NCBI GenBank assembly: GCA_009778575.1 | Contig: WRJJ01000008.1 | Span: 1-33,965, forward strand | Reading direction: 5' to 3' | DNA length: 33,965 nt | From: Methanomassiliicoccaceae archaeon | GTDB lineage: Archaea; Thermoplasmatota; Thermoplasmata; Methanomassiliicoccales; Methanomethylophilaceae | Made by a program: the position numbers and the translations under genes | Notes under the pieces: model-generated | The model's database searches: none | What the model was told of the DNA's origin: nothing | What the model saw: only the letters and a program-made list of their open reading frames with translations | Shown here: piece after piece, positions 1-33,965 of the stretch | How positions within the stretch are numbered: position 1 is the stretch's first letter | Layout: every line of letters begins with the position of its first letter

Positions 1-5
1 TAAGT

Positions 6-2096
6 TTAATTGAGGGTACAGAGAGCGTCGACCGCCCAGCAGCCTTCGCCCTTCTTTCCTACGATGACCGGGTTGATCTCCAGCTCGAATATCTCGGGGT
101 TCTCCGTTGCGATCATCGAGATCTTTCTGATCATATCCTTCACAGCATCAATGTCGGCTACGGGAAGCCCTCTCGCACCGGACATGAGCTTGTATGCCTT
201 GGTGGAGGTTATCATCTTATCAAGCTGCTGCTCGCTCATGGGAACGTGCGCCTGAGAGATCTCTCCCAGGATCTCGACGTATATCCCTCCGAGGCCGAAT
301 GACACCACCGGGCCGAACTGTACGTCCCTTATCATCGAAAGGATCACTTCCTGTCCGAACACCATCTGCTGTATGGACACTCCGTCAAGCCTTGCGTTGG
401 GTTTCGCGTTCTTGCAGTTGTTCATGATCTTCTCGAAGGATGCCTTTGCTTCGTCGGCATTCTTGACCCCGACCACCACACCTCCCACGTCTGTCTTGTG
501 GGCGATGTCGGGAGAGAGGATCTTCATGACCACGGGATATCCTATCCTGTTGCATTCTTTGACAGCCTCATCGGCGCTCTTGACGGTTGCCTCTCCGGGG
601 GTCGGCATGCCGTATGCCGCGAATATCTTCTTTCCCTCGGCCTCGGTAAGGGCTTTTCTCCCTTCGGCCTTTGCGTCCGCGATTATCTTCTGGGCCGCTG
701 CCTTTCCGGAAACGGCGGGCTGGTTCATCGGGTCGTGCTTCTCCTGGCTCCTTATGGTGTATTTCCTGAGTATCGACAGTGCGCGTACCGCCCTGTCCGG
801 CGTGGGGTAGCATGGTATCTTCCCGTCCCTGAGTATCTTGTTCGCCTTCTCGCACTTCTCCCCTCCGGGGAAGCAGCATGTGGTCGGGACGGGGATGTCG
901 TCCCTCATCTCTACAAGTATCTTTGCTATGCTCTCAAGATCGGCGGTGTCCAGCGGGGACCCCATCACGACAAGGCCTCCGACGGCCGGGTCTTTGATGA
1001 CCGCCTCTATCGCGCCTCTGAAGTATTCCGCTTTCGCATCGCCCCTGACATCGATCGGGTTGGTCAGCCCCGCAATTGTGGGGACCGCCTTCTTTATGTT
1101 CTCTATCGTCTCGGGCGAGAGTTTGGCCGCCTCTATGTAAGGAGCGTCGAATGCCGCATCGGCGGACATTACGCCGAGCCCTCCGGCGTTGGTTATGATC
1201 GCTATGCCGTTCTTCTTCATGGGGCTGCATGTGCTGAACACCGACAGCGCATCGAACATCTCATCGAGGTCTTGGGCCCTGTGCAGGTTGAGCTTGTTGA
1301 ATATCACATCATTGACGGCATCCGACCCCGCAAGCGATCCCGTGTGTGAGGATGCCGCAGCGGAGCCTGCTTCCGTCTTTCCGGATTTGAACACCACGAT
1401 GGGCTTCTTGCCGCCGGCGTCCTCCACCGCTTTCACAAGCTTCAGGCCGTTGGATATGCCTTCCGCATACATTCCGATTACCTTTGTTGAGGGGTCGTCC
1501 TCCATATAACCGATGATGTCCGCCTCATCCACATCGGACTTGTTGCCGAAGGTGATGAAGTTGGCTATCCCAAAGTTGTTGAGCTTGGACCACTCCAATA
1601 TGGATGAGCCGAGCGCCCCGGATTGGGAAAGTATTGATATGTTGCCTGCGGGAGGCAGGATGTGAGTGAATGTAAAGTTCAGCCCGTGGGCGACGTTCAT
1701 GTTGCCGAAACAGTTGGGACCCACTATCCTGATCCCGTATTTCTTTGCCTCTGAGAGAAGTTTCTTCTCAAGTTCCGCGCCTTCGGCGCTTTCCTCTTTG
1801 AACCCGGCTGTGAGTATTGAAGTGTATTTGACGCCCGCCGCGCCGAGATCTTTCATGACCTCTATCGCCTGCAGGTTCTTTATCGCAATGACCGCAAGTT
1901 CGATGGGTTCTCCGACATCCTTGACGGATTGGTACGCCTTGATGCCCATTATCGTTCCGCCTTTGGGGTTGATGGGATATAATTTCCCCTTGAACCCTGC
2001 GTCTATCATGTTCTTGAGAAGCATGCCGCCCAGTTTCGTTGTGTCCTCTGATGCGCCTACCACTGCAACAGAGTCAGGTCTGAAGTAAGCTTTCAT
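6..2096 (-). CDS. acd: ADP-forming acetyl-CoA synthetase, fused alpha-beta chain
   Basis: This cytosolic enzyme interconverts acetyl-CoA + ADP + Pi and acetate + CoA + ATP, conserving energy by substrate-level phosphorylation. The 696-residue chain carries both subunits. Residues 1-130 form a CoA-binding Rossmann domain (GASEDTTKLGG near 14-24). A succinyl-CoA-ligase-like part follows, with the phosphorylatable His251 in SSHTGSLAG. An ATP-grasp beta part runs from about 460 to the end, with the phosphate-relaying His533 in DIAHKTD. The length fits single-chain NDP-forming acyl-CoA synthetases, so neither half is missing. The gene is monocistronic, with its own TATA box 27 bp upstream of the ATG. 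Together with por and ppsA in this window it forms an acetyl-CoA/pyruvate node. The acyl substrate could also be propionate or an aryl acid; sequence alone does not settle it. Confidence 0.93.
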   Translation of the reverse strand: MKAYFRPDSVAVVGASEDTTKLGGMLLKNMIDAGFKGKLYPINPKGGTIMGIKAYQSVKDVGEPIELAVIAIKNLQAIEVMKDLGAAGVKYTSILTAGFKEESAEGAELEKKLLSEAKKYGIRIVGPNCFGNMNVAHGLNFTFTHILPPAGNISILSQSGALGSSILEWSKLNNFGIANFITFGNKSDVDEADIIGYMEDDPSTKVIGMYAEGISNGLKLVKAVEDAGGKKPIVVFKSGKTEAGSAAASSHTGSLAGSDAVNDVIFNKLNLHRAQDLDEMFDALSVFSTCSPMKKNGIAIITNAGGLGVMSADAAFDAPYIEAAKLSPETIENIKKAVPTIAGLTNPIDVRGDAKAEYFRGAIEAVIKDPAVGGLVVMGSPLDTADLESIAKILVEMRDDIPVPTTCCFPGGEKCEKANKILRDGKIPCYPTPDRAVRALSILRKYTIRSQEKHDPMNQPAVSGKAAAQKIIADAKAEGRKALTEAEGKKIFAAYGMPTPGEATVKSADEAVKECNRIGYPVVMKILSPDIAHKTDVGGVVVGVKNADEAKASFEKIMNNCKNAKPNARLDGVSIQQMVFGQEVILSMIRDVQFGPVVSFGLGGIYVEILGEISQAHVPMSEQQLDKMITSTKAYKLMSGARGLPVADIDAVKDMIRKISMIATENPEIFELEINPVIVGKKGEGCWAVDALCTLN

Positions 2097-2118
2097 GAAA
2101 ATCCTGTAACAAATCTTC

Positions 2119-2127
2119 TTAAATAAA
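2119..2127 (-). promoter_or_regulatory. TATA box of acd
   Basis: Read on the minus strand, TTTATTTAA is centred about 27 bp before the acd ATG. That is the archaeal TATA-to-start distance for a transcript with almost no leader. No ribosome-binding site is evident. Confidence 0.55.
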
Positions 2128-2132
2128 CCTAA

Positions 2133-2209
2133 CCGTGGAAATCGTAGAAGTTAGGGATTTTTCGTATATAAAATTACGAAATTCGTATTTTGTAATTCTT
2201 TTTCCACGG
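2133..2209. promoter_or_regulatory. nested inverted repeats between acd and the candidate RNA gene
   Basis: CCGTGGAAA (2133-2141) is matched by a perfect inverted copy TTTCCACGG (2201-2209). Inside lies the 13-bp palindrome TACGAA-A-TTCGTA (2175-2187), another TTCGTA at 2161-2166, and the pair AATTAC (2172-2177)/GTAATT (2192-2197). The stretch is strongly AT-rich and lies between the divergent acd and candidate RNA promoters. It may be an operator cluster or the remains of a small inverted-repeat element; no function is proven. Confidence 0.5.
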
Positions 2210-2309
2210 AATTCGGAGTTTTCGACGATAAACAGATGTTTTTTAACTATCAGTCAATTTTATACAATAAAATACGTTTATTGTCGTATATCTTTTCAAC
2301 TCTCAGATG

Positions 2310-2580
2310 CAATGCATTAATAACAAGGCAATACTATGGTAAAAGGCCGAACCGGCGTAAGGGCCCGATATATGAAGGCCATGTGCACGGGGCGGCTCAC
2401 AGCGACCCTGTCCCTGAAAAGGGGCTCTTGCGGTAGCAGCGATGTGTCATCGCAGCCATGACCGGAAGCCAACGCGGGGTCCGACACATACTCCCGGCGT
2501 AAGTCAGTGCTTCGAGACCGGTGTCATCACCGGGCGATGAAAATGTGTGTTAGCGCCGGGAGACACCTGGTGTTTTAACT
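2310..2580 (+). ncRNA. candidate structured RNA of unassigned family
   Basis: A GC-rich block stands out in an AT-rich gap with no convincing ORF. Visible helices on the plus strand are a perfect 9-bp stem 2491-2499/2554-2562, a hairpin CCGGTG-TCAT-CACCGG (2518-2533), GCGATG-TGT-CATCGC (2439-2453) and CCCT-GAAA-AGGG (2412-2423). ATGTGTC (2442-2448) can pair instead with GACACAT (2483-2489), and ACACAT (2484-2489) with ATGTGT (2543-2548), so alternative folds or a pseudoknot are possible. The decamer CCGGCGTAAG occurs twice (2352-2361 and 2494-2503). The 3' side ends in ACACCTGGTGTTTT, terminator-like. TATA-like sequences lie near 2249-2257 and 2284-2290; the ends are approximate. I do not see the SRP helix-8 signature or the RNase P GAGGAAAGTC core. 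Confidence 0.45.
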
Positions 2581-2583
2581 TGG

Positions 2584-2973
2584 TCATGGGTCGCGCTTTT
2601 CGTCCCGAAACATATCGGCATATTCCCTGAGGGCATACGACTGGGACTTGGTCATAGCCATGTATGATCCTATGATTATGCTCTCAAGTATCTCGTCTTT
2701 CGTGGCCCCCGCCTGTGCGGCATGGTGCATTTGTACCCTCACGCAATGCTGCCCTCCGAGAGCGGCGGCCGCGGACACGGCCGCGAGATACCTCATCTTC
2801 GGGTCAAGCTCTCCTTTTCCTTCCAGTACGGCCTTTCCCAGATTTGCGGAAGGTATGAACATGTCGGGACGCTCGGATAGGACCTGGTTCACTACAGGTA
2901 TGAAGCCGAACTGGTCCTCGATGGCTTTCAGTATCTTCTCGGTGATCTCCCGTTCCTTAGGATCTTCCTGCAT
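2584..2973 (-). CDS. carboxymuconolactone decarboxylase-like (AhpD-fold) protein
   Basis: This 129-residue protein has the all-helical CMD/AhpD fold signature: a long helix, then HCVRVQMHHAAQAGATKDEIL around 76-96. AhpD-type members carry CxxC plus a nearby His and act in peroxide or disulfide chemistry. Here only Cys77 remains; the first Cys position is Gly74 and the usual His four residues after the second Cys is Gln81, with His83-His84 close by. Classical AhpD disulfide reductase activity is therefore unlikely, and a decarboxylase-like or still unknown role is possible. The gene stands alone on the minus strand, 10 bp from the strong 3' structure of the candidate RNA on the other strand. 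Confidence 0.75.
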   Translation of the reverse strand: MQEDPKEREITEKILKAIEDQFGFIPVVNQVLSERPDMFIPSANLGKAVLEGKGELDPKMRYLAAVSAAAALGGQHCVRVQMHHAAQAGATKDEILESIIIGSYMAMTKSQSYALREYADMFRDEKRDP

Positions 2974-3103
2974 GATGCTCTATCGTGTTCGACATTATCA
3001 TACTTTCCGAAAACTAACTGCTAATTGTAGTTTCTTGTTTTTTAATGGGTATTTCTCCCCTCCAAATATCCATACGATGAACATCGTTGGGGGGAAAAGA
3101 AAA

Positions 3104-3781
3104 ATGGAAACTGAAGAGGTCCTTAGGACCAAGTTCAAGGAGATCGGGAGAGAATATGGGTTTGATAAAGTAGAAGCGGAATTCGTTGCTTTCAAGGAAT
3201 TCAAAGTAAGGTGGCAGAGGAGCTACAAGTGGGCGGATTTTAAAGTGTCAGACTATCTTGCTGACGCTCCTCCGGAAGTGATCGAGGGACTGTGCAATTC
3301 TCTTTTTTCCAAGATCACGGGGGACGACGAGGGATATTCCGACGAGATGTGCAGATGGATAACCGCGCCGGAGTTCTCGGAGTACAAACAGCCGGTATAT
3401 TTGAAGAGGAGCAGAAATCTCACCAGGTCCTCCAGAGGAGAGACGAAGGACCTCGGGTCTGCATACGACAGGCTGATAGAGATGGGGCTGGTGGAGAGAG
3501 ATCCCATGGTCCACATTTCGTGGACAAAGGAGTCAAGCGTGAGGAAGATAGGCCACTGTTCCGTGCTTATGAAAGTGATAACCATCTCCAGCGTTCTGGA
3601 CACTGACATGGTCCCGGACTTCGTCCTCGACTACTGCCTGTACCATGAATTATGCCACCTCATGATAGGTTTCGATCCGTCGGCGAAGGTGCATGGGAAA
3701 GAGTTCCTGAAACTTGAGACGAAATATCCGAAAAGAGACGAAGCGGAGGAGTGGCTGAAGAGGCTTTGCCTGTATCTTTGA
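3104..3781 (+). CDS. SprT/YgjP-like zinc metallopeptidase domain protein
   Basis: The product is 225 residues long. HELCH at 181-185 with a third ligand His197 in HGKEF gives the HExxH...H zinc site of SprT-like, DUF45/YgjP-related peptidases. The N-terminal 100 residues are charged, rich in Trp and Tyr, and match nothing I recognise. I chose the ATG at 3104 because GGGGGG lies about ten bases upstream; an in-frame ATG at 3077 would add nine residues. The reading frame stays open further upstream, but that part is antisense to the CMD-like gene and is not credible as coding. No signal peptide is visible, so the protein is probably cytosolic. The substrate is unknown. Confidence 0.7.
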   Translation: METEEVLRTKFKEIGREYGFDKVEAEFVAFKEFKVRWQRSYKWADFKVSDYLADAPPEVIEGLCNSLFSKITGDDEGYSDEMCRWITAPEFSEYKQPVYLKRSRNLTRSSRGETKDLGSAYDRLIEMGLVERDPMVHISWTKESSVRKIGHCSVLMKVITISSVLDTDMVPDFVLDYCLYHELCHLMIGFDPSAKVHGKEFLKLETKYPKRDEAEEWLKRLCLYL

Positions 3782-4010
3782 GCAGGGTCGACGAGACAAA
3801 AAGGGAGGATGGATCGGATTATCATTTTGAGGGTTGCAACAATCATCTAAAAAATATGCCGGGAGGATCGCATTCATTTCTTAAATGGGGCTTTTCTACC
3901 GGACACCAACATTTTCTATCGATAATGCTCGGCACGAAAAGAAGGCATCAAATGACATAAGAACAAAAGAGAGAACGGCCTGAGAATTTAGAGATACCTC
4001 CCTTGATTGG
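3782..4010. other. gene-free spacer
   Basis: The 266 bp between the metallopeptidase and Fe-S carrier genes hold no supportable ORF. Apart from the promoter at the right end I see only moderately AT-rich sequence without clear repeats. Confidence 0.5.
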
Positions 4011-4039
4011 TTTTTTATATCCCCTGACCTATTTAGGGG
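4011..4039 (+). promoter_or_regulatory. promoter of the Fe-S carrier-like gene, with inverted repeat
   Basis: TTTTTTATAT (4011-4020) is a good TATA box about 30 bp before the ATG at 4048. CCCCT (4021-4025) and AGGGG (4035-4039) form an inverted repeat between the TATA box and the expected transcription start. It would act as DNA, for example as an operator, rather than as a leader hairpin. Confidence 0.5.
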
Positions 4040-4047
4040 CGATCATA

Positions 4048-4374
4048 ATGGTGCAGATTACGCCTGATGCAGAGAAGTTCATCAACGAACTTCTGGAAAA
4101 GAATCAGAAGACCGGACACGGCATAAAGATCTATCTTTCCGGGATCGCATGCTCCGGACCGCAGTTCGGAATGTCATTCCAGGAAGGGGTCCCGGACGGA
4201 GACATAGTGGACAACAGCGCCTCGGGTTTCGAGATGTATTACGATAAAGATACCGAGGAAGCGCTTGAGGGATGCGTCATAGAATTCGTGGACGACCCCA
4301 ATTTCGGAACGGGCCTCACGATACGCGACCCCAATTTCAGCGGCTGCTCGTCCTGCGGCGGCGGCTGCCGGTAA
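4048..4374 (+). CDS. A-type Fe-S carrier-like (IscA/HesB family) protein
   Basis: The 108-residue product has the IscA/HesB beta fold, starting MVQITPDAEKFINELL. The first conserved Cys is Cys35 in GIACSGPQFGMSF, and the C-terminus ends in the cysteine-rich GCSSCGGGCR. Canonical A-type carriers end CGCGxSF. The altered spacing here resembles the divergent HesB-like proteins of methanogens, so cluster binding is likely but transfer to specific apoproteins is unproven. The C-terminal cluster of three Cys could also hold another metal. The gene is transcribed alone from the TATA box 30 bp upstream and ends about 60 bp before hef, which has its own promoter. Confidence 0.75.
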   Translation: MVQITPDAEKFINELLEKNQKTGHGIKIYLSGIACSGPQFGMSFQEGVPDGDIVDNSASGFEMYYDKDTEEALEGCVIEFVDDPNFGTGLTIRDPNFSGCSSCGGGCR

Positions 4375-4404
4375 GGTTCCACTTTCGGCTACCCCCCAAA
4401 CAAC

Positions 4405-4437
4405 TTTTTATTATACTATTCTGAATTAGGTTCAGAA
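4405..4437 (+). promoter_or_regulatory. hef promoter with a perfect inverted repeat at the start
   Basis: TTTTTATTATAC (4405-4416) is the TATA region. The perfect repeat TTCTGAA-TTAGG-TTCAGAA (4419-4437) follows and runs into the A of the ATG. It covers the expected transcription start, where a bound repressor would block initiation. Confidence 0.55.
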
Positions 4438-5978
4438 TGGGCTACATCTCTCATCCGAAGATAACCCCCGATGCGGTGGAAGAAAGAAAGTATCAGATGA
4501 ACATGGCAAGGGACTGCCTGAACGTCAATACGCTGGTGGTCCTGCCTACCGGCCTCGGGAAGACCATCATAGCCCTTTACATAACGGCCGTCACGCTTCA
4601 GGCCGGGAGGAAGGTCCTTCTCATGGCGCCGACGAAGCCCCTTGTAGAGCAGCACTTTTCCGTGTTCTCTGGCTTTTTGGCCGATACGCGGATCGGCGTC
4701 ATGAACGGCCTGATGCGGCCGGAAACGCGTAAGAGGATCGCAGAGGAGAACGACCTCATAATCTCCACCCCCCAATGCATAGCCAACGACCTGGAGAACC
4801 AAATGTACGATATGGACGGTTTCGGGCTTGTGATCTATGATGAGGCACACAGGGGCACGGGTAACTACGCTTACGTCACGGTCGCCGGCAGCTGCGCGAA
4901 AGACAGCCGGTCCGTGGGGCTCACGGCATCTCCGGGCAGCGACATAAAGAAAGTGGAGGAGGTCTGCAGGAACCTCAGGCTAATGCGTATCGACATCAGG
5001 ACCGAGAACGATCCGGATGTGGCCCCTTACGTGCATGACACGTACATCAAAAAGATAGAGGTCAACATGCCCAAGGAGCTTCTTGATATAGTGGATGCTC
5101 TGAAAAAGCTGCTTGACCACTACTTCATCGAACTTACCGACCTGCGGCTCACAAAAGAGAACTGGCCGCCATCCTCCACCCATATGCTGATGATCGGTGA
5201 ATCCCTTCAAAAGAGGCTGAGGAGGGGGGAGAGATCGCCCACCATCTACCGCGGCCTCACTGTCCAATCGATCTGCATGAAGATACTGCATGCGATCAAA
5301 CTCGCCGAGACCCAGGGAATGAGTTCACTGAGACTGTACATGGCAAAACTGACCGAGGAGGCCGAAGCGCAGAAAGGGAACAAGGGCGGCAAAGAACTCG
5401 TCGCAAGGAAAGAATATCTAGATGCCTGGAACATGGTCTCGGGCAGCAGGATAGAGCACCCCAAGGTCTCGAAACTTATGAGCCTGGTAAGTCAGATACT
5501 GAACACTGACGGTTCGTCCAAGGTCATGGTGTTCACGCAGTACCGCGACACCTGCGATGTCCTTATAGAAAAGCTTTCATCGGTAGAGGGGGCGAGAGTG
5601 GGGAAGCTCATAGGGCAATCCAACGGCGGCCTGCGGCAGAAAGAGCAGATAGAGATACTCGAAGAGTTCAGGAACGGAACCAGGAACGTGATCGTGGCGA
5701 CCTCCGTCGGAGAGGAGGGATTGGACGTTGCCAGCACCAACGCCGTGATATTCTATGAACCTGTCCCTTCCGAGATCAGGACGATACAAAGGCGCGGGCG
5801 TACGGGAAGGAAGAATGACGGGGAGGTCTTCGTCCTTGTCGCAAAAGGGACCATGGATGAGATATCCGAATCCTCCAGCAAAAAGAAGGAGGACCAGATG
5901 CGCTCGAACCTTGAGAAACTGAACCGGGAACTCTCTCTTTTAGGGGGAGAAGGCCAGAAGAAACTGAGAGATTTCTAA
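4437..5978 (+). CDS. hef: Hef/FANCM-type superfamily 2 helicase without nuclease domain
   Basis: The enzyme remodels stalled forks and branched DNA using ATP. Walker A is PTGLGKT at 37-43, motif II is DEAH at 135-138, and the arginine-finger motif TIQRRGRTGR lies near 450. Residues about 200-320 form the helical insert typical of Hef and FANCM. Full-length Hef in other euryarchaea is about 750 residues with a C-terminal XPF-type nuclease and HhH region; this chain stops at 513 residues, soon after the helicase core. The TAA is followed by a new start 28 bp later, so this is a genuine short form as read. The DNA ligase follows on the same strand, suggesting a repair operon. A nuclease partner may be encoded elsewhere. 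Confidence 0.9.
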   Translation: MGYISHPKITPDAVEERKYQMNMARDCLNVNTLVVLPTGLGKTIIALYITAVTLQAGRKVLLMAPTKPLVEQHFSVFSGFLADTRIGVMNGLMRPETRKRIAEENDLIISTPQCIANDLENQMYDMDGFGLVIYDEAHRGTGNYAYVTVAGSCAKDSRSVGLTASPGSDIKKVEEVCRNLRLMRIDIRTENDPDVAPYVHDTYIKKIEVNMPKELLDIVDALKKLLDHYFIELTDLRLTKENWPPSSTHMLMIGESLQKRLRRGERSPTIYRGLTVQSICMKILHAIKLAETQGMSSLRLYMAKLTEEAEAQKGNKGGKELVARKEYLDAWNMVSGSRIEHPKVSKLMSLVSQILNTDGSSKVMVFTQYRDTCDVLIEKLSSVEGARVGKLIGQSNGGLRQKEQIEILEEFRNGTRNVIVATSVGEEGLDVASTNAVIFYEPVPSEIRTIQRRGRTGRKNDGEVFVLVAKGTMDEISESSSKKKEDQMRSNLEKLNRELSLLGGEGQKKLRDF

Positions 5979-6006
5979 ATAGACTGATAACATACGGGCT
6001 GGTGCC

Positions 6007-7752
6007 ATGTTATATTCAGAGATAGCAGATGTGTTCGACAGGCTGGAAAGCACAAGCAGCCGCCTCGAGATGACATCCATCCTCTCGGATTTCTTCAAAA
6101 GGATGGAACCGGGGCCCTTAAAGAGCACAGTGTATCTGTGCCAGGGGAAACTGCACCCCGACCACTACGCCGCGGAATTGGGCATGGCGGACAAGCTTGT
6201 CCTGAGGTCGATCGCATTCGTATCGGGCGTAACGGAGAGCAAGATAGACGAACTTTGGAAGAAAGAGGGAGACCCGGGAACGATCGCCGAAGCCCTGATC
6301 AAGACCCGCAAACAGGCGGCATTGTTCTCCGAACCTCTTACGCTTGAAAAGGTGCTTAAGAACCTGACCCTCATCGAGAATGCCGAGGGCAGGGACTCGC
6401 AGGACAAGAAAATGAAATACCTTTCGAATCTCCTGATGGACTCCGGCCCTGCTGAGGCCAGGTATATATGCCGCATCGTCACGGGGAGAATGAGGATAGG
6501 CGCCGGGTCGATGACGATACTTGATGCGCTGGCCGGCGCTTTCGGCACGAAAGAAGACCGCCCCGACATAGAAAGGGCGTTCAACATAACATGTGACCTC
6601 GGCCTTGTCGCGGAGACCCTTGCGGTTGGAGGCGTGGATGCTGTCAGGAAAATGAAGGTGACCGTAGGGAACCCGATAAAGGTCATGCTTGCGGAGCGCC
6701 TGCCCTCGATGCCCTTGATACTGGACAGGATGGGCGGGAGGTGCGCCATGGAGTTCAAGTATGACGGGATAAGGGTGCAGGCCCATATCGATAACAACAA
6801 CGTCAAATTATATTCGAGACGCTTGGAAGACCTTACCTCCAACTTCCCGGACATCGCCGCAGAGTTGAGGAAACGGTGCAAAGCGGAAAAGGCGATAATC
6901 GAGGGAGAGTGCGTGGCGGTCGACCGGGAGGGGAACATGCTTCCTTTCCAGAATGTCACCCACCGCAGGAAGAAACACGGCATGGATAAGGCCGTTGAGG
7001 ATCACCCCGTAAAAATGTTCATGTTCGACATGCTGCTTGTGAACGATGAAGACCTGACCCTTTGCCCGCTTGAACAAAGGAGGTCAAAGCTCATCGAGAC
7101 CTTCGATCTCTCTGAGAAGGTTCAGCTTACGACAATGGAGATCATCAGCACTCCGGGGGATGGTGAGAAGTTCTTCAGCGGAGCGCTTGGGAAGAAATGC
7201 GAGGGCATAATGGCCAAGTCGCTGTCCTCAGAATACAAAGCTGGCTCAAGAGGATTCCTTTGGATAAAATACAAGAAGGATTACGAAGAGGCGCTGACCG
7301 ACTCTTTCGATCTGGTCGTGGTCGGCGCGTTCTACGGCAGGGGAAAAAGGGCGGGAAAGTACGGTGCTCTTTTGATGGCTGTGTTCGATGAGGAGACCGG
7401 ACATTACAGCACCGTATGCAAGCTTGGGACCGGTTTTGACGACGCATTCCTTGCCGATCTGCCGGAGATGCTTGACAGATACATCAGTGAGGGCCGCCCG
7501 CATACGGTGGATGCAGAGATGATGCCGGATGTTTGGTTCCTGCCGACGGTGGTCCTTGAAGTGGTGGCCGCGGAGATCAGCCTTAGCCCGATACATACTG
7601 CCGCCAAGAACATTGTCAAAGAGGATGCCGGTCTGGGTCTGAGGTTCCCGAGGTTCACCGGCCGCGTCAGAGATGATAAGGGGCCGGAAGAATGCATGAC
7701 CGCGAACGAGGTCCTCAGCATGTACGAGATGCAGGCACAAGGCAAAGAGTGA
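6007..7752 (+). CDS. lig: ATP-dependent DNA ligase
   Basis: This 581-residue ligase seals nicks in replication and repair through an enzyme-AMP intermediate. The alpha-helical DNA-binding domain covers about 1-215. The adenylated Lys251 lies in EFKYDGIR, with later nucleotidyltransferase motifs including EGECVAVD and LWIKYKKDY. The C-terminal OB fold ends near RFPRFTGRVRDDKG. Length and domain order match archaeal LigB/Lig1. It starts 28 bp after hef with no clear promoter between, so the two are probably co-transcribed. Nothing suggests truncation or frameshift. Confidence 0.96.
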   Translation: MLYSEIADVFDRLESTSSRLEMTSILSDFFKRMEPGPLKSTVYLCQGKLHPDHYAAELGMADKLVLRSIAFVSGVTESKIDELWKKEGDPGTIAEALIKTRKQAALFSEPLTLEKVLKNLTLIENAEGRDSQDKKMKYLSNLLMDSGPAEARYICRIVTGRMRIGAGSMTILDALAGAFGTKEDRPDIERAFNITCDLGLVAETLAVGGVDAVRKMKVTVGNPIKVMLAERLPSMPLILDRMGGRCAMEFKYDGIRVQAHIDNNNVKLYSRRLEDLTSNFPDIAAELRKRCKAEKAIIEGECVAVDREGNMLPFQNVTHRRKKHGMDKAVEDHPVKMFMFDMLLVNDEDLTLCPLEQRRSKLIETFDLSEKVQLTTMEIISTPGDGEKFFSGALGKKCEGIMAKSLSSEYKAGSRGFLWIKYKKDYEEALTDSFDLVVVGAFYGRGKRAGKYGALLMAVFDEETGHYSTVCKLGTGFDDAFLADLPEMLDRYISEGRPHTVDAEMMPDVWFLPTVVLEVVAAEISLSPIHTAAKNIVKEDAGLGLRFPRFTGRVRDDKGPEECMTANEVLSMYEMQAQGKE

Positions 7753-7793
7753 CGGTCTTTTGATTTCGATCGTTCTTCGTTCTTTTACAAAAG

Positions 7794-7802
7794 TTTTATT
7801 AA
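7794..7802 (+). promoter_or_regulatory. TATA box of rpoL-truD
   Basis: TTTTATTAA is centred about 25 bp before the rpoL ATG at 7823, suggesting a transcript with almost no leader. Confidence 0.5.
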
Positions 7803-7822
7803 TGCTACTGTAATCGCAGCGC

Positions 7823-8077
7823 ATGGATGTCTATACCGTCGAAAAGACAGACAAGACGATTACACTCGGATTCAAAGAAGAGAACCCGACGCTCATTGAA
7901 CCGATGATAAGAGCGCTCAACGCCGACAAATGCGTTTCCCTTGTAAGATACATAAACCAGCACCCGGAGTTGTGCGACGTCGTTCTGCACATAGAGGTCA
8001 CGGACGGAACCCCGGAGGATGCTGTGAAGAGAGCCTCCAAGGCCGTGTCGGATTACTTCTCTGCGGTAAAACAATGA
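7823..8077 (+). CDS. rpoL: DNA-directed RNA polymerase subunit L (Rpo11)
   Basis: The 84-residue protein matches the RPB11/Rpo11 half of the polymerase assembly platform, which pairs with Rpo3. The family pattern is visible: a short beta strand start, NPTLIEPMIRALNADKCVSLVRYINQHPE around 28-55, a beta strand DVVLHIEV, and a final amphipathic helix from about 65. The size is right for archaeal Rpo11, 80-100 residues. The canonical HPL is HPE here, a mild divergence. The stop codon overlaps the truD start as ATGA, so the two genes are translationally coupled. Confidence 0.85.
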   Translation: MDVYTVEKTDKTITLGFKEENPTLIEPMIRALNADKCVSLVRYINQHPELCDVVLHIEVTDGTPEDAVKRASKAVSDYFSAVKQ

Positions 8078-9384
8078 CCTCGTTTTACAAAGAGTGCCGC
8101 ACCGCCGAAGCGGATGTCGGCATGTCCTTCTACATCAGCGATGTGAACGGGACCGGCGGACGCCTCAAAAAGGAGCCGGAGGATTTCATTGTAAAGGAGA
8201 TATCCGATGGACCCGAGCCTGCGGCGAACGGAAGGTTCGTCATTGCCGAAGTTACCAGCAGGAACTGGGAGACGAACCGCCTCGTAAGATTGCTGTCAAG
8301 GAGCCTCGGCATCTCCCGCGAGAAGGTCGGCTTCGCCGGGACCAAGGATAAGAGAGCGGTCACTACTCAGCTCATGTCCTTCGAATGCCCTCTGGATATG
8401 ATGGAAAGGATCGCCCTGAAGGACATTGAGATCAAAGACCCGTACACTGCAAAAAAGGGGATACAGATCGGTGACCTGAAAGGCAACTCCTTCGCTATCA
8501 AGGTCAAAGAATGCGATGTTCCCGAAAGCGATATCCCCGACATCTTGGAGGCCGTTTCTTCCAGAGTGAAAGATGCGGGCGGTTTTCCGAACTACTTCGG
8601 AGTGCAGAGATTCGGAGTTGCGAGGCCGATCACCCACAAGGTAGGCGAGTCCATAATCAGAGGTGATCTCGAAGGCGCCGTGAGGTGCTATGTCTCAGAC
8701 CCGGCCACATTCGGGGACGAGGATGTCGCGGCCGTAAGAAGGTCCCTCTCGGAAGAGGACGATTGGTCATCTCTTCTGAAAGAGATGCCGGACTCTCTCT
8801 CCTTTGAAAAAATAATGGTGGAGCATGTTGTTTCCAATCCCGGCGACTGGAAGGGAGCGATCGGAAAACTTCCGAAGAACCTTCAGATGATGTTCGTGCA
8901 TGCATACCAATCCTATCTTTTCAACAAGATGCTCAGCGGCCGCATGGGTATGGGCCTTCCCCTGAATGGCCCCGTCATAGGGGATGTGGTGATACCCCTG
9001 GATGCCAACAAGATACCTCTGCATGAGAACCCCGTGATCACAACGAAGAACAACATAGACCTTGCCGCCAGGCAGGTAAGGTCCGGAAGGGCCTTCGTAA
9101 CGATATCATTATTCGGTTCGGAGAGCAAGATACCGGAAGGAGAGATGGGGGAGATAGAAAGGTCCGTCATTGAAAAGGAAGGCATCACCTCGAACGACTT
9201 CATCGTCCCGGACCTTCCGTACTGCAGTTCCAAGGGGAGCAGAAGAGAGGTCCTGTGCCCTGTATCCGGCCTATCCCACGAGATCATAGAGGGCGGTTAT
9301 GAAATGAGCTTCTCCCTTCCGAAAGGCAACTATGCCACATGTCTGCTCAGAGAATACATGAAGTCGGAAATGGACAGGTACTGA
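8074..9384 (+). CDS. truD: tRNA pseudouridine synthase TruD
   Basis: TruD converts a tRNA uridine, U13 in bacteria, to pseudouridine; archaeal members can also serve position 35. The catalytic Asp92 lies in FAGTKDKRAVTTQ, preceded by KKEPEDFIVKEI typical of the N-terminus. The TRUD insertion domain spans roughly 160-330. NYFGVQRFG is the conserved RNA-contact segment. I use the ATG at 8074, which overlaps the rpoL stop by four bases and gives 436 residues. The frame stays open upstream but only as a shadow of rpoL. The stop abuts the stop of the convergent TPR gene with no spacer. Confidence 0.95.
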   Translation: MTSFYKECRTAEADVGMSFYISDVNGTGGRLKKEPEDFIVKEISDGPEPAANGRFVIAEVTSRNWETNRLVRLLSRSLGISREKVGFAGTKDKRAVTTQLMSFECPLDMMERIALKDIEIKDPYTAKKGIQIGDLKGNSFAIKVKECDVPESDIPDILEAVSSRVKDAGGFPNYFGVQRFGVARPITHKVGESIIRGDLEGAVRCYVSDPATFGDEDVAAVRRSLSEEDDWSSLLKEMPDSLSFEKIMVEHVVSNPGDWKGAIGKLPKNLQMMFVHAYQSYLFNKMLSGRMGMGLPLNGPVIGDVVIPLDANKIPLHENPVITTKNNIDLAARQVRSGRAFVTISLFGSESKIPEGEMGEIERSVIEKEGITSNDFIVPDLPYCSSKGSRREVLCPVSGLSHEIIEGGYEMSFSLPKGNYATCLLREYMKSEMDRY

Positions 9385-12318
9385 TCAGAGATTGTCCTTG
9401 ACCAATTTAGCCTGATAAACCCCTATCTTGGACCCTTTCATTATGTCCTCGATGCTTGTGTCTTTGGGTGTCGCCTCGGCTATCGTCCTCAGTTCCGGCG
9501 AGAGGGCTCTCGTGGACTTTCTTGCCATCAGCACCTTATTGATGTATGCCACCAGGAGCTTCGCTTCATCCGCATCCTTCGCTCCGCCGGCGACGTACGC
9601 ACAGGGTATCGTTATCACGGGATCGCTTTCCAACCCAGTGCAGTTCCCTTTGGTCACCGCACTCAGGGAGAGTTTCTCCATCCTTTCGAATTCCAGGGTC
9701 CCCATGGATATATCTCCGTACTCGGAGATGTCGGAAAGATATCTCATGACCGCTTTGACGGTGGCCTCATCGATGCCCAGTGGGGAAACGAGGTCCGGGT
9801 CGCTGAGCGCGAGTTTCGATATGTATGCGCGCCGAAGGATCCTCTCTGCGTACCTCTTTATCACATCTGGCACTTTCTGTTTCTGCGGTCTGTGGCTGTC
9901 GCTCTGCTTTTGTTCCGATGCTGCTCTGCCGGCCCCGAGCTCCTGATACAGCCTGCTTGCGGAGTTCACGTCGCCTATCGCGGAGTACTCCTCGGCAAGG
10001 TCATGCCGGACGATGCTGTTGTCCGGCTGTATCGCAAGGATGCTTCTGCAGACATCGATGGCCGCCCTGTGATCCTCCGTCGATATACAGAAGTCCTTTT
10101 TCGTCATGAGAAGAGGTATCGAATCGGGGTCCTCCGCCAATGCGGCATCCAACATGCTTGAGGCGGCGGCGTATTTCCTTTCCTGCATCAGTATCCTGAC
10201 CGCCGCGGCCACGCCTTCCTCGTCGGAAGGTTTCCGTCCGACTATCATCAGCGCAGATTCCTCCGCCACTCTTGCGTTTCCGGCGGCCATTCCTATGTCG
10301 CGGCGGATCCTCATCACTTCGATGTCACCCGGCCGCGTGACTGCCGCCATGTCCAAGAAATGCAGCGCCTCATCGTATCTCCCCATCTCCGCGAATATCA
10401 TTCCTTTCCTGACAAGCGCGTATATGTCATCCGGCCTGAGCTCGATTACCCTGTTCAGGGACTCCACCGCACCGGCGGGGTCCTTCTTCTTTTCTTGTAT
10501 CGAGGAACGCGATATCCAGTATTCCGGTTCATTCATGTTAAGAAGGACCGCTTTATTGTATGCTTCCTCCGCACTCCCCAGGTCTCCCATCGCCTCATCG
10601 GACATTCCTTTCGAATGCCATATCATAGGGTCCTTCGGAACCACATCGGATGCGGATGCAAAGGTTGCGGATGCAGCTTTGTAGTCTCCCATTGCATACT
10701 CCGCATTGCCTTTCAAGCGCATTGCGGCTGGATTCCTTCCGAACTCCCTTTCTTTTTCTTTGAACATCTTAACGACATCGCCGTATCTGCCGTCGAGGAT
10801 CATTGATGAAAGAATGTTAATGAAGTTCTCCGCCCTGTTGTCGGCTACCATCATGTCCTTGTATTCCCCATACGACCCCTCCGGCCGTCTGGATGAGATA
10901 CTCGCCTTAGACAGAATGTCCATTGCCTCTGTGTTGCCAGGATCTAACTCCAGAACTCTGTTGCTCAGTTTCACCGCATCCTCTACCCTATTATCGGCGA
11001 CAGCGATGTCTTTCATCAGAAGCAGGACGCCGACATTGTTCGGGTCTGCCTTCTCCGCTTTCTCCAGATCGATGACGGCTTTGTCCGTCCTCCCCGTCCT
11101 GAAGAGTATCTTCGCTTTCTGAAGCCTTACCTCGGCATCGTCCGGGTTCTTGTCGACCCCGTTCGTTATTATCCTGAGCGCGTTGTTGATATTCCCTATC
11201 TCGTACTCGATCTCGGATTTAAGGATGAACGCTCCGGGGTCGCCTGGGTAAGAGAGAAGGACCCTGTCCACGACCGACTCGGCGTCGGTGTAGAAGGAGT
11301 TCGAAAGCAGAACCTTTGCTCCCGCTACGTATGCCTTGAGGTCCGCATTCTCTGTATCCAGGTATTCCTTTACACACTGCGACGCCTCTTCCTTTCTTCC
11401 GAGTGCGGAGTATGTTTGGATCAGCCCCCTCATGACGGTCGGGGATGCGGGGTCCAGAGCTTCCGCATCCCTGTAAAGGGAAAGCGCTTTCTCGTAATTC
11501 CCTCCGGAGTAGAACGCCTTGGCGGATTCGCATATGATGTAAGCGCAGTTCGTGCTTTTCGTGAGAAGCGTGGAGTACATCATCTGAGCAGAGTGCCAGT
11601 CCCTCTCATCCATGGATATCCTTGCAGAGGCCAGCACGTATTCCGAATTCTTTTTCGCATATTCTTCGGACCTTATCATTGCCTCTGTGGCATTGTCCCT
11701 CCTCCCGCTGTACCAGTCCCTGTATATCTCATACAGCCTCTGAATGGGGTTTGTTCCGGCATTGTCGCCGAACGGGATCTGTTCCTTTCCGGCCACCAGC
11801 AGTTCGATGTTCTGCCTGTACATCCACCCTTCCGTGGGCTCCACCCTTTGGATGAGCTCATAGAACATAGGGAAAGTAGGGTCGCTGCATCTTGCTCTCA
11901 TCAGCTCCTTCTTCGCCGTCGCGGTATCCCCGATCCCCATGGCGATCTTTGCTCTGACGCAGCCCAGCATGGGTATGCTGTGAGCGTTCTTCGCGGATTC
12001 TGCCATCGCGATCGCTTTGTCCCATCTGTCCATGCCTGCGTACACCAGCGCTGCGGTCATGGCGGGCATGCAGTCATTCGGCCTGCTCTTTGATACCAGC
12101 TGGTCAATGAGCGTCTCCATTCCGGTGCTTTGGGTCTCATAAAGCTTTTTTATGAGGAACGAGAGCATGGTGGAGTTCACCATCCTTTCGCGCTTCAGCA
12201 CGACGCTGGCGATGTTGGTGTAAAAATCGCTTTTCTTCGATGCGCTGTCCTTGTCGGATGTGAGTCTTTTCCAGACATTGACCTCGAAACTGTCTTGGAA
12301 CACAGGTTCGTGCATCAT
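9385..12318 (-). CDS. large tetratricopeptide-repeat protein with unassigned C-terminal region
   Basis: The 977-residue protein consists mostly of TPR helix pairs from about 35 to 800, recognisable by repeated A..Y..A...DP.....L patterns such as YEKALSLYRDAEALDPASP, DKAVIDLEKAEKADPNN and DEALHFLDMAAVTRPGD. TPR arrays bind protein partners. A low-complexity basic linker (QKQSDSHRPQKQK) precedes a last region of about 160 residues that I do not recognise; its start, VIKRYAERILRRAYISKLALSD, looks helical. No signal peptide or transmembrane segment is visible, so it is probably cytosolic. It starts with two adjacent ATG codons behind GGGGAG and a TATA box. It ends exactly where truD ends on the other strand. 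No catalytic residues can be claimed. Confidence 0.85.
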   Translation of the reverse strand: MMHEPVFQDSFEVNVWKRLTSDKDSASKKSDFYTNIASVVLKRERMVNSTMLSFLIKKLYETQSTGMETLIDQLVSKSRPNDCMPAMTAALVYAGMDRWDKAIAMAESAKNAHSIPMLGCVRAKIAMGIGDTATAKKELMRARCSDPTFPMFYELIQRVEPTEGWMYRQNIELLVAGKEQIPFGDNAGTNPIQRLYEIYRDWYSGRRDNATEAMIRSEEYAKKNSEYVLASARISMDERDWHSAQMMYSTLLTKSTNCAYIICESAKAFYSGGNYEKALSLYRDAEALDPASPTVMRGLIQTYSALGRKEEASQCVKEYLDTENADLKAYVAGAKVLLSNSFYTDAESVVDRVLLSYPGDPGAFILKSEIEYEIGNINNALRIITNGVDKNPDDAEVRLQKAKILFRTGRTDKAVIDLEKAEKADPNNVGVLLLMKDIAVADNRVEDAVKLSNRVLELDPGNTEAMDILSKASISSRRPEGSYGEYKDMMVADNRAENFINILSSMILDGRYGDVVKMFKEKEREFGRNPAAMRLKGNAEYAMGDYKAASATFASASDVVPKDPMIWHSKGMSDEAMGDLGSAEEAYNKAVLLNMNEPEYWISRSSIQEKKKDPAGAVESLNRVIELRPDDIYALVRKGMIFAEMGRYDEALHFLDMAAVTRPGDIEVMRIRRDIGMAAGNARVAEESALMIVGRKPSDEEGVAAAVRILMQERKYAAASSMLDAALAEDPDSIPLLMTKKDFCISTEDHRAAIDVCRSILAIQPDNSIVRHDLAEEYSAIGDVNSASRLYQELGAGRAASEQKQSDSHRPQKQKVPDVIKRYAERILRRAYISKLALSDPDLVSPLGIDEATVKAVMRYLSDISEYGDISMGTLEFERMEKLSLSAVTKGNCTGLESDPVITIPCAYVAGGAKDADEAKLLVAYINKVLMARKSTRALSPELRTIAEATPKDTSIEDIMKGSKIGVYQAKLVKDNL

Positions 12319-12341
12319 GTACCAGTATCTCCCCGAGGATA

Positions 12342-12352
12342 GATATATCTAA
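12342..12352 (-). promoter_or_regulatory. TATA box of the TPR gene
   Basis: On the minus strand TTAGATATATC is centred about 29 bp before the ATG at 12318. GGGGAG lies between them and may act as ribosome-binding site. Confidence 0.5.
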
Positions 12353-12400
12353 GTCCTTTTATTTAATAAATGAAGATAGTTTCCTAACCCAGCATTACAG

Positions 12401-12411
12401 TTAAATATAAA
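12401..12411 (+). promoter_or_regulatory. TATA box of tRNA-Gly
   Basis: TTAAATATAAA is centred about 29 bp upstream of the first tRNA base, in strongly AT-rich DNA. Confidence 0.6.
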
Positions 12412-12434
12412 TTACAAAATAGGGGGAATCCGTT

Positions 12435-12507
12435 GCAACTGTAATCTAGTTGGTTAGGATTCAAGCCTTCCAAGCTTGCTACCCGGGTTCAAATCCCGGC
12501 GGTTGCA
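12435..12507 (+). tRNA. tRNA-Gly (anticodon UCC)
   Basis: A 73-nt cloverleaf without intron. Acceptor GCAACTG pairs with CGGTTGC (one U-G pair). The D arm is ATCT/GGAT. Anticodon stem CAAGC/GCTTG encloses loop CTTCCAA, giving anticodon UCC. The T arm is CCGGG-TTCAAAT-CCCGG. The discriminator is A and CCA is not encoded. It reads GGA and GGG codons. Confidence 0.95.
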
Positions 12508-13009
12508 CTCAATTACCTCTATCAGATGGTGCGGATCCGCAGAGAAGCAAAAATGATTAATGCCTTAAACACGGAAGCTGATCATCAAGTCTGAACCGAA
12601 TGAGAGCGAAGAGGAGGTGTTCGCGTCCTGAGTTTTTAATACCCGTACCTATGCATCTATTTATCTAAATTAAGACAGGAATACCGACAATTATACATCG
12701 AAAAACTCTCAACACAGACGCGGGCATTTTTGCTACGATAAATAATTTTGTTTCAAAATGGAGGTATAATCAGTCCAATTTTGTTTCAAAATGGGGGCAT
12801 TATAGTCATGTTCCAACAGTGCCGGATGCAAAAAAAAAGTTTACAATCGTTTCTTTTTCTCGGTGCTCTGGAAACCTTATTGGGAACGGTTGGTGGTTGT
12901 TCTATTTCCTGGGATATGTGTATCAGCCCATAGGGCCGACCAATAACTGGACAAGGGTGAAGAGGAAGCGTTCGCGACCGAGTTGTTAACACGTGTTGCG
13001 CTTAATTGA
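12508..13009. other. gene-free region with degenerate repeats behind tRNA-Gly
   Basis: I find no credible gene in these 500 bp. The region holds a perfect 12-bp palindrome TGCGGATCCGCA (12530-12541), a 33-bp tandem duplication near 12744-12810, and a pair of imperfect repeats of about 35 bp beginning GAAGAGGA at about 12609 and 12959, both containing GTTCGCG and a GAGTT..TTAA tail. A 61-codon plus-strand ORF at 12748 starts inside the duplication and repeats its own N-terminus (FQNGGII twice), so it is not a believable protein. The composition suggests decayed or mobile-derived DNA. Confidence 0.55.
12744..12810 (+). repeat. 33-bp tandem direct repeat carrying an inverted repeat
   Basis: AATTTTGTTTCAAAATGG starts at 12744 and again at 12777. 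Each copy contains TTTTG-TTT-CAAAA, a self-complementary unit, followed by GGRGG and an AT-rich run resembling TATAAT or ATTATA. It looks like paired operator sites or a leftover of an element; the regulated gene is not evident. Confidence 0.6.
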
Positions 13010-13882
13010 TCAAAAATGTTCAAGCAAAGACGACTGCCTGCTCTTTGTCTCAAACTCATTCAGATATCTGAACACTTCGTCCGTTTTGTAAAGAATGTTG
13101 TGCTCTTTGCATACCTTCCGGAAGATCTCGTTAAGGCGGACGCCGTTCGGACTGTGGCAGGAATACGAATCCCCGAAGGTCTCGATGTACCTCTCTTTCA
13201 TTCCGGGGAAAAGGTTGTCAAGGGCTTTGTAAAAGTATTCCCTGTCACCTTCTCTGAGGGTCATGCCGAAACCGAAGCACAGTATCCCGTGCACCTTTGC
13301 TTCTATGCAATAATCAAGCAGCCCCCGCAGATTCTCCTCCGAATCGTTTATGAATGGGAGGATCGGGCACAGCCATACCACCGTCGGGATCCCCGCTTCA
13401 TTCATCGCTTTCAGGACTTGGAAGCGCTCGAAGGTTGTTGAAACGTTCGGCTCTATCTGCCTGCACAGGTCTTCATCGAACGTTGTCAGGGTCACCTGCA
13501 CCACGCATTTCGTCTTGTTGTTGATCGCCTTTAAGATGTCCATATCCCTCAATATTCTGGAGGATTTCGTCAGGATCGAGAGACCGAACCCGTATCTCTC
13601 TATCAAAGAAAGGCACTGTCTGGTCATCTGCAGCTCCTCCTCCAGATGAATATAGGGGTCGCACATCGATCCCGTGCCTATCATGCAGAGATTCCTTTTC
13701 TTTTTCAGCTGGGCCTCCAGGATCCGTGGTGCATCGCGCTTTACTTCTATGTCCTCAAAGTCATGGTCCATTTGGTAGCACGTGCTGCGGCTGTCGCAGT
13801 AGATGCAGCCGTGCGTGCAGCCGCGGTAAAGGTTCATCCCGTTCTTGGGGGACAGTATTGTCTTGTAATCGGCATAGTGCAT
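13010..13882 (-). CDS. radical SAM protein, SPL/DUF1848-like family
   Basis: The 290-residue protein has the radical SAM cluster motif CTHGCIYC (Cys22, Cys26, Cys29) that binds a [4Fe-4S] cluster and S-adenosylmethionine. The glycine-rich stretch around 69-72 and GFGLSILTKS near 93-102 fit the TIM-barrel core of SplB-related proteins. It resembles the small SPL-family radical SAM proteins that lack the photolyase C-terminal region, so spore photoproduct repair should not be assumed; the substrate is unknown. The gene stands alone on the minus strand. A C-terminal Cys-containing segment (YSCHSPNGVRLNEIF) is probably structural. No ribosome-binding site is obvious. Confidence 0.85.
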   Translation of the reverse strand: MHYADYKTILSPKNGMNLYRGCTHGCIYCDSRSTCYQMDHDFEDIEVKRDAPRILEAQLKKKRNLCMIGTGSMCDPYIHLEEELQMTRQCLSLIERYGFGLSILTKSSRILRDMDILKAINNKTKCVVQVTLTTFDEDLCRQIEPNVSTTFERFQVLKAMNEAGIPTVVWLCPILPFINDSEENLRGLLDYCIEAKVHGILCFGFGMTLREGDREYFYKALDNLFPGMKERYIETFGDSYSCHSPNGVRLNEIFRKVCKEHNILYKTDEVFRYLNEFETKSRQSSLLEHF

Positions 13883-14065
13883 TTTCGTTGTATGCTCCCG
13901 TGTTGTTCTTTCACAGTTGTGTCCTCTACCGTGAATCAGATGGATTAATATTTCCTGATAATTGCAAAGAATTCGAAAACACCATGAACGTGTTCAGCAA
14001 CGATACGGGAGATTTCGCCAAGCGCACTGATTAAGGATTAATACCGCCTCCATATATCTATAGGC

Positions 14066-14935
14066 ATGGAGTCTCCGCGTTCTGTTCTGAAAAAATTCTC
14101 CATCGGCACGATGATAGGCATCGTTTCCATGATACCGGGAGTGAGCGCGGCGGTACTTGCCGTTTGTTTCGGCATTTATGAGAGATTGATAGCGGATATA
14201 GCGGACATCACCCACAAGATACGGGAAGATTTCGTTTTCCTGATGACGATAGGGTTCGGGATCCTTTTCGGGATCATTCTGATCGCCAAGGTCCTCAACT
14301 TTATGATCGATGATACCGGACCATACTATGTGGCATCGATGATGCTTTTCATGGGCCTGATATTGGGTCAGCTCCCTGTGTTGCGGGATCTCACCGAACC
14401 CGCGGTCAAGCCTTCCGCGGCAAATATCGCGGCGTTCGTGATGGGTGTGGTCATAATGTGCTTCTTCCTATTTCTGGGCGCATCGGAGGAGCGTGTCCTT
14501 TCTCACGACACCGTATCCTTCCTTTACATGATACTGATCGGCGTGATCTTTTCCATGTCGCATTTGGCTCCCGGGATAAGCGGTTCCACCGTACTTCTGT
14601 CCATAGGATTGCTGGCCCCCCTCACGAGTGTTCTCTCGCTTGGTTCTACAGACTATGTGCTTCTGGTGTTCCTTCTCATTGGCATTCTGATAGGTCTCAT
14701 CGGTTTCGCAAAGATCGTCCACTATGCCTTGGTAAAATACCGGAGGTCCACATATTTCATGATATTCGGGCTGACGGTCGGATCGCTTTTAGTGATACTG
14801 AAAGAAGCGGTCGTTTCCGATCCGGGGACCGCGGACATTCTGCTGGGTATGGCGGCGCTCGCCGCGGGGGTTGTCGTGAGCCTATGGTTCTCGAGACTGG
14901 GAAAGAGAACATCAGAAGAGTTTATCATTAAATAA
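14066..14935 (+). CDS. DUF368 family membrane protein, probable polyprenyl-phosphate transporter
   Basis: The 289-residue protein is strongly hydrophobic, with about eight transmembrane segments. It carries the DUF368 repeats MIPGVSAAVLAVCFGIYERLI near 22-42 and the second copy HLAPGISGSTVLLSIGLLAPL near 170-190, whose PGxS loops mark the inverted-repeat fold. Bacterial DUF368 proteins (PopT) recycle undecaprenyl phosphate across the membrane. In an archaeon the lipid would be dolichyl-type phosphate used for glycoprotein or polysaccharide assembly; that is inference from the family. The neighbouring genes are unrelated. A TATA-like GATTAATA lies about 30 bp upstream of the ATG. Confidence 0.8.
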   Translation: MESPRSVLKKFSIGTMIGIVSMIPGVSAAVLAVCFGIYERLIADIADITHKIREDFVFLMTIGFGILFGIILIAKVLNFMIDDTGPYYVASMMLFMGLILGQLPVLRDLTEPAVKPSAANIAAFVMGVVIMCFFLFLGASEERVLSHDTVSFLYMILIGVIFSMSHLAPGISGSTVLLSIGLLAPLTSVLSLGSTDYVLLVFLLIGILIGLIGFAKIVHYALVKYRRSTYFMIFGLTVGSLLVILKEAVVSDPGTADILLGMAALAAGVVVSLWFSRLGKRTSEEFIIK

Positions 14936-15077
14936 AAAGGAGAAAAAAGGATACGGGGCGGATGGAATAGGATTTGATCCCCGTTTCCTGAAGTATCACA
15001 TATGCTTCTTGGGGATGCACTGTGGTCTTCATATCATCATTGACGGGAGAGTATATTAAGTAAAGCGGGGGAGGTGG

Positions 15078-15135
15078 CCGAAAGTACCCGAAAGTACTCC
15101 CGATATATGTGTACATTAAAACGTACATATAAATA
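15078..15135 (+). promoter_or_regulatory. promoter and likely operator of the toxin-antitoxin pair
   Basis: A tandem 10-bp repeat CCGAAAGTAC occupies 15078-15087 and 15088-15097. TGTAC (15110-15114) and GTACA (15123-15127) form an inverted repeat with 8-bp spacing, overlapping the TATA box CATATAAATA (about 15126-15135). The antitoxin ATG is 25 bp further. This layout suits autorepression by the antitoxin. Confidence 0.5.
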
Positions 15136-15157
15136 TCGATCAGCAGATACTGCGAAC

Positions 15158-15409
15158 ATGGCGGTAGTGAATGCGACGGAAGCGCGCAGAAATCTATTCA
15201 GTATGATCAATCTCGCTTTGGAGAACGAAAGGGTGACAATAACTTCGAAAACCGGCAATGCTGTGCTGATATCAGAAGAGGAATTGAACAGCATTCTGGA
15301 GACCCTCTATCTTCTTTCAGATCCGGAGACCCTTCCCGCGATGAAAGAAGTACTTGAAACGCCCCCTTCGGAACGTGAGGTGTGGCATTGCCCGAAGGAT
15401 ATGTCGTAA
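15158..15409 (+). CDS. Phd/YefM-type antitoxin
   Basis: The 83-residue protein begins MAVVNATEARRNLFSMINLALENERVTITSKTGNAVLISEEE, the Phd/YefM DNA-binding and dimerisation domain. The remainder forms the helical tail that would wrap the toxin. I place the start at the ATG at 15158, 25 bp behind the TATA box; the frame stays open upstream to 15074 but that part is promoter. The last 28 bases overlap the toxin gene, giving tight coupling. The family normally neutralises a YoeB/RelE toxin and represses its own operon. The TATA box and operator-like repeats upstream agree with this. Confidence 0.88.
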   Translation: MAVVNATEARRNLFSMINLALENERVTITSKTGNAVLISEEELNSILETLYLLSDPETLPAMKEVLETPPSEREVWHCPKDMS

Positions 15410-15696
15410 CATTATCCAAACGAGCCCAGAAAGATCTGGAAGAGCTGAAAAGGTCCCATTTGGGAGATAAAGCGGAGAACATTCTAAAACTGCTTTCGGA
15501 AGATCCGTTCCGGAACCCCCCTCCCTTCGAGAAGCTCAGCGGCGAGATGAAGAGTTGGTACTCACGCCGGCTTAACAGCACGCACAGAGTGTTGTACATC
15601 GTGGAACCATCCGAAGACCCAGAATACAAAGGCATGGTCTCGGTAGCCAGGATGAGGACGCACTATTCAGGTTATATTCCATCATTCTTTTTGTGA
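15382..15696 (+). CDS. YoeB/Txe-type mRNA interferase toxin
   Basis: The product is a RelE-superfamily ribonuclease of about 104 residues that cleaves mRNA on the ribosome. FEKLSGEMKSWYSRRLNSTHRVLYIVE around 50-76 and the C-terminal RMRTHYSGY are the YoeB core; the Glu, Arg, His and Tyr needed for cleavage appear present. The start is uncertain: GTG at 15382 fits the overlap with the antitoxin, and TTG at 15388 is a close alternative. The C-terminus is about 15 residues longer than the usual 85-90 because of an inserted ...EDPEYKGM... loop and a tail. Toxin activity is inferred. Confidence 0.86.
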   Translation: MALPEGYVVTLSKRAQKDLEELKRSHLGDKAENILKLLSEDPFRNPPPFEKLSGEMKSWYSRRLNSTHRVLYIVEPSEDPEYKGMVSVARMRTHYSGYIPSFFL

Positions 15697-15758
15697 AGCA
15701 TATAGACCAGATGGAATAATATTCTATGACCCTCCGAAATATGGAATCAGAAAAACAG

Positions 15759-17465
15759 TCACTTCTTCTTGTGCCTCACCTTGACTGCTATCCCTCTTTT
15801 GAGATCGACCATCTCTCTGCCTGACATCATCGCGACACCTACTGCCGCAACCTCTCCATTAAGCATCACTATGGCTTCGTCGCCCGGCCTTAGGTCTTTA
15901 TCGGCATTCAGCACACCTACTGCGAACAGATTCCCCTTCATCTCGAAATCCGTCATCTCCACGATATTCTTCCCTATGCGGGCGACGACCTCCGCGCCTT
16001 CCATGGTAAGCGAGATCATACCCCTTTCCGGCGTGAGCATCCCCATTTGGATCTTTTCCTTGCTGCCGGGATCGTCCCTTATTATCTTCCAATAGGGGAA
16101 TTTGCCTATCGCATAGGTGCTGCCGTCCATCAGCGCATCCGCCGCCTCCTTCCCAAACTGGAACATGAGTATGGACCTTACCGATTCTATCCTCTCAACG
16201 GCATAGTCTGCGGGCTCCATCCCTTTGGCGGCCTTTCTGAGTGCCTCGTCCAGATTCTTCAGCGAAGCCGGGGTGGTGGGGTCTCCGACAACGGTCTCTT
16301 CCATATCCGTAAGATCCCTGACCAATTCCGCGCTGTCGCCCAGATGGCATATCACTTTCTCATATCCCTGTGAAAGTATGCCGGACACCATCGACCTTAT
16401 CATTTCTTTCTCCTGGCACTTCCATTCCCCCGTTACCGGTATGTCATATGAGTTCGCGGGATAGAGCACATCCAGCTCTCTTGGCACTATCCCGAGGGGG
16501 GATGTCACGATGACCTCATGCACAAGGGTGTCGTGCTGTGCTGTATGGATCGCAGATGCGAAAGCTTTGTGGGATTTTGAGATGTGATAGGGTTTCTTCG
16601 CGGAGCACGGAAGCAGCAGCAATATGCGCTTGTGTTCAGGCTTCCTGTATCTTTCAGATACCTTCTCGCGATATATCTTCAGATCCGGCCTTCGGAGGGA
16701 TTGCGTCGTGTTGCATGCGAACCTTGTTCCGACTGTAGAGCAGCATTCCTCCTGATACCTGTATCCAGCATCATCGAAGATCCTCAGAGCGGCTGTCAAA
16801 GCGGGAGACGATGCCGCCCTTTGGTCGACAAGCTCCCTCAGTCTTCCGGCTTCGGTGAAAGCGGCGATCTTCCCGCACTCTTCTCTGAGGTCGGCCGCGT
16901 TCTCGGAGGAGACATTACCCTCCGACCATATCTCTCCCTCGGGGATCGATCGGATCCCCATGGAGCCTGCGGCTTTTGCCAAAGAGTCATCGAAAACATC
17001 AACTCCCATGTATGCAAGCAGTGCGGCCGAAGAGGGCTCGGCTATGCCGAACATACAAAGGAGCCTGTTGTACCCTATGTTCTCTCTTATTTTTATCACG
17101 GACTCAACAAGCTTTCTCGCATCGTTCCTCAGTTCGAACGCGTTCGGGACCACTACCGCCTCTGCCTCGCCCGGTATCTTATGTTCACCGCTGAATGGTA
17201 GCCTTATGACGCATGCCCCGTCTTTACAGAATGGTTCGGCATCTTTCCTTGATGAAACGGATGTAAGCAGTTTTTGGTCTATTGGGACCTCCGATCCGAA
17301 AAAGTGAAGGATCCTGCCTTCCGGCCCTGCGGAGATACGGATATCGTCGGCGTCATCACCGCTTACAATGAATGGCGTCTTTATCGAACTGTCGCCTCGG
17401 GAATACTCGCATGTCCTTCCTCTTTGGGACCTTCCGATGACGTTCAACATGACCCCTCGATTCAT
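15759..17465 (-). CDS. arcS: archaeosine synthase ArcS
   Basis: ArcS converts preQ0 at position 15 of archaeal tRNA towards archaeosine; in some lineages it acts with a radical SAM partner by adding lysine. The chain is 568 residues, like euryarchaeal ArcS. It has a diverged TGT-like N-terminal half, the ArcS-specific motif PCSAKKPYHISKSH with P286-C287, a central DUF5591-type domain, and a C-terminal PUA domain from about 490 (ADKDLRPGDEAIVM...AVGVAMMS). The N-terminal TGT Asp nucleophile is not apparent, as expected for ArcS rather than TgtA. The first ATG at 17465 is followed by another at codon 6. It ends about 60 bp from the convergent toxin gene. Confidence 0.92.
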   Translation of the reverse strand: MNRGVMLNVIGRSQRGRTCEYSRGDSSIKTPFIVSGDDADDIRISAGPEGRILHFFGSEVPIDQKLLTSVSSRKDAEPFCKDGACVIRLPFSGEHKIPGEAEAVVVPNAFELRNDARKLVESVIKIRENIGYNRLLCMFGIAEPSSAALLAYMGVDVFDDSLAKAAGSMGIRSIPEGEIWSEGNVSSENAADLREECGKIAAFTEAGRLRELVDQRAASSPALTAALRIFDDAGYRYQEECCSTVGTRFACNTTQSLRRPDLKIYREKVSERYRKPEHKRILLLLPCSAKKPYHISKSHKAFASAIHTAQHDTLVHEVIVTSPLGIVPRELDVLYPANSYDIPVTGEWKCQEKEMIRSMVSGILSQGYEKVICHLGDSAELVRDLTDMEETVVGDPTTPASLKNLDEALRKAAKGMEPADYAVERIESVRSILMFQFGKEAADALMDGSTYAIGKFPYWKIIRDDPGSKEKIQMGMLTPERGMISLTMEGAEVVARIGKNIVEMTDFEMKGNLFAVGVLNADKDLRPGDEAIVMLNGEVAAVGVAMMSGREMVDLKRGIAVKVRHKKK

Positions 17466-17763
17466 CGCGCATTAATTAACATTCCCTCTAAAACCTTATC
17501 GGGACGCTATTGCGGCACGTCAAATAACAACCCCTGCAGAATTAGATCTGAGCATCACATCGGTACAACCGGAACTCCAAATGATCTGGTTCTTACTGTG
17601 CCAGATCTACGCTTGTATATCTATCAGATCACTGTTTTAATTTGTAAAATCTACAAAAGAAAAAAAGGCCTGTGTGAACTACTTTTCTTTTTGCGTTTCC
17701 TTTCTTGCCTGTGTTTCTTCTGAGACGGCATCCTTAAATGTTGTGTTACCAATGTAAGCGCGT
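17466..17763. other. divergent promoter gap between arcS and the MNT gene
   Basis: No credible gene is seen. The AT-rich left end (GTTAATTAAT on the minus strand) is probably the arcS promoter. TTAAAT at 17734-17739 lies 27 bp before the MNT start and is its likely TATA box. The middle, about 17500-17720, contains C/T-rich stretches and short repeats of GATCTG/CAGATC (near 17550, 17585, 17604), of unknown meaning. Confidence 0.45.
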
Positions 17764-18078
17764 ATGTTCGATTACGGTCTGGTCGACAAAGTGGTAGAGA
17801 GGATTGCGGCAGAATTTGATCCAGAAAAAATAATCATCTTCGGATCGGTCGCGAAGGGCGATGCCAAACCCCAGAGCGATCTTGATATCCTTGTAGTGAT
17901 GAACACCGAACTCTCCTATTACAGGCGTGCGCCAGAAGTGAGACAGAAATTGCTAGGAATACCTCTGGCCATGGATATATTGGTTGCCACACCGGAAGAG
18001 TTTCACATGTACAAAGATGATGACCGGTTCTTTATTAAGGACATTGTGAAGACAGGGAAGATCGCATATGAGTCCTGA
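17764..18078 (+). CDS. MNT-type minimal nucleotidyltransferase (antitoxin)
   Basis: The 104-residue protein has the Pol-beta-like nucleotidyltransferase signature GSVAKGDAKPQSDLDILV near 27-45, with Asp40 and Asp42 as metal ligands, and a third acidic position in AMDILVA near 69. MNT proteins neutralise HEPN ribonuclease toxins, in characterised cases by adding AMP to a tyrosine. The stop overlaps the following HEPN reading frame by 11 bases, the classic pair arrangement. Since the partner is broken by a stop codon, this gene is probably a remnant or acts on another HEPN protein. Confidence 0.85.
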   Translation: MFDYGLVDKVVERIAAEFDPEKIIIFGSVAKGDAKPQSDLDILVVMNTELSYYRRAPEVRQKLLGIPLAMDILVATPEEFHMYKDDDRFFIKDIVKTGKIAYES

Positions 18079-18472
18079 GCCAGAAGATTATCTTGAAAAG
18101 GCTTCTGTAGACTGGGAACTCATCGTTTTGATGAGATCGAATGAATATATACCATATGGGGGCATGTGTTTTCATTGTCAGCAATACCTCTAAAAATTGC
18201 TGAAAGCAAAACTTTTGGAATATGGTGTTGATCCGCCATGGACGCATGATCTGGTTAAATTGGCCGAAATGCTTCCGCATTCAGAAATTACCGAAAAGAT
18301 AGCGAGAAAGGCCACCTTGTTTCAGACATATGGGGTGGAAATAAGGTATCCTTCTATTGTCCCCACGTGTGCATTAAGTGAGGAGGAGGCTGTTGAAGCA
18401 TATGATACAGCTATGGAGATTGCTACAATGATACAAGAGAACTTGCCGACGCCCGGCAGAGATTCCCCCTGA
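18068..18472 (+). pseudogene. HEPN-domain gene interrupted by an in-frame TAA
   Basis: From the ATG at 18068 the frame reads MSPEPEDYLEKA...CFHCQQYL, then TAA at 18191-18193, then continues in the same frame KLLKAKLLEYGVDPPWTHDLVKL to a TGA at 18472. The family pattern is CFHxQQAxEKxLKA...THDL, so the stop replaces the residue normally occupied by Glu (GAA to TAA is one change). With that codon restored the protein would be 134 residues, normal for HEPN. TAA is not the codon reassigned in pyrrolysine-using archaea, so readthrough is unlikely. Restart at the TTG 18197 would give only a C-terminal half. Confidence 0.8.
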
Positions 18473-18615
18473 TGCACACAATTACAGACAAAAGAGTGAC
18501 GTTCGCAAAGGTACTCCGGAATAACTCAAAGGACACTTCCGAATGCGCTGTTATGACTCGTTTTATACATATCTGATTCTTTGATTTAGTGTATAAGTAG
18601 TCCTGCAAGAAAAAA

Positions 18616-18623
18616 AGTTATAT
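18616..18623 (+). promoter_or_regulatory. TATA box of pyrBI
   Basis: AAGTTATATC is centred about 26 bp before the pyrB ATG at 18646. A second TATA-like TTTTATACATAT lies near 18559-18570, so two promoters are possible. Confidence 0.45.
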
Positions 18624-18645
18624 CATGAGGTTCGGATAAGGAAGC

Positions 18646-19581
18646 ATGGACTTCTATGACAAAGACCTCGTTTCCATGCGAGACCTTAACAGAGAACAGA
18701 TAAATTACCTGCTTGACCTTTCCGAGGAAATGATACCTTACGCCAAAGGCGAGAAAGTGAAGAAAGTGCTGGATGGCAGGGTTCTCGGCAACCTCTTCTT
18801 CGAGCCTTCGACCAGAACAAAATTATCATTCGAGAGCGCAGCCGGGAGGTTGGGGTGTACTGTCATAGATGTTTCCGAGATGTCAATGACGTCCATGTCG
18901 AAGGGGGAGACCCTTGCCGATACGATCAAGATGGTAGACGGATATTGCGACCTGATAGTACTGAGGCATCCCCACGAGGGGGCTGCCAGGCTTGCGGCGA
19001 AATTCTCTGAGAACCCCGTGATCAATGCCGGCGACGGAGCGGGATCCCACCCTACGCAGACGCTTCTCGACCTTTTCACAATGAGGTCTGCAAAGGGGTC
19101 CCTCGACGGGCTGAACATCGTACTGGTGGGAGATCTGAAGTACGGACGCACCGTCCATTCCCTCGCCGAAGCGCTGACGATGTTCGGCGCGAAGCTGACA
19201 TTCGTAGCGCCCGAATCCCTCCAGATGCCGTCCGATACATTCAGCCACCTGGTCGAGAAAGGATGCAGACCGGAAAAGACCCCTATCCTGGAGGACGTGA
19301 TAGGGCAGGCGGATGTCCTCTATGTTACCAGGATCCAAAAGGAAAGATTCCCCGACCCCGCCGAGTATCAGAAGGTGGCGGGGATGTACAGGATAGGCAA
19401 TGCCATACTCCGCGAGGCAAAGAGCGATATGATCGTGATGCACCCGCTGCCGAGGGTCGACGAGATACTGCCCGAAGTAGACTCCACTCCGCATGCGAAG
19501 TACTTTGAGCAGGCGTTCAACGGCGTGCCTGTCAGAATGGCGCTCCTCTGCGCCATACTCGGAGGTGACATAAATGGATAA
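18646..19581 (+). CDS. pyrB: aspartate carbamoyltransferase catalytic chain
   Basis: PyrB joins carbamoyl phosphate and aspartate to make N-carbamoyl-L-aspartate, the committing step of pyrimidine synthesis. The 311-residue chain has the carbamoyl-phosphate motif FFEPSTRTKLSFESA (Ser55-Thr56-Arg57-Thr58), HPTQTLLDL near 135, and the aspartate-binding HPLPRVDEI towards the C-terminus. Its last bases overlap pyrI by 8 bp, so catalytic and regulatory chains should be made in equal amounts and assemble as in E. coli and methanogens. The start follows a TATA box by about 26 bp. Confidence 0.97.
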   Translation: MDFYDKDLVSMRDLNREQINYLLDLSEEMIPYAKGEKVKKVLDGRVLGNLFFEPSTRTKLSFESAAGRLGCTVIDVSEMSMTSMSKGETLADTIKMVDGYCDLIVLRHPHEGAARLAAKFSENPVINAGDGAGSHPTQTLLDLFTMRSAKGSLDGLNIVLVGDLKYGRTVHSLAEALTMFGAKLTFVAPESLQMPSDTFSHLVEKGCRPEKTPILEDVIGQADVLYVTRIQKERFPDPAEYQKVAGMYRIGNAILREAKSDMIVMHPLPRVDEILPEVDSTPHAKYFEQAFNGVPVRMALLCAILGGDING

Positions 19582-20047
19582 TAAGATCGCAGAAACGAAG
19601 ATACCGCCTATCAGGAACGGCACCGTCATCGATCACATAGCCAACGGCCAGTCACTCAATGTCCTGAAGATACTGAAGGTGAACGAGAACAACATCGACT
19701 CGGTGATCAGCATAGGCATGCATGTACCGTCATCCAAGACGAACGGATGGAAGGATGTGATCAAGGTCGAGGACAGGGAACTGGACCATGCGACGGTCGG
19801 CAAGATCGCCCTCATCGCACCGGATGCGACGATATCCATCATCAGAGATTATTACATAGCGGAAAAGTTCAAGGTCAGGCTGGATGACCACATCGTCGGG
19901 CTTGCCAAGTGCAGCAACCCCAACTGCATCACGAACAGAGGAGAGCCCGTTGTTCCCGAATTCATTGTCGAAGAGCGCAACCCTCCGAAGCTCATATGCG
20001 TGTATTGCGACAGGACGCTGATCAACATTTCAGAGAACCTTTTGTAA
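19574..20047 (+). CDS. pyrI: aspartate carbamoyltransferase regulatory chain
   Basis: PyrI binds CTP/ATP and links catalytic trimers. The 157-residue chain has the N-terminal allosteric domain (DHIANGQSLNVLKIL at 20-34) and the C-terminal zinc domain with Cys113, Cys118, Cys142 and Cys145 all present. It therefore looks fully competent for zinc binding and feedback control. It overlaps pyrB at its start and abuts the UPF0200 gene at its end without a gap. Confidence 0.97.
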   Translation: MDNKIAETKIPPIRNGTVIDHIANGQSLNVLKILKVNENNIDSVISIGMHVPSSKTNGWKDVIKVEDRELDHATVGKIALIAPDATISIIRDYYIAEKFKVRLDDHIVGLAKCSNPNCITNRGEPVVPEFIVEERNPPKLICVYCDRTLINISENLL

Positions 20048-20578
20048 ATGAAGATAATAATCGTCACGGGAATGCCGGGTGCCGGCAAAGAGGAGTTCCT
20101 TTCGGTGGCAAGTTCAATGGGCATACCCTCCGCACGTATGGGAGATGCCGTAAGAGAAGCATATTCCGCCTCCCCAGAACGCGATAAGGGAGTTGGGATC
20201 GGGGAGTTCGCCAGCGCCGAGAGGGAAAGGTTCGGAAAGAACATCTGGGCGAAGCGGACCATTGACAGAATGAGCGGCGACCTGTTCTTGGTAGACGGCT
20301 GCAGGAGCATGGAAGAGGTCAGATCGTTCAGGGAGCTCAGCGGCGACGTACGGATAATCGGGATCCACTCTTCCCCGGGGCAAAGATACGACAGGCTTGT
20401 AAAGAGAGGAAGAGAGGATGCCCCCCAAGGCATGGACGAATTCAACAAGAGGGACGCCAGAGAGATATCCTGGGGGCTGGCCGAGGTCATCGCGTTGGCC
20501 GATATAATGCTCATCAATAGCTCCGGCCTTGACGAATTCCGTTCTGTTTCCGAGAAGACCCTGAAGGGATTGGGATGA
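20048..20578 (+). CDS. UPF0200 family P-loop kinase-like protein
   Basis: The 176-residue protein begins MKIIIVTGMPGAGKEEF, with a Walker A at 8-14 in a nucleoside/dephospho-CoA kinase-like fold. It matches the archaeal UPF0200 family by length, by DGCRSMEEV (near 83-91, the second acidic motif), by an R-rich lid segment (RLVKRGREDAP near 117) and by FNKRDAREISWGL. The family is conserved in archaea and its substrate is unsettled to my knowledge. It begins immediately after pyrI, so a nucleotide or cofactor link is suggested only by context. The next gene overlaps its last 4 bases. Confidence 0.8.
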   Translation: MKIIIVTGMPGAGKEEFLSVASSMGIPSARMGDAVREAYSASPERDKGVGIGEFASAERERFGKNIWAKRTIDRMSGDLFLVDGCRSMEEVRSFRELSGDVRIIGIHSSPGQRYDRLVKRGREDAPQGMDEFNKRDAREISWGLAEVIALADIMLINSSGLDEFRSVSEKTLKGLG

Positions 20579-20841
20579 GATTCACGACCATGCGCCTCTG
20601 CGGCGGAGAGGCCCTGATGGCGATATCGGCAGATGACCTCGAACTGAACATGGAAGAGGTCTCCGGGCGGCTGGGGACAATGGGATTCCCCATCAAGCAG
20701 ATGGATGAGATGATGATCGTTCTGGACTGGAATGGGATGGAGACCACTATTTATTCTCCCGGCAAGATAATGTTCTTTCCGCTGAAAGATCGTTCGCTTT
20801 GCATAAGATACGCCACCGAGATCCTCGAAAAACTGATCTGA
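20575..20841 (+). CDS. small conserved-looking protein, possible single TBP-like repeat
   Basis: I do not recognise a named family for this 88-residue protein. Its second half, TTIYSPGKIMFFPLKDRSLCIRYATEILEKL (about 57-87), follows the pattern of half of a TATA-binding-protein repeat: a strand, S-x-GK-hydrophobic strand, then a helix of alternating hydrophobics. The TBP fold consists of two such repeats, so one would need to dimerise. It overlaps the UPF0200 gene by four bases (ATGA), so the two are co-translated. Homology is unproven; a ferredoxin-like fold of another sort is possible. Confidence 0.7.
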   Translation: MRFTTMRLCGGEALMAISADDLELNMEEVSGRLGTMGFPIKQMDEMMIVLDWNGMETTIYSPGKIMFFPLKDRSLCIRYATEILEKLI

Positions 20842-20850
20842 AATGCCCTT

Positions 20851-20861
20851 ACCTTTATATC
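20851..20861 (+). promoter_or_regulatory. TATA box of the DUF92 gene
   Basis: CCTTTATATCC is centred about 30 bp before the ATG at 20886, separating this gene from the pyr operon. Confidence 0.5.
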
Positions 20862-20885
20862 CTGCTTGTATAATCCTCCCCCTCG

Positions 20886-21626
20886 ATGGAACTATTTACC
20901 CAGATTATCATATCTGGCATACTGTCCGCCGCCCTGTCGATAATAGCGTACAGGTTGCAGATGCTTACGTTCACCGGAGCGTTGGCATCCCTTTTCGTCG
21001 GCTATACAGTGGGAGTGTTCGGTTCCGTTGAGTGGCTGGTGCTTCTCGTGGCCTTTACATTCGCGGGCCTCGTCGCAACGAAGATGGATCTCCACGAAAA
21101 GAGCGAGATCGGGCTTCAGGAAGGCAGCTTCGGAGAAAGGTCGCATAAGAACGTCCTTGGCGTAGGTATACCCGCGTGCACATTTGCGATCCTTTACGGC
21201 GTGCTGCACCACTTCTGCGGCAGCCAGTATGACCTTGCGACCACCGTCGCCTTCATTACCACCCTGACCGTGGCGGCGGCCGATACCGTGGCAAGCGAGA
21301 TAGGCATCAGGGACCGTAAGGTATGGCTGATAACCACTTTTGAGAGAGTAAAACGCGGGACCAACGGCGGCGTGTCCGTGCTTGGAACCGCATCTTCCAT
21401 CGTTGCGGCGGTGTTCACGGGAATAATAGGGTGGCTGATCATTTTCAAGGGGATAGATTCCTACTACATTCTGATACCGATCGCAATGGGCATCGTGGGG
21501 AATCTCGTCGACAGTGTTCTTGGAGCTACGCTTGAAAGGAATGGGAAGATATCGAAATACGCCAATAACTGCGTAAGCGCGTTCGCCGGCAGTGTGTTGG
21601 GATTTGTGATCGTCTTGTTTTTATGA
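20886..21626 (+). CDS. DUF92 (TIGR00297) integral membrane protein
   Basis: The 246-residue protein has about six transmembrane segments and the DUF92 hallmarks: ADTVASEIG near 137-145, a conserved NGGVSVLGTASS near 165-176, and a C-terminal NLVDSVLGATLERNG region. The plant and cyanobacterial DUF92 member VTE6 is a phytyl-phosphate kinase, so an archaeal polyprenyl-phosphate kinase role is a reasonable guess, since archaeal lipids are isoprenoid; this is family-based inference. The start is leucine-rich and membrane-inserted, with a short hydrophilic loop (ATKMDLHEKSEIG) near 60-72. It ends at a bidirectional terminator shared with porB. Confidence 0.8.
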   Translation: MELFTQIIISGILSAALSIIAYRLQMLTFTGALASLFVGYTVGVFGSVEWLVLLVAFTFAGLVATKMDLHEKSEIGLQEGSFGERSHKNVLGVGIPACTFAILYGVLHHFCGSQYDLATTVAFITTLTVAAADTVASEIGIRDRKVWLITTFERVKRGTNGGVSVLGTASSIVAAVFTGIIGWLIIFKGIDSYYILIPIAMGIVGNLVDSVLGATLERNGKISKYANNCVSAFAGSVLGFVIVLFL

Positions 21627-21643
21627 AGCGTTAAAAATATGAA

Positions 21644-21668
21644 AGAGGGGTCGCCCCCTCTGTTTTAT
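21644..21668. terminator. bidirectional hairpin terminator between the DUF92 gene and porB
   Basis: AGAGGGG (21644-21650) pairs with CCCCTCT (21655-21661) over a TCGC loop. TTTTAT follows on the plus strand and an AT-rich run follows on the other, so it can end both convergent transcripts. Confidence 0.6.
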
Positions 21669-21669
21669 C

Positions 21670-22620
21670 TTAAAGTTTGCAGAGTTTGAGCAGAGAGTTC
21701 CACTTCTTGTCCACTTCCGCCTGCATGCTCTCCACGACCGGCGCCCACTTCTCATCCCTAAGGTGGCTGAATCTGCCCTGAGCATTTATCCACTCGGTGA
21801 TGGGTTTCTTCTCCGCCTTGCCGTCGGCGATCCTCTGGCTTTCCGCCGAGAGCGTATAATCTGTGCCGTTCTCCACCTCATACAGAGGCCAGACGCAGGT
21901 CTCTACCGCAAGCTTCGATATCGCAATGGTCTCATCCGACGCGAATCTCCAGCCTCTGGGGCATGGGGCTATCGTGTTGATGAATGCGGGGCCTCCGACC
22001 TCGAAGGCCTTCTGAGCTTTCTGGACCATGTCCTTCCATGCATGAGGGGCTCCCTGTGCAACGTACGGTATCCTGTGGGCCGCCATTATCATGGTCAGGT
22101 CCTTGGGGAATTCCTTCTTTCCCGGTACGACGCTGCCCGCCCATGAAGTGGTGGTGGACGCTCCTTTCCCGGTGGCGCTCGACCTCTGGATGCCTGTGTT
22201 CATGTACGCTTCGTTGTTGAGACAGACGAACAGCATGTGGTGGCCCCTTTCCATTGCGCCCGAGAGGGCTTGGATGCCTATGTCGTACGTTCCGCCGTCC
22301 CCGGCGAATGTCACGAACCTTATGTCCTCATTCACTTTGCCTTTCCTCTTGAGGGACTGGTATGCCGCCTCGACCCCTGCGCACGTCGCCGCTCCGTTCC
22401 CGAAAGCGGTGTGGATGTACGGGGTCTTCCATGAGGTGTAGGGGAAGATGGTCGTAGAGACCTCAAAGCACCCTGTGGCGCATGCCACGACGACCTCCTT
22501 CTCGGTTCCGAGAAGGATCTGCTTTGCGATTATCGATTCGGAGCATCCGGCGCACAGCCTGTGCCCGCTGGCCAGTCTGACCGGTATCTTGTTCAGCTCT
22601 TTCAGTGTAAGCGCGCTCAT
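21670..22620 (-). CDS. porB: pyruvate:ferredoxin oxidoreductase subunit beta
   Basis: The 316-residue beta subunit binds thiamine pyrophosphate and a [4Fe-4S] cluster. Cys23 and Cys26 (CAGC), Cys47 and Cys51 supply the cluster site. GDGGTYDIG from 107 and CLNNEAYMNTG near 133-143 form the TPP/Mg2+ motif. The enzyme couples pyruvate + CoA to acetyl-CoA + CO2 with ferredoxin reduction, or the reverse for biosynthesis. The ATG overlaps the porA stop by four bases. It is the last gene of porCDAB and ends at a strong hairpin. Pyruvate rather than 2-oxoisovalerate is inferred from overall similarity and four-gene order. Confidence 0.93.
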   Translation of the reverse strand: MSALTLKELNKIPVRLASGHRLCAGCSESIIAKQILLGTEKEVVVACATGCFEVSTTIFPYTSWKTPYIHTAFGNGAATCAGVEAAYQSLKRKGKVNEDIRFVTFAGDGGTYDIGIQALSGAMERGHHMLFVCLNNEAYMNTGIQRSSATGKGASTTTSWAGSVVPGKKEFPKDLTMIMAAHRIPYVAQGAPHAWKDMVQKAQKAFEVGGPAFINTIAPCPRGWRFASDETIAISKLAVETCVWPLYEVENGTDYTLSAESQRIADGKAEKKPITEWINAQGRFSHLRDEKWAPVVESMQAEVDKKWNSLLKLCKL

Positions 22621-23780
22621 TCTTTCACCCCCACGAAATTGACCCTCTTGGCCTTTCCGCTCTCAACCTCTTTGAAAAGAGCGACGAAGTCGGAGACCAT
22701 CGTGTCCACTCCTCCGAGGCCGTAGATATAATTGTACATCTTCGGCATCGCCTCGTTCTCAAGCGCCGCTGCGACGACCTCCGGGAACATCGGGCCGTAT
22801 GCTCCGATGCTCAGGTGCCTGTCCATCACAATTACGGATTTCTTTCCTTTCATGAGTTTCGCTATCTCCGCCACCGGCCACGGCCTGTAAAGGCGGGGCA
22901 TAGCGACCCCGACCTTCTTTCCTTCCTTGCGGAGTTGGTCGATAGCTTCTTTCATCGTTCCGAATGACGATCCGAGAACGATGGCGACGCACTCCGCGTC
23001 CTCGCACTTATACTCCTCCAGGATCTTGTACTTCCTGCCGGACATCTTCTCGAAGTCGCTGAGAACATCCTTTGCCACTTTGTACGCGCTCTCCATCGCC
23101 AGCACCGTCTGGTACTTGTGAGGGAAATAGAAGAGCGGCCCGTCCATGAGGTTATGGGATATTGGGTTCTTCACATCGAGAAGCGGGTACAGAGGCTTGT
23201 ATTCGCCGACGAACTTCCTGACGGCATCCTCTTCCAGAGGAGTGATCCTTTCTATCGCGTGGGTCAATATGAATCCGTCCAGGTTCACGAGCCCCGGCAG
23301 CTGAACGTCGTGGTGTTCGCATATCCTCGGGGCGACTATCGACATGTCATACGCCTCCTGAACATTCTCTGCGAACAGGGTCACCCATCCGCAGTCCCTT
23401 GCCGCCATCACGTCGCCGTGGTCGTTGTTGATGTTGATCGGTCCGCTGACCGCCCTGTTGGCCACCGCCATTATCAGCGGCACCCTCATGGAGGCCGCTA
23501 TAGGCATCATCTCCCACATATAGGCCAGGCCTTGGGATGCGGTTGCCGTGAATGTCCTTGCGCCGGCGGAAGTGGATGTTATGCAGAGCGTAAGCGCGCT
23601 GTGCTCCGACTCCACGCAGACGAACTCGGTCGACACCTCTCCGTTCGCAACGTACTCTGCAAACTTCTCGACTATTATCGTTTGAGGCGTGATGGGATAT
23701 GCCGCGCACACGTCTGGATCTATCTGTTTCCATGCGAGGGCGACCGCGGCGTCACCGTTTATTGCGATATCCTTGGCCAT
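22617..23780 (-). CDS. porA: pyruvate:ferredoxin oxidoreductase subunit alpha
   Basis: The 387-residue alpha subunit has the pyrimidine-binding and transketolase C-terminal domains. It begins MAKDIAINGDAAVALAWKQIDPDVCAAYPITPQT, the PITPQT motif typical of the family. E-rich FVCVESEHSAL (about 54-64) and GARTFTATASQGLAYMWEM (about 73-91) contact the cofactor and interface. It works as a heterotetramer with porB, porC and porD. It starts 2 bp after porD and overlaps porB. No truncation is visible. Confidence 0.95.
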   Translation of the reverse strand: MAKDIAINGDAAVALAWKQIDPDVCAAYPITPQTIIVEKFAEYVANGEVSTEFVCVESEHSALTLCITSTSAGARTFTATASQGLAYMWEMMPIAASMRVPLIMAVANRAVSGPININNDHGDVMAARDCGWVTLFAENVQEAYDMSIVAPRICEHHDVQLPGLVNLDGFILTHAIERITPLEEDAVRKFVGEYKPLYPLLDVKNPISHNLMDGPLFYFPHKYQTVLAMESAYKVAKDVLSDFEKMSGRKYKILEEYKCEDAECVAIVLGSSFGTMKEAIDQLRKEGKKVGVAMPRLYRPWPVAEIAKLMKGKKSVIVMDRHLSIGAYGPMFPEVVAAALENEAMPKMYNYIYGLGGVDTMVSDFVALFKEVESGKAKRVNFVGVKE

Positions 23781-23782
23781 TC

Positions 23783-24061
23783 TTACTCCTCCTTCATGGT
23801 TATCGCCTTCTTAGGGCACACGCTTGCGCAGATGCCGCACCCTTTGCAGTGCGACAGCTTTATTCCCTTCAGTTTCTCATTCTCCACCATGACGCTGTCA
23901 TCCGGACAGTATATCCAGCACGTAAGACAGTTTATGCAGCTTCCCATGTCCACAATGGGGACGAAGCTTCTCCAGTCGCCGGTGAGGAATTTCTCGGAGC
24001 TCCCGGCTTCCAGCACGCGGTCTCCGATCGTCAGTTCCTTGTAGTTTGCCATGTTGGCCAT
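23783..24061 (-). CDS. porD: pyruvate:ferredoxin oxidoreductase subunit delta (2x[4Fe-4S])
   Basis: The 92-residue ferredoxin-like subunit relays electrons to external ferredoxin. Two complete four-cysteine motifs are visible: Cys42, 45, 48, 52 (CINCLTCWIYCP) and Cys72, 75, 78, 82 (CKGCGICASVCP). I use the ATG at 24061, whose first base is the last base of the porC stop (TGATG). A GTG one codon earlier would also be possible. The length fits PorD. The gene is in the cluster order C-D-A-B used by archaeal POR. Confidence 0.93.
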   Translation of the reverse strand: MANMANYKELTIGDRVLEAGSSEKFLTGDWRSFVPIVDMGSCINCLTCWIYCPDDSVMVENEKLKGIKLSHCKGCGICASVCPKKAITMKEE

Positions 24062-24618
24062 CACTGCACCTCCTCATATGCTCTCTTGAGGGCCGCAAGA
24101 TTCTGTTTTATAGCCTTCTCCTGAAGCTTGCCCTCGAACTTCTTTCCAATGTGGTTTTCTAACGCCTCATAGCTTATGAACGGCCTTACTTTGACCAACG
24201 CCCCAAGCATTGAGGTGTTGACCATGGGGCGGCCTATCTCCTCGATCGATATCCTTGTCGCGTCCACCGCATGGCATTCCGCACTTGTGCCGATCGCCTT
24301 CTGAAGTTCCGCTGAACTGCCGGTATAGTTTGCTATGATCGTTCCCCCCGCTTTGAGGCCTTTGCCCACATCCACTTTGCCGATCAGCGTCTGGTCTATG
24401 ACGAGGACTATGTCCGGTTCGTAGACCTGCGTGTGAACCCTTATGGGGATGTCCGATACTCTTGCAAATGCCCTGATGGGTGCTCCCATCCTCTCCGGTC
24501 CGAACTCGGGGAAGGCTTTGACGTACTTCCCCGCCTGGATGGCCACCTCTGCGAGGATCTCGTTCGCCGTAACGACTCCCTGACCCCCTCTTCCATGCCA
24601 ACAAATTTCCATATCCAT
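24061..24618 (-). CDS. porC: pyruvate:ferredoxin oxidoreductase subunit gamma
   Basis: The 185-residue gamma subunit (CoA-side domain of fused PFORs) opens with MDMEICWHGRGGQGVVTANEILA, the GRGGQG motif of this family, and continues with GPERMGAPIRAFARVSD, also conserved. It is the first gene of the porCDAB operon, so the promoter at 24636-24660 controls all four. A second Met at codon 3 is an alternative start. The end overlaps porD by one base. Confidence 0.94.
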   Translation of the reverse strand: MDMEICWHGRGGQGVVTANEILAEVAIQAGKYVKAFPEFGPERMGAPIRAFARVSDIPIRVHTQVYEPDIVLVIDQTLIGKVDVGKGLKAGGTIIANYTGSSAELQKAIGTSAECHAVDATRISIEEIGRPMVNTSMLGALVKVRPFISYEALENHIGKKFEGKLQEKAIKQNLAALKRAYEEVQ

Positions 24619-24635
24619 GTTGAATCAACTTAAAG

Positions 24636-24660
24636 TACGGAATATCCGTATCTGATTTAA
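24636..24660 (-). promoter_or_regulatory. por core promoter with perfect palindrome
   Basis: On the minus strand the TATA-like TTTAAAT (about 24654-24660) lies about 38 bp before the porC ATG. Between the TATA box and the start is the perfect palindrome TACGGA-ATA-TCCGTA (24636-24650), overlapping the expected initiation site. It is a good candidate for a repressor operator. Confidence 0.55.
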
Positions 24661-24907
24661 ATCCTTGCCTTTATTATAATAGAAAACAACCTATTTCCGT
24701 TTCATTTTATCATTTATCATATTTTTTGTTCTGTTTCTGTACGAAAACCGATTATTTTCTTTCGAATTTCGAATCGAAGCTACTAATTTTTTTATAATGA
24801 AACCTATACCGATACCTAGTGATAGTTGCAAGGCCCCCCGCTCATAAAAAAGGATATTCTTTGACGGCGATAAGGCAATGCGCTAAAAATCCAAGAGTGT
24901 AATTCCC
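24661..24907. other. AT-rich divergent promoter gap between por and ppsA
   Basis: No gene is visible. TTCGAA occurs twice with overlapping context at 24761-24773 (TTCGAATTTCGAA), and TACGAA at 24740-24745. TTTTTTATAAT (24787-24797) is the likely ppsA TATA box, which would give a leader of about 85 nt containing CCCCCC followed by AT-rich sequence. No known riboswitch motif is apparent in that leader. Confidence 0.45.
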
Positions 24908-27214
24908 ATGGACAAAAAAATAGTAGACGTCAACGAACTGCGCGTGGATGACATACCTTTTGTGGGCGGCAAAGGAGCGAATCTCGGCGAACTCACATCG
25001 GCGGGTTTCCCGGTACCGGGAGCGTTCGTCCTAACGACCGCTGCTTATGACTGCTTCTTAGAAAAAAGCGGCATCCTCGGCGGCATAGAAAATGAGCTGA
25101 AAAGCATCGACAGGACGTCTGACCAGAACCTTACGGATGCTTCCAAGCGCATAAGGGCACTGTTTGAGACATGCGGCATACCGGATGATCTGAAAAAGGA
25201 GGTCGTCTCCCACTACAGACTGATAGTTCCCAAGGGGACCGTCGGTTTCGTTGCGGTGAGGTCCAGCGCCACTGCCGAGGACCTTCCCGACGCGAGTTTT
25301 GCCGGCCAGCAGGAGACCTACCTCAATGTGAAGGACGAAGAGGACCTCTTTGATAAAATAAGAAAATGCTGGTCCTCCCTTTTCACAGCGAGGGCCATTG
25401 CATACAGAGAGAAGCAGGGATTCGCCCACGGGGATGTCAAGCTTGCCGTCGTGGTGCAGAAGATGGTCAATTCGGAGGTGTCCGGGATAATGTTCACCGT
25501 GGATCCCCACAGCGGGGCCAAGAACATCATCATAGAGGCGGGATACGGTCTCGGCGAGGCCATAGTCGGAGGAGAGGTCACTCCCGACACGTATGTGATC
25601 GACAAATCGAAGATGAACATAACAAAGAAGAGGATATCCACTCAGAAATGGAAATACGTCAGAGGGAAGGACGGCGGATGTCTGAAGGAAGATGTCGCCG
25701 GCGGCGACGAGAAGAAACAGAAGATCGAGGATGCCTGCATCCTTGAGATAGCGGAGATGGGCCGCCAGGTGGAGATACACTATCAGAGGCCGATGGACAT
25801 GGAGTGGTGCATTGAGGATGACAAGGTCTTCCTCGTGCAGGCAAGACCAATCACGGCTGTCGGCAGTTCCGGAGGGAACGGAGAGAACGAGGTCTCGAGT
25901 GAGAACATACTTCTTACCGGACTCGGCGCCAGCCCCGGTTTCGCGACAGGCACGGTCAGAATATACGACGAGACGATGAGCCTCGACGTGGTCAAGGACG
26001 GGGATGTCCTTGTCACAAAGATGACCATGCCGGACATGGTGCCCGCAATGAGCAGATCCGCCGCCATTGTCACTGATGAAGGCGGCATGACCTGTCACGC
26101 TGCGATAATCTCAAGGGAACTCGGAACCCCCTGCGTTGTTGGCACAGGGACTGCCACCGACACGCTGAAGGACGGCGATATCATAACGGTCGACGGGACC
26201 ACCGGCACCGTCTACAAAGGAGAGATAAAAAAGAAACAGGAATCCGGCGGCCCTGCCGCGGACGCTGTCGCTGCGGAGTACGTCCCCATTACCGGGACCA
26301 AGGTCATGGTCAACATGAGCATGCCTTCGAAGGCGGATGATATCGCGAAACTTCCGTGCGACGGCGTCGGCCTCATGAGGATCGAGTTCCTCTTCACAAA
26401 TTACATCGGAGAGCACCCCTGCGCCGTCATTGATGACGGCAGATCGGATGAACTGATCGACAAACTCGCGGAGGGGATATCCAAGGTCGCAAGGGCATTC
26501 TACCCCAGACCGGTGATCCTGAGGACCTCCGACTTCAAGACCAACGAGTACCGCGACATGAAAGGCGGCGTCGACTATGAGCCTAACGAAGAGAACCCGA
26601 TGATAGGGTGGAGAGGATGTTCCAGATATATTTCGGAGAGTTACAGGGAAGCGTTCATGTGCGAGCTCAAGGCCATAAAGAGAGTGCGCGACGAGCTCGG
26701 GCTCAGGAACCTCCACGTGATGCTGCCGTTCGTCAGAACGATATTCGAAGTGGAGGACATCATCGGCATGATGGCCGGCGTAGGCCTCAGAAGAAGCCTC
26801 GACTTCAAGCTCTATTTCATGGCGGAGGTTCCCGTCAACATATTCATGGCGGAGGAGTTCTGCAAGTATTGCGACGCGTTCTCCATCGGTTCCAACGATC
26901 TTACCCAACTCACCCTCGGATGCGACAGGGACTCCGATATCTTAGGCCGCATGGGCTACTTTGACGAGAGGAACCCCGGCGTGAAGGCCGCCATATCCCA
27001 GCTTATCCGGGTGGCGCACAAGAACGGGAAAACTGTGGGCATATGCGGCCAGGGACCGTCCGTCTATCCGGAGTTTGCGGAGTTCCTCGTTGAGGAGGGG
27101 ATAGATTCCATTTCCCTCAACCCGGACACGTTCGTGAAGACCAAGGGGAACATCGCATCCGCTGAACAAAGGATACTGCTGAAGAACCTGAGAGAACTGA
27201 AAGGCGAGAAGTGA
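24908..27214 (+). CDS. ppsA: phosphoenolpyruvate synthase
   Basis: PpsA makes phosphoenolpyruvate from pyruvate, ATP and water, the entry to gluconeogenesis when acetyl-CoA is carboxylated by Por. The 768-residue chain has an N-terminal ATP-grasp pyruvate/phosphate-binding domain (1-330; GGKGANLGELTSAGFPVPGAFVLT at 18-41), the phosphohistidine domain with His397 in GGMTCHAAIISRELGTPCVVG, and the C-terminal PEP-binding TIM barrel ending with GICGQGPSVYPEF and its catalytic Cys. The length matches PpsA rather than PPDK. The start follows GTAATTCCC without a strong ribosome site. Its stop abuts the convergent CBS-ParB gene. Confidence 0.96.
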   Translation: MDKKIVDVNELRVDDIPFVGGKGANLGELTSAGFPVPGAFVLTTAAYDCFLEKSGILGGIENELKSIDRTSDQNLTDASKRIRALFETCGIPDDLKKEVVSHYRLIVPKGTVGFVAVRSSATAEDLPDASFAGQQETYLNVKDEEDLFDKIRKCWSSLFTARAIAYREKQGFAHGDVKLAVVVQKMVNSEVSGIMFTVDPHSGAKNIIIEAGYGLGEAIVGGEVTPDTYVIDKSKMNITKKRISTQKWKYVRGKDGGCLKEDVAGGDEKKQKIEDACILEIAEMGRQVEIHYQRPMDMEWCIEDDKVFLVQARPITAVGSSGGNGENEVSSENILLTGLGASPGFATGTVRIYDETMSLDVVKDGDVLVTKMTMPDMVPAMSRSAAIVTDEGGMTCHAAIISRELGTPCVVGTGTATDTLKDGDIITVDGTTGTVYKGEIKKKQESGGPAADAVAAEYVPITGTKVMVNMSMPSKADDIAKLPCDGVGLMRIEFLFTNYIGEHPCAVIDDGRSDELIDKLAEGISKVARAFYPRPVILRTSDFKTNEYRDMKGGVDYEPNEENPMIGWRGCSRYISESYREAFMCELKAIKRVRDELGLRNLHVMLPFVRTIFEVEDIIGMMAGVGLRRSLDFKLYFMAEVPVNIFMAEEFCKYCDAFSIGSNDLTQLTLGCDRDSDILGRMGYFDERNPGVKAAISQLIRVAHKNGKTVGICGQGPSVYPEFAEFLVEEGIDSISLNPDTFVKTKGNIASAEQRILLKNLRELKGEK

Positions 27215-28069
27215 TCAGCGGTTCGGGTTCTGGGCCTTTGCGCTCTCGATGAGCCTTTCGTTCAGACCGTTCGCCTGCTCCTGAGGGAGAAGCATGGTGG
27301 TCACTTCCATAAATGGGTGCTTAGCGCCCTCTATTATCTTTACATCATCAAGGGTCATGAGGCCCCACTTCTCCGCAGTCTTCTCCAGACCCAGCCTGAT
27401 GTTCAGATCGTTGGGTTCCAGAACTATTGCTTTGAAAGTTCCTAGCCCCATCTTCTGAGCAGCCATTATCCTGTGGTGGCCGTCGACCACGAGATATCCG
27501 TTCCTTCTTTTTATGACAATGAGCGGTTCGTTGAGCCCTCTCTTTATCTCATATTGGCGGCCGATCAGCTCATCCATATAGACCTCTTTCTGAGTGGGTA
27601 TGAGCTCATTTATCGGAACCTCCTGATTGGATATTTTCAGCCTTATGCCGTTCTGCTTCTCCAGCAGGTTCTTCACCGACATGACCTTCGAAGGCCTTGA
27701 TTTTTCTATCTGGGACCTCACGATATCTATGTTGGAGATAATGCCGACGATCTTCTTCTCCTCGTCCACCACCGGCAGATTCCTGAGCCCGTACCTGAAA
27801 AGCACCCTTGTGGCATCATCAATGGACATCGTCGGCACTACGCAAAGCGTCCCGCGGCCCATGACCTCTCTGATCCTCGCATCCGGCCTGTCAATGAACC
27901 TCAGCATTTCTTTGGCCGTGACGTATCCCAACAGGTAATCGTTTTCCGCTATCGGAAAACCGTGGAAGTTGGAACTGATTATCTTTTCCCTTACCTGGCT
28001 GACGGTCATGTCCGGAGATACTGTTTGGACATTCCTTATCATATAGTCTGCGACTGTCGGGCTTGGCAT
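27215..28069 (-). CDS. CBS-domain pair plus ParB-like nuclease-fold protein
   Basis: From the ATG at 28069 the protein has 284 residues. Two CBS repeats (about 3-58 and 66-121) typically bind adenosyl nucleotides. A ParB-like domain follows at about 150-215, with the motif YLVVDGHHRIMAAQKMG that in other members binds NTPs or DNA. The longer frame to 28159 begins with a hydrophobic, Phe-rich segment that would be unusual before a CBS domain and lacks a ribosome site, so I prefer the later start; MPSPTVADYMIRNVQTV is a typical CBS beginning. It converges on ppsA with no spacer. A nucleotide-sensing regulatory role is suggested, not proven. The C-terminal ~65 residues are unassigned. Confidence 0.8.
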   Translation of the reverse strand: MPSPTVADYMIRNVQTVSPDMTVSQVREKIISSNFHGFPIAENDYLLGYVTAKEMLRFIDRPDARIREVMGRGTLCVVPTMSIDDATRVLFRYGLRNLPVVDEEKKIVGIISNIDIVRSQIEKSRPSKVMSVKNLLEKQNGIRLKISNQEVPINELIPTQKEVYMDELIGRQYEIKRGLNEPLIVIKRRNGYLVVDGHHRIMAAQKMGLGTFKAIVLEPNDLNIRLGLEKTAEKWGLMTLDDVKIIEGAKHPFMEVTTMLLPQEQANGLNERLIESAKAQNPNR

Positions 28070-28191
28070 CTTATCTAACACCTTATCCAATAAGAGAATG
28101 AAAAACCCTTTGTAAGACCTAATATCATTAAATATGAAATAGATGTTACTACGTATCACGAAATATTAAATTCGTAACAAGGGGGAGAAGA

Positions 28192-30363
28192 GTGAACATC
28201 AAGGTCATTACGATCGTCTCGGTTCTGGTCGTGTTTTTAGGGCTGTCAGCCGCCGCATTAAGCGGCACTTCTCAGGGGATCGGAACGATGACCGTTACCG
28301 ACGGCACCGGAGAGGTATTCCATTACACCGAACCCACCGAACACATAGTGACAATGGGATACGCATCGACGCTTACCGTTGCGGTACTCGGTGAGATCGA
28401 CAAGATAATCGCCGTGGACACTTATTCCACATACGAATACACAAAGGACGAACGTCTTAGGGATCTCAAAGTGGAGAACATGGGTAGCATATATTCCGCA
28501 TCGAACAACGATAAGATCGTGACGCAGTTCATCCAATGGGTCGATGAAGGGAGCATGAACCTCGACGACACCATCATACTCACGGCGTACCCCAATGCCG
28601 TACAGCTACGGGCTCAGCTCAACGGACACGGGTTCAGCAAAGTGCTCGTATACCTTTCAGTAACGGAATACGACGAGGTCGTAAAGTTCGTCGAGACCTT
28701 GTCCATTATAGTCACGGGAGAAGTGTCCCGGGTCGTGGATGATATGAGGCTGGTCAAAGCGACCATCGACGAAGGGCTGAAAGAAGCGGCCGAGCCGGCA
28801 AAGGGGCTCGGCGTTTGGTACAGCTCATCCTTAGGATTCTCTGTCAACAACACCGGCTCCATCACCGCTTCGCTGATCGAAGCAGCGGGGGGCACCAATG
28901 TCGCATACGACCCGTCGAACAGTTCGCTGAGGTACGGCGACCTCAGCACAATAGTACAGATGGCCGAGGCGAATCCCGGCCTGGTGATATTCCTTCCGGA
29001 TAACTATGTCCGCGAACATTCTCTCAGCGATTTCGTTTTGTACGGCAGAGAGGACGTGACCATTCGCATAACGGAAGCCAATTGGAACAACTATTGTCCC
29101 GATGCCGCAGAGGGGCTGTGGGCGTTCGCTTGCGCGTTATACCCAGATCTGTTCGAAGGTCCCGCTCCCCATACGGACGAACCCTCCGGATCCGACATAA
29201 TATTGTATGCTGTTTCGGGAATTGCCATGGTTATAGTCATACTCGCCATAGCCCATTTTTTCATGAATAGTTCTTTTGAACGCAGGCTGAACATCAAGGT
29301 CAGATTCCCATATCTGCACCGCAGGAACAGACCGTCCGCTATCGGAGAGGGCCGGAAAAAAAGAAGGCTGTTCCTTACGGTCATCTCTCTGACTGTCATA
29401 ATGATCATATCTATCCTGCTGGACCTTTCCTGGGCGGCCTCCCCTCTTTCCCTCGGAGAGGTATGGGATGCACTTATCGGCAGCGGCACCTGGGCGAACA
29501 ACATCATTGTCAATGCCATCAATGCGCCGAGGGTCACTTTCGGAATATTCGTGGGCGCGGCCCTGGGCGTCACGGGCGGCGTGATGCAGGCCGTTTTCAG
29601 GAACCCTCTCGCGTCCCCTTATCTCCTCGGGTTATCATCCGGCGCTTCGCTCGGAGCGGCTATTGCGATACTGTTCTCGATACCGATGATACCTTTGGCG
29701 ATAGCACAGCCCGCGCTTGCGTTCATCTTCTGTCTGGGGACCATGCTCCTTGTGTATATGCTGTCAAGGGCGGGGGGCAACGTCAGGACGGAGACCCTGA
29801 TCCTCGCGGGCGTGGCGATATCTTCCCTGATATCCGCCGCCGTATCATTCCTCACGTACATAGCGCCAAGCGAGAAGATGGGGGACATCGTATTCTGGTC
29901 CATGGGAAGCCTTTCCAAGGTCACATGGGAAGAGATGGCTTTCGCCATACCCGTGATCATTGTAGGAATGGTACTGATGCTGGCACAGTCGAAGAACCTT
30001 AACGCCATGATGCTGGGGGACTCCCATGCAATGGATCTCGGGGTCGATGTGAGAAAGGTCCGGCTGTATCTGCTGATCGTCTCCTCGCTCGTCGTCGCGG
30101 CCGCGGTGGCATTCGTCGGGGCAATAGGTTTCATCGGATTGGTCATACCCCATATCTTCAGATTGCTTCTGGGACCGGATAACCGCATCGTCCTTCCGCT
30201 TAGCGCATTCGGAGGCGCCGCTTTCATCCTTTTATGCGACTATGTCGCCCATATGGCCGCACCCTTCTACGGGGTGCTGCCGATAGGCGTCGTCACGGCG
30301 TTCATCGGTGCCCCGTTCTTCATCTATCTGCTTTCCAAAAAGAGAAATGAGGTGGGATGGTGA
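28192..30363 (+). CDS. fused substrate-binding protein and FecCD-type permease
   Basis: One 723-residue polypeptide joins two components normally made separately. Residues about 5-25 form a signal anchor. About 30-320 match a BtuF/FhuD-like periplasmic binding protein (HIVTMGYASTLTVAVLGEIDKIIAVD near 51-76; AAGGTNVAYD near 232). A transmembrane helix at 334-356 leads to a basic cytoplasmic linker. From about 391 comes the ten-helix BtuC/FecCD permease, with NPLASPYLLGLSSGASLG and the C-terminal GFIGLVIPHIFRLLLGPDNR. The start is a GTG behind GGGGGAG. The permease stop overlaps the ATPase start. Substrate could be a corrinoid, heme or Fe-siderophore; sequence does not decide. Confidence 0.9.
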   Translation: MNIKVITIVSVLVVFLGLSAAALSGTSQGIGTMTVTDGTGEVFHYTEPTEHIVTMGYASTLTVAVLGEIDKIIAVDTYSTYEYTKDERLRDLKVENMGSIYSASNNDKIVTQFIQWVDEGSMNLDDTIILTAYPNAVQLRAQLNGHGFSKVLVYLSVTEYDEVVKFVETLSIIVTGEVSRVVDDMRLVKATIDEGLKEAAEPAKGLGVWYSSSLGFSVNNTGSITASLIEAAGGTNVAYDPSNSSLRYGDLSTIVQMAEANPGLVIFLPDNYVREHSLSDFVLYGREDVTIRITEANWNNYCPDAAEGLWAFACALYPDLFEGPAPHTDEPSGSDIILYAVSGIAMVIVILAIAHFFMNSSFERRLNIKVRFPYLHRRNRPSAIGEGRKKRRLFLTVISLTVIMIISILLDLSWAASPLSLGEVWDALIGSGTWANNIIVNAINAPRVTFGIFVGAALGVTGGVMQAVFRNPLASPYLLGLSSGASLGAAIAILFSIPMIPLAIAQPALAFIFCLGTMLLVYMLSRAGGNVRTETLILAGVAISSLISAAVSFLTYIAPSEKMGDIVFWSMGSLSKVTWEEMAFAIPVIIVGMVLMLAQSKNLNAMMLGDSHAMDLGVDVRKVRLYLLIVSSLVVAAAVAFVGAIGFIGLVIPHIFRLLLGPDNRIVLPLSAFGGAAFILLCDYVAHMAAPFYGVLPIGVVTAFIGAPFFIYLLSKKRNEVGW

Positions 30364-31148
30364 GCATTCTAGACATCGATTCGCTTTCCTATCGCTATGA
30401 TAATAAGACCGTCCTTGATGAGATATCACTTAACATCAGAGGCGGCGAGATGATAGGGATACTTGGACCGAACGGCTGCGGGAAGACCACGCTCCTCAAG
30501 AACCTCAACAGGAATCTGCGGCCACACGGCGGATGCGTCATGATAAGCGGAACGGATATAGGCGGCATCTCGAAGAAAGAGATAGCGAAGAATATGGCCG
30601 TGGTGCCTCAGTCCAACGAGATCAGGTTCGCCTTCACGGTAAAGGAGATAGTGGGTATGGGAAGAATGCCGTTCCAGGAGTCCTTCAGAGGGGAGACGGG
30701 AGAGGACATGGAAATAATAGATCGGGCGATGGAACAGACCGGTCTGACAGAGTTCGCCGACAGGTACATCAACACTCTGAGCGGAGGAGAGAGGCAGCGC
30801 GCGATAATAGCCAGGGCCATAACGCAAACCCCGAAGATAATACTCATGGACGAGCCCACGCTGCACCTGGACATCAATATGCAGTTCGAGGTCCTGGACC
30901 TCATCAGGAGGCTCTCCAAGGAGAATGACCTTACCGTAGTGATAGTATCCCACGACCTTCCCATGGTAACAAGATACTGCGACCGCGTCGTGCTCATCCA
31001 TGACCACAAGGTGTTCGCTATGGGAACCCCGGAAGAGGTCCTTACCCGAGAGAATATGAGGATCGTGTTCAACGTCGACGCCGAACTGGAGAAGGACCCG
31101 CGTACCGGGAACAGCACCGTGCGCCTTTTTGGTTCATATAAGGCATGA
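30357..31148 (+). CDS. ABC transporter ATPase of the FecE/BtuD class
   Basis: This 263-residue ATPase powers the importer encoded by the preceding gene, with which it overlaps by 7 bases. Walker A is GPNGCGKTT at 37-45, the signature is LSGGERQR at 141-148, and Walker B is IILMDEP at 161-167, with Asp165 and Glu166. The H-loop reads VIVSHD. TLHLDINMQFEVLDLI replaces the common SHLDI segment. The start ATG at 30357 is preceded by GAGGTGGG. Family level is firm; the exact substrate is shared with the fusion protein and unknown. Confidence 0.93.
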   Translation: MVSILDIDSLSYRYDNKTVLDEISLNIRGGEMIGILGPNGCGKTTLLKNLNRNLRPHGGCVMISGTDIGGISKKEIAKNMAVVPQSNEIRFAFTVKEIVGMGRMPFQESFRGETGEDMEIIDRAMEQTGLTEFADRYINTLSGGERQRAIIARAITQTPKIILMDEPTLHLDINMQFEVLDLIRRLSKENDLTVVIVSHDLPMVTRYCDRVVLIHDHKVFAMGTPEEVLTRENMRIVFNVDAELEKDPRTGNSTVRLFGSYKA

Positions 31149-31400
31149 GGTCATATTTGGATAATAGGGATGATTCTTAGAGGAATATTCTTATTTGTGC
31201 TCGCTGCGCCCCATTTCTTTTTCTGCTCATTCCTTGGCTTATTCGCTCATATGATTGCACATATAAGGTAGTTCCATCTTATTAGCAAAATCATTTGCTG
31301 GCTCATCTTTGATCTACGTTTTTACATTTCATTTATCTGCTCAAACATTGGTTTTTATGCTCATCTTTCCTGCTCATTTGAGAGATGATGGGGGGTCAAG
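31149..31400. repeat. non-coding stretch with clustered GCTCAT motifs
   Basis: No ORF is credible here. The hexamer GCTCAT occurs at 31225, 31245, 31301, 31359 and 31372 and as GCTCAA at 31339, in similar contexts (often CTGCTCAT or GCTCATCTTT). Spacings are 20, 56, 38, 20 and 13 bp. It lies between the ABC ATPase and the 3' end of the winged-helix gene. Confidence 0.5.
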
Positions 31401-31586
31401 TCATTTTTGAATCCATTTGCCATATTTCCTGCCGCCCGACCTCTGAATCAGCCCCTTCTCCGTTAATGATGCAATTGCTCTTCTTACGGATGCCTGCGAT
31501 ACCCCTGATTCTGCAGAAACTTCAATTATGGTTGTTGCGGTGCCCTCGCATATCGCCCGATATACCTTCAATTCGTTTTCGGACAT
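31401..31586 (-). CDS. small winged-helix DNA-binding protein
   Basis: The 61-residue protein is essentially one winged helix: LKVYRAICEGTATTIIEVSAESGVSQASVRRAIASLTEKGLIQRSGGRKYGKWIQK, with helix-turn-helix about 19-48 and a wing in the last dozen residues. It has no effector domain and may bind DNA as a dimer or act as a fragment. The ATG at 31586 lies 9 bp after the stop of a possible tiny ORF. It may control itself or the adjacent ABC operon; nothing proves this. The motif cluster downstream (31225-31377) could be its target. Confidence 0.65.
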   Translation of the reverse strand: MSENELKVYRAICEGTATTIIEVSAESGVSQASVRRAIASLTEKGLIQRSGGRKYGKWIQK

Positions 31587-31595
31587 TTCGGCCTT

Positions 31596-31688
31596 TCAAT
31601 CTAAATTCCCTCTGTTGGGTTCCTCGATCGTCGGCGCGCATCTGAATATTATCTCAATGCCATCCATTGTCACATTGAACTTGGGCAA
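31596..31688 (-). CDS. possible 30-residue ORF upstream of the winged-helix gene
   Basis: A minus-strand frame starting TTG and reading MPKFNVTMDGIEIIF...EEPNRGNLD ends 9 bp before the winged-helix ATG, in the same direction. The amino-acid sequence is more protein-like than random. The start codon is weak and there is no strong ribosome site. It could be a leader peptide, or the N-terminus of an ancestral longer protein separated from the winged helix by a frame break. Confidence 0.25.
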   Translation of the reverse strand: MPKFNVTMDGIEIIFRCAPTIEEPNRGNLD

Positions 31689-31765
31689 GCGCCTTCATCT
31701 TGGGTCATGTTCACCACATGCCCTTTCCATAAAACAACACGGCCGCAAAAACCGTCTTAAAGAAC

Positions 31766-31777
31766 CATTAAATATTA
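31766..31777 (+). promoter_or_regulatory. TATA box of tRNA-Asp
   Basis: CATTAAATATTA is centred about 29 bp before the first base of the tRNA. Confidence 0.55.
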
Positions 31778-31800
31778 TCTCCTAATATCAGGGCATAACT

Positions 31801-31873
31801 GCCCTGGTAGTGTAGTGGCCTATCATGAAGCCCTGTCGAGGCTTCGACTCGGATTCGAATTCCGGCCAGGGCG
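31801..31873 (+). tRNA. tRNA-Asp (anticodon GUC)
   Basis: A 73-nt cloverleaf without intron. Acceptor GCCCTGG pairs with CCAGGGC. Anticodon stem AAGCC/GGCTT encloses CTGTCGA, giving anticodon GUC. The T arm is TCGGA-TTCGAAT-TCCGG (one U-G pair). The discriminator is G and CCA is not encoded. Confidence 0.95.
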
Positions 31874-31923
31874 CTCATTGTTCTACATGTTCTCTTCGTC
31901 GGTTTGTCTTAGCACCGAAAGTT

Positions 31924-31931
31924 CTTTTTAT
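31924..31931 (+). promoter_or_regulatory. TATA box of panD-rnhA
   Basis: TTTTTATC is centred about 26 bp before the panD ATG at 31953, suggesting a nearly leaderless transcript. Confidence 0.4.
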
Positions 31932-31952
31932 CAGGTACGCTAACTATGCCTT

Positions 31953-32300
31953 ATGCGTTGGGTGCTCAGAAGCAAGATCCACAGGGCGACGGTCACCGAC
32001 ACCAGGCTCGATTACGAAGGGAGCATTACAATAGACGAGGATCTCTTAGAAAAAGCGGGTATCTGGGTCGGAGAGAAGGTCTCCATCGCGAACGTCAACA
32101 ACGGCGCGCGTTTCGACACATATGTTTTCAGAGGCGACAGGGGCACGGGCATAATTGCGCTTAACGGTGCCGCAGCCAGACTGGGGGAGAAAGGCGACAA
32201 GATAATAATCATGGGTTATGAACTGACCTCGGAGCCCATCAACGCTAAAGTGGTCCTCGTCGACGACAAGAACAGGGTCGTCAAGGAATTCGTGTACTGA
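31953..32300 (+). CDS. panD: aspartate 1-decarboxylase, pyruvoyl type
   Basis: PanD makes beta-alanine from aspartate for pantothenate and CoA. The 115-residue proenzyme has the self-cleavage site Gly23-Ser24 in [13 protein letters not shown], whose Ser becomes the pyruvoyl group. It also shows [10 protein letters not shown] near 6-15, the conserved INNGARFETYV-type segment as [11 protein letters not shown], and [20 protein letters not shown]. It is somewhat shorter than the usual 126 residues at the C-terminus. This is the bacterial-style enzyme; many archaea use a PLP decarboxylase instead. The stop overlaps the RNase HI start by one base. Confidence 0.93.
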
Positions 32301-32701
32301 TGTACCGGATATTCTCGGACGGAGGGTCAAGAGGCAACCCGGGTCCTTCCGCTTATGCGATCGTCGTTACCAAAGACGGCAAGATCATCCATCGACACTC
32401 CGAGTTCTTGGGAGTGAACACGAACAGTTACGCCGAATACCGCGGACTGATAGCGGGTCTGACAAAAGCCATTGAGCTAAAAGCAGAAAGGGCGGAGTTC
32501 ATAATGGATTCCGAGTTTATCATCAAGCAGATGAGGGGAGAATACCGCGTAAGAAGTGAGAATATCAAACCCCTGTACCTTGAAGCAAAAGATCTTTCCT
32601 CAAAGATACCTGACATCACCTTCAGGAACGTACGGCGTTCGGAGATGCTCATACCTTTGGCCGATGAGCTGCTCAATAATGAATTGGATATGCATCAATG
32701 A
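32300..32701 (+). CDS. rnhA: ribonuclease HI
   Basis: RNase HI cuts RNA in RNA-DNA hybrids. The 133-residue chain keeps the four carboxylates of the DEDD site: Asp7 in FSDGGSRGNPG, Glu46 in NSYAEYRGL, Asp70 in IMDSEFIIKQM, and Asp122 in PLADELLNNE. It lacks the basic handle of E. coli RNase HI and resembles the short prokaryotic/archaeal type. The start overlaps the panD stop as TGATG. The 3' end overlaps the convergent hisS end by 7 bp. Confidence 0.93.
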   Translation: MYRIFSDGGSRGNPGPSAYAIVVTKDGKIIHRHSEFLGVNTNSYAEYRGLIAGLTKAIELKAERAEFIMDSEFIIKQMRGEYRVRSENIKPLYLEAKDLSSKIPDITFRNVRRSEMLIPLADELLNNELDMHQ

Positions 32702-33945
32702 GCCCGCATCTCCGCGGGAAGATCGCTTATCTTCACGGCCTTCTGCTCGCCTGACGTCATATCTCTGAGCGTGACGGAATCGTTCTTAAGATCCTCGCTC
32801 CCCACAATGATGGCGAACCTTGAACCGATCGATGCGGCATGCTTCATCGCTTTCGCCATCTTCCTGTCCGCAAGGTCGATGTCTGCCGAGATGCCGTTCC
32901 TTCTTAGAAGCCCCGCTATCTCGAATGCTTTCAGAGTGGTGTCGCTTGATGCCGCCACCACGTACGCGTCTACTCTGTTCACAGGACCGACCGCCCCTTC
33001 TTTCTCAAGTGCCAGCAGTACTCTGTCAAACCCTATAGCAAACCCCGTGGAGAACACCTTTTCGCCGCCGAATATCTCCGAAAGAGTGTAGGAGCCGCCT
33101 CCGCATATCTGCTTCTCGGCACCAAGAACGGGCGCCTCTATCTCGAATACCATTCCGGTGTAATAGTCAAGCCCGCGCACCACTCCGAGGTCTACCTCAG
33201 GCGCATCGACTCCCATCGCAGACAGATATGCCAGCACCTGTTTCAGGTACTCGGACTCTGTGCCGCTTATCTTGTTCAGCACCCCTATGCCGCCGACCGT
33301 GCCTGTGAGGTCGAAGACCGCTTCGGCGTCTGTTCTTTCCATGCCTGCGGCCTCCATCAGCGGCCACGCTTCCTCGTAAAGCTTCTTGTCCAGTTTCTGA
33401 AGGATCTCCGGCATCTTTTCTGCCGAGACACCTGCTTGGACCAGTTCTTTCCTAAGCACCCCTATGTGGCCGATGCGCGCCTTGTATTCCTTCAGTCCCA
33501 ACGCCTTGACCATGTCAAGTGCGGCGGCTATCACTTCAGCATCCGTCTGCGGTGTGGCGGTGCCTATTATCTCCGCACCGAATTGGAAGAACTCCCTGTA
33601 CCTTCCGCTTTGCGGCCTTTCGTATCTGAAACACTGCCCGAAATAGAATATCTTGATCGGCTTGGGTTCGTTGCTCATATTGTTCACGAACGCCCTTATC
33701 GCAGGCGCCGTCATTTCCGGCCTGAGCGCAAGGTCCCTGCCGCCTTTGTCTTTGAAAGCATAAAGCTCGTTGATTATGTTCGGCCCGGATCTCAAAATGA
33801 AAAGTTCCGCCTCTTCAAAGATCGGGGTCTGTATCTCCCTGAACCCATATCTTTGGGCGGTCTGCCTCAGGATGCCTTCATAAGACCTTCTCCTCTCCAT
33901 TTCAGCGGGAAGGAAATCTCTTGTGCCCCTGGGATTCTGTACCAT
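32695..33945 (-). CDS. hisS: histidyl-tRNA synthetase
   Basis: HisS charges tRNA-His. The 416-residue chain has the class II core: PRGTRDFLPAEMERR at the start, motif 2 FRYERPQSGRYREFFQFG near 107-124, the histidine-specific GLDYYTGMVFE near 259-269, and motif 3 GFAIGFDRVLLALE near 302-315. The C-terminal anticodon domain runs from about 325 with VDAYVVAASS. The length fits the family. The ATG at 33945 lies 20 bases from the window edge, so the promoter is outside. Confidence 0.97.
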   Translation of the reverse strand: MVQNPRGTRDFLPAEMERRRSYEGILRQTAQRYGFREIQTPIFEEAELFILRSGPNIINELYAFKDKGGRDLALRPEMTAPAIRAFVNNMSNEPKPIKIFYFGQCFRYERPQSGRYREFFQFGAEIIGTATPQTDAEVIAAALDMVKALGLKEYKARIGHIGVLRKELVQAGVSAEKMPEILQKLDKKLYEEAWPLMEAAGMERTDAEAVFDLTGTVGGIGVLNKISGTESEYLKQVLAYLSAMGVDAPEVDLGVVRGLDYYTGMVFEIEAPVLGAEKQICGGGSYTLSEIFGGEKVFSTGFAIGFDRVLLALEKEGAVGPVNRVDAYVVAASSDTTLKAFEIAGLLRRNGISADIDLADRKMAKAMKHAASIGSRFAIIVGSEDLKNDSVTLRDMTSGEQKAVKISDLPAEMRAH

Positions 33946-33965
33946 ACATGAGCGATGAATTGAGG

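Follow-up and report, generated by a model that had tools for sequence, protein, structure and literature searches.

Archaeal H/ACA guide RNAs

Archaeal H/ACA sRNAs are recognized by hairpins that contain a kink-turn or kink-loop and end in an ACA box, with 14-16 nt separating the 3′ pocket from the ACA (PMC7991803, PMC4652768). In HgcG/Pab40/Pf7/Tko1 of the Thermococcales (RF00064), and in Afu4 of Archaeoglobus, three such hairpins lie next to one another, each followed by ACA. The third hairpin of Pab40, Pf7, and Afu4 guides modification of a uridine in helix 69 of the 23S rRNA (E. coli 1915, equivalent to Ψ1956 of Haloferax volcanii and Ψ2016 of P. abyssi), and both Pab40 and Afu4 modify this site in vitro (PMC4652768, PMC2584109). 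The last hairpin of an H. volcanii H/ACA RNA also targets Ψ1915 in helix 69, and was described as a homolog of Pf7 stem III (PMC2584109). A literature search that mostly covered sources other than subscription journals returned no description of H/ACA RNAs in Thermoplasmata or Methanomassiliicoccales.

The window (the whole stretch of 33,965 nt analysed here, from a Methanomassiliicoccaceae archaeon) very probably encodes a free-standing, three-hairpin H/ACA sRNA at about positions 2345-2566 of the plus strand, in which hairpin III would address U1915, hairpin II most likely a second 23S uridine, and hairpin I may be targetless. This reading is built on sequence: the fold, the ACA boxes, the kink-turns, the promoter, the conservation, the guide complementarity, and one co-change of guide and target. 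From these features we infer transcription, RNP assembly, and pseudouridylation. The three adjacent hairpins with ACA after each are shared with the HgcG group and Afu4; the H. volcanii RNA differs in having two hairpins and a long spacer (PMC2584109).

Locus and promoter

The features of the locus are as follows.

9-2096 and 2587-2973, minus strand: acyl-CoA-synthetase-like gene and second gene, between which lies the AT-rich gap holding the RNA block
2317-2323, plus strand: putative TATA box TTAATAA, at an A+T peak upstream of hairpin I
2345-2397, plus strand: hairpin I; helices 1 and 2 covary
2399-2401, plus strand: ACA box of hairpin I; ACA in 40 of 45 relatives
2402-2483, plus strand: hairpin II; helices 3-7 covary, UGA invariant
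2421-2426, plus strand: predicted 5′ guide arm of hairpin II, GGGGCU (class consensus UGGGUC), complementary to 23S GCCC(A)
2469-2474, plus strand: predicted 3′ guide arm of hairpin II, CCAACG (class consensus ACAACCC), complementary to 23S GGGUUG
2484-2486, plus strand: ACA box of hairpin II; ACA in 39 of 45 relatives, ATA in 5
2491-2562, plus strand: hairpin III; helices 8-10 covary, GAG and UGA in 45 of 45
2501-2506, plus strand: predicted 5′ guide arm of hairpin III, AAGUCA (class consensus GGGUCA); GUCA in 45 of 45, pairs with helix 69 UGAC(CC)
2549-2552, plus strand: predicted 3′ guide arm of hairpin III, GUUA; in 45 of 45, pairs with helix 69 UAAC
2563-2565, plus strand: ACA box of hairpin III; ACA in 45 of 45 relatives

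A first-pass annotation had described a GC-rich, ORF-free block in an AT-rich gap. The block has a GC content of 62%, and is roughly free of open reading frames, apart from two short frames (61 and 66 aa), put down to chance, that overlap its 5′ edge. Across 45 orthologous loci, the A+T content reaches 91-98% at −28 to −23 from the start of hairpin I, compared to 40-60% around it. Since this is the expected place of an archaeal TATA box, TTAATAA is read as one, and the TATA-like element noted earlier is both real and conserved. The T-run that had been pointed out downstream resembles no recognizable terminator, and no other terminator was recognized downstream of the block. No gene follows on the same strand: the gene at 2587-2973 belongs to the carboxymuconolactone-decarboxylase family (Pfam). 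At the orthologous loci, most family members keep the acyl-CoA-synthetase gene upstream, and many have the decarboxylase-like gene downstream. From this arrangement we infer that the RNA is, as first proposed, a free-standing transcription unit with its own TATA promoter. Further along the plus strand, the frame 2648-3781 encodes a protein with YHELCHLMIGF near its 3′ end, an HExxH-like zinc-protease motif; the protein is presumably SprT-like.

Fold and conservation of the RNA

Each hairpin carries a kink-turn (II and III) or a kink-loop (I) with tandem G-A motifs in its upper stem, followed by an ACA box. Three hairpins of this kind under a conserved TATA box indicate an archaeal H/ACA pseudouridine-guide sRNA. 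In hairpin I, a lower stem of 9-10 bp with a bulged A2387 leads to an upper stem (2362-2365/2377-2380) and a kink-loop, G2367A2368/U2373G2374A2375, whose GA and UGA are kept in 42 and 44 of 45 relatives, respectively. A short extra helix (2355-2357/2384-2386) occupies the usual place of the guide pocket. Hairpin II consists of a lower stem (2404-2410/2475-2481), an upper stem (2427-2433/2462-2468), a kink-turn (U2434A2435/C2457AUGA2461), and an apical stem (2436-2444/2448-2456); its kink motif, KA..UGA, is nearly invariant in the 45 relatives, and the 5′ side of its pocket holds an extra helix (2412-2415/2421-2424). The TGT-looped hairpin seen at first sight (2439-2444/2448-2453) falls within it. 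The small CCCTGAAAAGGGG hairpin is likewise present. In hairpin III, the lower stem of 9 bp (2491-2499/2554-2562) is followed by the pocket, an upper stem (2507-2512/2543-2548), a kink-turn with the same GA..UGA motif as hairpin I (G2514A2515/U2538G2539A2540), and an apical stem (2518-2523/2528-2533). This 9-bp stem, already proposed as perfect, is exact; as helix 8 it is 98.3% paired among relatives, and five of its nine pairs have changed on both sides. In hairpins II and III, the pocket can pair with rRNA on either side of a uridine and lies 14 nt from the ACA; hairpin I offers no such pocket.

The folding energy of the whole block has a z-score of −2.3 against shuffles on the plus strand, versus −1.2 on the minus strand, and −4.1 for hairpin III alone. 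By BLASTN, the block is present in 48 of 101 relatives, all of one family. In an alignment of 45 full copies, a 62-pair structure has 94.6% of its cells paired and compensatory changes at 38 of its pairs; none of 500 shuffles reaches any of these measures, and slid-pair controls are 33-45% paired. RNAalifold independently gave nearly the same pairs. The covariation search suggested with the first description thus yielded a conserved block with covarying helices. The repeated decamer from that description, CCGGCGTAAG, does occur exactly twice (at 2352 and 2494), but was rejected as a functional element, since it is not conserved and its copy in hairpin I covaries with its own partner strand.

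A covariance model built on this RNA (R1) finds a match, nearly always a single copy, in 29 of the 30 genera of the order (133 of 147 genomes). Of 250 genomes sampled across the class, 137 have a match, and about 90 of these lie outside the order. When 40 copies from across the class were aligned, 88.4% of the cells were paired and compensatory changes were seen in 58 of 62 pairs, figures that are biased towards the model, to which this second alignment was fitted. Judged by these matches, the RNA is single-copy and conserved across the whole class Thermoplasmata.

Relationship to HgcG

A search of the window against Rfam, at the gathering score and at an E-value of 10, returned no relevant match, HgcG included. 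The label of an unassigned family in the first-pass annotation is nevertheless not supported, as the relatives place the RNA among the H/ACA guide sRNAs related to HgcG/Pab40. Matches to mir-7964 and DdR11 were dismissed as chance. Two orthologues from the class (L095 and L122) match HgcG over its full length (positions 1-276) with 66.7-67.9 bits (E = 1e-16 to 6e-18); weaker matches occur in many other orthologues, among them one from the window's own genus (L002; 23.6 bits, E = 0.006), and all fall below the Rfam gathering score of 77 bits. Neither the window, which has no match, nor its best orthologues (66.7-67.9 bits) would therefore enter RF00064 at that score. Homology is instead traced in two steps, as R1 ties the window RNA to L095 and L122, which in turn match HgcG. 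By this chain, the window RNA is an unannotated, fast-diverged relative of HgcG/Pab40 that the Rfam cut-off misses, and a stable RNA of methanogens and their relatives would thereby be identified.

The 77-bit cut-off also leaves out other clearly homologous Thermoplasmata loci, L096 and L101 among them (about 20-68 bits, L095 and L122 included). On these scores the HgcG family is under-annotated, at least in the Thermoplasmata sequences tested, and a model made from the present alignment would close the gap.

An unusually large side of the hairpin II pocket is common to Pab40 (Pa40.2, PMC4652768) and the window RNA. Unlike in HgcG, a covarying helix closes the pocket of hairpin I in the window's family, and the pocket of hairpin II holds an additional covarying helix. 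The core proteins Cbf5 (TIGR00425, G000:C1) and Nop10 (PF04135, G000:C4) are encoded in the window's genome. In the assembled RNP, every hairpin would have L7Ae on its kink-turn or kink-loop, and its ACA box and lower stem would be bound by Cbf5-Nop10-Gar1.

Alternative readings

A novel structured RNA of another class, such as a regulatory RNA or a riboswitch that merely resembles H/ACA, would explain why the window has no Rfam match and why hairpin I lacks an obvious guide pocket. Against it stand the ACA boxes, the kink-turns, the 14-nt spacing, the conserved guide arms, the HgcG matches of orthologues, and the promoter of its own with no downstream gene on the same strand; this reading is improbable. 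Size and GC content would suit a known housekeeping RNA overlooked by eye, yet the block matches neither RNase P RNA (RF00373) nor SRP RNA (RF01857), whose true genes were located above the Rfam cut-offs on other contigs of the same genome (G000:C2 and G000:C30, respectively). The chance of such an oversight is negligible, and the earlier comparison by eye, which gave no match to SRP RNA, RNase P, or a riboswitch, is supported.

It had also been suggested that GACACAT, now recognized as the region around hairpin II's ACA box, could exchange partners between 2442-2448 and 2543-2548, giving a fold switch or pseudoknot; in a rival reading, the H/ACA RNA would act mainly as such a switch. The strands are indeed complementary in the window, and across relatives the first of the two pairings reaches 83% paired. 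Its covariation, however, is no higher than that of shuffles, all pairs form in only 12 of 45 relatives for the first alternative and in 1 of 45 for the second, and both partner strands belong to conserved stems. A switch is even less probable than a novel class.

Hairpin III and helix 69

The relevant part of the 23S rRNA is absent from the assembly of the window's genome, and the rRNAs of relatives were scored instead. With the arms GUCA/GUUA, the U of GUAAC[UA]UGACCC in helix 69 was the top-ranked of the approximately 650-685 LSU uridines in five genomes out of six and the runner-up in the remaining one; it also had the best mean score over the six genomes for LSU and SSU together. As this match was first noticed by eye and scored afterwards, the ranking is a check rather than a blind prediction. 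With the class-consensus arms GGGUCA/GUUA, the helix 69 site was clearly ahead in scoring and was the sole full match, where 0.1 chance matches are expected per LSU plus SSU. The window's own 5′ arm, AAGUCA, as in the rest of its genus, allows a pairing of 4 + 4 nt, two pairs fewer than GGGUCA. The 3′ arm GUUAG (5 nt) and the 9-bp lower stem correspond to the productive 5/9 geometry (PMC4652768).

The corresponding arms in HgcG are GGGUUA/GUUAC, beside GGGUCA/GUUA in Thermoplasmata, with the same target; by complementarity, the third hairpin is thus directed to the E. coli 1915 uridine in both. The pocket of hairpin III would open onto helix 69 and present the U1915 equivalent for conversion to pseudouridine, which would account for the means by which Thermoplasmata modify this functionally central site. 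The H. volcanii RNA with HP1 and HP2, which we take to be sR-h45, is also a predicted guide of Ψ1917 and Ψ2586; arms that would fit these two sites were not seen in the window RNA.

When GGGUCA in the search pattern was exchanged for GAGUCA, 257 Gb of sequence yielded 15 stretches, of which 14 came from Thermoplasmata, and R1 confirmed all 14. The carriers are haloalkaliphilic Thermoplasmata (L129-L137 and L139-L143). Helix 69 reads UGACUC in all four of these genomes with a complete 23S rRNA at this position, versus UGACCC in 14 of 14 other genomes examined. By this comparison, one clade combines GAGUCA with UGACUC where the other genomes have GGGUCA with UGACCC, a joint change of guide RNA and rRNA target that probably arose in a single evolutionary event and shows the two altering in concert.

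A probable second site in 23S rRNA for hairpin II

In the 5′ arm of hairpin II, every listed family member has GGG, as does most of the class, and CAAC is conserved in the 3′ arm in both the family and the class alignments. The class arms UGGGU/ACAACCC match 23S GGGUUGU[UC]GCCCA in six of six genomes, where 0.005 chance matches are expected per LSU plus SSU. Scored with these arms, this site ranked first and SSU 1257 second. Another candidate, column 1409 of the LSU alignment, scored equally with genus-level arms but fell back when those of another genus were used, and was set aside. The evidence supports, with moderate strength, a prediction that hairpin II guides modification of the first or second U of GGGGUUG[UU]CGCCC, which it would present in its pocket. 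Counted from U2552, the first U presumably corresponds to about E. coli 2526 (the pair to about U2526/2527). With the helix 69 uridine, this makes two predicted 23S pseudouridines that are now directly testable. The HgcG arms, UAACCC/GAGGUC, differ from ACAACCC/UGGGU of Thermoplasmata, and the specificity of hairpin II thus seems to have changed, with a probable target different from that of HgcG.

Another family (f18) is unlike the rest of the class in both its hairpin II arm, CCAGA (L104, L119, and L120), and its 23S site, GGGGCUGUACGCCC (L145 and L148). The site reads GGGGCUG-UA-CGCCC in these two genomes; one arm position tracks this site (A to G in the arm, U to C in the 23S rRNA), and another does not. 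Because the second U of the target is lost here, the first U is favoured. The apical part of hairpin III is shortened in f18.

Hairpin I

The would-be guide arms of hairpin I pair with each other and covary, with GC in 25 and AU in 20 copies at one pair. A scan with arms from five of the six genomes, indicative in nature, brought out no consistent rRNA site. In the window's family, hairpin I looks like a hairpin of the H/ACA type in which a covarying helix closes most of the pocket, and it may be without an rRNA target. A tentative scenario, somewhat doubtful as a whole, is that Thermoplasmata retargeted an ancestral Pab40-type hairpin II to an apparently undescribed site in domain V of the 23S rRNA, with the target displacing the extra helix, while the pocketless hairpin I of Methanomethylophilaceae was kept for RNP assembly and not for guiding.

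Among distant homologues (L103, L121, and several more), hairpin I is very different from family to family in both length and sequence; one example is a much longer apical part containing AGUACCCCAGCACUGUGA. Such variation suggests a lineage-specific use of this hairpin.
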